This document shows positions 1 to 64,000 of a DNA stretch of 64,000 bases, one piece after another. The translations under genes were made by a program, and so were the position numbers. The notes under the pieces were generated by a model. It did not search any database. It worked only from the letters and a program-made list of their open reading frames with translations, and was not told the origin of the DNA. The stretch is taken from NCBI RefSeq assembly GCF_001425025.1, contig NZ_LMDE01000010.1, positions 330,212-394,211 of the forward strand, in the 5' to 3' direction. Within the stretch, counting starts at the first letter, position 1; each line of letters opens with the position of its first letter. The stretch comes from Nocardioides sp. Root122. Its GTDB lineage: Bacteria > Actinomycetota > Actinomycetes > Propionibacteriales > Nocardioidaceae.

Positions 1-1
1 G

Positions 2-403
2 ACCCTCGAGCAGCTCCTCGGCGAGCACGCCACCGCGCTGCTCGACGACGGCACCCGCATGTCCGCCGCCCAGGCCCGTCGACTCGCGTGTGAGGCCGGG
101 ATCATCCCCGCCGTCCTCGACGGTGAGGGCCGGGTGCTCGACCTCGGCCGCAGCCGGCGGCTGTTCACCAAGGCACAGCGCATCGCCCTCGGCCTGCGTG
201 ATGGCGGCTGCACCGCCCGAGGCTGCGAGACCACCGCGTCGGGCTGCCACGCCCACCACGACGACCCGTGGTCCCGCGGCGGCCTCACCGACCTCGCCAA
301 CGGGCGTCTCCTGTGCCCACGGCACCACCGGCTGGCCCACGACTCCCGCTATGCGATGACCGTCCACGCCGACAACAAGGTCACCTTCGCCCGGCGGACG
401 TAG
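2..403 (+). CDS. DUF222/HNH nuclease-family protein, C-terminal part
   Basis: Only the last 133 residues are present; the frame is open from base 2, so the start lies before the window. The visible part holds an HNH-type motif: the cysteine pair of CTARGC, the histidines of GCHAHHDDPW, then LLCPRHHRLAH, the usual zinc-binding and catalytic arrangement. DUF222-HNH proteins occur in many copies in Nocardioidaceae and relatives, and their biological role is not settled. The first codons inside the window already read as conserved protein, so this is a gene cut by the window edge and not a free-standing short gene from the ATG at 59. Confidence 0.85.
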   Translation, partial: TLEQLLGEHATALLDDGTRMSAAQARRLACEAGIIPAVLDGEGRVLDLGRSRRLFTKAQRIALGLRDGGCTARGCETTASGCHAHHDDPWSRGGLTDLANGRLLCPRHHRLAHDSRYAMTVHADNKVTFARRT

Positions 404-550
404 ACCCGGATCCCCCGATTAGACCGCCGCTAGGTCTCGCGTCAGCCCGTCAGCAACCTCGAAGGCGGGCAGGACGTTGCCAGAATCGATCGGTTCCACC
501 AGCGCGGCCGGGACAAGCACAGTAGGAGCAACGCCGTACCTATCGCGCTG

Positions 551-1810
551 CTACTGCTCGAACCTCCGCAACGCCCGCCCCTGAGTCCCGGTGAGCTCGG
601 CGGTCTTCCGCGCCAGCTCAGTGACATCGGCATCACGAAGGCTCGCGAGCTGGTGCGGATCGCGCTCGAGGTCATACAGCTCCCACTCACCCTTACCGCG
701 GTGTTCGATGTAGGCGAGGGACTTCTCGCGGAGCAGCGCCCAGTCGAGGTTCGTGTTCTCGATGATCAGGCGGCGCCGCCAGGCGGACCAGTCCCCGGAC
801 TGGAGGGGCCCGAGCATGGAGCGGCCGTCGAGCTCGCGCCCGTCGTCCGGGTCGAGTCCGGCGATGTCGAGGGTGGTGGGCATCAGGTCGACCTGCGAGA
901 CCAGCGCGTCGACGGTGCGCGGCTCGACACCGGGCCCGCGCGCGACGAACGGCACGCCGGCCGCCCCCTCGTAGGGCTGCGACTTGTGGAACAACCGGTG
1001 CTCGCCCAGGAGGTAGCCGTTGTCGGAGACGAAGAAGATCCACGTCCTCCGGAGCTGGCCGGTCCGTCGCAGCACGTCCAGCACCTTGTCGATCTGGTCG
1101 TCGACGTCCTGGAGCTCCTCGAGCTTGCCCTCGTGGATCTTCCGCATCCGACGACGCTCCTGCGGCGGCAGGTCGCGCAGCCACGTGGGCTTGTCGGTCA
1201 TGTCGGACTCGTTGAACGCCGGCGGGTCCCACTCGACGTCGTCGAAGTCGTCGGCGTGCTCGGGGCTCGGCGTGTAGGGGCCGTGGGGCGCCGTCGGCGA
1301 GAACACCGCGAACCACGGGCCGGAGTCCTCGTGGCGACGGATGAAGCGGCGCAACCGCTTGGCTGCGAACCTGTCGAACTCCCGCTGCGACTCGACCTGT
1401 CGGACCGTGCCGTCGACGTTGACCCGGGGGGCGTCGATCATGCCGTCGAGCAACGCGACCCAGCGGTCCCAGCCGGGGGCGACGTACGTCGGGTCCTGGG
1501 CGAGGCCGTTCATGTACTTGCCGAAGTAGCCGGTGCTGTAGCCGGCCGCCTTCAGCCTGGTCGCCGCGGTGTCCCGGTCGTGGCCCTGGGCCACGAAGGG
1601 CTGGTGGGTCATGTTGCTGTCGCAGCCGTGGTTGTGGGGGTAGCGACTGGTGAGGATCGAGGCGCGCGCCGGGCCGCACAACGGCATCGCGCTGTAGCCG
1701 CGGCGGAAGTGCACCCCCTTGCGCACCAGCCGCTTCCAGGTGCGGTCCATGGTCCGCAGGGTCGAGCGCATCTGATCGTCCGTGACGATCCAGAGGACGT
1801 TGTCGGCCAC
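551..1810 (-). CDS. sulfatase-family hydrolase
   Basis: A 419-residue alkaline-phosphatase-superfamily sulfatase. The N-terminus has the paired metal-binding aspartates of VTDDQ (residues 9-13) and the CxPxR signature CGPAR at residues 45-49, whose Cys45 would be converted to formylglycine. A second metal-site segment, SDNGYLLGEH, sits near residue 260. No signal peptide is visible, so it is probably cytoplasmic. The substrate (sulfate ester of an aryl, sugar or lipid compound) cannot be told. The GTG start at 1810 is supported by a -10-like TAGGGT six bases upstream, which would make the mRNA leaderless. No formylglycine-generating enzyme is seen nearby. It is divergent from the thiamine operon. 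Confidence 0.88.
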   Translation of the reverse strand: MADNVLWIVTDDQMRSTLRTMDRTWKRLVRKGVHFRRGYSAMPLCGPARASILTSRYPHNHGCDSNMTHQPFVAQGHDRDTAATRLKAAGYSTGYFGKYMNGLAQDPTYVAPGWDRWVALLDGMIDAPRVNVDGTVRQVESQREFDRFAAKRLRRFIRRHEDSGPWFAVFSPTAPHGPYTPSPEHADDFDDVEWDPPAFNESDMTDKPTWLRDLPPQERRRMRKIHEGKLEELQDVDDQIDKVLDVLRRTGQLRRTWIFFVSDNGYLLGEHRLFHKSQPYEGAAGVPFVARGPGVEPRTVDALVSQVDLMPTTLDIAGLDPDDGRELDGRSMLGPLQSGDWSAWRRRLIIENTNLDWALLREKSLAYIEHRGKGEWELYDLERDPHQLASLRDADVTELARKTAELTGTQGRALRRFEQ

Positions 1811-1816
1811 GTGCCC

Positions 1817-1822
1817 ACCCTA
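1817..1822 (-). promoter_or_regulatory. -10 element of a leaderless promoter for the sulfatase
   Basis: TAGGGT on the minus strand, six bases before the GTG start. It fits the actinobacterial TANNNT -10 consensus at the distance where transcription would begin on the start codon itself. Confidence 0.45.
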
Positions 1823-1902
1823 CGCACCTGGCACGCCCGACCGCCTGCCTCAGACCCACCTGCGCGACGCTGCCCGGCGACCTCTGCTAGCGTCCTCGCC
1901 GT

Positions 1903-1993
1903 CCACACGGGAGTCCGCGGCAGCGGGCTGAGAGGGAGCTGGAGCCGCTCCGACCGTCGTACCTGATCCGGGTCATGCCGGCGAAGGAAGTGA
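1903..1993 (+). ncRNA. TPP riboswitch (THI element)
   Basis: The conserved blocks of the thiamine pyrophosphate aptamer are present in order: ACACGGGAG, then CTGAGA at 1928-1933, then ACCTGATCCGG, then ATGCCGGCGAAGGAAG ending at 1990. A short P1 stem can form between CAC near 1904-1908 and GTG at 1990-1992. It lies directly before thiE and faces the seven-gene thiamine operon. The Shine-Dalgarno sequence of thiE (GAAGGAAG, 1983-1990) lies inside the last conserved block, so ligand binding should hide it and block translation. A TAGCGT at 1888-1893 could be the -10 element. Confidence 0.93.
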
Positions 1994-1999
1994 TTCCAC

Positions 2000-2593
2000 G
2001 TGTTGTCGACGCGCATCTTCTGCCTGGTCTCCTCGACCGACGACCTGTCCCTGCTCGGCGACCTCGCCGAGGTGGGGGTCGACGGGTTCCAGGTCCGCGA
2101 CAAGGTGGTCACCACCCGCGAGCTCGTCGAGCTCACCCGGGTCGTGATCGGCGCGGTCCGCCCGTTCGGCGCCACCGTCGTCGTCGACGACCGGCTGGAC
2201 GTCGCCCTGGCGACGGGGGCCGACGGGGTCCACCTGGGGGCCGACGACCTGCCGGTCGGGCTCGCCGTCGCGAGCGCGCCGCACCTGCTCGTGGGGGCGA
2301 CCTGCCGTGATCGCGACGACGTCGAGCGGGCCGCCGCCGCGGGGGCGTCGTACGCCGGGTTCGGCCCGGTCCACGCCACGACCAGCAAGGCGGGACTGCC
2401 GCCGGCGCTCGGGGTGCCCGCCGTCGCCGCGGCGAGCGGCGTCCTGCCGCTGGTGGCCATCGGCGGCATCGACGCCGGCCGGGTGCGTCCGGTGGTCGAC
2501 GCGGGCGCCCACGGCGTCGCGGTGCTCGGCGCCATCTGGAGCAAGCCCGATCCCGTCGCCGCCGCGAAGGAGCTGGTGCAGGAGCTCGGCTGA
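2000..2593 (+). CDS. thiE: thiamine phosphate synthase
   Basis: A 197-residue ThiE, which joins HMP pyrophosphate and thiazole phosphate to thiamine phosphate. Family landmarks are seen: QVRDK near residue 30, the VDDRLDVALATGADGVHLG stretch near 70-90, GPVHATTSK near 125 that binds the pyrophosphate, and the GG phosphate loop in AIGGID. It begins with GTG at 2000, ten bases after the GAAGGAAG that is also the last block of the TPP aptamer. First gene of the thiamine operon; its TGA overlaps the ATG of thiO by one base. A second, more diverged ThiE/TenI-like gene lies later in the same operon. The usual NDR motif reads DDR here. Confidence 0.9.
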   Translation: MLSTRIFCLVSSTDDLSLLGDLAEVGVDGFQVRDKVVTTRELVELTRVVIGAVRPFGATVVVDDRLDVALATGADGVHLGADDLPVGLAVASAPHLLVGATCRDRDDVERAAAAGASYAGFGPVHATTSKAGLPPALGVPAVAAASGVLPLVAIGGIDAGRVRPVVDAGAHGVAVLGAIWSKPDPVAAAKELVQELG

Positions 2594-3617
2594 TGCGCGT
2601 CCACGTCCTCGGCGCCGGCATCGTCGGCCTCGCCTGTGCCGACGAGCTGCTCGCCCGCGGCCACGACGTCACCGTCGTCGACCCGACGCCGGGGAGCGGC
2701 GCCTCGGCCGTCGCCGCCGGGATGCTCTCGCCGGCGGGGGAGGCCTCGTACGGCGAGCCCGACGTCCTCCGGCTCGGGCTGGCCAGCGCGCGCCTCTGGC
2801 CGGCGTACGCCGCCGGGCTGGGCGTGGCCCTCCACGAGCGAGGCACGCTCGTGGTCGGACACGACAGCGGCGACGGCCAGGAGGTGGAGCGGCACGCCGA
2901 GGTGCTGGCCGGGCACGGCATCCGGGTCGACCTCCTGGGTCCGGCGGAGGTCGGTGACCTCGAGCCGGGCCTGGGACACACGGCTCGTGGGATCCGGCTC
3001 GAGGACCGCGCCGTCGATCCCAGGGCCGTGGTCGCGGCCCTGCTGGCCCGGCTGCACGGACGGATCGAGGAGCGCGAGCCGGCTGCGAACACGGACGTCG
3101 TCGTCGTCGCCACCGGGGCCCGCTTGCCCGAACCCTGGACCCGGCTGGTCCGCGGTGTGCGCGGGGAGGTCGTCCGGCTCCGGACGACGGAGCCCCCGCG
3201 CCACGTGGTCCGGGGCTGGGCGGCGGGGGAACCGGTCTACCTCGTGCCGCGGGCTGCCGGGGAGGTGGTGGTCGGGGCGACGGTCGAGGAGCACGACGAG
3301 CCGCCCGTGGTCACCGCGGGCGGCGTGGTCCGGCTGCTGCGCGCGGCTCGCGTGCTGCTGCCCGCGCTCGACCGGGCCGAGGTGCTCGGGTGCGAGGCAC
3401 GCGACCGTCCGGCGACGCGCGACCACCGGCCCCTCGTCGGACCGACCGACGACCCGCGCACGTGGCTCGCGGCGGGCCACTTCCGCCACGGCGTGCTGCT
3501 CGCCCCGTTGACCGCCCGGCTGCTCGCCGACGCCCTCGAAGGAGCGCCCTCCGAGCCGGCCGTCGACCCCCGACGACTCCTGACGACCACCCACCACACC
3601 ACCACCGGAGGCATGTC

Positions 3618-3627
<10 letters not shown>
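2593..3627 (+). CDS. thiO: glycine oxidase ThiO
   Basis: A 344-residue FAD-dependent D-amino-acid-oxidase-type protein. The N-terminus has the dinucleotide-binding GAGIVGLACADELLARG fold, and a glycine-rich AAGHFRHGVLLAP segment near the C-terminus matches the FAD-contact region of ThiO. It should oxidise glycine with O2 to dehydroglycine, the C2-N unit of the thiazole ring, which implies aerobic thiazole synthesis; no ThiH is seen. Starts at the ATG that overlaps the thiE stop, and its last ten bases overlap thiS, so the three genes are translationally coupled. Confidence 0.9.
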
Positions 3628-7708
<4,081 letters not shown>

Positions 7709-8845
7709 TCAGGCGATCTCGGAGTCGGCCACCCCGCCGGCAACCAGCCGGTCCCGCAGGTCCACGACCTCCGTCACCGCGGAGAGGAAGCGGGTCGTGC
7801 TGTCACCGACGTGGAGGTCGTCGAAGTAGTGGTGCCGCATCGCGACGCGGGCCAGGTGGTGCTCGTCGTGGTCGAGGCGGTCGGCGACGAGCGAGGTCAG
7901 GGTGGCGACGTTCGTCTCGTCGATGACGTCGGCGCAGCGGCTGATCGGGACCTCCTGCAGGAGGGCGTCAGCGTCGCCATGGCGATCGGTGAGGAGGATC
8001 GGCTTGTCCGTGTGGAGGTAGAGCCAGTCCAGGCCCACCGAGGACACGTCGGTGACCATGGCGTCGCAGCCGGGCATCACCGCCAGGATGTCGCCGGAGA
8101 GGACCACCGTGTGCCCGGCGTCCGGGTCGAGCCGAGCCGCGGCGTCGACGATCCCGACGATCTCGCGGTGCGCATCGGCGATCGCGGGGGTCAGGCTGGT
8201 CGTGACCTTCGGGTGCGGCTTGTAGACCAGGCGGACGTCGGGGACCTCGAGGATCGCCCGCACGATGGTGGGCCCGAGCGTGTCGACCGACGTGTAGTCG
8301 TTGTACTCCGCGTCGCCCTCCCACGTCGGTGCGTACAGGACCGTACGGCGCGAGCTCGGGCCGAGCAGGGGCGTCCGCGGCAGGTCGAGCTGGGGACGGC
8401 CGATGCGCACGAGCCGGTGGGCGTCGAAGTCCAGCAGCCCGGTCAGGTAGCGCTCGACGGCGGCGCCGCCGGCGACGAAGACCCGGTCGTAGGCCTTGGC
8501 GTTGTTGCTCGCCATCGACTGCTTGTCGCTCTCGCCGTGGTTGATGTGGACGTGCAGCCGGCGGCTGTCGACGAGCGACTCGAAGTTGAGCACCGAGTTG
8601 TTGCAGTAGAGGACGACCTTGGCGTCCAGGTCGGCGTAGAGCTCGGTCAGCTCGGGGAACGTGGCAGCGGTGAGGACACGCAGGTGGGTCCGGGGCTCGA
8701 TCACGGCCGCGGATGCCGGGTCCCGCAGCACCAGGGCGACGGGGTGGACGTCGTGCAGGATCTCGAGGACCTCCAGCCACTGGGCCAGCTGGTAGGTCCT
8801 GGTCGGGTCGCCCGCGAAGTAGGCGATCACGCGCACGTCGTTCAC
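7709..8845 (-). CDS. CDP-glycerol glycerophosphotransferase-like protein
   Basis: A 378-residue protein of the TagF/CDP-glycerol glycerophosphotransferase family, which transfers polyol phosphate to teichoic-acid or glycan acceptors. Family segments: INHGESDK near residue 120, VRIGRPQLD near 165, LYAPTWEGD near 190, the YKPHP motif near 225, and TDVSSVGLDWLYL near 290, the equivalent of the conserved TDYSS. Acceptor and donor are not identified. GTG start at 8845 overlaps the stop of the SCO6745-family gene, so the two are coupled although no functional link is known. No membrane segment is seen. Confidence 0.75.
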   Translation of the reverse strand: MNDVRVIAYFAGDPTRTYQLAQWLEVLEILHDVHPVALVLRDPASAAVIEPRTHLRVLTAATFPELTELYADLDAKVVLYCNNSVLNFESLVDSRRLHVHINHGESDKQSMASNNAKAYDRVFVAGGAAVERYLTGLLDFDAHRLVRIGRPQLDLPRTPLLGPSSRRTVLYAPTWEGDAEYNDYTSVDTLGPTIVRAILEVPDVRLVYKPHPKVTTSLTPAIADAHREIVGIVDAAARLDPDAGHTVVLSGDILAVMPGCDAMVTDVSSVGLDWLYLHTDKPILLTDRHGDADALLQEVPISRCADVIDETNVATLTSLVADRLDHDEHHLARVAMRHHYFDDLHVGDSTTRFLSAVTEVVDLRDRLVAGGVADSEIA

Positions 8846-9735
8846 GTATGGATTCTAGTCGCCTGGCTGAAGGATGAAGGCCTTCTGACCATGCGGAGCG
8901 ATGGCCGCGACCCGGTCTCCACCAGCCGGGCAGCGATCGGCTCCATCGACGTCACCAGCTCGTCGAGATCAGCCGGCGGTAGCGCGACGTAGGGCGCCGC
9001 CGCGAGCGCGTCCGTCAGCGCCTCGACGCGGTCTTTCGTCGCGCGGCCGGCCGCGGTGAACCGCCCCTCGGGATCCAGGAGCCCACGGGACCGCAGGCCC
9101 GCCATCACCCGGTCCAGGTAGGCCTGCGGCAGGTGGTGGATCCGACCGAACGACTCCGGCGGGTCGACGCCGGCGTCGATGGCCAGGAGGACGTGCGACT
9201 CGGTGCGGTCGACCTGCTCGGCCATCAGCGCGACGACGTGCCCGTCCGCGCGGTGCTCGCGGAGCATGTTCGCGGCGAACCACAGCCTCGCCACCGGCTC
9301 GGTGGGGAGCGGCAGCGAGCGGAGGGCGGCGTACATCACCCGTCCCTCGAGGGGAGCGCCGGTCGCGGCCCGGGCGAGGAGGTCGGCGGCGCGGGCCAGG
9401 CCGGGGGAGTCGGCCAGGTCGCCGAGGATGCGTCGGAGCGCGGCGACGCAGCCGCGCTGGCGGGCGGCGTGCGCCTCCTCCGGAGTCGTGGTGTCCCAGA
9501 CCTTCGGGACGTGGCGGGCCACCTCGCCGGGACCAAAGCTGTAGAACGCCGCGTCGACGACCTCGGCAGGTGCGCGGCCCAGCGGCGCGGCACGACCCGC
9601 GAAGTAGCCGTCCCAGTAGGTGGTGAAGCCCAGTGCCGCCATCTCGTCGTTCGGCTCCTCGGAGAAGAAGGCGACGAGCGCGACGGGCTCGATGAGGTCG
9701 AACATCCTGCGGGCGATGTCGTGCGGTGCGTTCAT
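8842..9735 (-). CDS. SCO6745-family helical protein
   Basis: A 297-residue protein recognised as the actinobacterial SCO6745 family (sometimes called SalK-like). The signature region ARLWFAANMLREHRADGHVVAL lies near residue 155-176, and the C-terminal third reads like a winged-helix segment (LRSRGLLDPEGRFTAAGRATKDRVE). Members are small helical proteins without an established biochemical role; some annotations call them MarR-like. The ATG at 9735 has a good GGAGGGAC ribosome-binding site. The gene is translationally coupled to the glycerophosphotransferase-like gene by a GTGA overlap. Confidence 0.7.
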   Translation of the reverse strand: MNAPHDIARRMFDLIEPVALVAFFSEEPNDEMAALGFTTYWDGYFAGRAAPLGRAPAEVVDAAFYSFGPGEVARHVPKVWDTTTPEEAHAARQRGCVAALRRILGDLADSPGLARAADLLARAATGAPLEGRVMYAALRSLPLPTEPVARLWFAANMLREHRADGHVVALMAEQVDRTESHVLLAIDAGVDPPESFGRIHHLPQAYLDRVMAGLRSRGLLDPEGRFTAAGRATKDRVEALTDALAAAPYVALPPADLDELVTSMEPIAARLVETGSRPSLRMVRRPSSFSQATRIHT

Positions 9736-9827
9736 GTCCCTCCAGTGATCGGGCGTCTGTCGGCAGGACGGGGGAGCGGGAGCGGTGACTCCAGTCGGAC
9801 CACAGCGTCCCGGGTCACCATGGTGCC

Positions 9828-10589
9828 GTGTTCCACATCGGAGTCGTCGCGCCGCGCCTTCCGGGCGCCGCGGAGCTGCTGCGCCGGGTGGACGAGGCGG
9901 GGGCCGCGCTCGGTCCCGGCCAGGAGCAGCCCGAGCTCAGCCTCGTGTGGCAGCCGCTGGACGGCCGCTGGGACGCCTGGCAGCGCAACGACCCCGAGAC
10001 CGTCCGCACCCAGCTCGCGCTCGCGTGCGTACGGCTGCGCCAGGCGGGGGCGCACTTCTTCGTGTGCCCCGACGACACGGCGTACGCACCGCTCGACGCG
10101 GGCGACGCCGACCTGGCGCTGCCGGGGCTGCACGTCGCGGACGTCGTCGCCGCTGCAGCGCAACGCCAGGGCTTCGCGCGGGTCGGGGTGCTCGGCACGC
10201 GGTGGACGCTGGGCTGGCAACGCTACGCCGACGAGCTCGAGCCGATGGGCCTGACGGCCGTGCCGCTGCCCCTGTGGGACCAGACCACGCTGCACTCGAT
10301 CATCTTCGACGAGCTCGCCCGGGGAAGGGCGTCCCTGACGTCGCGCGACACCGTGCTGTCGCTCATCGAGGACCTGCGGCGCGCGGGCTGCCAGGCGGTC
10401 GTCGTCGGTTGTCCCGAGCTGGGCGCCCTCGTGACGCCGGCGAGCTCGCCCCTGCCGCTGCTGGACGCCACGCAGCTGCTGGCCGACGCAGCCGTCGCCG
10501 TCGCGGTCGGGGAGGCGCCACTCCCCAGCTGGCACGGCGGGCCCCCGGCCCGGTCGCTCGCCGACCCCGAGGTCCGGTCGGCGGGCTGA
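9828..10589 (+). CDS. aspartate/glutamate racemase-family protein
   Basis: A 253-residue protein of the Asp/Glu racemase superfamily, which interconverts amino-acid enantiomers by a two-cysteine mechanism. Both catalytic cysteines can be placed: FFVCPDDTAY near residue 80, where aspartate racemases have PCNTAH, and VVGCPELGAL near 200, where they have GCTE. The changed surroundings (CPDDTAY, CPEL) suggest a substrate other than free aspartate or glutamate, but this is inference. GTG start at 9828; an ATG at 9820 is out of frame. It converges on the binding lipoprotein through a strong terminator. Confidence 0.75.
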   Translation: MFHIGVVAPRLPGAAELLRRVDEAGAALGPGQEQPELSLVWQPLDGRWDAWQRNDPETVRTQLALACVRLRQAGAHFFVCPDDTAYAPLDAGDADLALPGLHVADVVAAAAQRQGFARVGVLGTRWTLGWQRYADELEPMGLTAVPLPLWDQTTLHSIIFDELARGRASLTSRDTVLSLIEDLRRAGCQAVVVGCPELGALVTPASSPLPLLDATQLLADAAVAVAVGEAPLPSWHGGPPARSLADPEVRSAG

Positions 10590-10595
10590 CACGCA

Positions 10596-10628
10596 CAGTG
10601 GGGGCTCCCGGACCGGGAGCCCCCACTG
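10596..10628. terminator. bidirectional terminator
   Basis: A perfect 15-bp stem: CAGTGGGGGCTCCCG (10596-10610) with CGGGAGCCCCCACTG (10614-10628) and a three-base loop. It lies between the racemase stop (10589) and the stop of the convergent binding-protein gene (10642) and can serve both. Confidence 0.9.
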
Positions 10629-10641
10629 CGTCACGCCGGGA

Positions 10642-12414
10642 TCACTGCATGACGTACAGGTCCTTGTAGTTCGGCGCACCGATCGAGCCGTCGCCCGTCG
10701 GGTTGCCGATCTTCTCGCCGAAGACGAAGAGGTCGTTGCGGAACGCGGTCGGGATGATCGGGAAGTACTCCGTCATGATCTTCTCGTCCACCGCCCCCCA
10801 CGCGTCGGCCTGCTCGTCGAGCGGCAGCGTGCTGATCTGGTCCATCTCCTCGTCGATCGACTTCTCCGAGAAGTACGCCGTGTTGTAGACCGCGCCGGTG
10901 CGCGCGAGCGACGGCAGGATGGTCGACCCGGCCGGCCAGTCCGAGCACCAGTTCACGCCGCGGAAGTTCAGCTGCTTGTTGACCTTGTTGTCGGGGTCGA
11001 GCCAGATGTTGTAGAGCGACTCCTGCACCGGGATGGCCTTGACCTTGAAGCCGCCGGCCTCGAAGCCCTTGGTGATCTGGTCCTGGGCAGCGACCGCGAG
11101 CGGGTCGACCTCGTAGTAGACCATCGTGATCGGGTAGGGCTTGTCGCCGTAGCCGGCCTCGGCGAGGAGCTCCTTGGACTTCTCGGGGTCGTAGGTGATC
11201 TGCTCACCGTCGACCTGGAACTCCTTCTTGCCCGCCATGCCCGGCGGCATCAGCGAGTTCGCCGGCACCCGCGTGACACCGGGCACCTCGCCGCCGGCGA
11301 TCCAGACGTCCTCGTAGGGATACGCGTAGGCGAGCGCCTTGCGGACGTTGATGTCGGTGATCTTGGTGTAGTCGGGCGTGAGCATCGAGACGCACTGCGA
11401 CGTCTGCTGCACCAGGCGCTCCCCGAGCTTGCCGTTGGCGTCGTTGTACTTGTCCGAGCCGAGGGCCGTGGACACCGCCGTCTGGCTGTCGGAGTTGCCC
11501 GACAGCATGATCTCGTCGACCTTGGCCTGGTCCTGGTTGAACTTGAAGACGAACTCGTCGGCGTACTGGTGGCGACCCGGGTCGGACTCGGCAGACCACT
11601 GGTCGTTCTTGACCAGCACGAGCTCCTCGTTGGGCTTGAAGCTCTCCACCTTGTAGGGGCCGTTGGACAGCGGCTTGTTGCCGTAGTTCGGCGGCTTCGA
11701 GGCGTTGCCCAGGGGCGCGGGCCCCATCGCCATGAACGCGCCCCAGTAGTCCATGTCGGGGAACGGCTTGGCCATCGTGATGGTGACGTCCTGGCCCTCC
11801 ACCGAGATCCCGTCCCACTTCTCGCAGCCCGGGTCCTTCCCGGTGTAGGGACCCTTGTAGGTGTCGGCGCCCTGGAAGTACGACGCCGAGTACTCCGTGC
11901 CGGGTCCCGACGGGAACGCCTCCGCGTCCAGCGAGCGGCAGATGCCGAACGCCACCTCGTCGGCCGTCACGGGCTTGCCGTCCTCCCAGGTCGCGTCGTC
12001 ACGGATGGTGAAGGTCCACTCCGTGAAGTCGTCGTTGGGCGTGCCCAGGTCGGTCGCGAGGTCCGGCACCAGCACGGGCTGACCGCTCTCGTCGCGCACG
12101 TACTGGGTCAGCGAGCGGCTCGTGAGCGCCTGCTGGATGGAGTTGCCCGTCACCGACCATCCGCTGGTGGGGTCGAGGGTGTCGGGGCCGGGGTCGCCGG
12201 GGAGGTAGACCGTCACCGTGCCACCGGTGGTCGCGCCCTCGACGTCGGCGGCAGGGCCCTGACGCTCCGCGTCCTTGGTGCCCCCCTCCTGCCCGCCGAA
12301 CTCCCGATCGGTGCCCGAGCCGCCACCACCCTCGTCCGACGACCCGCCGCCACAGGCGGCCAGCGTCAGGAGGGCGGCGCCGGCGACGAGTGCAAGCGGC
12401 TTGTTGCGCTTCAT
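10642..12414 (-). CDS. ABC transporter substrate-binding lipoprotein, family 5
   Basis: A 590-residue oligopeptide/nickel-type solute-binding protein. It begins with a lipoprotein signal (MKRNKPLAL... LTLAAC, lipobox Cys21) and a Gly/Ser-rich linker, so it should be anchored outside the membrane. Family 5 features include LDPTSGWSVTGNSIQQAL at the start of the mature fold and the RDDATWEDGKPVTADEVAF motif near residue 140. No permease or ATPase genes adjoin it; it is an orphan between the racemase and a BTAD regulator, so its transporter partners must be elsewhere. AAAGG precedes the ATG. The mRNA leader contains a CCCGGG-N5-CCCGGG repeat at 12437-12453, and a TAGCGT at 12466-12471 overlapping the BTAD stop could be its -10. 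Confidence 0.9.
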   Translation of the reverse strand: MKRNKPLALVAGAALLTLAACGGGSSDEGGGGSGTDREFGGQEGGTKDAERQGPAADVEGATTGGTVTVYLPGDPGPDTLDPTSGWSVTGNSIQQALTSRSLTQYVRDESGQPVLVPDLATDLGTPNDDFTEWTFTIRDDATWEDGKPVTADEVAFGICRSLDAEAFPSGPGTEYSASYFQGADTYKGPYTGKDPGCEKWDGISVEGQDVTITMAKPFPDMDYWGAFMAMGPAPLGNASKPPNYGNKPLSNGPYKVESFKPNEELVLVKNDQWSAESDPGRHQYADEFVFKFNQDQAKVDEIMLSGNSDSQTAVSTALGSDKYNDANGKLGERLVQQTSQCVSMLTPDYTKITDINVRKALAYAYPYEDVWIAGGEVPGVTRVPANSLMPPGMAGKKEFQVDGEQITYDPEKSKELLAEAGYGDKPYPITMVYYEVDPLAVAAQDQITKGFEAGGFKVKAIPVQESLYNIWLDPDNKVNKQLNFRGVNWCSDWPAGSTILPSLARTGAVYNTAYFSEKSIDEEMDQISTLPLDEQADAWGAVDEKIMTEYFPIIPTAFRNDLFVFGEKIGNPTGDGSIGAPNYKDLYVMQ

Positions 12415-12468
12415 GCGATGCCTTTCGTCCGCACCACCCGGGACGTCCCCGGGCGTGTGCCAAGGACG

Positions 12469-13497
12469 CTAGGTAGCCGACGACCTCCCGAGGAGGTCGC
12501 GAACGTCACGAAGCGGTGACCCTTCGCCGGAGTTGGTCACGAGCAGGTCACGGAGGGCGGCGCGCGCGTCCAGCGCCCGCCCACCGGGCAGCACGAGCAG
12601 CACGACCGGCGCCGGGTGGCAGCACGCGCCGTGGGTGCAGCGCTCCGTGTCGCGTACGCCGTCCGCGACGCCGAGGACCGTCGGGTCCTGCCGCAGCACG
12701 TCGGTGTGCAGCGTTGCGACGGCCGGACCGGGGTCGATGCCGAGCTCGTGCGCCAGGGTGCGGCGGAGCCGGTCCAGCACCTCCAGCGCGTGGGCCTGTC
12801 GACCGGTACGCACGAGCGCGACCGCCCAGAGCCCCCACAGCTCCTCGCGCAGCGGGTGGTGCTCGACGAGGTCCTCGAGGACCTCCACCGCGCGGGTCGA
12901 CCGCCCGAGCGACAGGTCGAGCACGACGGCGGCGACCCGGGCGTCGACGCGCAGCTCGTCGAGCCGCCTGCGCTCGGCGGTGGCGGCGGGCAGGTCGGCC
13001 AGGTCGGCGTAGGCGTCGCCGCGCCAGAGCCGCACCGCGGCGGCCAGGTCCTCGCGCTGCTGCTCGGCCCGGGCCAGGGCCGCGGAGTCGGTCAGGAGCG
13101 GCGGCCGCATCCGGTCGCGCAGGCGCTCGAGGTGGTCGCGTCCCGCGCGCACCGCGGACTCGAACCGGTCGGCGTCGACGTCGGCCGCGTCGGCTGCGAG
13201 GCGGTAGCCGCCGCTCTCGTGGAGCAGCACCGTCGACGCGCTGCGCGCACGACGCCCGGGCTCGAGACGGCGGCGCAGGTCGGCGACGTACCCCTGCAGG
13301 GTGTTGCCGGCACCCGGGGGCGGGGCCCCGTGCCAGAGGAGGTCGATGAGCCGCGAGGCAGGCACCGGCCGGTCGCGCGAGAGCACGAGCAGGCCGAGCA
13401 GGCTGCGCAGCTTGGGTGCTCCCAGGGGGACCGGGGTGTCGTGGACGCGGGCGGCACTCGGGCCCAGCACGTCGAGGTCGATCTGGACGGACGTCAC
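12469..13497 (-). CDS. BTAD-type (SARP/AfsR-like) transcriptional regulator
   Basis: A 342-residue regulator with an N-terminal OmpR-type winged helix (about residues 10-100: APKLRSLLGLLVLSRDRPVP, then GNTLQGYVADLRRRLEPG) followed by a bacterial transcriptional activation domain (about 105-260, ending HELGIDPGPAVATLHTDVLRQ). A C-terminal tail of some 70 residues carries CTHGACCHPAP, a cysteine cluster that could bind metal. GTG start at 13497. It is divergent from a CGNR regulator, with a nested palindrome between them, and precedes the binding lipoprotein on the same strand, which makes that gene a plausible target. Confidence 0.82.
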   Translation of the reverse strand: MTSVQIDLDVLGPSAARVHDTPVPLGAPKLRSLLGLLVLSRDRPVPASRLIDLLWHGAPPPGAGNTLQGYVADLRRRLEPGRRARSASTVLLHESGGYRLAADAADVDADRFESAVRAGRDHLERLRDRMRPPLLTDSAALARAEQQREDLAAAVRLWRGDAYADLADLPAATAERRRLDELRVDARVAAVVLDLSLGRSTRAVEVLEDLVEHHPLREELWGLWAVALVRTGRQAHALEVLDRLRRTLAHELGIDPGPAVATLHTDVLRQDPTVLGVADGVRDTERCTHGACCHPAPVVLLVLPGGRALDARAALRDLLVTNSGEGSPLRDVRDLLGRSSAT

Positions 13498-13513
13498 CGG
13501 ACCCCCTCACCGT

Positions 13514-13542
13514 GTTACGACCAATGACGATATGATCGTAAC
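13514..13542. promoter_or_regulatory. nested palindromic operator over a TATGAT -10 box
   Basis: Outer arms GTTACGA (13514-13520) and TCGTAAC (13536-13542); inner arms ACGAT (13527-13531) and ATCGT (13535-13539) around ATG. A near-consensus -10 box TATGAT (13531-13536) overlaps the inner repeat and would serve the CGNR gene on the plus strand, about 34 bases of leader before its ATG. A protein bound here would control that promoter and perhaps the divergent BTAD gene. Confidence 0.65.
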
Positions 13543-13576
13543 CGACGATCCGCTGATTCGCCTGAGACGAGGTCCG

Positions 13577-14131
13577 ATGGTCACCGACCGCCCCGCACCC
13601 GGTCCCCTGGAGGAGGTGCGCATCGTGCTCAACTCCGACGACCGCTTCCACGGCGTCGACCACGCCGCGGACGTCGGGCGACTCAACCGCTTCCTGGCCC
13701 TGGCCGGGTCGGCGTACGGCCCGCTGCCGCGTTCGGCGGACCTCGAGCCCTACCGGACCTTCCGTGACGTGACCCGGGAGCTGGCGCTGCACCCGTCGAC
13801 CGCCACGCGCGAGGCCTTCAACCGCATCGCTGCCCGCCACCCGATGACGGTCGAGGTGCGCGAGGACGCCGCCCAGCTGCGCCGCGCGCCCTCCTCCGGA
13901 CGGTCGGCGGTCGACCGCGTCGTCGGCGAGTCCATCGCCAGCGTGCACGACGCGATGGTCACCGGTGAGTGGCAGCGGTTGCGGGAGTGCGAGCGCGGCG
14001 ACTGCAGGTGGATCTACTACGACCCGTCGCCGACCCAGGTGATGCGGTGGTGCAGCACCGACCCGTGCGGCAACGTGATGAAGGTGCGCGCCTACCGCGC
14101 CCGTCGGGCCGCGGACGGCGCATCAGCCTGA
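13577..14131 (+). CDS. CGNR zinc-finger (ABATE-domain) regulator
   Basis: A 184-residue protein of the ABATE/CGNR family. The N-terminal two thirds is the stress-associated ABATE domain; the C-terminal treble-clef zinc finger reads CERGDCRWIYYDPS then RWCSTDPCGN, with four cysteines in place, followed by a basic tail for DNA contact. The signature arginine of CGNR is valine here (CGNVMK). The ATG at 13577 was chosen because an upstream in-frame ATG at 13532 lies within the -10 box. Target genes unknown; the palindrome upstream suggests autoregulation. Confidence 0.78.
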   Translation: MVTDRPAPGPLEEVRIVLNSDDRFHGVDHAADVGRLNRFLALAGSAYGPLPRSADLEPYRTFRDVTRELALHPSTATREAFNRIAARHPMTVEVREDAAQLRRAPSSGRSAVDRVVGESIASVHDAMVTGEWQRLRECERGDCRWIYYDPSPTQVMRWCSTDPCGNVMKVRAYRARRAADGASA

Positions 14132-14159
14132 TCGTCGGGTCCTCGGGCAGGTTCTCGGC

Positions 14160-14186
14160 GACGTCGATCCACCGCCGATCGACGTC
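14160..14186. terminator. hairpin between convergent CGNR and arr genes
   Basis: GACGTCGATC (14160-14169) and GATCGACGTC (14177-14186) form a perfect 10-bp stem with a seven-base loop. The right arm overlaps the arr stop codon (14185-14187), and the CGNR stop lies 29 bases before the left arm. Confidence 0.6.
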
Positions 14187-14643
14187 AGTCCTCGATGACG
14201 TCCAGGCCCTGCTCCCGCAGGGAGGCCAGGCTCTCCAGCATCGCGCGGAGTGCCTCCGGCGGGTGCGGCGTCCAGTCGTCGAGCTCGTGCAGCACGCGCA
14301 GCGGGTGGCGCGTCCGGTAGGACTCCGTGGGGTTGCCCGGGAACCGCTTGTCGGTGACGTTGGGGTCGTCCTCGAAGGGGCCGAGCGGCTCGACCACGTA
14401 GACACGCCCGGCGGAGTCCAGCCCGCCGAGCGCCGCCGCCAGCTGTGCCCCCCAGGCCGCCGTGCTCTCGAGGGTGGTGAAGGAGACGTGGTTCATCGTC
14501 CGCTCCTCCTGGAAGTTGGAGGAGAAGCCCGCGACGAGCTCGTCGCCCGGCTGCAGCGTGGCCCTGGTCCCGTGGAGGAACGGCCCGGACACGTGGTCGT
14601 GGTGCTCGTACGTCACCGGGGCGCGGTCTGCCATGTCGGGCAT
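14185..14643 (-). CDS. arr: NAD+-rifampin ADP-ribosyltransferase
   Basis: A 152-residue Arr protein, which inactivates rifamycins by ADP-ribosylation. Diagnostic segments: GPFLHGTRATLQPGDELVAG (residues 20-39), SNFQEERTMNHVSFTT, RVYVVEPLGPFEDDPNVTDK and FPGNPTESYRT, all in the family order, then the ELDDW end. A start at 14634 would remove three residues. It begins one base after the epimerase stop (TGAGATG), so it is probably co-transcribed with it. Related arr genes occur on chromosomes of many actinobacteria and on plasmids elsewhere; nothing here suggests a mobile setting. Confidence 0.9.
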   Translation of the reverse strand: MPDMADRAPVTYEHHDHVSGPFLHGTRATLQPGDELVAGFSSNFQEERTMNHVSFTTLESTAAWGAQLAAALGGLDSAGRVYVVEPLGPFEDDPNVTDKRFPGNPTESYRTRHPLRVLHELDDWTPHPPEALRAMLESLASLREQGLDVIED

Positions 14644-14644
14644 C

Positions 14645-15541
14645 TCAGGAGCGCGGGGCGCCGAGCACGTCGCGCCACGAGTGCTCGGGCTCGAAGCCCA
14701 CGAGCGACCTGGCCTTGTCGATGGCGTAGAAGGTCTCGTGGGCGCCCATCTCGCGACGGACCTCCACGCCTTCGTAGAACCGCTCGATGACCTCCGCGGT
14801 CGTGGCCGCCACGGACATGTCGGCGTTGGCGACGTTGAAGACCTCGTAGCCGAGCCCGTCCGTGGCCAGGCAGCGCTGCACCATCTGGCCGAGGTCGCGC
14901 ACGTCGATGTAGGCGAAGATGTTGCGCCGCCGCAGCGCCGGGTCCTCGAGGAACGCGGGGAACATCTCGTCGTACTCGTGGGGCTCGATCACGTTGTTGA
15001 TCCGCAGCCCGTAGATGTCGGCCCCGGTCCGCGCCTGGAACGACCGCGCGGTGACCTCGTTGGCGACCTTGGACGTCGCGTAGGAGTCCTCGGGGACGGT
15101 CGGGTGCTCCTCGTCGACCGGCACGTAGAGCGGCTTGCGCTCACCCTGCGCGAAGCAGACGCCGTAGGTCGTCTCCGACGACGCGAAGACCACCTTGCGG
15201 ATGCCGAGCCGGGTCGCGGCCTCGAGCACGTGGTAGGTGCTGAGCACGTTGGTCGCGTACGTCGCCGCGTCCGGCACCCGCAGGATCGCTGGCACCGCCG
15301 CGAAGTGCACCACCGCGTCGTACGACGGCAGCTCGTCGAGGTCGAGCTCGTCGAAGGTGGCGAGACCGGCGAGTGCGGAGTAGACCTCGCCGGCATCGGT
15401 CAGGTCGACCTGGAGGTCGTGGACGTCGGGGTGGCCGAGCGGGACGAGGTCGGCGTTGGTGACCTGGTGGCCCTGGGCCGCGAGGTAGGGGGCCACGTGC
15501 CGGCCGGCCTTGCCGCTGCCGCCGGTGAAGAAGATGCGCAT
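14645..15541 (-). CDS. NAD-dependent epimerase/dehydratase
   Basis: A 298-residue extended short-chain dehydrogenase. MRIFFTGGSGKAGRHVAPYL is the Rossmann nucleotide loop, VHFAAVP the central motif, and the catalytic Ser and Tyr-Lys pair lie in ASSETTYG and YATSK. Such enzymes act on nucleotide sugars or related uronates; the substrate is not apparent. An in-frame ATG 27 bases upstream exists, but the ATG at 15541 has an AAGGAG ribosome-binding site at the right distance and starts exactly at the conserved fold. arr follows on the same strand after one base. Confidence 0.85.
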   Translation of the reverse strand: MRIFFTGGSGKAGRHVAPYLAAQGHQVTNADLVPLGHPDVHDLQVDLTDAGEVYSALAGLATFDELDLDELPSYDAVVHFAAVPAILRVPDAATYATNVLSTYHVLEAATRLGIRKVVFASSETTYGVCFAQGERKPLYVPVDEEHPTVPEDSYATSKVANEVTARSFQARTGADIYGLRINNVIEPHEYDEMFPAFLEDPALRRRNIFAYIDVRDLGQMVQRCLATDGLGYEVFNVANADMSVAATTAEVIERFYEGVEVRREMGAHETFYAIDKARSLVGFEPEHSWRDVLGAPRS

Positions 15542-15594
15542 GGGCTCCTTCCTACCGTGGCAGGGCAAGGTCGCGGCACACCCGCCCGGTCACC

Positions 15595-16323
15595 TCACCA
15601 GGGCAGCACCCCGGTCTCGTCCGAGAAGGTCCCGGTGGGCCCGCCGTCGGGCAGGGTCGCGAGCTCGAGGAAGACCGCGGCGCCCTGCTCCGGCGTGCGC
15701 GTGCCGCGGTGGCCGTTGAGGTCGGTCGCGACGTAGCCCGGGCAGCCGGCGTTGACCAGGATGCCGGCGGGCGCCAGCTCCTTGGCGTACTGGACGGTGA
15801 GGGCGTTGACGTAGGTCTTGGTGGGGGAGTAGGCGCCGGAGAGCGGGCCGACGGGCTCCGCCTGCGCGGTCTGGAGGCCGAGCGAGCCGACCGTGCTGGA
15901 CACGTTGACGATGCGCGGGGCTGCCGCGCGCCGGAGCAGGGGGAGCATGGCGTTGGTGACCCGGATGACGCCGAGGACGTTGACGTCGACGACGCCGAGG
16001 ACCTGCTCGGCAGTGACCTGCGAGGGCTCCTGCGGCATGCCGCCGGTGATGCCGGCGTTGTTGACCAGGACGTCGAGCCCGCCGAGCTCCTCGAGCCGGG
16101 CCGCGGCCGCTGCCACGCTGGCGTCGTCGGTGACGTCGAGGGCGACGCCGAAGACGTCCAGACCCTCGGCCCGGAGCTTGTCCACGGCCTCCTCGCGGCG
16201 GGCGGTGTCGCGGGCGCCGACGCCCACGCGGAAGCCGCGCCGGGCCAGGCCGGCGGCGATCTCGTAGCCGATGCCCTTGTTGGCGCCGGTGACCAGTGCT
16301 GTGGTGGTGGTGTTCGTTGACAT
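15595..16323 (-). CDS. short-chain dehydrogenase/reductase
   Basis: A 242-residue classical SDR. NADP-binding GANKGIGYEIAAGLARRG (residues 13-30), the NNAG motif, catalytic Ser in VNVSSTVG and YSPTK as the YxxxK motif, then CPGYVATDLNG. Sequences of this shape are often annotated as carbonyl reductases. It is divergent from a LysR regulator that probably controls it and lies 53 bases upstream of the epimerase start, with which it may be co-transcribed. Confidence 0.88.
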   Translation of the reverse strand: MSTNTTTTALVTGANKGIGYEIAAGLARRGFRVGVGARDTARREEAVDKLRAEGLDVFGVALDVTDDASVAAAAARLEELGGLDVLVNNAGITGGMPQEPSQVTAEQVLGVVDVNVLGVIRVTNAMLPLLRRAAAPRIVNVSSTVGSLGLQTAQAEPVGPLSGAYSPTKTYVNALTVQYAKELAPAGILVNAGCPGYVATDLNGHRGTRTPEQGAAVFLELATLPDGGPTGTFSDETGVLPW

Positions 16324-16365
16324 GCCTCGATCGTGCCGTCGTGCCGTCGGCGCGTTCCAACACCG

Positions 16366-16382
16366 ATCGGGTGGAGGCCGAT
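16366..16382. promoter_or_regulatory. possible LysR operator between SDR and lysR-type gene
   Basis: ATCGG (16366-16370) and CCGAT (16378-16382) form an inverted repeat with a seven-base centre in the 103-base divergent intergenic region. LysR sites are usually T-N11-A inverted repeats; this one fits only loosely. Confidence 0.3.
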
Positions 16383-16413
16383 ACCGCGCAGGTATGGGTG
16401 CAGGTCAGCGGCG

Positions 16414-16419
16414 TACGCT
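16414..16419 (+). promoter_or_regulatory. -10 element of a leaderless promoter for the LysR gene
   Basis: TACGCT, seven bases before the GTG start at 16427, fits TANNNT at leaderless spacing. Confidence 0.4.
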
Positions 16420-16426
16420 CGTCGTC

Positions 16427-17272
16427 GTGGAGACCCGCGAGCTGCGCTACTTCGTCGCCGTCGCCGAGGAGTCGCACGTTGGCCGGGCGGCCGAGCGGCT
16501 CGGGATGGCGCAGCCGCCGCTGTCCCGCGCGATCGCCGCCCTCGAGCGGCGGCTCGGTGCCGCGCTGTTCACGCGCACCCCGCAGGGCATGGTGCTCACC
16601 GGTCCGGGCGAGACGCTCCTGCGCGAGGGACGCGTGGCGCTGGCCGCGATCGAGGCGGCGGAGCGCCGCACCCGTCGTACGGCCGCCTCGGCGACGCGGG
16701 CGTCGGTCGTCCTGACGGCCAAGGCCGGCGCGTCCAGCGAGATCATGGCCAAGCTGCTCGACGCCTACGCCGCGGAGCCGGACGCCGTCGACGTCGAGGT
16801 CGTGCTCAGCCCGCCCGGCCACCAGGCGCTGATGCTGCGCGACGGTCGTGCCGACGTGGCGATCCTGCACCGGCCCTTCGACGACACGAGCGGCTTCGAC
16901 GTCGACGAGCTCGTCGTGGAGGACCAGGTGCTGATCCTGCCGGCCGGACACCCGGCCAGCACCCGCGAGTCGATCACCTTCGACGAGGCCAGGACCCTCC
17001 CCGACCTGCCGCTGCCGCGATGGCCCCACCTCGACGGCACCTACCCGGACGGTCCCGGCCCCGAGCTGCGCGACCTGACCCAGGTGCTGCAGCTCGTCCG
17101 GCTCGGTCGTACGGCGCTCGTGCTGCCCGAGTCCGCACGCGCCAACCTGCGCGACGGGCTCGCCGTCGTGCCGGTCCTCGACGCACCCCGTGTCACCACC
17201 GTCATCGCGTGGCCGCCGCACAGCACCTCGGTCGGCGTCGCCGGCCTCGTGCGCGCGGCGTCGCGCCTCTGA
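16427..17272 (+). CDS. LysR-family transcriptional regulator
   Basis: A 281-residue LysR-type regulator. The N-terminal winged helix is clear: RELRYFVAVAEESHVGRAAE, then LGMAQPPLSRAIAALERRLG and LFTRTPQGMVLTGPGETLL; the rest is a periplasmic-binding-type effector domain. GTG at 16427 is preferred because it gives the usual four residues before LRYF and has a -10-like TACGCT seven bases upstream; an ATG at 16394 would add eleven residues. Divergent from the SDR gene, its likely target. It ends before a strong terminator shared with the cold-shock gene. Confidence 0.88.
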   Translation: METRELRYFVAVAEESHVGRAAERLGMAQPPLSRAIAALERRLGAALFTRTPQGMVLTGPGETLLREGRVALAAIEAAERRTRRTAASATRASVVLTAKAGASSEIMAKLLDAYAAEPDAVDVEVVLSPPGHQALMLRDGRADVAILHRPFDDTSGFDVDELVVEDQVLILPAGHPASTRESITFDEARTLPDLPLPRWPHLDGTYPDGPGPELRDLTQVLQLVRLGRTALVLPESARANLRDGLAVVPVLDAPRVTTVIAWPPHSTSVGVAGLVRAASRL

Positions 17273-17293
17273 GGGGCAGCCGAAATGCACGAA

Positions 17294-17322
17294 CGGCCCC
17301 GATCGCAGTGCGATCGGGGCCG
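17294..17322. terminator. bidirectional terminator
   Basis: CGGCCCCGATCGC (17294-17306) pairs perfectly with GCGATCGGGGCCG (17310-17322) around AGT: a 13-bp GC-rich stem between the convergent LysR gene and cold-shock gene. Confidence 0.9.
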
Positions 17323-17333
17323 GTCGAGGGGTG

Positions 17334-17537
17334 TCAGATGGCGCGAACGTTCTCGGCCTGCGGGCCCTTGGGGCCGGCGGTGACGTCGAACTCGACCTTC
17401 TGGTTCTCGTCGAGGGACTTGTAGCCCTGCGTCTGGATCGCGGAGAAGTGGACGAACACGTCCTCGCCGCCGCCGTCCTGCGCGATGAAGCCGAAGCCCT
17501 TGTCAGCGTTGAACCACTTGACGGTGCCCTGAGCCAT
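17334..17537 (-). CDS. cold-shock protein, CspA family
   Basis: A 67-residue single cold-shock domain. Both nucleic-acid-binding motifs are intact: KGFGFI (RNP1, residues 13-18) and DVFVHF (RNP2, 26-31). It binds single-stranded RNA or DNA as an RNA chaperone; members may be cold-induced or constitutive. The ATG is preceded by AAAGGAAA. A long untranslated stretch of at least 100 bases lies upstream on the minus strand and contains a GACATC/GATGTC repeat (17591-17612), as expected of csp leaders whose structure changes with temperature, though that role is only inferred. Confidence 0.95.
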
Positions 17538-17590
17538 GATTGTTTCCTTTGTTCGGTGCTGGGGACGACGTGCCACCCAGCTGCGCTGAA

Positions 17591-17612
17591 GACATCCAAC
17601 TGAGCTGATGTC
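17591..17612 (-). promoter_or_regulatory. inverted repeat in the csp mRNA leader
   Basis: GACATC (17591-17596) and GATGTC (17607-17612) with a ten-base loop, about 55 bases before the csp start codon. Csp leaders commonly fold; no more can be said. Confidence 0.3.
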
Positions 17613-17647
17613 CAGCGAACCGAAGACCAGAAGTACGAGATACGAGC

Positions 17648-17660
17648 CGCACACTGTGCG
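17648..17660. promoter_or_regulatory. palindrome upstream of the csp leader
   Basis: CGCACA-C-TGTGCG is a perfect palindrome with a one-base centre, between the end of the ABC operon and the csp gene. It is a possible operator. Confidence 0.3.
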
Positions 17661-17666
17661 CAGCCA

Positions 17667-17684
17667 GGACGACCGGGGTCGTCC
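17667..17684 (-). terminator. candidate terminator of the ECF42/ABC operon
   Basis: GGACGAC (17667-17673) and GTCGTCC (17678-17684) with a four-base loop, about 110 bases after the last ATPase gene stop on the minus strand and upstream of the csp leader. Confidence 0.4.
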
Positions 17685-17794
17685 CTTCAACACCACGAGC
17701 GTACCGCATGCCGGGACGGCGCCCCACTTCGCCGGCCCCAGCGGGAGGAAGTGCCTGGTCAGCGGCGGGCGTGGCTTGGCGTGCCCGGTCGGCA

Positions 17795-18460
17795 TCAGGG
17801 GCGCCGGACCCAGGTCGCCACGCCCTCGTCGAGGGCGAGGGCGGCGTCGGTCTGCGCAGCGGCGTCGGGGTCGTGCGTGGCGAGGACGACCGAGGCACCA
17901 CGGGCCGCCTCGTCCCGCAGCGCGGCGAGCATGAGCTCGCGGTTGGCAGCGTCGAGGTCGCTGGTCGACTCGTCGGCGAGGAGGACGGCGGGTCGCAGTG
18001 CGAAGGCCCGCGCCAGCGCGACGCGCTGCTGCTGGCCACCCGAGAGCTGGTCGACGTGGTGGCGTCCGAAGTCGGCGAGCCCGACCCGGGACAACGACTC
18101 GGAGACCCGGCCCGACGCCTCGCGCGGCGGCACGCCGAGGGCCAGGAGCGGCACGAGGATGCTCTCCACCGCCGAGAGGGCCGGGTTGAGGCCGTTGCCC
18201 TGCGGCACGAGGACGACACCGGCACGCGCGGCCGACTCCCGGTCCGCGAGCACCACGTCGTCGACGGTGACCGTCCCGTGCAGCGTCGCGACCGCGGGCC
18301 GGATCGCCCGGGCCAGCGCCCACAGCAACGAGGACTTGCCGGCTCCGGACGGCCCGGTGACCGCCAGCATCCGGCCGCCGGGGACCCGCAGGTCGAGCGG
18401 CTGCACGGCCACGGTGTCGCCGTACGCCACGCCGACGCCGACCGCCTCGAGGTCGCTCAT
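17795..18460 (-). CDS. ABC transporter ATP-binding protein
   Basis: A 221-residue nucleotide-binding subunit. Walker [10 protein letters not shown] near residue 38, Q-loop VPQGNGLNP, a canonical [14 protein letters not shown] signature near 139-152, Walker B VLLADES with a following D-loop SDLDAAN, and the switch histidine in VLATHD. The ATG overlaps the stop of the other ATPase gene. Together with that ATPase and the large FtsX-like permease it would form a heterodimeric ABC exporter of the MacB/LolD type; the cargo is unknown. Confidence 0.88.
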
Positions 18461-19287
18461 GGTTGTTCCTCCGCCCTGAGCTCGAAGTGGTCGTCGACCT
18501 CGTGGAGCCGGACCAGCGTGCCGGGCGGCAGCCGGTCGCGGGCATGGCCGGGGAGGGGCAGGAAGCCGTCGGCGGTGACGACGGCGTACTCCTCGCCGCT
18601 GCGACCCTCGCCACCGATCCGGCCGTCGCGGATGGTGACGGTGCGCGGGAGCACCCGGGCGGCCTCGGGGTCGTGGGTGACCAGGACGACGGTGGTGCCG
18701 TAGGCGCTGTTCACCCGGGCGAGCGCATCCAGGACGTGGTCGCGTGCGGCGTGGTCGAGCTGGCTTGTCGGCTCGTCGCACAGCAGCAGCCCGGGGCGGG
18801 TCGAGATCGCCACCGCGACCGCGGCCAGCTGGAGCGCCCCGGGCGTCAGGTCGGCCAGCCGCAGGTCGGCGGCGCCGGCCATCCCGACGTCGGCGAGCAC
18901 CTCGGCCGGGTCGGGCAGGGAGCGACCGGCCCGCCGGGCCGGGTGCTGGGCGAACCGGACGTTGTCGGCCGGCGTGGTGTGGGGGAGCAGGTTGCGCGCG
19001 GCGCCCTGCAGGACGAGGCCGACCTCGGTCGCGCGCAGCCGGTCGAGCTCGCGCGGGGCCGCCGCGGAAACCTCGGTGTCGCCGACGAAGACCTTGCCCG
19101 CGCTCGGCCGCAGGACCCCCGCGAGCAGGCTCATCAGGGTCGACTTGCCGGATCCCGACGGCCCCAGCAGGCCGACCACCTCCCCGGCGGCGACGTCGAG
19201 GTCGACGCCCGAGAGGGCCGCCACGTCGTGGCCCTCGGCGTGGTAGATGTGCACCAGGCCCCGGGTGCGGATCGCGAGCCCGGACAT
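18457..19287 (-). CDS. ABC transporter ATP-binding protein with altered signature motif
   Basis: A 276-residue ATPase. Walker [10 protein letters not shown] (near 42-50), Q-loop [12 protein letters not shown], Walker [13 protein letters not shown], switch histidine VLVTHD. The signature helix reads [15 protein letters not shown] instead of LSGGQQQR, so one of the two composite ATP sites of a heterodimer may be catalytically weak. A C-terminal extension of about 60 residues after the switch loop ends EEQP. ATG at 19287 overlaps the permease stop, and its own stop overlaps the next ATPase start. Confidence 0.85.
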
Positions 19288-22200
19288 CAGGCCGTCTCCT
19301 TCACGCGTTCGAGGTGGGCCCGGCCCGCGACCGCGCGGCCGGCCAGCGCCGCCACCGCCGGCAGCAGGACCGCGCACGCGAGGGCGGCCCGGGCGACGGC
19401 CGGCCAGGCGGTCGCCGTGTCCAGGACCGGGATGTCCGGCGGCGCGGGCAGGAACGGCACGTCCGGCATCGCGAGAGCAGCACCGATCACGCCGGCGGCG
19501 ACGCCGGCAGCGACCGCGAGCACCAGGGCCGGCAGCGGCGCGAGCACGGCGAGCCACCGCGTCGTACGACGTCGCGCTCCCTCGAGGCGCAGGATCGCGA
19601 GGTTGCGTGCGGTCTCGCGCCAGCGCGTGGCGGCGAGCACCAGCAGCACCAGGAGCGAGACCAGGATGACCGCGGGCCCCACGACCGCGCCCAGCGCGAG
19701 GCTCCACGCCGGCACGGTGTCGGCGTAGCCCTGCCGGACCGTCGTGGCGCGACGTACGTCGGTCACGGCGATGCCGCGCGCGCTCAGCGCTCCCTCGACC
19801 GACTCGAGGAGCCGCGCGTCGTCCACCATCCAGACCTGTGGGACGGCGTCGACGGTGACGTCGGAGCCGCGGGAGATCGCGTCGAGGTCGACGAGCGCGG
19901 ACCGCCGTGGCATCGCCGGGAGCAGCGTGACGCGGCCGGCGGGCTCGGCGGGTCGGTCGCTGCCGTCGAGACCCGTCACCAGGAGGCCCAGGGGGTCACG
20001 GCGGTCGGCGGGCAGCAGCGCAGGCGCCGTGCTGGGCACCCAGGCGGGGGTGAGCCGGGCGGGGAAGCGCCCGCGGAGGCTCAGCAGGATGCGGAGGTCA
20101 CCGGAGGCCGTGCTGGCGGCCTGCATGAAGACCTGCTGCTCGTCCGCGGTGTTCCAGTCCCGGTCGCCGGTGCCGAACGGGACCGGCCGCCCGTCGACGC
20201 GCAGGTCGCCGACGTCGAGGTCGCCGCTGACCTGGACTCCCTGCGCGGCCGAGAGCTCGATCGCGGCCAGCAGGCACCCGGCCGCGCACGGCGCGTCCTG
20301 CGCCACCAGCGTCGCGCGCTCGCCGGGCGCCGGCAGGGGTCCGAAGGAGATGGTGCGGCGCACGCCCGTCGCGGTCGTGACGACGAGGCCGATGCGGAGC
20401 TCGGAGTCGCTGCCGAGCACGTCCTGGGAGGTCAGGTCGGGCGCCGGACGCACGCCGAGGGAGACGCGTGCTCCCTGCAGGCGCACCGGCTCGGCCGCCG
20501 GCGGCGCGATCGCCTGCCAGTCGGACGCGCTCGGCGCCCCGCGCGGGAAGTAGGCGACCTCCCGGAACCCGTCCGGCTCCACGGCCAGCGTGGAGTGGTC
20601 GGCGACCACGACCGGCGTCGCCCGGCGACCTGTCGGGTCGGCGTCGGCCAGTGCGGCGCGCAGGCCGTCGAGGTCCCGGCCGGCCAGCGTGAGCACCACT
20701 GGTGCGCCGGCCTCGTGCTCGGCGGCGTTGTCGCGGTTGTGGGCGCCGATCGCGAGGGCGTCGAGGGAGAAGACCGCCAACGCCACGGCCACGGTGACCA
20801 CGGCGATCAGCGCGCGCGTCTCCCGGCGCCGACCCGTCTCGAGCAGCGTCAGACCGGCGACGAGCCGGCCCCTCGCCAGCAGCCGACGCCCGAGCGTGCT
20901 CGCGAGCGGCGCCGCGAGGTGACCGACGACGAGCCCGATGAACAGGGCGAGGAGGGCGGGGCCGGTGAGGGCGAACGACCCGCTGAGCCCGCCCGCGACG
21001 AAGGCGAGCGCCCCGGTTCCGGCGACGGCGACGAGGACGGCGTCGAGCGGACCGAGGGTCCAGCGGCGCGAGGGGGAGGGCCCGCTGCGCACCAGGTCGT
21101 CGAGCGGTTCGCGGGCCACACGCACGGTGACGGCCAGCGCGATCAGCACGAGGGCGAGCACCGCGAGCAGGACCGCGGTGACGAAGCCCGGGCCCGCCTC
21201 GAACGGCGCACTGCCGGGCAGGAGCGAGCGGGCCACCGCGCCCCCGGCGAGCGCGGCGACCACGCCCGGCAGCACGCCGGCGACCAGCACGGGCAGCAGC
21301 TCGACGAGCAGCAGCCCTGCCGCACCGGCCGGACCGCGGCCCCGGAGCCGCGCGACGGCGACCTCGCCACGCCGCTGCCGGGTCGCGGCAGTGAGCACCA
21401 GCCAGAGCACGAACAGGCTCAGCACGGCCATCGGCGCCATCAGCAACGGCACCGTGCGGCCGGCCTGGTCCGACTGGGCGCGGATCGCCTCCGTGACCTC
21501 GCCCAGGTCGGTGCGCACGTGCAGGTCCTCGCCCTGCGCGCGCAGGGTGCGGGAGAGCGCGCGAGCCTGGTCGCCGAGGGCGAGCACCTCGTCGACCCCC
21601 GTCTCCGGAGTGGGGACGACGGCCCGCACCTGCGACGTCTCGGCAGGCAGCACCGGGCTCTCGACGAAGGTCTCCTCCGTGGTCAGCCAGGCGTCGTGCG
21701 ACGCCGACGGGTCGGGTGACGGCGTCACGCGGGAGACGCCGACGAGGGTCAGGCCCTGCCACCACGACGCATCGCTGGGGGCGTACGTCCCGACGACCTC
21801 GAGCCGCACGCGCGGACCCTCGCCCTCCACGCCCACGCGCGGTGCCGCGCCGACGGTGAGCCCGAAGGTGTCGGCGTCCGCCTCGCTGACGAGCACCTCG
21901 CCGGCCGCTGCGGGACAGGTGCCGGACACGAGGCGTACGTGGTCGCAGGCGCCGTCGCGCCAGACGAGCTGCCCGGTCGGAGGGACGTCGCCCGCGACCG
22001 GGGTGACGACCGCGGTGCGGCCCAGGACGGCTGGTCCGAGGACGGCGGACATGGTGGACGGGACCATCGCATGCAGGTCGCGCGGGTCGCGGGCCTCCGA
22101 CGCGCCGCCGGCGTCGACCACGCCCTCGGACTCGACCGTGACGGTCCGGCCCGTCGTGCCCGCGCCGGCCAGCAAGGTGTCGACGAGGGCCTGCTGCATG

Positions 22201-22334
22201 GCCCGGTCGTAGACCGGCGCGAAGGCGATGCAGGCGGTGATCAGCGCGGACAGGGTGAGCAGCGCGACGGTCTGTCCGCGCCGGTGCCCCACTGCCGAGC
22301 GCCACGCGAACCGCAGTGGCGACCAGCCGCTCAC
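19287..22334 (-). CDS. FtsX/MacB-like ABC transporter permease
   Basis: A 1015-residue membrane protein. One hydrophobic segment near residue 25-45 (TVALLTLSALITACIAFAP) is followed by an external domain of roughly 270 residues, then a block of membrane segments from about 315 (LLMAPMAVLSLFVLWLVLTA) interrupted by a second large external domain (about 560-880) and ending in three more. This is the duplicated FtsX layout of large actinobacterial exporter permeases. GTG at 22334 overlaps the sigma-factor stop, and the stop overlaps the ATPase ATG. Its coupling to an ECF sigma factor is unusual. Confidence 0.85.
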   Translation of the reverse strand: MSGWSPLRFAWRSAVGHRRGQTVALLTLSALITACIAFAPVYDRAMQQALVDTLLAGAGTTGRTVTVESEGVVDAGGASEARDPRDLHAMVPSTMSAVLGPAVLGRTAVVTPVAGDVPPTGQLVWRDGACDHVRLVSGTCPAAAGEVLVSEADADTFGLTVGAAPRVGVEGEGPRVRLEVVGTYAPSDASWWQGLTLVGVSRVTPSPDPSASHDAWLTTEETFVESPVLPAETSQVRAVVPTPETGVDEVLALGDQARALSRTLRAQGEDLHVRTDLGEVTEAIRAQSDQAGRTVPLLMAPMAVLSLFVLWLVLTAATRQRRGEVAVARLRGRGPAGAAGLLLVELLPVLVAGVLPGVVAALAGGAVARSLLPGSAPFEAGPGFVTAVLLAVLALVLIALAVTVRVAREPLDDLVRSGPSPSRRWTLGPLDAVLVAVAGTGALAFVAGGLSGSFALTGPALLALFIGLVVGHLAAPLASTLGRRLLARGRLVAGLTLLETGRRRETRALIAVVTVAVALAVFSLDALAIGAHNRDNAAEHEAGAPVVLTLAGRDLDGLRAALADADPTGRRATPVVVADHSTLAVEPDGFREVAYFPRGAPSASDWQAIAPPAAEPVRLQGARVSLGVRPAPDLTSQDVLGSDSELRIGLVVTTATGVRRTISFGPLPAPGERATLVAQDAPCAAGCLLAAIELSAAQGVQVSGDLDVGDLRVDGRPVPFGTGDRDWNTADEQQVFMQAASTASGDLRILLSLRGRFPARLTPAWVPSTAPALLPADRRDPLGLLVTGLDGSDRPAEPAGRVTLLPAMPRRSALVDLDAISRGSDVTVDAVPQVWMVDDARLLESVEGALSARGIAVTDVRRATTVRQGYADTVPAWSLALGAVVGPAVILVSLLVLLVLAATRWRETARNLAILRLEGARRRTTRWLAVLAPLPALVLAVAAGVAAGVIGAALAMPDVPFLPAPPDIPVLDTATAWPAVARAALACAVLLPAVAALAGRAVAGRAHLERVKETA

Positions 22335-23620
22335 TGCTCCGCCCGGGCGCGGTTGTCGGCGGCGCGTCGCTCCAGCACGGTGCGCTCGCCCTCGTTGCGC
22401 GTCCGGGTGGCCGCGTCGGTGAACGCCGCCGCGGCCTCGGCGTGCCGGCCGGCGCGCTCGAGCAGGTCGCCGCGCACGCTCGCGACGAGGGGTGATCCGC
22501 CGAGCGCTGCGGCGTCGACGCGATCGAGCACCGCAAGGCCGGCGTCCGCGCCGTGGGCCCGGCCGTGTGCGACCGCCCGGTTCACCTCGACGACGGGACC
22601 GGGTGCGGCGGCGGCCAGCACGTCGTAGAGCGCGGCGATGCGCCGCCAGTCGGTGTCCTCGGCCCGTGCGGCCAGGGCGTGCTGCTCGGCGATGGAGGCC
22701 TGCAGGAAGTAGGTCCCGACCGGGACCCCGCGCGCCGCGACCGTCTCGGCCCGGCGCAGCGCTGCGAGGCCGCGGCGGATCATCAGCTCGTCCCACTGCG
22801 TGCGGTCCTGCTGCTCGAGCAGGACGGGCGCGCCCTGCTCGTCGGTGCGCGCCGCGGTCCGCGACCCCTGGAGCTCCAGCAACGCCTGGAGCCCGAGCAC
22901 CTCGGGCTCGTCGGGGACCAGCGCCGCCAGCATCCGGGCGAGCCGGGTGGCCTCGGCCGCGAGGTCGGGGCGCATCCAGTCCTGGCCGGCGGTCGCGGTG
23001 TAGCCCTCGTTGAAGATCAGGTAGATCACGGCCATGACGTCGTCGAGGCGACGCGTCCGTTCCTCGCCGGCCGGCAGCTCGAGGTCGACCCCCTCGGTGG
23101 CCAGCGTGCGCTTCGCGCGGGAGATGCGCTGTCCCATCGTGGACTCCGACGTCCAGAACCCGCGTGCGATCTCCGCAGTGGTGAGCCCGCCGACCAGTCG
23201 CAGGGTCAGCGCCGCGCGCGACTCCGGCGTCAGGCTGGGGTGGCACGACAGGAACACCAGGCGCAGCACGTCGTCGTCGATGTGGTCGACCTGGCTCTCG
23301 AGGTCCGGCACGTCCGCCTCCTCCCGCCCCTGCGCGCGCTCCAGCTCGGTGAGCTTGTGCCGGAGGTTGTCGGCCCGCCGGAAGTGGTCGATGCCGCGAC
23401 GCCGGGCCGTGGTCATCAGCCACGCGGTCGGGTTGTCGGGCACGCCGGTCACCGGCCACTGCTCGAGCGCCGCGACCAGGGCGTCCTGCGCGAGGTCGGC
23501 TGCCAGCTCGACGTCGCGGGTCATCCGGGTGAGGGCGCCGACGAGGCGGGCCGAGTCGGCCCGCCACGCGGCGTGGACGGCCTCCGTGGGGTCGTCACCC
23601 GTCCTGTCGCTCGCCGGCAC
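22331..23620 (-). CDS. ECF sigma factor, ECF42-type
   Basis: A 429-residue sigma factor. Residues 1-185 hold sigma regions 2 and 4: DVELAADLAQDALVAALEQW, NPTAWLMTTARRRGIDHFRR and LRLVGGLTTAEIARGFW. The remaining 240 residues form the helical TPR-like extension typical of ECF42, including ATRLARMLAALVPDEPEVLG. No anti-sigma gene adjoins it, consistent with ECF42 being controlled by its own extension. The GTG start at 23620 has TACGCT six bases upstream. A DGPF/YCII gene precedes it, the classic ECF42 partner, and its stop overlaps the permease start. Confidence 0.88.
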   Translation of the reverse strand: MPASDRTGDDPTEAVHAAWRADSARLVGALTRMTRDVELAADLAQDALVAALEQWPVTGVPDNPTAWLMTTARRRGIDHFRRADNLRHKLTELERAQGREEADVPDLESQVDHIDDDVLRLVFLSCHPSLTPESRAALTLRLVGGLTTAEIARGFWTSESTMGQRISRAKRTLATEGVDLELPAGEERTRRLDDVMAVIYLIFNEGYTATAGQDWMRPDLAAEATRLARMLAALVPDEPEVLGLQALLELQGSRTAARTDEQGAPVLLEQQDRTQWDELMIRRGLAALRRAETVAARGVPVGTYFLQASIAEQHALAARAEDTDWRRIAALYDVLAAAAPGPVVEVNRAVAHGRAHGADAGLAVLDRVDAAALGGSPLVASVRGDLLERAGRHAEAAAAFTDAATRTRNEGERTVLERRAADNRARAEQ

Positions 23621-23626
23621 GGGGTC

Positions 23627-23632
23627 AGCGTA
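23627..23632 (-). promoter_or_regulatory. -10 element of a possible leaderless promoter for the sigma factor
   Basis: TACGCT on the minus strand six bases before the GTG. It would give the sigma factor its own promoter inside the operon. Confidence 0.35.
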
Positions 23633-23655
23633 GGGACTCCCGGGCCGTTCGGCGG

Positions 23656-24030
23656 TCAGTCTCCCGGAGCTTCCGGCCCGTCGGAGATCTGGCGCAGGGT
23701 CGCGACGACGGTCACCTCGGGCCAGTGCTTGGCGTGCAGGTCGGCGAACTCGCGCTGGTCGGCCACCGCCTCGTCGAGGTCGGCGTACTCCATGATCGCC
23801 CAGCCCCCGACGACCTCCTTGCCCTCGGCGTAGGGACCGTCGACCCGGGTGACCTGGCCGTCGCGCACGACGAAGTTCACGGCGTCCTCGGTGCCGTAGA
23901 GGCCACCGCCGTCGAGGAAGATCCCCTTGGCGGCGCGCTCACCGATGTGCACGTCCATCGCGTCGAACAGCGACTGCGGCGGCGTGCCGATGTTCTCTTC
24001 CATCCTGACGAAACCCATGAAACGGGGCAT
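23656..24030 (-). CDS. DGPF/YCII-domain protein
   Basis: A 124-residue YCII-related protein with the DGPF-type signature as VDGPYAEGKEVVGGWAIMEY (residues 79-98). DGPF proteins are dimeric ferredoxin-like folds almost always encoded beside ECF42 sigma factors and are their known regulon members; their biochemical role is open. ATG at 24030 with GGAG upstream. It stands first in the operon, 35 bases before the sigma-factor gene, behind a candidate ECF42 promoter at 24079-24104. Confidence 0.88.
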   Translation of the reverse strand: MPRFMGFVRMEENIGTPPQSLFDAMDVHIGERAAKGIFLDGGGLYGTEDAVNFVVRDGQVTRVDGPYAEGKEVVGGWAIMEYADLDEAVADQREFADLHAKHWPEVTVVATLRQISDGPEAPGD

Positions 24031-24078
24031 TGTGATCGCTCCTGCTGGTTGGTTGTGGTCGTGCTTGTCGGACGTACG

Positions 24079-24104
24079 TCGAACGGGCGGGCCGGTCCTC
24101 GACA
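24079..24104 (-). promoter_or_regulatory. candidate ECF42-dependent promoter
   Basis: On the minus strand TGTCGA (24104-24099) is followed after exactly 17 bases by CGAC (from 24081), about 50 bases before the DGPF start. From memory, ECF42 promoters described in Streptomyces have TGTCGA at -35 and a CGA-containing -10, so the match is good. It implies that the sigma factor drives its own operon. Confidence 0.6.
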
Positions 24105-24137
24105 TGGCACCCGGAGAAATCTTCCGACGACCGTGGC

Positions 24138-24812
24138 CTACCGCGCGACCAGTGGCTCCGGTGCGTGCTCGCGACGGCGGCCGGGACGCCGTACGGCCGC
24201 GGTCAGCACGCACAACCCGCCGGCGCCCGTGAGGACGCCGGACACGGCCTCCCACCACGGCGCGGTGTCGAAGGAGCCGAGCGCGTAGGAGAAGGCGGCG
24301 ACGAGGGGCGAGCCCAGGACGAGCAGGATCGCGCCGGCACGCGCCCAGCCCCGTCCCCGGACGGCCAGCACGACGAACAAGCCGAGCGGGACGAACAGCC
24401 ACAGCCACAGCGCGAGGTCGGCGCTCACCGGGCCCACCACCTCGCCCGCCAGGCCGGAGCGCAGCGTGGCGACCCCCACGTCGGCGACCGCCAGGGTCGA
24501 GAGCAGCAACGCCGTCGCGGCGGCTGCACCGGGCCGGTGTCCACCCACAGCAGTCGCCAGGAACGGCAGGGCGAGTGCGAGGACGATCAGTGAGACACCG
24601 GCCAGCTCGGCGGCACTGCCGACGGGCTGCCAGGGCTCGGTGGGCAGCAGGAAGTCGTAAAGATGGTCCTGGCGCCGGTTGCACGCGAACGTGTCCTGGT
24701 CCTGGCCCCACAGGCAGGCGCCCGCCCACCGCTGCCACGAGGCGGCGTACATCAGCGTCCCCGACGCGACCAGCGCTGCGCCCGTCCAGACCCGCACCAG
24801 CAGCAGACCCAT
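24138..24812 (-). CDS. six-span membrane protein of unknown function
   Basis: A 224-residue protein I do not recognise. Six hydrophobic stretches can be seen (near 2-20, 70-92, 98-120, 130-153, 158-180 and 190-212). The first external loop carries CLWGQDQDTFACNRRQDHLYD, whose two cysteines could form a disulfide. The ATG at 24812 follows GGGAGG; longer in-frame starts run into the divergent ABC promoter. No operon partner is apparent: the DGPF promoter lies just downstream. Confidence 0.6.
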   Translation of the reverse strand: MGLLLVRVWTGAALVASGTLMYAASWQRWAGACLWGQDQDTFACNRRQDHLYDFLLPTEPWQPVGSAAELAGVSLIVLALALPFLATAVGGHRPGAAAATALLLSTLAVADVGVATLRSGLAGEVVGPVSADLALWLWLFVPLGLFVVLAVRGRGWARAGAILLVLGSPLVAAFSYALGSFDTAPWWEAVSGVLTGAGGLCVLTAAVRRPGRRREHAPEPLVAR

Positions 24813-24915
24813 CGCATCCTCCCGTGCCGAGTGTGGAGCCACGTGAGCACTCGCGCCAGCCCCGGATCGGGTACCGCCACGCGACGATGGGGCGGGAATC
24901 GTCCCCGGACTCAAC

Positions 24916-24921
24916 TAGGGT
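24916..24921 (+). promoter_or_regulatory. -10 element of a leaderless promoter for the DrrA-type ATPase
   Basis: TAGGGT eight bases before the GTG at 24930. Confidence 0.5.
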
Positions 24922-24929
24922 CGGCCCAC

Positions 24930-25865
24930 GTGACGCAATCCATGATCTCGGCCCGGGGACTGCGCAAGTCCTTCGGCGACTTCGAGGCAGTGAAGGGCAT
25001 CGACGTCGACGTCCGCAAGGGCGAGGCCTTCGGGTTCCTCGGCCCCAACGGCGCCGGCAAGTCCAGCACGATGCGGATGATCGCCTCGGTGAGCCCGGTG
25101 ACGTCCGGCGAGCTCCGGATCCTGGGCATGGACCCGGCCACCGAGGGTCCCGCGATCCGCAGCCGGCTCGGGGTCTGCCCGCAGGAGGACACCCTCGACA
25201 ACGAGCTCAACGTCTTCGACAACCTCTACGTCTACGGCCGCTACTTCGGCATCGACAAGGCCACCGTGCGCGAGCGGGCCGACGAGCTGCTGGAGTTCGT
25301 CCAGCTCACCGACAAGCGCAAGGCCAAGGTCGACGACCTCTCCGGGGGCATGAAGCGTCGGCTCACCATCGCCCGCTCGCTGGTCAACCGGCCCGACCTG
25401 CTGCTGCTCGACGAGCCGACCACCGGCCTCGACCCGCAGGCCCGCCACGTCCTGTGGGACCAGCTGTTCCGTCTGAAGCAGGCTGGAGTCACCCTGGTCA
25501 TCACGACGCACTACATGGACGAGGCCGAACAGCTGTGCGACCGGCTCGTCGTGATGGACAAGGGCGTCATCGCGGCCGAGGGATCGCCGCGCGAGCTCAT
25601 CGAGGAGCACTCCACCCGCGAGGTCGCCGAGCTGCGGTTCGGGATCGTCGAGGAGGGCAACGTCCACGAGCAGATCGCCGGCAAGGTCGAGGACCTCGGC
25701 CGGTTGGAGATCCTGCCGGACCGCATCCTCGTCTACAGCGCCGACGGCGAGGAGGTCATCGCCAAGGTGCACGAGCGCGGCCTCGAGCCGATCGCCGTGC
25801 TCGTGCGCCGCTCCACGCTCGAGGACGTCTTCCTCAAGCTCACCGGCCGGACGCTGGTCGACTGA
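24930..25865 (+). CDS. DrrA/NodI-type ABC transporter ATP-binding protein
   Basis: A 311-residue ABC-2 ATPase: Walker A LGPNGAGKSS, Q-loop VCPQEDTLDNEL, signature LSGGMKRRLTIARSL, Walker B LLLLDEPTTGLDPQ, switch histidine ITTHYMDEAEQL, then a C-terminal regulatory region of about 90 residues ending EDVFLKLTGRTLVD, as in DrrA. The GTG at 24930 was chosen for its spacing to TAGGGT; the ATG at 24942 is four codons later. Followed by two permeases joined by TGATG overlaps. Such exporters move drugs, polyketides or cell-surface lipids; the substrate is not evident. Confidence 0.9.
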   Translation: MTQSMISARGLRKSFGDFEAVKGIDVDVRKGEAFGFLGPNGAGKSSTMRMIASVSPVTSGELRILGMDPATEGPAIRSRLGVCPQEDTLDNELNVFDNLYVYGRYFGIDKATVRERADELLEFVQLTDKRKAKVDDLSGGMKRRLTIARSLVNRPDLLLLDEPTTGLDPQARHVLWDQLFRLKQAGVTLVITTHYMDEAEQLCDRLVVMDKGVIAAEGSPRELIEEHSTREVAELRFGIVEEGNVHEQIAGKVEDLGRLEILPDRILVYSADGEEVIAKVHERGLEPIAVLVRRSTLEDVFLKLTGRTLVD

Positions 25866-26683
25866 TGGCCGCCATCGACCGGGTCGATCCGCCCCGCGGA
25901 CTCAGCATCGCCGAGGGCACGCTGCGCCAGCTCGACTACTGGTGGGCGGTCGTCAAGCGCACGTGGCGCGGCGGTGTCGTCTCCAGCTTCGTTGCGCCGC
26001 TCTTCTACGTCGTGGGCATGGGCGTCCTGCTCGGCGGCTTCGTCGCCGGCGACCCGTCCCGGCTCGAGGGCGCGACCTCCTACCTCGACTTCGTGGTGCC
26101 AGGGCTCGTGGCCGCCCACGCCATGCAGATCGCGGTGGGGGAGACGACGTACCCCGTCATGGGTGGGATCAAGTGGCACCGGAGCTACCACGCCCAGCTC
26201 GCGACCCCCCTCGGTGTGCGCGACGTCGTCAACGCCCACCTCGCCTTCGTGGCGTTCCGGGTCGCCTCGGCCTGCGCGGTGTTCCTTCTCGTGCTGGCCC
26301 CGTTCGGCGTGTTCGCCTCCTGGTGGGGCCCGGTCCTGGCGTGGTTCGTGCTCCTCGTGCTCGGCATGGCCTTCGCCACCGTCGTCTTCGGCATCAGCGC
26401 CCGGATGCGCTCGGAGGAGGGTTTCGGCCTGATCTTCCGCCTCGGCGTCATCCCGCTGACGCTCTTCTCCGGCTCGTTCTTCCCCATCGCCAACCTCGGC
26501 CCGGTGCTGGAGGTGGTGGCCTGGTTCACGCCGCTGTGGCACGGAGTCGACCTGACCCGGATGCTCTGCCTCGACACCGTTGACCTGCCGCTCGCGCTCG
26601 TGCACCTCGCGGTCCTGGCCGCCCTCGCCGGCTTCGGCTGGCTGTGGGCCATCCGCGGCCTCGACGGGAGGATGAGGTCCTGA
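25865..26683 (+). CDS. ABC-2 type transporter permease
   Basis: A 272-residue integral membrane protein with six predicted spans and the ABC-2 pattern, including VVSSFVAPLFYVVGMGVLLG near the N-terminus and the conserved TLFSGSFFPIANLGPVLEVV loop near residue 200. Start overlaps the ATPase stop (TGATG), and its stop overlaps the next permease start in the same way. It forms one half of the heteromeric channel with the following gene. Confidence 0.9.
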   Translation: MAAIDRVDPPRGLSIAEGTLRQLDYWWAVVKRTWRGGVVSSFVAPLFYVVGMGVLLGGFVAGDPSRLEGATSYLDFVVPGLVAAHAMQIAVGETTYPVMGGIKWHRSYHAQLATPLGVRDVVNAHLAFVAFRVASACAVFLLVLAPFGVFASWWGPVLAWFVLLVLGMAFATVVFGISARMRSEEGFGLIFRLGVIPLTLFSGSFFPIANLGPVLEVVAWFTPLWHGVDLTRMLCLDTVDLPLALVHLAVLAALAGFGWLWAIRGLDGRMRS

Positions 26684-27462
26684 TGTCGACGTTGACCCCG
26701 ATGCAGGCGGTCGGTGCCATCACGTTCCGCAACTACACGACGTACAAGCGCTACTGGAAGCTCTTCCTCACCGGGTTCCTCGAGCCGGTGTTCTACCTCT
26801 TCTCGATCGGCGTGGGCGTCGGCCAGCTGATAGACACGTTCGAGTTCCACGGCCAAGCCATCCCCTACGCCGACTTCGTGGCGCCGGCGATGCTGGCCGC
26901 GTCGGCCTTCAACGGCGCGCTGCTGGACAGCACCTACAACGTGTTCTTCAAGCTCAAGTACGACAAGCTCTACGACCAGATGCTGGCGACACCGCTGACG
27001 ACCGGCGACGTGGCCCGCGGCGAGATCCTGTGGGGGCAGATCCGCGGTGCGTCCTACTCCGCGATGTTCCTGCTCGTGATGACGGTCATGGGCATGGTCA
27101 ACAGCTGGTGGGCGCTGCTCGCGCTGCCGGCGACGCTGCTCATCGGCTTCGCGTTCAGTGCTGTCTTCATGGCGTGGACGACCTACATGAAGAGCTTCCA
27201 GGACTTCGACAAGATCACGCTCGTCCAGCTGCCGCTCTTCCTCTTCTCCGCGACCTTCTTCCCGATCGAGGCGTTCGGAGACGGCGTGCTGCGCTGGGTC
27301 GTCGAGGCCACCCCGCTCTACCGCGGCGTCGTGCTGTGCCGCGAGCTGACCACCAGCGTCCTGACGTGGGAGTCGGCGGTCTCGGTGGTCTACCTCGTCG
27401 CGATGGGCCTCGCCGGCCTGGTCGTCGTACGCCGCCGGCTCGACAGGCTGCTGCTGACCTGA
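26683..27462 (+). CDS. ABC-2 type transporter permease
   Basis: A 259-residue partner of the preceding permease with the same layout: FLTGFLEPVFYLFSIGVGVG near residue 30, several hydrophobic segments, and FLFSATFFPIEAFGDGVLRW near 180. ATG overlaps the previous stop. It is the last gene of the three-gene exporter operon; 27 bases later a separate promoter starts the acyl-CoA synthetase. Confidence 0.9.
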   Translation: MSTLTPMQAVGAITFRNYTTYKRYWKLFLTGFLEPVFYLFSIGVGVGQLIDTFEFHGQAIPYADFVAPAMLAASAFNGALLDSTYNVFFKLKYDKLYDQMLATPLTTGDVARGEILWGQIRGASYSAMFLLVMTVMGMVNSWWALLALPATLLIGFAFSAVFMAWTTYMKSFQDFDKITLVQLPLFLFSATFFPIEAFGDGVLRWVVEATPLYRGVVLCRELTTSVLTWESAVSVVYLVAMGLAGLVVVRRRLDRLLLT

Positions 27463-27477
27463 GAGCGGCTCCCGGGC

Positions 27478-27483
27478 TAGGTT
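27478..27483 (+). promoter_or_regulatory. -10 element of a leaderless promoter for the acyl-CoA synthetase
   Basis: TAGGTT six bases before the ATG at 27490, inside the 27-base gap after the permease gene. Confidence 0.5.
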
Positions 27484-27489
27484 CGGGCC

Positions 27490-29106
27490 ATGGAGTCATA
27501 CGCGAAGGGTGAGTCGGTCCCGGCGCTGCTGGAGGAGACGATCGGCGCCAACCTGGCGCGCACGGTGGCGGCACACGCCGACCGCGAGGCGCTGGTCGAG
27601 TGCTCGAGCGGTCGCCGGTGGACCTGGGCCGAGCTCGACGCCGACGTCGAGGCCGTGGCGCGCGGCCTGGTCGGCGCGGGGGTGCAGAAGGGCGACCGGG
27701 TCGGCATCTGGGGCCCGAACAGTGCCGCGTGGACGCTGGTGCAGCTGGCCACCGCTCGCGTCGGCGCGGTCCTGGTCAACGTCAACCCCGCCTACCGCAC
27801 CCACGAGCTCGCCTACGTCGTCAACCAGTCCGGGATGCGGCTGCTGGTGAGCGCCACGTCGTTCAAGACCAGCGACTACCGCGGCATGGTCGAGGAGACG
27901 GCTGCCGGCAACCACGCCCTGGAGCGGGTGGTCTACCTCGACGACGAGGAGAGCTGGTCCGGCCTGCTCGCCGACGGCGAGGGTGTCGGCGCCGACGACC
28001 TCGCCGTCCGGGCGGCCTCGCTGGCGCCGGACGACCCGATCAACATCCAGTACACGTCGGGCACCACCGGCTTCCCCAAGGGCGCCACCCTCAGCCACCG
28101 CAACATCCTCAACAACGGCTACCTCGTCGGCGAGGTCTGCGGCTACACCGAGGAGGACCGGGTCTGCATCCCGGTGCCCTTCTACCACTGCTTCGGCATG
28201 GTCATGGGCAACCTGGCGTGCACCACCCACGGCGCCACGATGGTGATCCCGGCACCCGGCTTCGACCCGGCGCTGACGCTGAAGGCGGTCTCGGAGGAGC
28301 GCTGCACGTCGCTCTACGGCGTCCCGACGATGTTCATCGCGGAGTGGGCGCTGCCCGACTTCGAGTCCTACGACCTCTCCTCCGTGCGCACCGGGATCAT
28401 GGCCGGGTCGCCGTGCCCCGAGGAGATGATGAAGAAGCTCATCGCGGCCGGCATCGACGAGATGACGATCTGCTACGGCATGACCGAGACGTCGCCGGTG
28501 TCCACGCAGACCCGCCGCAACGACTCGCTGGAGCGCAAGGTCGGCACGGTCGGCCGGGTCTGCCCCCACCTGGAGGTCAGGATCGTCGACCCGGTCACCG
28601 GCGAGACGGTCCCGCGGGGCGAGGCGGGGGAGTTCTGCACCCGCGGCTACTCGGTGATGCTCGGCTACTGGGACGACGAGGAGAAGACCCGCGAGGCCGT
28701 CGACGCCGACGGCTGGATGCACACCGGCGACCTCGGCGTCATGGACGACGACGGCTACGTCCGGATCACCGGCCGGATCAAGGACATGGTGATCCGCGGC
28801 GGCGAGAACATCTACCCGCGCGAGATCGAGGAGTTCCTCTACACCCACCCCGACATCGAGGACGTGCAGGTGATCGGGGTCCCCGACCCCAAGTACGGCG
28901 AGGAGCTCTGCGCCTGGGTCCGGATGCGTCCGGGTGCCGAGCCGCTCGACGCCGACGCGGTCCGCGCCTTCGCCACCGGCAAGCTCGCGCACTACAAGGT
29001 CCCGCGCTACGTGATGGTGGTCGAGGAGTTCCCGATGACGGTCACCGGCAAGGTGCGCAAGGTGGAGATGCGTGCGGTGTCCGCGAAGGAGCTCGGTCTG
29101 TCCTAG
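27490..29106 (+). CDS. AMP-binding acyl-CoA synthetase
   Basis: A 538-residue ANL-superfamily ligase that activates a carboxylic acid to acyl-AMP and then acyl-CoA. P-loop [16 protein letters not shown] (near 183-198), the A5 motif YGMTETSP, A7 HTGDLG, A8 hinge [16 protein letters not shown], and the catalytic lysine in [10 protein letters not shown] near the end. It resembles medium/long-chain fatty acyl-CoA synthetases of the FadD/ACSF2 type; exact chain length cannot be read. The stop overlaps, in CTAG, the stop of the convergent acetyltransferase. Confidence 0.92.
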
Positions 29107-29585
29107 GCAAGGACCTTCTGCAGCCACGTCACGTCGATCCACCGCTCGTGCTTGCGTCCGACCTGCCGCATCGTGCCCACCTCCGTGAAGCCGCAGGCGC
29201 GGTGCAGCGCCAGGCTCGCCGGGTTGGGCAGGGCGACCGCCGCCACCACGAGGTGGACGCCGTCGCCGGCCAGCCGCGCCAGCAGGTCGTCGTACAACGC
29301 GCGGCCGGTGCCCAGGCCCTGGTGGCCGGGCGCGACGTAGACGGTGGTCTCGCGGGTGTGGCGGTAGGCAGGCTTGGGACGGAACGGGGAGGACGTCGCG
29401 TAGCCGATGACCCCGCCGTCGTGCTCGGCCACGAGGAAGTGGTCCGCCTCGGCGGCCAGTCTCTCCTGCCACGCCTCCATCGTCCGCGGCTCGAGGTCGA
29501 AGGTGGCGTGCCCCTCACGGGCCTCGCGACCGTAGATCTCGGCGACGGCGGGCAGGTCGGCCTCGACGGCGTCGCGGATCTCCAT
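29103..29585 (-). CDS. GNAT N-acetyltransferase, phosphinothricin-acetyltransferase-like
   Basis: A 160-residue GNAT. The acetyl-CoA loop reads [19 protein letters not shown] (near 88-106), and the C-terminal [20 protein letters not shown] with [13 protein letters not shown] matches the PAT/Bar subfamily, which acetylates phosphinothricin or methionine sulfoximine. It may confer that activity or act on an unrelated amine. ATG at 29585, with GGAGG upstream overlapping a possible CAGACT -10. Its TAG stop shares CTAG with the synthetase stop on the other strand. Confidence 0.8.
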
Positions 29586-29605
29586 GCCTCCAGTCTGGCC
29601 GAGGC

Positions 29606-30583
29606 TCAGCCGAAGATGCTGCGGTAGACCTCGTCGAGCCGCGCGGCGTCGAGCGCGGTGACCACGCGCACCTGACCGTCACCCGTACGCCGCAGCCGCC
29701 CGCGGTCCGTCGTGGTGTCCACCTCCCAGGTCCCCGGCTCCACGGTCGCCACCGAGCCGTCGACGAAGGTCCCCGCCGTCGCGAGGTCCCAGTACCGGGG
29801 GGACTCGAAGCCCGAGACGCGGCCCAGTCCGCCCACCACCGGACCCGCCAGCCCCTCGGGCGCGCCGGGCGGCACGGGATCGTCGGGCACCACGGTCACC
29901 GGCACCGGACCGGCGAGGACCTGCGCGAACGGCACCGGGTCGGCGCCGGCGTTCCACTCCGCGACCCCGTCGGCGTGGGAGGCGCTGTCGACGCTGCCCG
30001 CCATGGTGATGACGCCGTCCAGCCGGGCGTACGCCGCCGGGTGGTCGCGCAGGACCGCGGCCACCTCGGTGAGCGGCGCCAGCGCCACGATCCGGAGGTC
30101 GTCGTGACGGCGCGCGAGCCGGGCGATCAGCTCGGCCGCGGGCGTGCGCACCGGCTCGAGGTGCCCGGGCGCGACGTCGCGGGGCAGCCCGCTCATGGTC
30201 ATGGCACCGGCACCCCAGTCGGGTGGGAAGGCGACGCCGTCGTCACCGCGCGCGGTCGTGCCGCACGCGACCGGTGGGGCGTCGACCTCGAGCGCGTCGA
30301 AGAAGTCGCTCAGCAGACCGGTGCCGCGGCAGTCGAGCTCCCCGGTCCGCGGGACCGTCACACCGACGACGCGGACGCCGGGAGCGCGCACGAGAAGCGC
30401 CAGGGCGGCGAGGTCGTCGGGCGCGAGGTCGGTGTCGACGACGACCGGGACGGCATCGGGATCCTTGGCGGCCATCGGCGACATGGGTCCGGCGACGAAG
30501 ACCTCGCCGTCGGTGTCCGAGGCCGCGGCGCTGCAGGCGGACAGCGCGACGGCGAGCACCGGGACCAGCAGGAGCCGCCTCAT
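29606..30583 (-). CDS. secreted nucleoside hydrolase-family lipoprotein
   Basis: A 325-residue protein with a lipoprotein signal (MRRLLLVPVLAVALSAC, lipobox Cys17) followed by an inosine-uridine nucleoside hydrolase fold: VVVDTDLAPDDLAALALL (residues 47-64) is the DTDxxxDD calcium site, and ITMAGSVD with EWNAGADPVPFAQVL gives later ligands. It should cleave the N-glycosidic bond of nucleosides outside the membrane, perhaps for salvage. The glycine-rich DTDPGxDD reads DTDLAPDD here. Last gene of the sigma/ABC operon; its ATG overlaps the preceding membrane-protein stop. Confidence 0.82.
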   Translation of the reverse strand: MRRLLLVPVLAVALSACSAAASDTDGEVFVAGPMSPMAAKDPDAVPVVVDTDLAPDDLAALALLVRAPGVRVVGVTVPRTGELDCRGTGLLSDFFDALEVDAPPVACGTTARGDDGVAFPPDWGAGAMTMSGLPRDVAPGHLEPVRTPAAELIARLARRHDDLRIVALAPLTEVAAVLRDHPAAYARLDGVITMAGSVDSASHADGVAEWNAGADPVPFAQVLAGPVPVTVVPDDPVPPGAPEGLAGPVVGGLGRVSGFESPRYWDLATAGTFVDGSVATVEPGTWEVDTTTDRGRLRRTGDGQVRVVTALDAARLDEVYRSIFG

Positions 30584-31485
30584 GGGATCACCACCTGCTG
30601 CCCGACGACACCGAGGACGGCCAGGACGAGACCTGCCGCGGCCAGTCGGCGCCGACCCTCGGAGGGCCAGGCGACCGCGAGCAGGAGCAGCGCCAGGCCG
30701 AGCAGCCACACGTCGTGCCACCACGCCAGCGACTCCGAGACCAGCTGCCGGTCCCACCCGCTGGTGTGCGGTGGGCCGACCAGCAGCCAGTCGGCCGGGA
30801 GTGAGAGCGGATCGGTCGACGGCGGGCCCACCGGGACGGGGACCGGCTGCACCTGGATGACCGAGAAGGGCGTGACGGACCGGGCACCGAAGAGCCAGTA
30901 GGTCATCGCGACGAACCACAGCACGAAGAGCGCGGGCAGCACGGCCGCGAGCCTCGAGACCCGCCTGCCGAGAGCAGCGCCGAGCGCCACGGCGACCAGG
31001 CCGAGGGCGACGTGCTGCGACAGCTCGGCGACCGTGTGGAAGGCCTCGGTCGTCCGCCCCGGCTCCATGCCGAGCCACAGCCCGCCGAGGTCGTGCTCGC
31101 GCCAGCCGATCAGTGCGGCGAACCCAGCGGTCACCACGAGGAACGGGAGCGCTGCCAGCAGCCGGGCGAGCGCACGCCGTGCCTCCTGCACCGGGGCGGC
31201 CGGCGCCACCTCCGTGCGGCCGCGGTGGAAGGTGGTCGCCACGGCGACCGAGATGCCGAACAGCAGGGGCGCCACCGTCGGCGTCACGCCCTCGTAGGAG
31301 GACCCGGGCCACTCGCCCGGCTCGGGCACGGTCGTCCACAGGGCCCAGACGGACAGCGCCAGGCCGAGCCACGGGACGGGGTTGCGCAGCAGCCGCAGCG
31401 ACTCGGTCCGGACCAGTGCGGGGAGCACGCGGCGCCGGATCGTACGGCCGGCCGGGCTCGTGAGCCCGGGGACGGTGGTGCTCAT
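30580..31485 (-). CDS. membrane protein of the sigma/ABC operon (ABC-2 permease-like)
   Basis: A 301-residue protein with about six hydrophobic segments (for example PVPWLGLALSVWALWTTVP near 36-54, VGVVGQQVVIP at the C-terminus). Sequence alone does not name a family, but its position after an ATPase and another membrane protein, all joined by four-base overlaps, makes it a probable ABC transporter membrane subunit. ATG at 31485 overlaps the stop of the upstream gene. Confidence 0.65.
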   Translation of the reverse strand: MSTTVPGLTSPAGRTIRRRVLPALVRTESLRLLRNPVPWLGLALSVWALWTTVPEPGEWPGSSYEGVTPTVAPLLFGISVAVATTFHRGRTEVAPAAPVQEARRALARLLAALPFLVVTAGFAALIGWREHDLGGLWLGMEPGRTTEAFHTVAELSQHVALGLVAVALGAALGRRVSRLAAVLPALFVLWFVAMTYWLFGARSVTPFSVIQVQPVPVPVGPPSTDPLSLPADWLLVGPPHTSGWDRQLVSESLAWWHDVWLLGLALLLLAVAWPSEGRRRLAAAGLVLAVLGVVGQQVVIP

Positions 31486-32048
31486 CGGTGCCTCCCGGCG
31501 GCGCACACGAGCGTGGCGGCGCCGAGCACCCACCACGGGTCGGTGAGCCACCAGCCCAGCACCTCGGCGACGGTCGAGCCAGCGGGTGCGACCCGGTCCA
31601 CGGCGAGGACCGCCACGGGTGTCGCGGCTCCGAGGAGCACGGCGACCCGCTCCGGCGCCCACACCGCGACCGCGACGCCGCACGCGGCGAGGGCGAGCAG
31701 CGGTCCGGGACCCGCGTGGACGGTCATCGGTGCCATCGACACCAGCACCCACCAGAGCACCAGCGCCGGTACGCCGAGCAGGCCGAGGCGCAGCAACCGG
31801 CGCCGCATCGCGGAGACGGGCACGGGGGCGAGCAGGGCGGCCGCGGGGTCGTGCAGCCCGCCGACGACCGTCGCTGCGGTTCCGGCGGCGGCGATGGCGA
31901 GCACCGTGTCGGCCGGACGACCGGAGCTCCCGGCGAGACCGACGACGAGCAGCAGGAGGACGGCCACCCCGGCGGGCGGCGCCCAGCGGAGGGCACGCGC
32001 GGTCGGCACGACCGCCTGGGCTGTCGCAGCGGTCATGGCGGCGGTCAT
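31482..32048 (-). CDS. membrane protein of the sigma/ABC operon
   Basis: A 188-residue protein with about five hydrophobic segments (PPAGVAVLLLLVVGLAG, VLAIAAAGTAATVVGG, LLRLGLLGVPALVLWWVLV, LLALAACGVAVAVWAP, PWWVLGAATLVCAAG). I assign no family; context points to a second membrane subunit of the exporter. Start at 32048 overlaps the ATPase stop; an internal ATG at 32036 is an alternative giving a protein four residues shorter. Confidence 0.6.
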   Translation of the reverse strand: MTAAMTAATAQAVVPTARALRWAPPAGVAVLLLLVVGLAGSSGRPADTVLAIAAAGTAATVVGGLHDPAAALLAPVPVSAMRRRLLRLGLLGVPALVLWWVLVSMAPMTVHAGPGPLLALAACGVAVAVWAPERVAVLLGAATPVAVLAVDRVAPAGSTVAEVLGWWLTDPWWVLGAATLVCAAGRHR

Positions 32049-32932
32049 CGCGACAGCCTCGTCACGAGCAGGTAGCCGTCGTCCACCGTGGGCACGGCGG
32101 GCGTCGTGCCCGAGGGCAGCGTGCCGACGTGGCGGCGCGTCCCGGGCCCGGTCAGCCACGAGCGCAGGGCGGTGGGCTCCTCGACGTCGGACTCCCAGAC
32201 CCGGCCTTCGGCGACGCCGGCCAGCTCGGCAGGCGTGCCGGACCAGCAGATGCGACCGGCGTCCATCACGAGGACGTGCTGGCACAGGGCCGCGACCTCG
32301 GCGGTGTTGTGGGTCGAGAGGACGACGCAGCCGCGGTGCGCGGTCTCGGCGAGCACCGAGCGCAGGGCGATGCGCTGCTCCGGGTCGAGGCCGGTGGCGG
32401 GCTCGTCGAGGACGAGGAGGTCCGGCGACCCGATGAGCGCGGCGGCGAGGGCGACCCGCTGCTGCATGCCACCCGAGAGGGTCCGGATGCGCTTGTGCAT
32501 CCGGTCGCCGAGGCCGACGGCCTCGAGGACCGCGACCGCCTCACGCCGGCGCCACGCGCGGTCGGTGTGCTCCTTGAGGATGGCGACGTAGTCCACCATC
32601 TCCAGCGGCGTGAAGCCGCCGTAGAGCCGCGGCGACTGGGGCAGGTAGCCCAGTCGGCGCCGGACCTCGGTGCGCGCGGCCGGTGAGGCCGGGTCCATCC
32701 CGAGCAGGGACAGCGTCCCGCGGTCGGGGGCCAGGACCGTGGCGAGGATCCGGAGCAGGGTCGTCTTGCCCGCACCGTTGGGGCCGAGCAGCCCGACGAT
32801 GCCGCGACCGAGGGTGAGGTCGACGTCGTCGACGGCGACCAGGGACCCGAAGGCCTTCGTGATCCCGTCGGCGGCCAGCATCGTGCCCGAGTCAGTGCTG
32901 GGGGATGGAGTGGAGTGGGCGGTGGTGGTCAT
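32045..32932 (-). CDS. ABC transporter ATP-binding protein
   Basis: A 295-residue ABC-2-type ATPase: Walker A LGPNGAGKTT, Q-loop YLPQSPRLYGGFT, signature LSGGMQQRVALAAAL, Walker B LLVLDEPATGLDP, switch histidine LSTHNT, then a C-terminal tail of about 80 residues. Start ATG overlaps the stop of the anti-sigma-like gene. With the next two membrane proteins it would form an exporter expressed together with the sigma/anti-sigma pair. Confidence 0.88.
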   Translation of the reverse strand: MTTTAHSTPSPSTDSGTMLAADGITKAFGSLVAVDDVDLTLGRGIVGLLGPNGAGKTTLLRILATVLAPDRGTLSLLGMDPASPAARTEVRRRLGYLPQSPRLYGGFTPLEMVDYVAILKEHTDRAWRRREAVAVLEAVGLGDRMHKRIRTLSGGMQQRVALAAALIGSPDLLVLDEPATGLDPEQRIALRSVLAETAHRGCVVLSTHNTAEVAALCQHVLVMDAGRICWSGTPAELAGVAEGRVWESDVEEPTALRSWLTGPGTRRHVGTLPSGTTPAVPTVDDGYLLVTRLSR

Positions 32933-33726
32933 GCGGTCCTCCGGTAGGCGACGGTGTCGCGTCGAGCGAGCGTGAGGCCGAGCGCGACGAGCGCGACGGC
33001 GAGGGCGGTGAGCTGGACGGGGGCCGAGGCCACCAGGTGGCTGACGACGTGGGCGGGCACCTGGCGCGAGGCCGCCGGCCACGAGACGGCCACGGCCCAG
33101 AGCGAGCCGAGGGTCGCGGCCACCGTCGCCGGGTCGAGCCGGGTCGTGCCGGACAGGACCACCAGAGCGGCGAGCGCTGCGCCGGGCAGGAGCCAGCCGA
33201 AGGCCACCTGGGCGGGGAGCCCCACCAGCAGGGCGCCGGCGACACCGAACGGCACGGCGCTCGACGCGACCAGCAGCGCGCGGAGCGCGACGACCCGGAT
33301 GCCCGCGGCCGGTGCGGCGAGGGCCAGCTCGCCCGCCGGCTCGGCGTCCCGGCCGTAGGCCAGCGCCACCGCGGCCAGCGGTGCCACCGGCGCGAGCGCG
33401 ACGACGAGGGGGAGCCTGGTCCCGAGCGTCGCCACTGCCGCCGGGAGGGCGAGCAGCAGCAGGACCGACGCCAGCCACGCGGTGCGCAGGCCCGGGGTCG
33501 CGACGCCCAGCCGGAGCAGCGGGTTCGCGCGGGGGCGGTCGATCACGTCCGACAGCGCGTCCCAACGGCGTACGGCGTCGTCGGGTGTGGCGAGCGTGCT
33601 GGTGCGCCGGCGGCACTCCGCGCAGCGCAGCAGGTGCGCCTCGACGGAGGCGGCGAGCACGGGCGCCGCGGTGCCGGACGCCCAGGACCGCAGCGTCTCC
33701 TCGTCAGCGTGCCAGGTCTGCGTCAC
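32929..33726 (-). CDS. zinc-finger anti-sigma-factor-like membrane protein
   Basis: A 265-residue protein whose N-terminus carries a zf-HC2-type motif, EAHLLRCAECRRR (HxxxCxxC, near residue 28-40), the feature of zinc-binding anti-sigma domains. About six hydrophobic segments follow. It begins with GTG at 33726 overlapping the sigma-factor stop, the usual sigma/anti-sigma arrangement. It would hold the sigma factor at the membrane until a signal arrives. The multi-span C-terminal part is larger than in common one-span anti-sigmas. Confidence 0.78.
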   Translation of the reverse strand: MTQTWHADEETLRSWASGTAAPVLAASVEAHLLRCAECRRRTSTLATPDDAVRRWDALSDVIDRPRANPLLRLGVATPGLRTAWLASVLLLLALPAAVATLGTRLPLVVALAPVAPLAAVALAYGRDAEPAGELALAAPAAGIRVVALRALLVASSAVPFGVAGALLVGLPAQVAFGWLLPGAALAALVVLSGTTRLDPATVAATLGSLWAVAVSWPAASRQVPAHVVSHLVASAPVQLTALAVALVALGLTLARRDTVAYRRTA

Positions 33727-34289
33727 AGCAGTCCCTCCCTCAGCTGGGTGCGAGCACGGTTCATCCGGCTCTTGACGGTGCCGCTCGGGATGCCGAGCAG
33801 CGCGGCGGCCTCGTGGGTGGTGAGCCCGTCGAGCACGGTGGCCTGGACGACGGCCTGGAGCTCGGGGGAGAGGCGGGAGAAGGCCAGCCCCACGTCGGTG
33901 TGCTCGACCCGCGCGAGCACCTCCTCCTCCGCCGACGCAGTGGGTGCGCTGCGCAGACCGCGCAGCCGCTCGATGACGTTGGCGCGCGGCCGCAGCTGCT
34001 GGAGCAGGGACCGGACCGCGATGCCCCACAGCCACGCCGCCACCTCGCCCTCGCCCCGCCAGGCCGACGGCCTGCGCCACACCGCGAGGAACGTGTCCTG
34101 GACAGCGGTGTCGACGATCGCCGGGTCGGCACACCGACGGGAGAGCCGCACCGCGAGCCACGGCTCGTGCCGCGCGAAGAGCTCGTGGAGCGCGCCGCGG
34201 TCCGATTCCCCGACCGCGGCGACGAGCTCGGCGTCGGACCGGTGGTCGACGCCCCCGTGCGCCTCCCAGCCGGTGTGCTGCTCTCCCAT
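33723..34289 (-). CDS. sigma-70 family (ECF-type) sigma factor
   Basis: A 188-residue sigma factor. Region 2: HELFARHEPWLAVRLSRRC and VDTAVQDTFLAVWRRPS; region 4: RLSPELQAVVQATVLDGL, HEAAALLGIPSGTVKSRMNR. ATG at 34289. First gene of a six-gene minus-strand operon in which every junction is a four-base overlap. Region 34290-34403 upstream contains no promoter I can name with confidence. Confidence 0.9.
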   Translation of the reverse strand: MGEQHTGWEAHGGVDHRSDAELVAAVGESDRGALHELFARHEPWLAVRLSRRCADPAIVDTAVQDTFLAVWRRPSAWRGEGEVAAWLWGIAVRSLLQQLRPRANVIERLRGLRSAPTASAEEEVLARVEHTDVGLAFSRLSPELQAVVQATVLDGLTTHEAAALLGIPSGTVKSRMNRARTQLREGLL

Positions 34290-34403
34290 CACGTCTCCTA
34301 GTGGCGCCGACCCCCATGATCGGTTCTCTGCGCCGTGATCCGGGGGACGCGGTCCAGACCAGTGGTCGTCCCGGCGCGGCGCGCGACTGGTTGGATGGCG
34401 GCC

Positions 34404-34946
34404 ATGAGCACCGCCTCCGACGGAATCACGCCGGACACCAAGGACTGGACGTGGGTCCTGGACAGACCGTGCCCGGACTGCGGCTTCGACCCGCGCGCCC
34501 AGGACCTGGCCGACCTGCCGCGCCTCGTCCACGACACCGCGATGGCCTGGTCGGACGTCCTGGTCCGGGCCGACGTACGCGAGCGTCCGGCCGCCGGCGT
34601 GTGGTCGCCGCTGGAGTACGCCTGCCACGTGCGCGACGTCCACGAGCTCTTCGCGCAGCGGCTGCGGCTGATGCTCGACGAGGACGAGCCCACCTTCGCC
34701 AACTGGGACCAGGACGCCACGGCGATCGAGGGCGACTACGCCGCCCAGGACCCGGCCGAGGTCGCCGTCGCGCTGATCGAGACGGCCGGCACGGTTGCCG
34801 GCGTCTACGCCACGGTGACCGACGCGACGCGCTCGCGCCGCGGCACCCGGTCCAACGGCGACGAGTTCACCGTCGAGTCGCTCGGCACCTACCACCTCCA
34901 CGACGTCGTCCACCACCTGCACGACGTGGGGGCCGGCCGGTCGTGA
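34404..34946 (+). CDS. DinB-family protein
   Basis: A 180-residue four-helix-bundle protein of the DinB/YfiT superfamily (DinB_2). WSPLEYACHVRDVHELFAQR near 63-82 carries the first metal-site histidine, and YHLHDVVHHLHDVG near the C-terminus the others; a CPDCGFD at residues 18-24 could bind metal. Members are metal-dependent thiol-S-transferases in some cases, but the role of this one is unknown. ATG at 34404, with TTGGAT seven bases upstream; another ATG at 34395 is possible. Stop overlaps the methyltransferase start. Confidence 0.8.
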   Translation: MSTASDGITPDTKDWTWVLDRPCPDCGFDPRAQDLADLPRLVHDTAMAWSDVLVRADVRERPAAGVWSPLEYACHVRDVHELFAQRLRLMLDEDEPTFANWDQDATAIEGDYAAQDPAEVAVALIETAGTVAGVYATVTDATRSRRGTRSNGDEFTVESLGTYHLHDVVHHLHDVGAGRS

Positions 34947-35560
34947 AGGACACGGTCCGCGCCTACGAGCTCGACGCCGTCGCCTACGTCGAGGCCTCGC
35001 CGGCCATGCCCGACTCGGTGCGCGCCGACCTCGAGGCCCTGGCCGTCCGTCTCGGCCCGGGTGCCTTCGTCCTGGAGATCGGCTCGGGCGGCGGCCGGGA
35101 CGCGCGGGTGATGGAGGACCTCGGCCTCCGCGTCCGGCGCACGGACGTGACGCCCGCCTTCGTCGCGCTGCTGCGCGAGCAGGGCCACGCGGCCGACGTC
35201 CTCGACCCGCTCGTCGACGACCTCACCTCGCCGGACGGGCCCTTTGACGCCGTGTGGGCCAACGCCTCCCTCCTGCACGTGGCGCGGGCCGACCTGCCGA
35301 CCGTGCTGTCGCGGCTGGCGGGGGCGACGCGCGACGGTGGCCTGCTGCGGGCCTCGCTCAAGGAGGGCGACGGCGAGGGCTGGTCGACCCACGGGTCGAT
35401 ACGCCACCCCCGCCACTTCACCTACTGGCGCGCCGCCGCGGTCACCGACGTGCTGGCCGGCGCCGGCTGGTCGGAGGTCGAGGTGAGGTCCGGGGTCCCG
35501 GGCACGCGGGGGGAGACCTGGCTCGAGGTGTCGGCGGTCCGTGGTTCGATGCTCCGATGA
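34943..35560 (+). CDS. class I SAM-dependent methyltransferase
   Basis: A 205-residue Rossmann methyltransferase: motif I VLEIGSGGGRDARVM (near 42-56), acidic end of strand 2 RRTDVTPAF, motif IV-like DAVWANASLLHV, and GGLLRASLKEG. Substrate unknown; this form resembles small tellurite-resistance-type (TehB-like) methyltransferases. GTG start overlaps the DinB stop and its stop overlaps the DUF3046 start. Confidence 0.82.
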   Translation: MKDTVRAYELDAVAYVEASPAMPDSVRADLEALAVRLGPGAFVLEIGSGGGRDARVMEDLGLRVRRTDVTPAFVALLREQGHAADVLDPLVDDLTSPDGPFDAVWANASLLHVARADLPTVLSRLAGATRDGGLLRASLKEGDGEGWSTHGSIRHPRHFTYWRAAAVTDVLAGAGWSEVEVRSGVPGTRGETWLEVSAVRGSMLR

Positions 35561-35751
35561 GGCACACCGAGTTCTGGGCACGGCTCGACCACGCGCTCGG
35601 TCGTGACTACTCCCGCACGTGGGCCGAGCTCACGGTCGTGCGCGACCTCGACGGACGCACGACCCGGGAGGCCATCGACGCGGGCGTGCCGCCGAAGCAG
35701 GTCTGGGCGGCGGTCTGGCGCCAGCTCGAGCTGCCGGACCGCGAGCGGTGA
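35557..35751 (+). CDS. DUF3046 protein
   Basis: A 64-residue protein that matches the actinobacterial DUF3046 family: MRHTEFWARLDHALGRDY, ELTVVRDLDGRTTREAIDAG and VPPKQVWAAVWRQLELP. DUF3046 genes are characteristically found just upstream of recA in Actinobacteria, as here; no function is known. ATG overlaps the methyltransferase stop, and the stop overlaps the MFS gene start. Confidence 0.88.
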   Translation: MRHTEFWARLDHALGRDYSRTWAELTVVRDLDGRTTREAIDAGVPPKQVWAAVWRQLELPDRER

Positions 35752-37013
35752 GCGCCCGGGCCGAGGCCGGTGCCGACGTCCACGACGTCGCCCACGTCCA
35801 GCGCCACACCGTCCGCACGCTGGTCGTCTCCCAGGCCGTCGGTGCCGTCGGGGTCACGATCGGGGTCGCGACCGCCTCGCTCCTCGCGCGTGACATCTCC
35901 GGCAGCGAGACGATGGCCGGCCTCGCACAGACCTTCCAGGTGCTCGGCACCGCGGCCGCGGCGTACGCGCTCGCGCGGGTGATGCGCCGGCGGGGGCGCC
36001 GCGTCGGCCTGGTCACCGGCTACCTCCTCGGCGCCACGGGCGCGGTCCTGGCGGTGGTCGCCGGCGTCGTCGACTCCATGCTGGTCCTGCTGCTCGGGGC
36101 AGTCCTGCTGGGCGCCACGACTGCGGTCAACAGTGCCTCGCGCTACGCCGCCACCGACCTGGCGACCGAGGAGCACCGGGCGCGCGCCCTCTCGGTCGTG
36201 GTCTGGGCGACCACCATCGGGGCGGTGGCCGGCCCCAACCTCGTCGGGGTCGGCGGTGCGGTGGCGCGCGCGAGCGGGATCCCGGAGCTCACCGGCGGGT
36301 TCGCCATCGGCTCGGTGGTCCTCGTGCTCGCCGCCGGCTGGGTCTGGCTGCGGTTGCGGCCCGACCCGCTCCTCGTGGCCCAGCACGCGGCCGGGGTCGC
36401 GGCAGGCGGCGTCGTCGAGCCGCCCGGTCGCTCGTGGGGGCGGTTCGTCGAGGTCGTCCGCGACGTGCCGGCAGTCGGCGCGGCCGTCGTCGCGATGGCG
36501 TGCGCCCACGCGGCCATGGTGACCGTGATGATCATGACCCCGCTGCACATGGAGCACGGTGGCGCCCACCTCGAGGTGATCGGCTTCGTGATCTCCATCC
36601 ACGTGCTCGGCATGTTCGCGTTCTCGCCCGTCGTCGGGTGGGCCGCCGACCGCTTCGGCCGCAGCCCGGTGCTCGTCGCCGGGGGAGTGGTGCTGCTGGT
36701 CTCGCTCGCACTGTGCGGGCGCTCGCCGGAGGGCAGCTCGTGGCAGATCTTCGCCGGCCTGTTCCTGCTGGGACTGGGCTGGTCGTGCGCCACCGTGGCC
36801 GCCTCGACCGTCATCGCCGACCGCACCCCGATCTCGGCGCGCACCGACGTCCAGGGCACCTCCGACATGGCCATGGCACTGACGGCGGCCGGCGGCGGCG
36901 CGCTGGCCGGGGTGATCGTCGGCGGGCTCGGCTACCCCGCGCTCGCCGCCTTCGCGGCGCTCCTGGCCGGCACCGTCGTGGTCGCCGGGCGGCTGACCCG
37001 CACGCCTGCCTGA
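35748..37013 (+). CDS. MFS transporter
   Basis: A 421-residue major-facilitator protein with about twelve membrane spans. The cytoplasmic loop motif between spans is recognisable in the second half as GWAADRFGRSPVLVAGG (near 300-316), and the first half has ARVMRRRGRRVGLVTGYLLG. It should export or import a small solute by proton coupling; substrate unknown. GTG start overlaps the DUF3046 stop, making a four-gene coupled unit with dinB-like, methyltransferase and DUF3046 genes that ends before recA. Confidence 0.88.
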   Translation: MSARAEAGADVHDVAHVQRHTVRTLVVSQAVGAVGVTIGVATASLLARDISGSETMAGLAQTFQVLGTAAAAYALARVMRRRGRRVGLVTGYLLGATGAVLAVVAGVVDSMLVLLLGAVLLGATTAVNSASRYAATDLATEEHRARALSVVVWATTIGAVAGPNLVGVGGAVARASGIPELTGGFAIGSVVLVLAAGWVWLRLRPDPLLVAQHAAGVAAGGVVEPPGRSWGRFVEVVRDVPAVGAAVVAMACAHAAMVTVMIMTPLHMEHGGAHLEVIGFVISIHVLGMFAFSPVVGWAADRFGRSPVLVAGGVVLLVSLALCGRSPEGSSWQIFAGLFLLGLGWSCATVAASTVIADRTPISARTDVQGTSDMAMALTAAGGGALAGVIVGGLGYPALAAFAALLAGTVVVAGRLTRTPA

Positions 37014-37069
37014 CGGGGCCGGACCGCCGGATCGCACCGGCGTGCGACACGCCGCGTCCTAACGCTGCA

Positions 37070-37093
37070 TCGAACACCTGTTCGGGCTACTGT
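37070..37093 (+). promoter_or_regulatory. LexA SOS box and -10 of the distal recA promoter
   Basis: TCGAAC-ACCT-GTTCGG (37070-37085) fits the actinobacterial LexA site CGAAC-N4-GTTCG without mismatch. TACTGT (37088-37093), a TANNNT -10 element, follows at once, so bound LexA would block this promoter. Confidence 0.88.
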
Positions 37094-37121
37094 TCCTCCA
37101 CAGGTACGACGACGGGCGAGG

Positions 37122-37130
37122 TTGTCCACA
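37122..37130 (+). other. single DnaA-box match
   Basis: TTGTCCACA is identical to the high-GC actinobacterial DnaA box. It stands alone between the two recA promoters; a chance occurrence is possible. Confidence 0.3.
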
Positions 37131-37155
37131 GCGTGCGACGGTCCTGATCAGGGAC

Positions 37156-37177
37156 TGTCGGTGGCTCGCCCTAACGT
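37156..37177 (+). promoter_or_regulatory. LexA-independent DNA-damage promoter of recA (PafBC/RecA-NDp type)
   Basis: TGTCGGTG, then eight bases, then TAACGT matches the mycobacterial RecA-NDp motif TGTCRGTG-N8-TANNNT at every defined position. Transcription would start near 37184, about 37 bases before the recA ATG. In mycobacteria this motif is used by the PafBC activator. Confidence 0.82.
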
Positions 37178-37220
37178 CGCAGAAGTACCGCAGACAACGA
37201 CGACAGGACGGGACACAGCA

Positions 37221-38273
37221 ATGGCTGGTGCAGACCGCGAGAAGGCCCTCGACGCCGCGCTCGCACAGGTGGAGAAGCAGTTCGGCAAGGGCTCGGTCAT
37301 GCGACTGGGCGACGAGACGCGCGCACCGCTCGAGGTGATCCCGACCGGGTCGATCGCCCTCGACGTGGCCCTCGGCCTCGGAGGTCTGCCGCGCGGTCGC
37401 GTGGTCGAGATCTATGGTCCGGAGTCCTCCGGAAAGACGACGGTCGCCCTCCACGCGGTGGCCAGCGCCCAGGCGGCCGGCGGCATCGTCGCCTTCATCG
37501 ACGCCGAGCACGCGCTCGACCCCGACTACGCCAAGAACCTCGGCGTCGACACCGACGCCCTGCTGGTCTCCCAGCCCGACTCCGGTGAGCAGGCGCTCGA
37601 GATCGCCGACATGCTGATCCGCTCCGGCGCCCTGTCCCTGATCGTCATCGACTCCGTCGCCGCGCTCGTGCCCCGGGCCGAGATCGAGGGCGAGATGGGC
37701 GACAGCCACGTCGGCCTCCAGGCCCGGCTGATGAGCCAGGCGCTGCGCAAGATGACCGGTGCCCTCAACAACTCCGGCACGACCGCGATCTTCATCAACC
37801 AGCTGCGCGAGAAGATCGGCGTGATGTTCGGCTCGCCCGAGACCACGACCGGTGGTCGCGCGCTGAAGTTCTACTCCTCGGTGCGCCTCGACGTGCGTCG
37901 CATCGAGACGCTCAAGGACGGCACCGACATGGTCGGCAACCGCACCCGCGTCAAGGTCGTCAAGAACAAGGTCGCGCCGCCGTTCAAGCAGGCCGAGTTC
38001 GACATCATGTACGGCAAGGGCATCAGCCGCGAGGGTGGCCTGATCGACGTCGGCGTCGAGGCGGGCATCATCCGCAAGGCCGGCGCCTGGTACACCTACG
38101 AAGGCGACCAGCTCGGTCAGGGCAAGGAGAACTCGCGCAACTTCCTCAAGGACAACCCCGACCTCGCCAACGAGATCGAGAAGCTGATCCTGGAGAAGCT
38201 GGGCGTGATCCCGGCCGTCGACAAGCCCGCCGACGACCTGAGCGACGAGCCCATCGGGGTCAATGACTTCTGA
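37221..38273 (+). CDS. recA: RecA recombinase
   Basis: A 350-residue RecA, the ATP-dependent strand-exchange protein and LexA co-protease. Walker [10 protein letters not shown] (near 68-76), the [11 protein letters not shown] segment, Walker [11 protein letters not shown], loop L1 region [10 protein letters not shown] and L2 region [20 protein letters not shown] are all intact, and no intein interrupts it. The ATG has only a weak GGACGGGA upstream. Two damage-inducible promoters precede it. recX overlaps its end by 11 bases. Confidence 0.98.
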
Positions 38274-39003
38274 GCGGGAGACCCGTCCGGCGCCCGCGTG
38301 GGCCGGTGACGTGGGGCTCGGCGTCCAGGCGTGGGTGGGGGAGGCCCCACCCACGCCGGCCGAGCCGCCAGCCGGCTCCCGCTCCACGAGGGGTGGCGCC
38401 ACAGGACGGTCGAAGGGCAGCAAGGGCGGTCGCCGGCGCACCCGCACGTGGGAGGAGCGTGAGGCGGCGCGTCTCGCGCGCGAGGAGGCCGCCGCCGCCG
38501 AGGTCGAGGCCGACCCCGAGGCCGTCGCCCGCAAGATCCTCCTCGACACCCTGACCGGGCAGGCCCGGACCCGGCAGGAGCTTGCCGACAAGCTCGCCAA
38601 GCGTGGGGTCCCCGACGACCTGGCCGCCACGCTGCTCGACCGGTTCACCGAGGTCGGGCTGATCGACGACGCCGCCTTCGCCCGCCAGTGGGTGGAGAGC
38701 CGGCACCGCAGCCGGGGCCTGGCGCCCCGTGCGCTCAAGCAGGAGCTGCGCCGCAAGGGCGTGGGCGACGACGACGCTGCCGAGGCGCTCGAGCAGATCG
38801 ACGAGGCCGACCAGCGTGACGCGGCCCGCGCACTCGTCGACAAGAAGCTCCGCTCGATGCGCGGGCTCGAGCCGCAGGTGGCGACCCGCCGGCTGGCAGG
38901 GCTCCTGGCCCGCAAGGGCTACGCCGCCGGCCTGGCCTTCTCGGTGGTCCGTGAGGCGTTGGCCGAGGGCGACCACGACCTCGGCGACCACCCGGACTTC
39001 TGA
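38263..39003 (+). CDS. recX: RecX regulatory protein
   Basis: A 246-residue RecX, which caps and disassembles RecA filaments. The family core (from about residue 85) holds three helical repeats: [40 protein letters not shown] with [18 protein letters not shown], and [20 protein letters not shown]. An N-terminal extension of about 80 Arg/Lys- and Pro-rich residues precedes it, longer than in enterobacterial RecX and common in actinobacteria. The 11-base overlap with recA couples translation and keeps RecX low relative to RecA. Confidence 0.93.
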
Positions 39004-39042
39004 CCGAGTCCTTCGCCGGTCGTCGTACTCCCGCGGGGCCTT

Positions 39043-39092
39043 GATCCGTCATACGAGAGCGACGTCATGCGGCCGGGTTCGGATGACGGATC
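39043..39092 (+). repeat. 10-bp perfect inverted repeat after recX
   Basis: GATCCGTCAT (39043-39052) and ATGACGGATC (39083-39092) flank a 30-base centre in the recX-phosphoribosyltransferase gap. The long loop is unlike the compact terminators elsewhere in the window; it could be an operator pair or a weak terminator. Confidence 0.45.
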
Positions 39093-39158
39093 CGGCGGCG
39101 GTCCGGCGGGCCTCGGGCGGCGTCGACGGCAGGGCGCCGCGAATGATGTGATGGTGGC

Positions 39159-39650
39159 GTGAGCAACGAGCGCGAGGTCCTCACCTACGAGCTGTTCGGC
39201 ACGGCCACGCGCGAGCTCGCGCAGGAGGTCGCGGACTCCGGGTTCCGTCCCGACATGATCCTGTCGATCGCGCGGGGCGGCCTCGGGCTAGGCATGGGAC
39301 TCGGCTACGCCCTGGCGGTGAAGAACCTGTCGGTGATCAACGTCGAGTTCTACACCGGCGTCGACCAGCGCCTCGACGTGCCGATCATGCTGCCGCCCAC
39401 CCCGGCGGCCGTCGACCTCTCCGGCCTCAAGGTGCTCATCGCCGACGACGTGGCCGACACGGGTCGCACCCTCGAGCTGGTCCACCAGTTCTGCGAGGGC
39501 AGCGTCGCCGAGGCGCGGACCGTGGTGATCTACGAGAAGCCGCAGTCGGTCATCAAGCCCGACTACTCCTGGCGGCTGACGGAGCGGTGGATCGACTTCC
39601 CGTGGTCGGTCCTGCCGCCCGTCGTCGACCCGGACGCCCTCGCCCACTGA
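39159..39650 (+). CDS. phosphoribosyltransferase
   Basis: A 163-residue type I phosphoribosyltransferase. The PRPP loop reads VLIADDVADTGRTL (near 91-104), and LSIARGGLGLGMGLG near 31-45 is the pyrophosphate loop. It resembles xanthine-guanine or hypoxanthine-type enzymes, which salvage purine bases, but the base-recognition end is not diagnostic. GTG start at 39159. The GNAT gene follows one base after its stop. Confidence 0.82.
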   Translation: MSNEREVLTYELFGTATRELAQEVADSGFRPDMILSIARGGLGLGMGLGYALAVKNLSVINVEFYTGVDQRLDVPIMLPPTPAAVDLSGLKVLIADDVADTGRTLELVHQFCEGSVAEARTVVIYEKPQSVIKPDYSWRLTERWIDFPWSVLPPVVDPDALAH

Positions 39651-39651
39651 C

Positions 39652-40401
39652 GTGGCCGTCACCGACGGCACCCGGGCCGTCCCCGTCGTCGTACGCCACG
39701 GGGAGCGGGAGCTGAGCGGCGCCGTTCGACCCGCCGAGTCGTGGGCGGCGGCCGCGGCCCGGATCGCTGCGACCACCCTGGCCGAGCCGGTCGCAGACGA
39801 CCTGTCCGGCGAGACCCTGCGCTTCGCCGTCGACCCCGACCAGCGCATCGACCTGCGGGCGATGACGCACGGCGACCTCCCCGCGCTCGTCCGGTGGCTG
39901 CGGGCCGACCACGTCCGCCGCTGGTGGGGCCACGACGGGGAGGCGACCATCGAGCGGGTCACGGCGTCGTACGGGCCGCGGGTCGACGGCAGGACCCCGA
40001 CGCGCATGTGGGTGATCGAGGTCAACGGCCGGTCCGTCGGCTTCGTCCAGGACTACCGGGTGCGCGACCATCCCGGCTTCGCGCTGCTCACGCCCGACCC
40101 CGACGCCGTCGGCCTCGACTACGCGATCGGCGAGCCCGGGTGGGCCGGACGCGGTCTCGGTGCCCGGGTGCTGTGGGCCTGGATGCAGGGCGCGCGCCGG
40201 CGCTACCCCGACGCGACCGCGTACTTCGCTGCCCCCGACCACGCCAACGCGGCGTCGCTGCGGATCCTGGACAAGGCCGGCTTCACCCGGGGCACCTGGT
40301 TCGACGAGCCGCAGCGCGACGGTACGACGTCCACGGTGGTCGGCTGCACCCTCGACGTGCGTCGCGTCCTCGGGCTGCCCGCGCCACCCCGTGCGCCATG
40401 A
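39652..40401 (+). CDS. GNAT acetyltransferase, aminoglycoside 6'-N-acetyltransferase-like
   Basis: A 249-residue protein. From about residue 60 it follows the AAC(6')-Ib/IucB-type GNAT plan: LRAMTHGDLPALVRWL, DHVRRWWGHDGE, VNGRSVGFVQDY, EPGWAGRGLGARVLWAWM (acetyl-CoA loop) and NAASLRILDKAGFTRG. An N-terminal extension of about 58 residues is not part of that fold. It could acetylate an aminoglycoside or a hydroxamate-siderophore amine; neither is proven. GTG start lies one base after the phosphoribosyltransferase stop. Confidence 0.72.
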   Translation: MAVTDGTRAVPVVVRHGERELSGAVRPAESWAAAAARIAATTLAEPVADDLSGETLRFAVDPDQRIDLRAMTHGDLPALVRWLRADHVRRWWGHDGEATIERVTASYGPRVDGRTPTRMWVIEVNGRSVGFVQDYRVRDHPGFALLTPDPDAVGLDYAIGEPGWAGRGLGARVLWAWMQGARRRYPDATAYFAAPDHANAASLRILDKAGFTRGTWFDEPQRDGTTSTVVGCTLDVRRVLGLPAPPRAP

Positions 40402-40408
40402 TGTGCCC

Positions 40409-41260
40409 ATGACGGACGACATCGCCGGCCACGTGCGCCTCCCCGCAGGACCGGTCGACCTCACCGCGCTCGAGACCGATGCCGCCCCGGGCTTCAAGGG
40501 GAAGAAGGCCAAGGGGAAGGCGACGCTCTTCGCGATGGGCGACGAGCTCTCGGACCTCCAGGAGCGGCTGTGGGCCCAGCGCACCGTCGGGTCGGAGCGC
40601 CGCGTCCTCCTGGTGCTGCAGGGCATGGACACCAGCGGCAAGGGCGGCGTGCTGCGGCACACCATCGGCCTCGTCGATCCGCAGGGCGTGCGGATCACGA
40701 GCTTCAAGGCGCCCACGGATGAGGAGCGCAGCCACGACTTCCTGTGGCGCATCGAGAAGGGCCTCCCGGACGCCGGCTACATCGGCGTCTTCGACCGGTC
40801 CCACTACGAGGACGTCCTGATCGCCCGGGTCCGCGGGTTCGCCGAGGCCGAGGAGATCGAGCGCCGCTACGGCGCGATCAACGACTTCGAGGCCGGTCTC
40901 GCCGACCGGGGCTTCTCGATCATCAAGTGCATGCTGCACATCAGCGCCGAGGAGCAGAAGGAGCGGCTGGCCGAGCGGTTGGCGAACCCGGAGAAGCACT
41001 GGAAGTTCAACCCGGGCGACCTCGACGAACGAGCGCTGTGGCCGGCCTACCGCGACGCCTACGAGATCGCGCTGGAGCGCACGAACACCGACGCGGCGCC
41101 CTGGCACGTGATCCCGTCGGACAAGAAGTGGTACCGCAACCTGGCCATCGGCCAGCTGCTGCTGGACACCCTGCGCGGGCTCGACCTGCAGTGGCCGGCC
41201 GCCGACTTCGACGTGGCCGAGCAGCAGGCCCGGCTCGACGCGGAGTCCCCGGTCCGGTGA
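40409..41260 (+). CDS. polyphosphate kinase 2 (PPK2)
   Basis: A 283-residue PPK2-family enzyme that moves phosphate between polyphosphate and nucleotides. Walker A GMDTSGKGG (near 71-79), lid module FDRSHYEDVLIARVRG, and the conserved KWYRNLAI near the C-terminus. The layout is that of single-domain class I or III enzymes, which phosphorylate nucleoside diphosphates or AMP; sequence alone does not settle direction. ATG at 40409; CATGAT seven bases before it could be a -10 box. Stop overlaps the HipA-like kinase start (TGATG). Confidence 0.92.
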   Translation: MTDDIAGHVRLPAGPVDLTALETDAAPGFKGKKAKGKATLFAMGDELSDLQERLWAQRTVGSERRVLLVLQGMDTSGKGGVLRHTIGLVDPQGVRITSFKAPTDEERSHDFLWRIEKGLPDAGYIGVFDRSHYEDVLIARVRGFAEAEEIERRYGAINDFEAGLADRGFSIIKCMLHISAEEQKERLAERLANPEKHWKFNPGDLDERALWPAYRDAYEIALERTNTDAAPWHVIPSDKKWYRNLAIGQLLLDTLRGLDLQWPAADFDVAEQQARLDAESPVR

Positions 41261-42048
41261 TGTCCACGGCACTCCCGCTGGTGACCGTCACCCGTTATGT
41301 CACGCCGTTGCGCGAGGGCGGCAGCCTGCCCGGGCTCGTCGAGGGCGACGACCTCGGCACCTACGTCTGCAAGTTCCGCGGTGCCGGCCAGGGCGCCAAG
41401 GTGCTCGTCGCCGAGGTCATCGTGAGCGAGCTGGCCACCCGGCTCGGGTTGCGCACCCCGCGCCTCGTGGTGCTCGACCTGGACCCCGAGCTGGCCCGCT
41501 ACGAGGCCGACGAGGAGGTGCAGGACCTCCTCAACGCCAGCGTCGGGCCCAACCTCGGCATCGACTTCCTTCCCGGGTCGTTCGGCGTCGACGGCCAGGT
41601 CAGCGCGGCCGACGACGAGGGTGCGCGCGTGCTGTGGCTCGACGCCTTCACCGCCAACGTGGACCGCTCGTGGCGCAACCCCAACCTCCTGGTCTGGCAC
41701 GGCGACCTCTGGGTCATCGACCACGGGGCCTCGCTCTACTTCCACCACGGCTGGCGCTCGGGGACGACCGACCCGGCGAAGTTCGCCGCCCAGCCGTGGG
41801 ACGTCAGCGGCCACGTCTTCGAGACCTGCACCGGCCGGGCGCGCGAGCTCGACGCGGAGATCTCGGCGGTCCTCGACCGCGACGTCTTCACCGAGGTCCT
41901 CGCCACCGTCCCGGACGTTTGGCTCGAGCCCGTCCCGGGCGCCGACGGGTCCGGACAGCTGGGGCCGGACGACCTCCGTGCGGCCTACGTCGACTTCCTC
42001 GACGCCCGCCTCGGCACGCGCCAGTGGCTGCCGGAGGTGGCCCGGTGA
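41260..42048 (+). CDS. HipA-family kinase
   Basis: A 262-residue protein with the HipA-like kinase core: the ATP lysine in TYVCKFRG, glutamate in LVAEVIVSELATRLGL, catalytic loop TANVDRSWRNPNLL (like HipA NGDRHxxN) near 128-141, and metal-site VIDHGASLYF near 150. It lacks HipA's N-terminal HipB-binding domain, and no HTH antitoxin adjoins it. A DUF3037 gene follows with a GTGA overlap. This two-gene pairing recurs in actinobacteria from general knowledge; its substrate and role are unknown. Confidence 0.8.
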   Translation: MSTALPLVTVTRYVTPLREGGSLPGLVEGDDLGTYVCKFRGAGQGAKVLVAEVIVSELATRLGLRTPRLVVLDLDPELARYEADEEVQDLLNASVGPNLGIDFLPGSFGVDGQVSAADDEGARVLWLDAFTANVDRSWRNPNLLVWHGDLWVIDHGASLYFHHGWRSGTTDPAKFAAQPWDVSGHVFETCTGRARELDAEISAVLDRDVFTEVLATVPDVWLEPVPGADGSGQLGPDDLRAAYVDFLDARLGTRQWLPEVAR

Positions 42049-42482
42049 GCGCGCCGACGGGCACGCCCACGGGCACGCCGACGAGCATGCCGACGAGCAT
42101 GCCGACGAGAATGGCCTACCAGTACGTCGTGCTGCGGTGCGTGCCCCGGCCGGACCGCGAGGAGTTCCTCAACGTGGGCGTGGTGCTGCACTGCCAGTCC
42201 GCGGACTTCCTCGACGTGGTGTGGAACGTCGACGCCGACCGGTTGCGCGCCCTGGATGCGCGCGTCGACGTCGACCAGGTGTGTGACTCCCTGACCTTCG
42301 TGGACCTGGTGTGCCGCGGGGACGAGCGCGCCGGCGAGGCGGCCCGGCAGTCGCTCGGCCAGCGCTTCGGCTTCCTCAAGGCTCCGCGCAGCACGGTGCT
42401 GCAGCCCGGGCCGGTGCACGGCGGCGTGACCGAGGACCCGGCCCGCCAGCTCGAGCACCTGCGCGAGCGCCTGGTCGGCTGA
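42045..42482 (+). CDS. DUF3037 protein
   Basis: A 145-residue protein if started at GTG 42045, which overlaps the kinase stop, or 123 residues from ATG 42111. The DUF3037 core begins AYQYVVLRCVPRPDREEFLN and continues GVVLHCQSADFLDVVW. The extra N-terminus is a low-complexity Thr-Pro stretch encoded by a 12-bp tandem repeat, so ATG 42111 may be the real start. No function is known; it is coupled to a HipA-like kinase and may be its partner or substrate. Confidence 0.75.
   Translation: MSAPTGTPTGTPTSMPTSMPTRMAYQYVVLRCVPRPDREEFLNVGVVLHCQSADFLDVVWNVDADRLRALDARVDVDQVCDSLTFVDLVCRGDERAGEAARQSLGQRFGFLKAPRSTVLQPGPVHGGVTEDPARQLEHLRERLVG
42057..42104 (+). repeat. 12-bp tandem repeat, four copies
   Basis: Units ACGGGCACGCCC, ACGGGCACGCCG, ACGAGCATGCCG and ACGAGCATGCCG, encoding Thr-(Gly/Ser)-(Thr/Met)-Pro repeats between the coupled GTG and the internal ATG of the DUF3037 gene. 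A fifth, degenerate unit runs into the ATG at 42111. Confidence 0.85.
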
Positions 42483-42521
42483 GGCGTTCCGCGGCGGCAC
42501 GCGGAGGCGGATACTCGTCGC

Positions 42522-45500
42522 GTGACCCCGCCCGGAGGCATCGTCCGGCTCCGACTGTCGTCCACGCTCGCGGTGGACACGGGGGACGGCGCGCGCTCGG
42601 GCCGCGAGCTCGGCAGCCGCAAGGCGCGCACGCTCCTCGCGCTGCTGGCCGCGGCACGTGGGCGACCGGTCGCCACGGACCGCATCGTCGCGGCCCTCTG
42701 GCGGGACGCACCGCCGGCCGACCCGGCCGCCAACGTCGCGACGCTCGTGAGCCGCGTGCGGCGCACCCTCGGTGCCGGGCTCGTCGTGGGCCGCCCCGGC
42801 GCCTACGCGCTCGGAGGCGCGTGGTCCCTCGACCTGGTCGAGGCGGAGCAGTGGCTGGCCGAGGCCGCGGCGCGTCTGGCGGCCCGCGAGCACGCCCTCG
42901 CCGAGTCCGCGGCCGCCGCGGCCCTCGAGCTGCTCGGAGCCGAGACCGCGCTGCTCGACGAGGCTGACGACGACTGGGTGCTGGAGCTGCGCCGCGACGT
43001 CGACGAGCTCCGACGCGACGCGCGCCACCACCGCGTCGCCGCCCTCCTGACGCTCGACCCGGCGGCGGCGGTGCGGGTCGCGACCGACGGGACGCGCGCC
43101 GACGGCTATGACGAGCTCGCCGTCCGCGACCTGATGCGCGCGCTGACCGCGGACGGCCGGGTCGCCGCCGCGCTGTCGGCGTACGACGGGCTCGCGCGGA
43201 CCCTGAGCGAGGACCTCGGCACCGACCCGGCCCGCGCCACCTCGGACCTGCACCTCGCGCTGCTGCGGGACACGGACGTCGGCGGCGACGCCGCGTCGTC
43301 CGTGCCCCGGCCGCGAGGCGAGGCGCCGGAGGTGCTGCTGGTGGGGCGGGAGGAGGAGATGGCGCTGTTCCGGGCCGCCTGGGAGGGCGTGGTGTCCGCG
43401 AGCGAGGCCGACCTCGTGCTCGTCGTCGGTGAGGGTGGCATCGGCAAGACCCGGCTCCTCGACGCGGTGGCAGACCTCGGCACCGCGTCGGGCGGGCAGG
43501 TGCTGCGGGGCAGGTGCCACCCGGCGGAGAGGTCGTTGTTCCTCCAGCCGTTCGTCGACGCGCTGCGCCCGGCGCTCGCGGGGCTGCAGCACGACCAGCT
43601 CGCGGCGACACTGCGCGGCCACGAGGCTGCGTGGGTGTCCCTGGTCGCCGACCTCGCGGCGGTGGTCCCGGACGCGCCCCCTCCGCCGGCCGACCCCGAC
43701 CTCCAGCGCCGGGCGACCTACGACGCGGCGGCCGCGGCGCTGCGGCGGCTCTCGGCCACCCGCCCGCTCGTCCTGGTGCTCGACGACCTGCAGGACGCCG
43801 GTGCGGCCACCGTCGACCTGCTCGGCTACCTCGCTCGCCAGCTCGCCTCGTCGCGGGTGCTGCTCGTCGGCGCGGTCCGCAGCGAGGACCAGACGGTCGC
43901 CGAACGCCTCGGCGACCGGGCCAGGCGGGTCCAGCTCGGTCCGCTCGGCCCCGAGGCGGTGGTCGCCCTCGCGGCCGCGGCCGGCCTCGGGGCACGCGGA
44001 CGACAGGTGATGGCACGCACCGCCGGCCACACCCTCAGCGTGGTCGAGTGCCTGCGCGCACTGGGCAGCGGCGACACAGGCGTGCCGGCCTCGCTCTCGC
44101 AGGGCGTCCTCGCCCGTGTCGATGGGCTCTCACCCGAGTGCCGTTCCGTGGTGGAGGCGGGTGCCGTGCTGCGTCGGCGCCTCGACGCGCGCCTGCTGGC
44201 CGGGCTGGCCGAGGTGTCGGAGGTCGCTGCGACGCGCCACGGCGAGGAGCTCACCCGCGCCGGGCTCTTCGTGCGCAGCGGCGCGGTCTACGAGTTCACC
44301 AACGACGTGTTCCAGGAATGCGTGTACGCCGCCCTTCCGGCGGCGGTGGCTGCCGCCTACCACCGGCGCGCCGCCGACCTGACCAGCGACCGGCCCGAGG
44401 TGATGGCTGCCCACGCGCACGCCGTCGGTGACGACGCCCGCGCCGCGCAGGGCTGGTTGCTGGCCGGGGAGGAGGCGCTGCGCCGGGCGGCGGTGGAGGA
44501 CGCCCGGACGCTGGTGGAGCGCTGCCTGGCCGTCCCGGGGCTGGCGGCCGAGACGCGCGCCCGGGCGTTGCTGGTGCGCGGCCGCGTGCACGAGGCGGAG
44601 ATGAGCTGGGGTGCCGCCATCGAGGACATCGACGCCGCCCTCGCCTGGGCCCGCAGCATCGGTGAGCGGCGCCTGGAGCTGGCTGCCCTGCGCGCGCGTG
44701 GTGGCGACGCGGCGGTGGGCGCCCAGCTGTCGGCCGACGAGCTGCTGGGTCCGCTCGAGGACGGCGTACGCCTCGCTGCCGAGCTCGGCGACCGGCGGGC
44801 CGAGGCCGACTTCGGCACCCGTCTCACGGTGCTGGAGGCGAGCCGGCTGCGGCTGGCCGACGCGAGTGCGCGTGCCGACCGGGTGATCGAGCGGGTCCGC
44901 GCGTCGGGCTCGCCGGACGGGCTCGTGCTGGCGCTCGACGGCCTCAAGACGGTGGCGTGGCACCTCGGCGACGCTCCCGCCCTCGCTGCGGCCGTGCAGG
45001 AGCTCGAGCCGCTGCTGCGCGAGCGACCCGACGCCTGGCTGCTGCAATGGGTGGTGTTCGAGTCGGCGTTCGTGCCGGCTGCCCACGACGACTGGGACGA
45101 GGCGAGGCGGCTGCTGCGCGACGCGCTCGACCTCAACCGGCGCAGCGGCTTCCCGGCCTACGCCGGCTACCTCCTCGCGTACGACGGCTGGCTGGCCCGC
45201 CTCGCCGGCGACCTCGAGGACGCGAGTCGCCTCGGCCGCCGCTCCGTCGAGGCCACCTCGGCCGTCGACCACCCGTGGTGGCACTCGTGGGCCGCGGGCC
45301 TGCTGGCCGCCACGCTCGTCGAGACCGGCGACACGGCGGAGGCGGAGTCCGTGGCCCGCGCCGGCCTCGCCGCCCTGAGCGGTACGGCGCGCCCGGGCCG
45401 ACTGCTGTGCGCGTCCGCCCTGGCCGCGGTCACCGGCGAGCTGACCCGCGGTGCGACCGAGGCGCTCGCTGAGGTGGACTGCCCGCCCGGGCGGGCGTGG

Positions 45501-45722
45501 CTGGTCGGCGCGGACGCCTACCTCCTGCTGGCCGGCGCGGCGCGGGCGCGGGGCGACGACGCGGAAGCCGCCCGGCTGCTCGCCCCGCTGCGCGAGGCGA
45601 CGACCGACTCGTGGCCGTCCGTGCGCCGACGGGTGGAGGCCGTCGGCCAGGCCCCGCGTCAGAGCGCCTCGAGCGTCAGCCGGGCTGCGCGAGCGGCGCC
45701 GTCCGAGGGCACCGGGAGGTAG
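42522..45722 (+). CDS. BTAD-AAA ATPase transcriptional regulator
   Basis: A 1066-residue AfsR-like activator. Residues 1-95 form an OmpR-type winged helix (KARTLLALLAAARGRPVATD), 100-250 a BTAD domain ending EDLGTDPARATSDLHLALL, 270-560 an AAA/STAND ATPase with Walker A VVGEGGIGKTR and Walker B VLVLDDLQDA, and the rest about 480 residues of TPR-like helices for signal binding. GTG at 42522 with GATACT six bases upstream. Its last 64 bases overlap the end of the convergent hydrolase-glycosyltransferase gene, a candidate target. Ligand unknown. Confidence 0.85.
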   Translation: MTPPGGIVRLRLSSTLAVDTGDGARSGRELGSRKARTLLALLAAARGRPVATDRIVAALWRDAPPADPAANVATLVSRVRRTLGAGLVVGRPGAYALGGAWSLDLVEAEQWLAEAAARLAAREHALAESAAAAALELLGAETALLDEADDDWVLELRRDVDELRRDARHHRVAALLTLDPAAAVRVATDGTRADGYDELAVRDLMRALTADGRVAAALSAYDGLARTLSEDLGTDPARATSDLHLALLRDTDVGGDAASSVPRPRGEAPEVLLVGREEEMALFRAAWEGVVSASEADLVLVVGEGGIGKTRLLDAVADLGTASGGQVLRGRCHPAERSLFLQPFVDALRPALAGLQHDQLAATLRGHEAAWVSLVADLAAVVPDAPPPPADPDLQRRATYDAAAAALRRLSATRPLVLVLDDLQDAGAATVDLLGYLARQLASSRVLLVGAVRSEDQTVAERLGDRARRVQLGPLGPEAVVALAAAAGLGARGRQVMARTAGHTLSVVECLRALGSGDTGVPASLSQGVLARVDGLSPECRSVVEAGAVLRRRLDARLLAGLAEVSEVAATRHGEELTRAGLFVRSGAVYEFTNDVFQECVYAALPAAVAAAYHRRAADLTSDRPEVMAAHAHAVGDDARAAQGWLLAGEEALRRAAVEDARTLVERCLAVPGLAAETRARALLVRGRVHEAEMSWGAAIEDIDAALAWARSIGERRLELAALRARGGDAAVGAQLSADELLGPLEDGVRLAAELGDRRAEADFGTRLTVLEASRLRLADASARADRVIERVRASGSPDGLVLALDGLKTVAWHLGDAPALAAAVQELEPLLRERPDAWLLQWVVFESAFVPAAHDDWDEARRLLRDALDLNRRSGFPAYAGYLLAYDGWLARLAGDLEDASRLGRRSVEATSAVDHPWWHSWAAGLLAATLVETGDTAEAESVARAGLAALSGTARPGRLLCASALAAVTGELTRGATEALAEVDCPPGRAWLVGADAYLLLAGAARARGDDAEAARLLAPLREATTDSWPSVRRRVEAVGQAPRQSASSVSRAARAAPSEGTGR

Positions 45723-47773
45723 TCCACGGGCCGCGCGAGCGCGGCGACGAGCTCCTCGGCGATCCGGTCCGGGTCGGTCTCGGCGTAGGCCAGGGCGCGC
45801 CCGGCACGGTGGCGGTCCAGTCGGTGCCGCACGTGGACCTGCTGCTCGAAGTGGTGCTCGAGGGGCACGTAGACGAACGGCCGGCGCGCCGCGGTCAGCT
45901 CCATGGTGGTGCTGAGCCCGCCCTGCACCACGGCGACGTCGCACGCCGCGTGGTGGAGGTCGAGGTCGGGCAGGAACCCGTGCACCTCGACGCCGTCCGG
46001 CAGGGCGAGAGCCTCCCGGTCGATGCGCGGACCCGTCACCACGACCATCCGCAGCCCGGGGATGCGCGCCGAGGCGGGGCCGTGCGCTGCGGCCACCCGC
46101 CGCAGCAGGTGGTGGCCGACCCCCGACCCTCCCACGGAGACCAGGCAGACCACCTCGTCGGGGCCGTAGCCGAGCCGTTCGCGCAGCTCGTCGCGCTGTG
46201 CCGGGTCGGGCCGCTCGCCCATGACGTAGCCGGCGAAGTCGAAGTGCTCCTCGGTCCAGGCGCGAGCGGTCGGGAGGTCCGGTCCGAAGGGAAGGTCGAC
46301 GACGTCCTCGGGGTCCCCGACGAAGACCGAGCGGTCGCGGAGGGCGGGGTAGCGGGAGACGTGCTCGACCATCTCGGCGTTGTAGTCAGCGGTCAGGAAC
46401 GCCTCCCGCTCGCCTCCGTCCGGCATCGGCACCCAGCCCACGAAGTCGGTCATCCAGACGAACGGTGCACGCTTGAGGGACGGGTGCTCGTGGAGGAAGT
46501 GGTCGAGGTCCCACGCCTCGTCGCCCACCCACAGGTCGAAGGACTCCCGCTCCACGAGGTCGTCGAAGACCATGAAGTTGTTGACCAGCACCTCGTCCAT
46601 GCGGCGTACGGCGTCGAAGGCGTGCAGGTCGTGCTCACCGGCCTCGGCCTCGAAGTGGCCGGACTCGCTCGCCAGCAGCCGCGACGCCGGGTGCACCGAC
46701 TCGCCGCGCTCCTCCAGGAATTCCGCCACCGGCGACTGGGTGAGCCACTGGACCTCGAGGTCGGGCCGCAGCTCGCGCATCGCGTCGGCGACGGCGAGGT
46801 CGCGGCGCACGTGGCCGAGGCCGATGGGGGAGGAGAGGTAGAGCACCCGGGGACGACGCCGGCTCGTCCGACGGGGCCTCGGCGGCGTCGGCGCGCCGAC
46901 GGCCCGGTCGACCAGCGCCTTGATGGCGCGGTTGACCACGACCGGGTGCCGAGCCATCGGCAGGTGCCCCGAGCCCTCCAGCACGAGGTGCTCGGCGCCG
47001 GTCCACTCGGCGGCGCTCCGGATGCGCTGGGGAGGCTGGCAGCGGTCGGCCGTCCCCTGGACCACCAGCACCGGCGAGGTGATGCCGCGCAGCAGCGCCT
47101 CGGCCTCGTCAGCGGTGTCCGGGAAGCGGGGGCCGGCCGTCTCGGCCAGGATCACCGCGCCGGTCGTCTGCCGGGTGAAGCCGACGATGTCCTCCAGCTG
47201 CTTGGTGGAGTGGGGCTCGGGCAGCATCTGGTCGAAGAAGAACGCGGCGTAGTCCGGCCAGTGCTCGGGCAGGTAGTGCCGGTTGTTGCCGTTCCAGCCC
47301 GAGTAGTCGTCGCGCTCCTCGTCGAAGTGCTGCAGCGCCTCCAGCCGGACGGGGAAGGGCGGTGTCCGGTCACGCACCCTGGGCGCGACCGCGACGACCC
47401 CCTGCACGCGGTCGGGGTGCAGGGCCGCGGCCAGCAGTGCCTGCCACGCGCTCCCGCAGATCCCCACCAGCACGGCACGCGCCACCCCGAGGTGGTCCAG
47501 CACGGCGAGCGTGTCCTCGACCAGGGCCAGGTCCGCGTAGGCCGCGGGATCGAGGGACCGGTCCGACTCCCCGTTGCCCGGGGGGTCGACGGTGACGACG
47601 CGGTGGTGCTGGGCCAGGTAGGCGACCTGCCCCTTCCAGGCCCGGCTGTGCACGCACGTGTCGATCGGTACGAACAGCACGGTGCTCGCGGCGGTGTCGT
47701 TGTAGGACTCCCACGCCAGGCGGACGCCGCCGACGTCGACGTACCCCTTGCTGTCCGGCTCGCGTGCCCGCAC
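45659..47773 (-). CDS. fused alpha/beta hydrolase - glycosyltransferase
   Basis: A 704-residue two-domain protein. Residues 1-300 are an alpha/beta hydrolase: VDPPGNGESDRSL, nucleophile elbow VGICGSA, acid in VVQGTADRCQP, histidine in GSGHLPMARHP. The elbow has Cys where Ser is usual, as in dienelactone hydrolases. After an Arg/Pro-rich linker, residues 320-704 are a MurG/UGT-like glycosyltransferase: VLYLSSPIGLGHVRRDLAVA, then VCLVSVGGSGVGHHLL and VVQGGLSTTMELTAARRPFV as sugar-nucleotide site. GTG 47773 follows GGAGGAGG; GTGs at 47779 and 47782 are alternatives. Divergent from a methyltransferase gene. Confidence 0.82.
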   Translation of the reverse strand: MRAREPDSKGYVDVGGVRLAWESYNDTAASTVLFVPIDTCVHSRAWKGQVAYLAQHHRVVTVDPPGNGESDRSLDPAAYADLALVEDTLAVLDHLGVARAVLVGICGSAWQALLAAALHPDRVQGVVAVAPRVRDRTPPFPVRLEALQHFDEERDDYSGWNGNNRHYLPEHWPDYAAFFFDQMLPEPHSTKQLEDIVGFTRQTTGAVILAETAGPRFPDTADEAEALLRGITSPVLVVQGTADRCQPPQRIRSAAEWTGAEHLVLEGSGHLPMARHPVVVNRAIKALVDRAVGAPTPPRPRRTSRRRPRVLYLSSPIGLGHVRRDLAVADAMRELRPDLEVQWLTQSPVAEFLEERGESVHPASRLLASESGHFEAEAGEHDLHAFDAVRRMDEVLVNNFMVFDDLVERESFDLWVGDEAWDLDHFLHEHPSLKRAPFVWMTDFVGWVPMPDGGEREAFLTADYNAEMVEHVSRYPALRDRSVFVGDPEDVVDLPFGPDLPTARAWTEEHFDFAGYVMGERPDPAQRDELRERLGYGPDEVVCLVSVGGSGVGHHLLRRVAAAHGPASARIPGLRMVVVTGPRIDREALALPDGVEVHGFLPDLDLHHAACDVAVVQGGLSTTMELTAARRPFVYVPLEHHFEQQVHVRHRLDRHRAGRALAYAETDPDRIAEELVAALARPVDYLPVPSDGAARAARLTLEAL

Positions 47774-47815
47774 GTGCACCACCTCCTCCGTGGACCCGAG
47801 CAGTCTCCGACGTCC

Positions 47816-47849
47816 CGGTTGCAGTGGTGTTGCAACCGTCCCGCAACCG
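47816..47849. promoter_or_regulatory. inverted-repeat operator with a third half-site
   Basis: CGGTTGCA (47816-47823) and TGCAACCG (47831-47838) form a perfect repeat with a seven-base centre; a further GCAACCG half-site lies at 47843-47849. It sits in the 134-base gap between the divergent hydrolase-glycosyltransferase and methyltransferase genes, placed to regulate both. Confidence 0.65.
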
Positions 47850-47907
47850 CTCGGGAGCACGGTCTCTCCACAGCATCCACCCGAACTGCCTCGAGAGGGA
47901 GACCCAG

Positions 47908-49014
47908 ATGACCACCATCGACGAGACGACCGACCAGACCACCGAGCCACAGGCGGCACCCGCGATCGACATGGACGCGCTGATGCAGTTCGTCGGCAGC
48001 TTCGTCGGCGACCTGGGCGCCACGATGGGCGCGGGCAACGTGCTCCTCGGCGAGCGGCTCGGGCTCTACCGCGGCCTCGCCGTCGGACCCACCGACGCGC
48101 GCGGACTGGCCACCCGGACCGGCACCGACCCGCGCTACGTCGACGAGTGGCTGCGCGGGCAGGCCGCCGGCGGCTACGTGCAGCACGACGCCGCCAGCGC
48201 GACGTACTCCATGACACCCGAGCAGGCCTTCGCGCTGACCGACCCCTCCGGCCCCATCTTCCTGCCCGGTGCGTTCGAGCTCGCCTTGGGCGCCCTCAAG
48301 GCGATGCCGGAGATCGAGCACGCGTTCCGCACGGGCTCCGGCTACGGCTGGCACCAGCACGACGAAGACGTCTTCAACGGCTGCGAGCGGTTCTTCCGTC
48401 CGGGCTACCTCATGCACCTGCTCACCGAGTGGATCCCAGCGCTGGACGGGGTCCCGGCGAAGCTCGAGCGAGGTGGCCGGGTGGCGGACCTCGGGTGCGG
48501 CCACGGCGCCTCCACGCTGCTGATGGCCGAGGCGTTCCCGGCCAGCACCTTCGTCGGGTCGGACTACCACCAGGGCTCGATCGAGGCTGCGCGCGAGCGT
48601 GCCGCGGTCGCGGCGATCGGCGACCGCGTGCGTTTCGACGTCGCGGGTGCCCAGGCCCTGGAGGAGCACGACCTCGACCTGGTGACCACCTTCGACTGCC
48701 TCCACGACATGGGTGACCCCCTGGGCGCCGCGCAGCACATCCGGCGCGCGCTCGCCCCCGACGGCACCTGGATGATCGTGGAGCCCGCGGCAGGGGACAC
48801 GGTCGCCGAGAACCTCAACCCGGTCGGCCGGGTGTTCTACGGCTTCTCGACCTTCCTCTGCGTGCCCAGTGCCGTCTCGCAGCCGGGCGGCTACGCCCTC
48901 GGCGCGCAGGCGGGTCAGGCCGCGATCCGCCAGGTCGTGACCGACGCCGGGTTCACCCGGTTCCGCAAGGTCGCCGAGACCCCGTTCAACCACGTCTACG
49001 AGGCACGACCCTGA
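47908..49014 (+). CDS. SAM-dependent methyltransferase, Rv2258c-like
   Basis: A 368-residue protein with an N-terminal winged-helix dimerisation domain (about 25-110, LGERLGLYRGLAVGPTDARG to YVDEWLRGQAAGGYV) and a C-terminal Rossmann methyltransferase: VADLGCGHGASTLLMAEAFP (near 193-212), SDYHQGSIEAARERA, FDCLHDMGDPLGAAQHIRRA. This layout matches Mycobacterium Rv2258c and plant-type O-methyltransferase relatives. ATG at 47908 follows GAGAGGGAG. Probably controlled with the divergent fusion gene through the CGGTTGCA operator. Substrate unknown. Confidence 0.85.
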   Translation: MTTIDETTDQTTEPQAAPAIDMDALMQFVGSFVGDLGATMGAGNVLLGERLGLYRGLAVGPTDARGLATRTGTDPRYVDEWLRGQAAGGYVQHDAASATYSMTPEQAFALTDPSGPIFLPGAFELALGALKAMPEIEHAFRTGSGYGWHQHDEDVFNGCERFFRPGYLMHLLTEWIPALDGVPAKLERGGRVADLGCGHGASTLLMAEAFPASTFVGSDYHQGSIEAARERAAVAAIGDRVRFDVAGAQALEEHDLDLVTTFDCLHDMGDPLGAAQHIRRALAPDGTWMIVEPAAGDTVAENLNPVGRVFYGFSTFLCVPSAVSQPGGYALGAQAGQAAIRQVVTDAGFTRFRKVAETPFNHVYEARP

Positions 49015-49060
49015 CGCTGTCCGGCGCCTGAGTCCCCAGGATGTTCGGGAGCCGCCGGCG

Positions 49061-49107
49061 GATCGTGGAGTCCGCGAGCCACCCGGTGGCCCGCGCACTC
49101 CACGATC
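49061..49107. terminator. 47-base near-perfect hairpin between convergent genes
   Basis: GATCGTGGAGT (49061-49071) pairs with ACTCCACGATC (49097-49107); inside, CGCG pairs with CGCG and GCCAC with GTGGC around a CCG loop, with only two single-base mismatches. Twenty of 22 positions pair. It lies between the methyltransferase stop and the chelatase stop, as expected of a bidirectional terminator, and is the longest such element here. Confidence 0.85.
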
Positions 49108-49124
49108 ATCGTGGCCCGTCCGGC

Positions 49125-49868
49125 TCAGACAGGCACGAGCTCGACGGCGCCGACCGCGTAGCGGGCCAGGATCGCCCGGGCGACCGCAGGGTGGGCGCCC
49201 AGCGGGTCGGACACGGCCACCGCGCCGGCCTCGAGCGCGAGCTCGGTCGCCCGGTCGGGCAACCGGCCCGGGGCGAGGAAGAACGACGCGACCGCGATGT
49301 GGCGCTTGCCCTCGCCGCGGAACGCGCGCACGGCCTCGCCGGCGGCAGGGGGAGCGGCCGAGGCGAACGCCGCGGTGACCGGCAGCCGGTGCCGCGCGCC
49401 CCACGTGCGGGCGATGCGGGCCACGGCCTGGTTGGCGAGCGGGTCCGAGGAGCCGGCGGCGGCGAGGACCAGGGCGTCGAGCTCGCGCACCCGGGCCGCC
49501 CGGAGGGCGTCGCGGAGGCGGACGTCGAGCACCTCGAGGAAGGCGGCCTCCATGCCGAGGATCCGGCTGGCCTGGATCTTGAGCCCGTCGTGGCGGGCCA
49601 TCGCGGCAGCGATCGCCTCGGGGACGTCGACCTTGGCGTGGTAGGCCTCGGTGAGGAGCAGCGGGACGACGACGATCTCGTCGTGACCGGCCTTCACGAG
49701 CCGGTCGACGACCGTGTCGAACGACGGCTTGGAGAGGTCGAGGAACGCCGTCTCGATCCGGAGGTCGGGGCGCATCGCCTTGACCTCGGCGACGAGCGCC
49801 TTGATCGTCGCGGCCGAACGCGGGTCCCGGCTTCCGTGGGCCAGGGCGACCAGAGCAGGAGCAGCCAT
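49125..49868 (-). CDS. sirohydrochlorin chelatase (CbiX/SirB type)
   Basis: A 247-residue chelatase with two half-domains: the N-terminal metal-site ALAHGSRDPRSAATI and VVPLLLTEAYHAKVDVPEAI, and a second half with VLAAAGSSDP and VASFFLAPGRLPD. It should insert iron into sirohydrochlorin to make siroheme, the cofactor of the sulfite reductase encoded upstream on the same strand; insertion of cobalt for cobalamin is an alternative. ATG at 49868, 96 bases after the cysH stop, so probably in the same operon. Confidence 0.88.
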   Translation of the reverse strand: MAAPALVALAHGSRDPRSAATIKALVAEVKAMRPDLRIETAFLDLSKPSFDTVVDRLVKAGHDEIVVVPLLLTEAYHAKVDVPEAIAAAMARHDGLKIQASRILGMEAAFLEVLDVRLRDALRAARVRELDALVLAAAGSSDPLANQAVARIARTWGARHRLPVTAAFASAAPPAAGEAVRAFRGEGKRHIAVASFFLAPGRLPDRATELALEAGAVAVSDPLGAHPAVARAILARYAVGAVELVPV

Positions 49869-49964
49869 CAGGGGTGCCTCCGATCATGTGTGGTGGTGCG
49901 GTGCTTCTTCGTGGGTGCGGGTGCGACGGCGCTGTCGTCCCGGTGGTGGAGGTCGTGGGGTGGC

Positions 49965-50708
49965 CTAGGCATGGATGCCGCACTCGGTCTTGGAGGTGCC
50001 GGCCCAGCGCCCGCTGCGCGGGTCGTCGCCGGGCGCGACGCGACGGGTGCACGGCCAGCAGCCGATGCTGGGGTAGCCGTCGTGGACGAGCGGGTTGACC
50101 AGCACGCCGTTGTCGACGACGTAGCGCTCGACCTGCTCGTCGCTCCAGCGCGCGAGCGGCGAGACCTTGACCTTGCCCTTGCGGGCGTCCCAGCCGACGA
50201 CCGGCGCGATGACCCGGTTGTGGGTCTCGGCGCGACGCAGGCCGGTCGCCCAGGCGTCGTACTCGGCAAGGGCGTCGTTGAGGGGCTGGACCTTGCGCAG
50301 CGCGCAGCAGAGGTCGGGGTCGGTCTTGTAGAGGTCCTTGCCGTACTGCGCGTCCTGCTCGGCCACGGTCAGCGGGGTGCTGACGGTGCGCAGGTTGACC
50401 GGCAGGGTGGCGCCGACCGCGTCACGGGTCCCGATGGTCTCGACGAAGTGGTAGCCGGTGTCGAGGAAGACCACGTCGATGCCGGGGGCGACCGTGGAGG
50501 CGAGGTGCGCCAGCACGGCGTCGCCCATCGAGGACGTGATGGCGAACCGGTCGCCGAAGGTGGCGACGGCCCACTCGATGATCACCTCGGCCGGGGCGAG
50601 CTCGAGCTCGGCGCCTACGTGGGAGACCAGCTCGCGCAGCTCCTCCGGCGTACGTCCCTCGGTGTGCGTGCCCTTGAAGTCGCGGGCCGCCTGGGTGGAG
50701 GCGCTCAT
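49965..50708 (-). CDS. cysH: adenylyl-sulfate (APS) reductase CysH
   Basis: A 247-residue CysH that reduces activated sulfate to sulfite with thioredoxin. The 4Fe-4S cluster ligands, present only in the APS-type enzymes, are DLCCALRK (near 133-140) and GCWPCTRRV (near 216-224); the catalytic cysteine is in the C-terminal TECGIHA. ITSSMGDAVLAHL is the PAPS/APS-binding loop. ATG at 50708 overlaps the stop of the zinc-ribbon gene. Sulfate activation genes (cysD, cysN) are not in the window. Confidence 0.95.
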   Translation of the reverse strand: MSASTQAARDFKGTHTEGRTPEELRELVSHVGAELELAPAEVIIEWAVATFGDRFAITSSMGDAVLAHLASTVAPGIDVVFLDTGYHFVETIGTRDAVGATLPVNLRTVSTPLTVAEQDAQYGKDLYKTDPDLCCALRKVQPLNDALAEYDAWATGLRRAETHNRVIAPVVGWDARKGKVKVSPLARWSDEQVERYVVDNGVLVNPLVHDGYPSIGCWPCTRRVAPGDDPRSGRWAGTSKTECGIHA

Positions 50709-50860
50709 GCCGCTCCTCCACCCGGTCGGATCATGCCGGTCATCCGGACGGTGAAGGCGCGCAGGCACGAGCGGCACTCCCAGGCCCCCGCGCCTTCCTG
50801 GGGGAACAGGTTCTCGTCCCCGCAGTAGGGGCAGTGGAACGGGACTGCTCGCTCGCTCAT
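50705..50860 (-). CDS. 51-residue zinc-ribbon protein between sir and cysH
   Basis: A very small gene: residues 9-14 HCPYCG and 28-32 ECRSC give two CxxC pairs, a zinc-ribbon or rubredoxin-like knuckle, with the tail RMTGMIRPGGGAA. It begins with the ATG immediately after the sir stop (TGA directly followed by ATG on the minus strand) and its own stop overlaps the cysH ATG, which is strong evidence that it is translated. A small gene in the same place is known to me from Streptomyces sir-cysH loci. Function unknown; a role in electron transfer or metal delivery to Sir or CysH is conceivable. Confidence 0.82.
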   Translation of the reverse strand: MSERAVPFHCPYCGDENLFPQEGAGAWECRSCLRAFTVRMTGMIRPGGGAA

Positions 50861-52579
50861 TCAGACCGCCGCCAGCTCGGGCTCGCCGCGCAGCAGCTTC
50901 TCGTCGGCGCGGGCCACCCAGGCGGCGAAGCGCTCCCCGTCGGTGCGGTCCTCGAGGTACGCCGACACGACGCGGGTGACGTAGTCGTCCAGTCCGGCGC
51001 TGGTCACCTTGTGGGCGCGCAGCTTGCGGCCCATCGCGGTGTGGAGCCCGAGTGCCCCGCCGAGGTGCACCTGGAAGCCCTCGACCTGTCGGCCGGCCTC
51101 GTCCATCACGAGCTGGCCCTTCAGGCCGATGTCGGCGACCTGGGTGCGGGCGCAGGCGTTGGGGCAGCCGTTGACGTTGACCGAGATGTCGGTGTCGAGG
51201 TCGGGGAAGCGCTTCTCCAGCTCGGTCACCAGGCGGCGGGCGCGCTCCTTGGTGTCGACGATGGCGAGCTTGCAGAACTCGATGCCGGTGCAGGCCATCG
51301 TGGAGCGGCGCCAGTTGCTGGGACGGGCGGTGAGGCCGATCTTCTCGAGGTCGTCGGCGAAGGCGGCGGTGTCCTCGGCGGCGACGCCGATCACGACCAG
51401 CTTCTGGTAGGCCGTCAGCCGCGCGCCGGCCGCGCCGTAGTGCTCGACGAGGTCGCCGAGCGCGCTCAGCGTGGTGCCGTCGATGCGGCCCACGACCGGG
51501 GCGGCGCCGACGTAGAAGCGGCCGTCCTTCTGCTCGTGGATGCCGATGTGGTCACCCTGGACGACGGGCGCCTCGGGGGAGGGGTTGTCGACGAGGGCGC
51601 GGTGGAGGTACTCGTTCTCCAGGACCTCCCGGAACTTCTCCTTGCCCCAGTCGGCCAGGAGGAACTTGAGGCGGGCCTTGGACCGGAGCCGGCGGTAGCC
51701 GTAGTCGCGGAAGATCCCGGCGACGCCCTCCCAGGCGTCGGCGACCTCGTCGAGCGGGATCCAGACGCCGAGCTTGTGGGCGAGCATCGGGTTGGTGGAC
51801 AGGCCGCCGCCGACCCAGAGGTCGAAGCCCGGGCCGTGCTCGGGGTGGACGGTGCCGACGAACGAGACGTCGTTGACCTCCGGCGCCACGTCGTGGCTCG
51901 GGTGGCCGGTCAGCGCGGTCTTGAACTTGCGCGGCAGGTTGGAGAACGCCGGGTTGTCGAGCGCGCGGCGCTTGATCTCGGCGAGCGCCTCGCTGCCGTC
52001 GATGATCTCGTCCTTGGCGATGCCGGCGACGGGGGAGCCGAGGAAGGGGCGCGGGCCGTCGCCGCACGCCTCCAGGGTGGACAGGCCGACCGCCTCGAGG
52101 CGCTCCCAGATGGCGGGGACGCTCTCGATGTCGATCCAGTGGTACTGGATGTTGTTGCGGTCGGTGATGTCCGCGGTGTTGCGGGCGTAGGCGGTCGACA
52201 CCTCACCGAGCGTGCGGAGCGCGGCCGCGTCGAGGATCGCGCCGTCGGTGCGCACGCGCATCATGAAGAAGCGGTCGTCGAGCTCCTCCTCCCCGAGCTG
52301 GGCGGTCTTGCCGCCGTCGAAGCCCGGGGCGCGCTGCGTGTAGAGGCCCATCCACCGGAAGCGCCCGCGCAGGTCGGCGGGGTCGATCGAGTCGAACCCG
52401 CGTCGCGAGTAGGTGTGGAGGATGCGGTCCCGCACGTTGAGCGGGTCGTCGTCCTTCTTGGACTGCTCGTTCTTGTTGAGCGGCTCGGTGTAGCCGAGCG
52501 CCCACTGACCCTCGGCGCGCTTGGGGCGCGGGATCTCGGTGTTCTGGGCGGCCTGGGGCGTGAACCTGAGGTCGGGCAT
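50861..52579 (-). CDS. sir: assimilatory sulfite reductase (ferredoxin)
   Basis: A 572-residue siroheme/4Fe-4S reductase that takes sulfite to sulfide with six electrons. Two ferredoxin-like halves are seen; the cluster ligands are TGIEFCKLA (near 434-442) and NGCPNACARTQ (near 473-483), the CxxxxxC...CxxxC arrangement shared by sulfite and nitrite reductases. YTEPLNKNEQSKKDDDPLNV and the neighbouring cysH point to sulfite. ATG at 52579. A hairpin covers the upstream AGGA, and a leader peptide is encoded farther upstream. Confidence 0.94.
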   Translation of the reverse strand: MPDLRFTPQAAQNTEIPRPKRAEGQWALGYTEPLNKNEQSKKDDDPLNVRDRILHTYSRRGFDSIDPADLRGRFRWMGLYTQRAPGFDGGKTAQLGEEELDDRFFMMRVRTDGAILDAAALRTLGEVSTAYARNTADITDRNNIQYHWIDIESVPAIWERLEAVGLSTLEACGDGPRPFLGSPVAGIAKDEIIDGSEALAEIKRRALDNPAFSNLPRKFKTALTGHPSHDVAPEVNDVSFVGTVHPEHGPGFDLWVGGGLSTNPMLAHKLGVWIPLDEVADAWEGVAGIFRDYGYRRLRSKARLKFLLADWGKEKFREVLENEYLHRALVDNPSPEAPVVQGDHIGIHEQKDGRFYVGAAPVVGRIDGTTLSALGDLVEHYGAAGARLTAYQKLVVIGVAAEDTAAFADDLEKIGLTARPSNWRRSTMACTGIEFCKLAIVDTKERARRLVTELEKRFPDLDTDISVNVNGCPNACARTQVADIGLKGQLVMDEAGRQVEGFQVHLGGALGLHTAMGRKLRAHKVTSAGLDDYVTRVVSAYLEDRTDGERFAAWVARADEKLLRGEPELAAV

Positions 52580-52582
52580 GAT

Positions 52583-52596
52583 CAGGAGATTTCCTG
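52583..52596 (-). promoter_or_regulatory. hairpin over the sir ribosome-binding site
   Basis: CAGGA (52583-52587) and TCCTG (52592-52596) form a five-bp stem with loop GATT. On the minus strand the left arm is CAGGA, which contains the only AGGA near the sir ATG, so folding would hide it. Confidence 0.45.
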
Positions 52597-52649
52597 TTCG
52601 CTGAGGAGTGCCGCGCGCGACGTTGAGCGCGGAGGGACTTCTGGCGGCG

Positions 52650-52739
52650 TCAGCGATGCCAACAGGTCGCGCTGCCCACGCGCATGAGGTCGACGTGACG
52701 TCGGACCACAAGGTGTGCGTGGGTGGAAGCGGTGACCAT
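52650..52739 (-). CDS. 29-residue leader peptide of the sulfur operon
   Basis: An ATG at 52739 opens a 29-codon frame with VVRRHVDLMRVGSATCWHR at its end. The RRHVDLxRVxSAxC core is the hallmark of the small putative leader peptides seen upstream of sulfur-assimilation genes in Streptomyces and relatives. It lies 70 bases before the sir start on the same strand, and its Cys codon is near the end, suited to sensing cysteinyl-tRNA by ribosome stalling. The stalling mechanism is inference; the peptide match is clear. Confidence 0.78.
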   Translation of the reverse strand: MVTASTHAHLVVRRHVDLMRVGSATCWHR

Positions 52740-52780
52740 GTCAAGAAGTCTCAGGGAGTGGACGCCTGTTCCACAAGGTG
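52706..52780. repeat. 10-bp direct repeat around the leader-peptide start
   Basis: CCACAAGGTG occurs at 52706-52715 and again at 52771-52780, 65 bases apart in the same orientation. An imperfect palindrome centred on ACATGT (52784-52798) lies next to the second copy. These may be regulator sites of the sir promoter. Confidence 0.4.
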
Positions 52781-52866
52781 AAATCCCGACATGTGGGATG
52801 CGTGCCCGGATAGTGAGACGGTGGCGGTCCGGTCACGCTGCTGGCCGGGCGTCGGTGCGGTCCAGG

Positions 52867-55020
52867 TCACATGTCCCGGGTCACACGCACGAGGAGCCGG
52901 ACGACGTCGCGCCGCCCCTGAGGGGACGTCGCCACGACGCGCACGGCAGGTCGTCCTGCGCTGGCGGACGCGCCGGCCTTGACGCGGACCCTCAGGCGGA
53001 GGACCTGGCCGGGCGCGAGCGCGGGCGTACGCCAGCCGTGACGGCTGAGCCTGCGGGAGCGGTCGACCCCACGGTGGACGTAGGACACCCTGAGGGTGCC
53101 CCGTGCGAGCGACCGCGGAGCACGCAGCACGAAACGGCCGCGGGCGCCGCCTGCGTTGCGCACCCGCAACGTCGCCCGGACGGTACGACCTGGGCGCACC
53201 TTCGTGCGCAGGACCTGGGCCGTCGGGGCGAGCGAGCCGGTGCCCACCCAGCGGCCGGGCGGCACCCGCAGCGCCAGGTCGGGTCTCGAGACCGCGCTCG
53301 GCGGCGTGGTCGGTGTCGGGGGCGGGACGACGGGTGCGACGACGGTGAAGGACCGGCTGCGTGTCGTCGTGCCGCCCGAGCCGTCGCGCGCCGTGACGGA
53401 CCAGGTGTGGGTTCCGGGGACGCTGGTGTCGAGCTGCCGCCCCGCCGGCCCGTCGCACGACTGCAGCGTCGAGCCGCCCCGGTCGGTGCACGAGAACGAG
53501 ACCGGTACGACGGAGCCCTGGGTGACGCTGGTGCCGTCCGCGGGTCCGTCGACGGCGACCTCGGGGTCGAACCCGTCACGTGCCGGCACCAGTGCGGCGC
53601 GATAGCTGATGTAGGCCCGCGGAACGACCCCGTCGACCGGCTGCTGGGTGTCGCTCAGCCTCCAGATGGTCCTTCCCGCCGAATCTGTCTCGGCCGCTAT
53701 CGAGGACGGCGCGGAGGACCAGCCGATCAGCATGTTGCCGCTGTCGAACTGGGTCGCCGACCCCATGAACCACGCGAACCGGTCGCTCTCGCCGTAGGTC
53801 TTCACAGGTGTGGCGATTCCGCCGGCGAGCTCGAACTCGACGACGCGGGTCGAGGGCCGATAGACCGAGCCGCGCTCCGGGTCCTGCTGGTCGACGCAGA
53901 GGGGACGTCCGAAGAAGGCGCCGGAACCGTTGTCGAAGACCAGGACGTGGCCGTTGGTCAGGATCTTCGCCGAGTGCTGCGCGCAGACACCGGTGTCGGC
54001 GCTCCCGTCGGACAGGGCCGGGAAGGTGAAGTCGCTCGTGCGGCCGCCCAGCTTCCAGACCACCTCGTCGTCGGCAGGGTCGGTGGTGGGCCGGATCAGG
54101 AAGACGGAGCTGAAGTTGCGGAAGGACGCGAGGACGTCGCCGTTGGGCTGCACCTCGATCGAGTTGATGTGGGCGTAGTCCACGTCACCGGGGACCACCG
54201 TCTCGTCCGCGTACGGCGCGCTCGTCCACTGCCAGAGCACGCTGCCGTCCGGACCGAGGTGCTGGATGACCGAGTCGATGAGCCCCGTCGCTGCATTGGG
54301 CTCGTAGGCGATCAGCCACTCCGACCCGTCGGGCAGGAGGAGGGAGTCGTGGTCGTCGGTGTTCTCGAGGCCTGCGGTCTCGTGCCGGGCCACCTCCCGG
54401 AACTGGTCGTCGAGCTCGACCAGCGCGCCGCCCGTCCGGCCGGCGGTGGTCGTGGGTCGATGGACGGTGAAGCGACCGTTGCCGTTGAGCTTGAGGTCGA
54501 GCACCCGCTCGGCGTGCGAGCGGGTGTAGACCGGCACTCCATTGCGGTCCACGATCGTCTCGAAGCGCGGGGCCGTGCTGTTGTCGTAGCGATCGAGCGT
54601 GAGCGCGATGTTGCCGGGCTCGACCGGGGCATCCGTCGACTCGGCGGCCAGCGTGGGGAAGCCATCCGGCACCACGTAGAAGGCAACGGCGCGGCGCTCC
54701 TGCCCACTGCCGATGAAGACGGAGATCTCCTCGCCGGCGCGCAGGCCGGTGAACGTCCTGGTGCCATCGGCATCGGGGACTCCGTTGAATGCCACGTCCG
54801 TGGCGTCGGTGACGTCGACCCGTACTGATCCGTCCGCCGCCGGGAACACTGCGTACCTGGTGGTCGCGGGGTCGTAGGCGGGATACATCCGCGCCCCGCT
54901 GGCGACGGTCACGGACGGCGTGGTCGCTCCCTCGGCGGGGGCGGGGGAACCGGGCGCGATCACAAGAGCGGTGGCGGCCAGCGCCGCGCTTCCGCACAGC
55001 GACCAGAGGCGGGTTGGCAA
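52867..55020 (-). CDS. secreted arylsulfotransferase-family protein
   Basis: A 717-residue protein with a signal peptide (LWSLCGSAALAATALVIAPG, then AEGATT). Residues 40-520 follow the arylsulfotransferase beta-propeller family: NGNGRFTVHRP, LENTDDHDSLLLPDGSEWLI, HINSIEVQPNGDVLASFRNF, CAQHSAKILTNGHVLVFDNG, SATQFDSGNMLIGW. A Pro-rich linker and Ig-like modules (about 530-717) follow. It would move sulfate between phenolic compounds outside the cell. Start is TTG 55020, seven bases after AAGGAG; longer frames run antisense into glyA. Confidence 0.78.
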   Translation of the reverse strand: MPTRLWSLCGSAALAATALVIAPGSPAPAEGATTPSVTVASGARMYPAYDPATTRYAVFPAADGSVRVDVTDATDVAFNGVPDADGTRTFTGLRAGEEISVFIGSGQERRAVAFYVVPDGFPTLAAESTDAPVEPGNIALTLDRYDNSTAPRFETIVDRNGVPVYTRSHAERVLDLKLNGNGRFTVHRPTTTAGRTGGALVELDDQFREVARHETAGLENTDDHDSLLLPDGSEWLIAYEPNAATGLIDSVIQHLGPDGSVLWQWTSAPYADETVVPGDVDYAHINSIEVQPNGDVLASFRNFSSVFLIRPTTDPADDEVVWKLGGRTSDFTFPALSDGSADTGVCAQHSAKILTNGHVLVFDNGSGAFFGRPLCVDQQDPERGSVYRPSTRVVEFELAGGIATPVKTYGESDRFAWFMGSATQFDSGNMLIGWSSAPSSIAAETDSAGRTIWRLSDTQQPVDGVVPRAYISYRAALVPARDGFDPEVAVDGPADGTSVTQGSVVPVSFSCTDRGGSTLQSCDGPAGRQLDTSVPGTHTWSVTARDGSGGTTTRSRSFTVVAPVVPPPTPTTPPSAVSRPDLALRVPPGRWVGTGSLAPTAQVLRTKVRPGRTVRATLRVRNAGGARGRFVLRAPRSLARGTLRVSYVHRGVDRSRRLSRHGWRTPALAPGQVLRLRVRVKAGASASAGRPAVRVVATSPQGRRDVVRLLVRVTRDM

Positions 55021-55091
55021 AGTAAAGCTCCTTCGTCCCGGCGACCATACGTGACGTCGGTTCCGGTGTACGCGCGATGAAGGGATCGTCC

Positions 55092-55097
55092 TAGGCT
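55092..55097 (+). promoter_or_regulatory. -10 element of a leaderless promoter for glyA
   Basis: TAGGCT seven bases before the ATG at 55105. Confidence 0.5.
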
Positions 55098-55104
55098 GTC
55101 CGCC

Positions 55105-56541
55105 ATGACGGACTCCCTCATCAGCAGCGCGTACACCCAGGCCCTGGAGGTCATCGCCTCCGTCGAGCCGCGGATCGCCGAGGCGACCCGCCAGGAGCTC
55201 GCCGACCAGCGCGGCTCGCTCAAGCTGATCGCCTCGGAGAACTACGCCTCGCCGGCCGTGCTGATGACCATGGGCACCTGGTTCAGCGACAAGTACGCCG
55301 AGGGCACCGTCGGGCACCGCTTCTACGCCGGCTGCCAGAACGTCGACACCGTCGAGTCACTCGCCGCCGAGCACGCCCGGGAGCTGTTCGGCGCGCCCTA
55401 TGCCTACGTCCAGCCGCACTCCGGCATCGACGCCAACCTGGTCGCGTTCTGGTCGATCCTCGCCAACCGCGTCGAGACCCCCTACCTGCAGAAGATGCAG
55501 GCCAAGAACGTCAACGAGCTCACCGAGGCCGACTGGGAGACGCTGCGCCACGAGTTCGGCAACCAGCGCCTGCTGGGCATGTCTCTCGACGCCGGCGGCC
55601 ACCTCACCCACGGCTTCCGCCCCAACATCAGCGGCAAGATGTTCCACCAGCAGCAGTACGGCACCGACCCCGGGACCGGGCTTCTCGACTACGACGCGGT
55701 CGCCGCCAAGGCGCGCGAGTTCAAGCCGCTCGTCCTCGTCGCCGGCTACTCGGCCTACCCGCGCCGGGTGAACTTCGCCAAGATGCGCGAGATCGCCGAC
55801 GAGGTCGGCGCCGTGCTCATGGTCGACATGGCCCACTTCGCCGGGCTCGTCGCCGGCAAGGTCTTCACCGGGGAGGAGAACCCGGTGCCCTACGCCCACA
55901 TCACCACCACGACGACCCACAAGTCGCTGCGCGGGCCGCGCGGCGGCATGGTGCTGGCGCAGGAGGAGTTCGCCGCGGACGTCGACCGCGGCTGCCCGAT
56001 GGTGCTCGGCGGCCCCCTGTCGCACGTGATGGCCGCCAAGGCCGTCGCGTTCGCCGAGGCCCGCACGACGGAGTTCCAGTCCTACGCCCAGAAGGTCGCC
56101 GACAACGCCAAGTCGCTCGCCGAGGGCTTCCTGAGCCGCGACGCCACGCTGGTCACCGGTGGCACCGACAACCACATCGTGCTGCTCGACGTGTCGTCCT
56201 TCGGGCTGACCGGCCGCCAGGCCGAGTCGGCGCTGCTCGACGCCGGTGTCGTCACCAACCGCAACTCGGTGCCTGCCGACCCCAACGGCGCCTGGTACAC
56301 CTCCGGCGTCCGGCTCGGCACGCCCGCGCTCACCACGCGTGGGTTCGGCCACGACGAGTTCGACAAGGTCGCCGAGCTGATCGTCGACGTGCTGAGCAAC
56401 ACCGAGGCCGGGACGACCAAGGCGGGCGAGCCCAGCAGGGCGTCGTACGTCCTGGGCGACGGCGTCGCGGACCGTGTCACCGCCCAGTCGGCGGAGATGC
56501 TCGACAAGCACCCGCTCTACCCCGGACTGGTCCTGGGCTGA
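55105..56541 (+). CDS. glyA: serine hydroxymethyltransferase, long form
   Basis: A 478-residue PLP enzyme that converts serine and tetrahydrofolate to glycine and methylene-tetrahydrofolate. The PLP lysine is in [14 protein letters not shown] (near 268-281); [33 protein letters not shown] and [11 protein letters not shown] are typical. It is about 60 residues longer than the common 415-430-residue form, mostly from an insertion near 130-170 ([20 protein letters not shown]), a variant known in actinobacteria. It makes glycine, the substrate of ThiO, though the genes are far apart. Confidence 0.93.
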
Positions 56542-56550
56542 GGTCCGGGC

Positions 56551-57243
56551 TCACCCGTCGGCGCCGGTCCAGACGTAGCCGACCTCGGGACGGCCGGCGC
56601 CTCCGTAGCGGGGCTGACGGGTGACGCGGCCCTCGTCCGCGAGGTGCTCGAGGTAGCGCCTGGCGGTCACCCGGGAGACGCCGATCTCCGCCCCGGCCTC
56701 GGCCGCGGACAGGCCGTCGGGCCGCTGGCGCAGCGCCAGCACGATCGCGCGCAGCGAGTCCAGGCTCATCCCCTTGGGCAGCGTGTCGCCGGTCGGTCGG
56801 CTGCGCAGCGCCCCGAAGAGCTGGTCGACGTCGTCCTGCACCACGTCGCCGGGAGCGCTCTCCAGCCGCGCGCGGAACTCGGCGTACTGCTCGAGCTTGC
56901 TGCGGAAGGCGGCGAAGGTGAAGGGCTTGAGCAGGTAGAGCACCACGCCCTGCGACACCGCGCGGCGCACCACCTCGGTGTCGCGGGCCGAGGTCACCGC
57001 GATCACGTCGACGGTGCGGCCCTCGGCGCGCAGCCGCTGCAGCAGGCCCAGGCCGTGGCCGTCGGGGAGGTGCATGTCGAGGAGCACCAGGTCGACGGCG
57101 TCGTCGCGGGCCAGCAGGCGCATCGCCTCGCCGGCGGAGCGGGCGACCCCGGCGAGCTCGAACCCCGGGACGCGCCCGACGTACGTCGCGTGGGCCTCGG
57201 CGGCGACGACCTCGTCCTCCACGACCAGCACCCGCACGCTCAT
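56551..57243 (-). CDS. response regulator, CitB/DcuR family
   Basis: A 230-residue regulator: receiver domain 1-120 with acidic pocket VVEDE, phospho-acceptor Asp in LVLLDMHLPDGHG, and lysine in YLLKPF; then a C-terminal HTH near 175-215 (GLSAAEAGAEIGVSRVTARR). The family senses citrate or C4-dicarboxylates together with a CitA/DcuS kinase. ATG overlaps the kinase stop. Its likely target is the divergent dicarboxylate symporter gene. Confidence 0.88.
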   Translation of the reverse strand: MSVRVLVVEDEVVAAEAHATYVGRVPGFELAGVARSAGEAMRLLARDDAVDLVLLDMHLPDGHGLGLLQRLRAEGRTVDVIAVTSARDTEVVRRAVSQGVVLYLLKPFTFAAFRSKLEQYAEFRARLESAPGDVVQDDVDQLFGALRSRPTGDTLPKGMSLDSLRAIVLALRQRPDGLSAAEAGAEIGVSRVTARRYLEHLADEGRVTRQPRYGGAGRPEVGYVWTGADG

Positions 57244-58838
57244 CGGAGGTCGCCTCCGTCGGCCGTCTCGACAGTGAGGGCGAACCGCGCGCCGCCGAGC
57301 GAGGAGTCGGTGACCTCGAGCCGCCCACCGTGGCGGGAGACGACCTGCGAGACGATCGCGAGACCCAGGCCGCGCCCCTCGGCGGCCTTGCTGGACCAGC
57401 CGCGGTCGAGGACCTGCGCCCGGTCCTCCGGCGGGATGCCGGGACCGGAGTCGTCGACCTCGATCCGGAGCGAGCGTGCGTCGCCCGCCAGGCCGACGCG
57501 CACCCGCTGCGCGCGCTCGGCGCGGGTCTCGGCCACCGCGTCGAAGGCGTTGTCGACCAGGTTGCCGACCAGGGCCACCAGGTCGCGCGGCGCGACCGGC
57601 AGCTCGGAGGGCAGCTCGCCCTCGATGTCGAGGTCGATGCCGCGCTCGGCCGCCTGTGCCGTCTTGCCGAGCAGCAGTGCGGCCAGCACGGGCTCCTCGA
57701 CCGCCGACACGACGACGTCGGCCAGCCCCTGGGCGACCTGCAGCTCCTGGGTGGCGAACTCGATCGCCTGCTCCGGCCGGCCCATCTCCACCAGCGAGAC
57801 GATGGTGTGGAGGCGGTTGGCCGACTCGTGGTTCTGCGAGCGCAGCGACTCGGTCAGACCGCGCACCAGGTCGAGCTCGCCGGTCACCGCCTGCAGCTCG
57901 GTGCGGTCACGGACCGTGACGACGGCGCCCACCTCGTCCTGGTGCCAGTAGGCGGGGGACGTGCTGAGCACGAGCACCTGGTGGCCCAGGACGTACGTCT
58001 GGTCGGCGACCGCCGTGCGTTGCTCGACCGCAGCGACGAGTCCGGGCGGCAGCCCGAGCTCGGCGAGCGGACGCCCCTCGACCTCGTCGGGCAGCGCGAG
58101 CAGGCGGACGGCCTCGTCGTTGACCAGCTGCACGCGCATGTCGGAGTCGACCAGGAGCAGTCCTTCGCGCACCGCGCCGAGGACGGCGCGGTAGTACTCG
58201 TACATCCGGGTGATCTCGCGCTCGCCGAGGCCGTGGGTCTGGCGGCGGAGGCGTCGTGCGATCAGCCACGCGCCGAGGAGGCCGGCGAGCAGCGTCACCC
58301 CGGCCGCGAGGGCGATGCCGGGCAGGTCGCCGAGCAGCTGCCGGTCGAGCCGGTCGACGGTGATGCCCACCGCGACCATCGCGACGACCTGGTCGCCGTC
58401 GCTCACCGGCACGACGGCCCGGACCGAGGGCCCCAGCGTTCCGGTCTTCTCCTCGGTGAAGACCTTCCCGTCCAGCGCGCCGCCGGTGCCCCCGACGAAG
58501 GTGCCGCCGATCCGGCTGGTGTCCGGGTGGGTCCAGCGGACCCGGTCGGTGCTCATGATGACCACGAAGTCGGTGCCCGTGTCGCGGCGGACCTCCTCGG
58601 CGAACGGCTGCAGCGCCGTGGTCGGGTCGGCTGTCACCACCTCCCGGCGTACGAAGGGGGAGTCGGCGACCGACCGGGCCACGACCGTGGCCTGCTCGCG
58701 GGCCGCCTTGCGGGAGTCGCGGCGCGCGTCGAGGGCCGCCAGCGCGACGGCGGTGACCACGAGGACGACGACGACACCGACCTGCAGCAGCAGGATCTGG
58801 CGGGCCACCGGGCTCTCGCCCTGGGCGCGACGCGTCAT
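57240..58838 (-). CDS. sensor histidine kinase, CitA/DcuS family
   Basis: A 532-residue membrane kinase. Spans near 14-36 and 170-192 enclose a PAS-like external sensor (about 40-168, DSPFVRREV to GPSVRAVVPVSDGDQVV). A cytoplasmic PAS (220-320) and the kinase core follow: SLRSQNHESANRLHTIVSL holds the phospho-histidine in the CitA-type QNHExxN box, then NLVDNAFDAV, DSGPGIPPED and GRGLGLAIV. ATG 58838 was chosen because CACAAT seven bases upstream gives a leaderless promoter; ATG 58847 overlaps that box. Confidence 0.9.
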   Translation of the reverse strand: MTRRAQGESPVARQILLLQVGVVVVLVVTAVALAALDARRDSRKAAREQATVVARSVADSPFVRREVVTADPTTALQPFAEEVRRDTGTDFVVIMSTDRVRWTHPDTSRIGGTFVGGTGGALDGKVFTEEKTGTLGPSVRAVVPVSDGDQVVAMVAVGITVDRLDRQLLGDLPGIALAAGVTLLAGLLGAWLIARRLRRQTHGLGEREITRMYEYYRAVLGAVREGLLLVDSDMRVQLVNDEAVRLLALPDEVEGRPLAELGLPPGLVAAVEQRTAVADQTYVLGHQVLVLSTSPAYWHQDEVGAVVTVRDRTELQAVTGELDLVRGLTESLRSQNHESANRLHTIVSLVEMGRPEQAIEFATQELQVAQGLADVVVSAVEEPVLAALLLGKTAQAAERGIDLDIEGELPSELPVAPRDLVALVGNLVDNAFDAVAETRAERAQRVRVGLAGDARSLRIEVDDSGPGIPPEDRAQVLDRGWSSKAAEGRGLGLAIVSQVVSRHGGRLEVTDSSLGGARFALTVETADGGDLR

Positions 58839-58845
58839 GTCGCGC

Positions 58846-58851
58846 ATTGTG
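58846..58851 (-). promoter_or_regulatory. -10 element of a leaderless promoter for the histidine kinase
   Basis: CACAAT on the minus strand seven bases before the ATG at 58838. Confidence 0.35.
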
Positions 58852-58879
58852 CCGCACGTCCGTGGGCACCTGTGACGGC

Positions 58880-58897
58880 GAACACAACGAACAGAAC
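58880..58897. promoter_or_regulatory. tandem direct repeat, candidate DcuR-type binding site
   Basis: GAACACAAC (58880-58888) is followed at once by GAACAGAAC (58889-58897), one mismatch in nine. It lies in the gap between the kinase gene and the divergent symporter gene, where the response regulator would be expected to bind. Confidence 0.5.
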
Positions 58898-58974
58898 GGT
58901 GACGGGACTCACAGGCTCGACGACTCTTGCGGTCGGGCCGGCGATCGCCGGGACCCGGAGCCCAGGAGGACCAG

Positions 58975-60345
58975 ATGAGCACCACGCAACCGGTGACCAC
59001 GCCCGAGCGGCGGCGCGACCGCACCCACTACCTCTACATCGCGGTCATCATCGCGGTGATCCTCGGGGCCGTGACCGGCCTCGTCCTCCCGGACTTCGCC
59101 GTCGGGCTGAAGTGGATCGGCACCACGTTCGTCGCCCTGATCAAGATGATGATCCAGCCGGTCATCTTCTGCACCCTGGTGCTCGGCGTGGGGTCGGTGC
59201 GCAGCGCGGCTGCGGTCGGCAAGGTCGGCGGGCTCGCACTGGCGTACTTCCTGACGATGTCGACGGTCGCGCTGGCCATCGGCATGGTGGTCGGCAACCT
59301 GCTCGACCCGGGCAAGGGCCTCAACCTGTCCGACGACGTCGCCGGCATCGGCAAGGAGCAGGCCGCGGAGGCCCACGGGTCGACGACCGACTTCATCACC
59401 GGCATCGTGCCCGACTCGCTGCTCTCCTCGCTGACCTCCGGTGAGGTGCTCCAGACGCTCCTGGTCGCACTGCTCGTCGGCTTCGCGCTGCAGGCGATGG
59501 GCCGCTCTGGCGAGCCGATCCTCACCGGCATCGGCCACCTCCAGCGCCTGGTCTTCCGGGTGCTCGCGATGATCATGTGGGCCGCACCCGTCGGCGCCTT
59601 CGCGGCGATCGCGGCGGTGGTGGGCGAGACCGGCGTCGACGCCCTCAAGAGCCTCGCGACGATCATGGTCGCCTTCTACCTCACCTGCTTCGTCTTCGTC
59701 TTCGGCGTGCTCGGAGCGATCCTCAAGATGGCGACCGGGGTCAACATCTTCAGCCTGCTGAAGTACCTCGGCCGCGAGTTCCTCCTGATCGTCTCGACCT
59801 CCTCCTCCGAGTCGGCCCTGCCCCGCCTGATCGCGAAGATGAACCACGCCGGCGTCGAGAAGACGACGGTCGGCGTCGTCGTGCCGACGGGCTACTCCTT
59901 CAACCTCGACGGCACCGCGATCTACCTGACGATGGCGTCGATCTTCATCGCCGACGCGCTCGACAAGCCGCTCTCGATCGGCGAGCAGGTCTCCCTGCTG
60001 CTGTTCATGGTCATCGCGTCGAAGGGTGCTGCCGGTGTCACCGGAGCCGGCCTCGCCACCCTGGCCGGCGGGCTGTCCTCGCACCGTCCGGAGCTGCTCG
60101 ACGGCGTCGGCCTGATCGTCGGCATCGACCGCTTCATGTCCGAGGCCCGCGCGGTCACCAACTTCGCCGGCAACTCGGTGGCCACCGTTCTCATCGGTCA
60201 CTGGACCGGCACCCTCGACCGCGCCCAGCTCGACCGGGTGCTCGCCGGTGAGGACGAGTTCGACGAGGCCACGATGGTCGACGACCACGACACCTCGCCG
60301 GCGCCCGCCTCGCTGGCCGAGGAAGTGGTCCCCGCCGGTCGCTGA
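58975..60345 (+). CDS. dicarboxylate/amino acid:cation symporter (DctA/GltP family)
   Basis: A 456-residue secondary transporter. Helical hairpin 1 has the serine-rich STSSSESALPRLI (near 277-289), and span 7 the NLDGTAIY motif (near 308-315), both part of the substrate and cation site; GAAGVTGAGLATLAGGL is the second hairpin. It should import succinate, fumarate, malate or related acids, which the adjacent CitA/DcuS-type system would sense. ATG at 58975 follows a strong AGGAGGA. It ends at a 16-bp terminator. Confidence 0.92.
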   Translation: MSTTQPVTTPERRRDRTHYLYIAVIIAVILGAVTGLVLPDFAVGLKWIGTTFVALIKMMIQPVIFCTLVLGVGSVRSAAAVGKVGGLALAYFLTMSTVALAIGMVVGNLLDPGKGLNLSDDVAGIGKEQAAEAHGSTTDFITGIVPDSLLSSLTSGEVLQTLLVALLVGFALQAMGRSGEPILTGIGHLQRLVFRVLAMIMWAAPVGAFAAIAAVVGETGVDALKSLATIMVAFYLTCFVFVFGVLGAILKMATGVNIFSLLKYLGREFLLIVSTSSSESALPRLIAKMNHAGVEKTTVGVVVPTGYSFNLDGTAIYLTMASIFIADALDKPLSIGEQVSLLLFMVIASKGAAGVTGAGLATLAGGLSSHRPELLDGVGLIVGIDRFMSEARAVTNFAGNSVATVLIGHWTGTLDRAQLDRVLAGEDEFDEATMVDDHDTSPAPASLAEEVVPAGR

Positions 60346-60353
60346 CCCACCAC

Positions 60354-60391
60354 CGCGACGCCCCGGACCGTCCTCGGTCCGGGGCGTCGCG
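60354..60391. terminator. bidirectional terminator
   Basis: CGCGACGCCCCGGACC (60354-60369) pairs perfectly with GGTCCGGGGCGTCGCG (60376-60391) around a six-base loop: a 16-bp stem just after the symporter stop and before the convergent glgA. Confidence 0.93.
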
Positions 60392-60483
60392 GCATCCGCC
60401 GGTGCCGGCTGGGCAGGGGGTGGCGGCAGATCGCGTCCGAGAGGCGGTCCTGGCTGCGAAGTGCCGCCACCCTCGGTCGGGCG

Positions 60484-61671
60484 TCAGGTCAGCGAGGAGT
60501 AGAGGTCGAGGGTGCGGGTGGCGATCGAGCCCCAGCTGAAGGACTCCTCGGCCCGGCGACGACCGGCGACTCCGTAGGCGCGGGCGCGGTCGGGGTCGCT
60601 GACCGCCTCGGTGAGGGCGGCGGCGAGGTCGGCGACGTACTTCTCCGGCTCGAGCGGGGTGCCGGTGCCGTCGGTCGCCTGCTCGATCGGCACCAGCCAG
60701 CCGGTCTCGCCGTGGACGACGACCTCGGGGATGCCGCCGGTCGCGGTCGCGACGACCGCGGTCTCGCAGGCCATAGCCTCGAGGTTGACGATGCCCAGCG
60801 GCTCGTAGATCGAGGGGCAGGCGAAGACGGTCGCCGCAGTGAGCAGTGCGACCACGTCGGCGCGGGGAAGCATCTCGGCGATCCACACGACGCCCGAGCG
60901 GGCGGCGGCGAGGTCGTCGACCAGCCCGCGCACCTCCGCCTCGATCTCGGGGGTGTCCGGTGCGCCGGCACACAGCACGAGCTGGACCTCGGGAGGCAGC
61001 GCCGCCGCGGCGCGGAGGAACAGCGGGAGACCCTTCTGGCGGGTGATCCGGCCGACGAAGATCACGCTCGGCCGGTCGGGGTCGAGGCCGAGCTCGCGGA
61101 CCCGGTCGGCGTTGGGCACCGGCGACCACAAGGTGGTGTCGATCCCGTTGTGCACGACGTGCACCCGCGCCGGGTCGACCGCGGGATAGCTGCGCAGCAC
61201 GTCGTCGCGCATCGCCGCACTCACCGCGACGATCCCCGCCGCCCCTTCGTATGCCGTCCGCTCGGCCCAGCTGGAGAGGGCATAACCGCCGCCGAGCTGC
61301 TCGGCCTTCCACGGCCGCATCGGCTCGAGGGAGTGGGCGCTGACGACGTGCGGGATGCCGTGCATCAGGCCGGCGAGGTGGCCGGCCATGTTGGCGTACC
61401 AGGTGTGCGAGTGGACCAGGTCGGCGCCGGCGCAGTCGTCGACCATCGCGAGGTCGACGCCCAGCGTCCGGATGGCCGCGTTGGCGCCCGCGAGCGACTC
61501 CGGCTCGGCGTACGCCGTCGTGCCGGGCTCGGAGCGCGGGGCCCCGAAGCACCGCACGCGGGCGTCCACGTCGGGCAGCACCCGCAGCGCCCGCACCAGC
61601 TCGGCCACGTGGACGCCGGCACCGCCGTAGACCTCGGGCGGGTACTCCTTGCTGAGGACGTCGATCCGCAT
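60484..61671 (-). CDS. glgA: glycogen synthase / maltose-1-phosphate synthase, actinobacterial GlgA type
   Basis: A 395-residue GT-B (family 4) glycosyltransferase: SKEYPPEVYGGAGVHV at the start, HSHTWYANMAGHL, VGRITRQKGLPLFLRA and the donor-site YEPLGIVNLEAMACETAVVA. This short form of GlgA is the actinobacterial one, shown in mycobacteria to make maltose 1-phosphate from ADP-glucose (GlgM) as well as extend glucan. Divergent from glgC, which makes its ADP-glucose. ATG at 61671 has TAGGTT six bases upstream, so a leaderless mRNA. Confidence 0.92.
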   Translation of the reverse strand: MRIDVLSKEYPPEVYGGAGVHVAELVRALRVLPDVDARVRCFGAPRSEPGTTAYAEPESLAGANAAIRTLGVDLAMVDDCAGADLVHSHTWYANMAGHLAGLMHGIPHVVSAHSLEPMRPWKAEQLGGGYALSSWAERTAYEGAAGIVAVSAAMRDDVLRSYPAVDPARVHVVHNGIDTTLWSPVPNADRVRELGLDPDRPSVIFVGRITRQKGLPLFLRAAAALPPEVQLVLCAGAPDTPEIEAEVRGLVDDLAAARSGVVWIAEMLPRADVVALLTAATVFACPSIYEPLGIVNLEAMACETAVVATATGGIPEVVVHGETGWLVPIEQATDGTGTPLEPEKYVADLAAALTEAVSDPDRARAYGVAGRRRAEESFSWGSIATRTLDLYSSLT

Positions 61672-61677
61672 GAATCG

Positions 61678-61737
61678 AACCTAGACCGAAACGAGCACGC
61701 GAGGGAGGTCGACCGCGCCCCCGCGGACGGCTAGTTT
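61678..61737. promoter_or_regulatory. divergent leaderless promoters of glgA and glgC
   Basis: In the 72-base gap, TAGGTT on the minus strand (61683-61678) lies six bases before the glgA ATG and TAGTTT on the plus strand (61732-61737) six bases before the glgC ATG. CGAAAC (61687-61692) and GTTTCG (61734-61739) form an inverted repeat reaching across the gap. Confidence 0.55.
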
Positions 61738-61743
61738 CGACGC

Positions 61744-62997
61744 ATGGCCATCACGCCCCCGCGCAAGAAGGTCCTCGCCGTCGTCCTCGCCGGTGGGGAG
61801 GGCAAACGGCTGATGCCGCTGACCGCCGACCGCGCCAAGCCGGCGGTGCCGTTCGGCGGCATCTACCGGCTGATCGACTTCGCGCTGTCCAACGTCGTGA
61901 ACTCCGGCTACCTCAAGGTCGTCGTGCTCACGCAGTACAAGTCGCACAGCCTCGACCGCCACGTCACCACGACGTGGCGGATGTCCAACCTCCTCGGCAA
62001 CTACGTCACGCCGGTGCCTGCCCAGCAGCGCGTCGGCAAGCGCTGGTACCTCGGCAGCGCCGACGCGATCTTCCAGTCACTCAACCTGCTGACCGACGAG
62101 CGGCCCGACATCGTCGTCGTGGTGGGCGCCGACCACGTCTACCGGATGGACTTCGCCCAGATGGTCGCCGACCACGTCGAGTCCGGCGCCGGGTGCACGG
62201 TCGCCGCGATCCGCCAGCCGATCGGTCTCGCCGACCAGTTCGGCGTGATCGACGTCGACCCGGGCAACCCGCAGCGGATCCGGGCGTTCCTCGAGAAGCC
62301 GACCGACCCGGTCGGCCTGCCCGACGCCCCCGACGAGGTGCTCGCCAGCATGGGCAACTACGTCTTCGACGCCGACGCGCTGCGCGACGCCGTCACCCGC
62401 GACGCCGAGCGCGAGCAGTCCAAGCACGACATGGGCGGTGACATCGTGCCGTGGTTCGTCGACAAGTCGGAGTCGGCGGTCTACGACTACAAGGACAACG
62501 AGGTCCCGGGCTCCACGGACCGCGACCGGGGCTACTGGCGCGACGTCGGGACCATGCGCTCCTACTACGACGCGCACATGGACCTCGTCTCGCCGCTGCC
62601 GGTCTTCAACCTCTACAACACCGCCTGGCCGATCTACACCAGCTACGGCCCGCACCCGCCGGCCAAGCTGGTCGAGGGTGCCAGCGGTGCCGGGGTGGCC
62701 ACCTTCAACTCGATCCTGTCCCCGGGCGTCGTCGTCAGCGGCGGCACGGTCAACAAGTCGGTGCTCTCGCCGGCGGTCTGGGTCAAGGACGGCGCCGAGG
62801 TCTCCGACTCCGTGCTGATGGACGGTGTGCGCGTCGGCGAGGGCGCCGTCGTACGCAACGCGATCATCGACAAGGGCGTCGTCATCCCGGCCGGTGTCCA
62901 GATCGGCGTCGACCAGGAGGCCGACCTCGCGCGAGGATTCGTCGTCGACGAGGGCCTGACCGTGCTGGCCAAGCAGCAGCACGTCCCGGAGGACTAG
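61744..62997 (+). CDS. glgC: glucose-1-phosphate adenylyltransferase
   Basis: A 417-residue ADP-glucose pyrophosphorylase, the committed step of glycogen synthesis. Residues 12-30 [19 protein letters not shown] and KPAVPFGG hold the nucleotide site and catalytic arginine/lysines, [11 protein letters not shown] and FLEKP bind glucose 1-phosphate, and the C-terminal 120 residues form the left-handed beta-helix ([20 protein letters not shown]). Leaderless start at 61744. Its TAG shares the bases CTAG (62994-62997) with the stop of the convergent sigma-factor gene. Confidence 0.96.
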
Positions 62998-63998
62998 AGC
63001 GCGTCGCGCTTCCCGACGAGGAACTCGCGCTCCACGTCGTTGCGGCACGCCGCCACCGCCTGGTCGTACGCCGCGCGCGCCGCGTCCACGTCGCCGGCGC
63101 GCGCGAGCAGCTCGGCCCGCACCGCTGCGGGCCGGTGGCTGTCGGCGATCTCGATCCCCTCAAGCGCAGTCAGGCCGGCGGCCGTGCCGCTGTCCTCGGC
63201 GACGGCGACCGCGCGGGCCAGGCGAGCCGACGGCGACGGTGCCACCTGCAGCAGCAGGTCGTACCACCGCACGATGCGGTCCCACCGGGTGTCCTCCGCT
63301 GCGGTCGCAGTGGCGTGCTCCGCGGCGATCCGCGCCTGCAGGACGTACGACGCCGCGAGGGGCGACAGCGGCCCGGCCAGGCACGGGCGGGCCAGCAGCC
63401 GGATCGCCTCGGCGACCTCGTCATGATGCCAGCGGGTCCGGTCCTGGTCGGTGAGCAGCACCAGTCGTCCGTCGCGGACCCGCGCATCGCGGCGGGAGTG
63501 CTGCAGCAGCATCAGTGCGAGCAGCGCGACCAGGCTGGGCTCGTCGGGCCGCAGCCCCAGCACGACCCGAACCAGCCGGATCGCCTCGCCGGACGCCGCG
63601 GCCCGGAGCAGGTCGGGGCCGGTGCCGGGGGAGTAGCCGGCGGTGAAGGCCAGGTAGGACGTCTGCGCGACGACGTCGAGGCGCTCGGGCAACGCGCTCG
63701 CGTCGGGCACGGCGAACGGGATGCCCGCGCCGACGATGCGCTTCTTCGCCCTCGTGAGGCGGGCGGCCATGGTCGGCTCCGGGACCAGGAACAGCCGGGC
63801 GATGTCGGGCGTCGGCACGCCGAGCACGAGGCGCAGCGACAGCGCGCTCGCCGCCTCGGGTACGAGCGCGGGGTGCGCGCACATCAGCACCAGCCGCAGC
63901 ACGTCGTCCTCGACCAGGCTGCCGGCGTCGGCCATGGTGCGTGCTCCCTCCTCGTGGCGTTCGGCGTCGATGCGCAGCAGGGGCTCCTTGCGCCGGGC
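62994..63998 (-). CDS. second ECF42-type sigma factor, N-terminus beyond the window
   Basis: The 334 visible residues begin within region 2-4 linker sequence ([20 protein letters not shown]) and continue open to the window edge. Region 4 reads [20 protein letters not shown] and [18 protein letters not shown]; the TPR-like extension includes [20 protein letters not shown] and [15 protein letters not shown]. It is clearly a homologue of the sigma factor at 22331-23620. Region 2 and any DGPF partner lie outside. An ATG at 63935 is internal and not the start. Confidence 0.85.
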
Positions 63999-64000
63999 CA

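Follow-up and report, generated by a model that had tools for sequence, protein, structure and literature searches.

A short leader gene upstream of a sulfur-assimilation operon of Nocardioides sp. Root122 is probably a cysteine-responsive, ribosome-operated translation attenuator of that operon, and the broader view that it is a cysteine-linked leader of some kind can be held with considerable confidence. The evidence supports a conserved, apparently translated peptide with a single Cys codon near its end, and it points to a conserved switch in which the final codon and the stop of the leader pair with bases lying 5' of the sir Shine-Dalgarno sequence, a switch better supported than a local hairpin over the same site. 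The DNA analysed, referred to below as the window, is a stretch of 64,000 nucleotides, and the leader, its promoter, the operon and the RNA elements discussed here lie on its minus strand. The gene order after the leader is sir (50861-52579), encoding a nitrite/sulfite reductase of the ferredoxin type (PF01077 and PF03460, with NF007125 below its cut-off); cysH (49965-50777), encoding a phosphoadenylyl-sulfate reductase (NF002537, over its cut-off); and a gene for a CbiX-type sirohydrochlorin chelatase (49125-49868; PF01903). Upstream of the leader is an 816-aa ORF (52867-55317, minus strand) with weak matches to arylsulfotransferases (ASST; PF14269 and PF05935). No Rfam cis-regulatory RNA family reaches its gathering score at the leader, and the sole match in the window is a TPP riboswitch elsewhere (1897-2006, plus strand; RF00059, 57.6 bits).

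The leader ORF (52650-52739) has 29 codons, encodes MVTASTHAHLVVRRHVDLMRVGSATCWHR and is separated by 70 nt from the sir ATG (52579). A preliminary description of this DNA, made from its letters alone, had recognized a 29-codon frame with the motif RRHVDLxRVxSAxC, and the frame stands as described, with an exact fit to the motif. The peptide matches the NCBIfam model NF042934, "putative leader peptide" (cis_reg_atten), with E=4e-7 and 29.5 bits against a curated cut-off of 27, and it scores 28 bits (E=1.4e-5) when the whole genome is searched with that model; with NF042936 (leader_Ms4527A) it scores 29.4 bits, under the curated cut-off of 45, which a mycobacterial sir leader clears with 57.7 bits. 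Peptides of this class are, as the preliminary description also stated, known before sulfur genes in actinomycetes. We fetched 80 sir loci from Nocardioidaceae, Kribbella, Aeromicrobium and Streptomyces, for 79 of which the upstream region could be read (L061 was cut off), and a leader precedes sir in 78 of the 79, i.e., far beyond chance. Among the 45 sequence clusters used for the statistics of pairing and spacing, 40 have leaders with a single Cys. Within 58 Nocardioides-type leaders, pN/pS is 0.30-0.40 for the motif vs 0.62 for the N-terminal part, which argues for translation of the leader and for constraint on the peptide.

The sequence before the leader is conserved as well. In 53 loci the region upstream of the start codon aligns without gaps, and the alignment displays in turn an operator-like GTCTC-N7-GAGAT, TTGTGG, GTCC, TGAGACT and the start codon. 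The -35 box TTGTGG (52771-52776) is a conserved block of columns in these loci, and the -10 box GAGACT (52747-52752) lies 18 nt after it and 7 nt before the leader ATG; across the alignment 46 loci share this last distance of 7 nt, and the other 7 have 6 nt. No Shine-Dalgarno sequence is found between the -10 box and the leader start codon in the 53-locus alignment, and from this spacing the leader transcript is probably leaderless, starting at or next to the ATG. An operator-like palindrome, ATCCC-N7-GGGAT (52783-52799), stands upstream of the -35 box, where aligned relatives have ATCTC-N7-GAGAT, and the alignment places a degenerate distal copy, GTCTC-N7-GGGCA, at 52803-52819. These palindromes (GTCYC-N7-GRGAY; 52783-52819) form a tandem pair about 20 bp apart that is conserved in Nocardioides, and similar operator-like sites occur in Streptomyces and before a second leader of the same genome (L004, described below). 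A genome search for further copies of the operator gave one weak match only, near background.

It could be argued that control resides entirely in this promoter, acting through the palindromes, with the leader as a passive sORF or one that enhances translation. The operator-like repeats are indeed conserved, at a distance from the -35 box that is fixed across relatives, and the sole leader-less locus, that of N. jejuensis (L045:2850-3000), has kept the operator, -35 and -10 while losing the leader frame; it is a natural deletion of the leader, and we count it against the attenuator. Promoter-only control nevertheless leaves unexplained a leader that is present in all the other readable loci, with its Cys codon, stop-codon pairing and distance conserved, and we regard it as very unlikely. 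The preliminary description had also drawn attention to a direct repeat, CCACAAGGTG, as part of the leader region. Both copies are present (52706-52715 and 52771-52780), and among all loci only the window has the two. The conserved -35 TTGTGG falls within the upstream copy, and the downstream copy consists of peptide codons, H9-L10-V11-V12 (His-Leu-Val-Val); with no relative that has both, we rejected the pair as a regulatory element and ascribe it to chance.

Two RNA structures compete as explanations of how the leader might reach sir. The one emphasized in the preliminary description is a local hairpin, CAGGA-AAUC-UCCUG (52583-52596), that encloses the sir Shine-Dalgarno AGGA (52592-52595). 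The hairpin exists, but among 77 loci it is found only in the window and in L005-L008 and L011, being missing from L009, L010 and L012, and in the fold model it persists with a ribosome on the Cys codon. Its stem is invariant in this closest clade, so that covariation support is absent. A structure that is lineage-specific and unaffected by the modelled Cys-stalled ribosome cannot be the main or general switch, and we rejected it as such, although it may tune sir translation in the closest clade. What survives of the earlier proposal is its more general part: it is plausible that sir translation is set by the movement of ribosomes through the leader, by way of pairing of the leader tail and not of the local ribosome-binding-site hairpin.

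The 5' half of the tail helix is UCGCUGA (52650-52656), i.e., the end of His28, Arg29 and the stop codon, and the 3' half is UCAGCGA (52598-52604), just 5' of the sir Shine-Dalgarno; a G+C-rich hairpin region (52611-52632) lies between the leader and the sir ribosome-binding site (RBS). In the window the fold model adds GGCAU paired with AUGCC of the sir start. Simple duplex energies, own vs foreign, gave a weak and spread signal (median rank 0.28) and were set aside; contiguous complementarity was therefore adopted as the measure instead. In the 45 clusters, the longest contiguous complementarity between tail and RBS has a mean of 4.82, compared with 4.21 +/- 0.13 when the RBS segments are permuted (P=5e-5), and with reversed RBS segments or windows from the sir coding sequence as controls it is 4.13 and 3.85, respectively. 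In an alignment of 30 sequences the helix is 88.9% paired, as against 22-64% for slid registers, and two loci have changes on both sides of the helix (L026, UGCUGA:CAGCA; L035, GGCUGA:CAGCC). The covariation score of the helix is not above that of shuffles (95/500 reach it) because most rows of the alignment are invariant, and RNAalifold finds no covariation in the closest clade, where nothing varies in the helix. In 33 of the 45 clusters, the stretch that begins with the Cys codon and finishes with the stop codon measures 15 nt.

Fold models suggest what such a helix could do. When a Cys-stalled ribosome is masked in 38 short-spacer loci, the modelled cost of opening the 30S window is 12.4 kcal/mol instead of 14.3 (P=1e-4), and for region -30 to +6 of the window's own locus it falls from 14.3 to 10.9 kcal/mol; these wider spans were picked after the result for the narrow Shine-Dalgarno span had been seen, for which the model gives little change (8.3 to 7.7 kcal/mol), as the local hairpin remains formed. 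Placing the ribosome at HVD gives no drop in the modelled opening cost of the sir site. Long-spacer loci fold differently and have no clear opening-energy effect in the model, and by their modelled folding they appear to be a second architecture. In the long-spacer leaders L022, L034, L048, L050 and L054, the tail UGUUGGCC..UGACC pairs with GGUC..GGCCAAC and is followed by a CCCGAC/GUCGGG hairpin.

We infer the following sequence of events. The promoter would set the start of the transcript at or next to the leader ATG, and the leader would be translated in leaderless fashion. With plentiful cysteine, ribosomes would complete the leader and depart, and the freed last codons and stop (GGCAUCGCUGA) would pair with UCAGCGA and with AUGCC of the sir start, closing the ribosome-binding region of sir. 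When Cys-tRNA is scarce, ribosomes would stop at the lone UGU, the leader's Cys codon, which lies 15 nt before the stop codon ends; with this codon in the A site, a stalled ribosome would sit over the tail segment and leave the sir region exposed. The response to cysteine is assigned to the sir leader by analogy with its mycobacterial homologues, and the presence of a single Cys codon in the leader counts against the attenuator.

The region does not have the form of a classical ribosome-mediated transcription attenuator, as no intrinsic terminator was found at 52560-52860. A related possibility is that, once the leader is finished, Rho gains access to unstructured C-rich RNA and ends transcription before sir, and that a ribosome stalled at Cys keeps Rho away. 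Rho was proposed for the mycobacterial cys leaders by Seliverstov et al. 2005 (PMC1262725), and a pyrimidine-rich spacer without a detected intrinsic terminator would suit it. That same paper describes its Rho sites as non-conserved, however, the spacer is only 70 nt in the window's clade, and termination by Rho does not predict conserved complementarity beside the sir Shine-Dalgarno. We thus consider Rho improbable and favor translation attenuation through the tail helix.

The sensor itself is Cys codon 26 (UGU; 52662-52664). It is UGU in 77/77 sir leaders, whereas the coding sequences of sir in the same loci use UGU for only 12 of their 418 Cys codons (2.9%); the loci are mutually related and we claim no exact probability for this invariance. 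Of 52 further distinct leaders from Nocardioides and from genomes resembling those of Streptomyces or mycobacteria, 50 were matched; 46 of these have UGU as the sensor, and all four exceptions have UGU at a neighbouring Cys. The other conserved Cys of paralogous leaders (VDxC) is UGC in 25/26. The genome has one tRNA-Cys gene, with anticodon GCA (Rfam and ARAGORN), which makes UGU a wobble codon and leads us to reject a choice between isoacceptors as its explanation. A fixed pairing partner was likewise rejected: U3 of UGU is often paired in fold models, with partners that vary between loci. Slow wobble decoding is our preferred reading of the invariance, with RNA structure as the alternative. 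Leader GC3 is low overall (0.79 vs 0.96), and fixed positions of the leader relative to HVD, namely A(-11), R(-2), G(+4) and R(+5), show an excess of other rare codons (GCT, CGA, GGG/GGT and CGT).

These observations bear on a refinement of the attenuator that employs the same RNA switch and is not exclusive of it. While it occupies the exit tunnel, the conserved nascent chain (RRHVDLxRxxSxxC) might act together with the wobble-read UGU to pause the ribosome, with the supply of cysteine or Cys-tRNA tuning the pause. Conservation at the protein level extends far from the Cys codon, unlike that of classical attenuators, and the codon contrast between the sensor and the other Cys of paralogous leaders, the lone tRNA-Cys(GCA) gene and the sufficiency of one Cys would all accord with such a pause; RNA structure could explain part of the codon conservation, and the low leader GC3 also weakens the case. 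We put this refinement forward tentatively. In its most general form, which we regard as possible and less probable than the attenuator as such, a conserved nascent chain and an obligatory wobble-read UGU would make up a programmed pause point, in which a single Cys suffices as a sensor of cysteine or Cys-tRNA and which is common to several sulfur operons across Actinobacteria.

The same genome has other candidate leaders. One (L004:1490-1570), encoding MSSTMLTRRRAVDHCRVRSALCRMS, precedes a DUF4395 gene and a gene for a rhodanese-type sulfurtransferase; it resembles Ms5788A (NF042933, 34.4 bits, under the cut-off of 45), its first Cys codon is UGC and its sensor UGU, and by inspection its Ser-stop UCCUGA can pair with a CAGGA Shine-Dalgarno. 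A possible third leader (L003; G000:C12:153205-153261, minus strand), ending in ESALCRLACAVD and weaker at 24.6 bits, precedes a gene for an SDF-family dicarboxylate/amino acid symporter, possibly a cystine importer.

In Mycobacterium, Seliverstov et al. 2005 (PMC1262725) predicted Cys leader peptides ahead of cys operons, Shell et al. 2015 (PMC4633059) observed them in M. smegmatis, and cysteine-responsive attenuation was reported by Canestrari et al. 2020, as their work is described in PMC9031893, PMC13236596 and PMC9094748. The leader analysed here belongs to an already recognized actinobacterial family. It passes the cut-off of NF042934, a family of Streptomyces and other Actinobacteria whose model describes no mechanism, whereas an RNA pairing is described here, and it has the single-Cys form of the Streptomyces sir leaders. 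In position it corresponds to Ms4527A, the mycobacterial sir leader (NF042936) that has been studied experimentally, and with which it shares a place upstream of sir, the (R)RH(V/I)DLxRV motif, a probably leaderless start and Cys coding just before the stop; Ms4527A has a run of Cys codons where the Nocardioides leader has one UGU, and the run near the stop of the polycysteine leaderless attenuators of Canestrari et al. 2020 is likewise absent. Of the switch expected of that class, in which leader RNA is paired to the downstream ribosome-binding region until a stalled ribosome releases it, the pairing is supported in the loci compared here and the release is a model prediction. Ms5788A (NF042933) is a paralogous leader of a different operon, that of DUF4395 and a sulfurtransferase, with an extra VDxC Cys encoded by UGC. 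The cysS attenuator of Rhodobacterales, uORFC-8-2 (PMC8632094), also senses Cys-tRNA through Cys codons of a uORF, but these are tandem, with UGC dominant, and act through an intrinsic terminator (transcription attenuation). Within the literature that we searched, two details are new: the stop codon pairs with the Shine-Dalgarno flank, and the sensor UGU is invariant. The pairing specifies exact bases for mutation, and with single-Cys leaders it can be tested directly whether sensitivity depends on which codon is used and on the nascent peptide sequence, beyond the number of codons. The cysteine attenuators tested in mycobacteria, in the accounts of them cited here, have runs of Cys codons, while the leader in Nocardioides, Kribbella and Streptomyces is the same but for having a single Cys codon, which is UGU in all sir leaders examined despite the rarity of UGU in these genomes.
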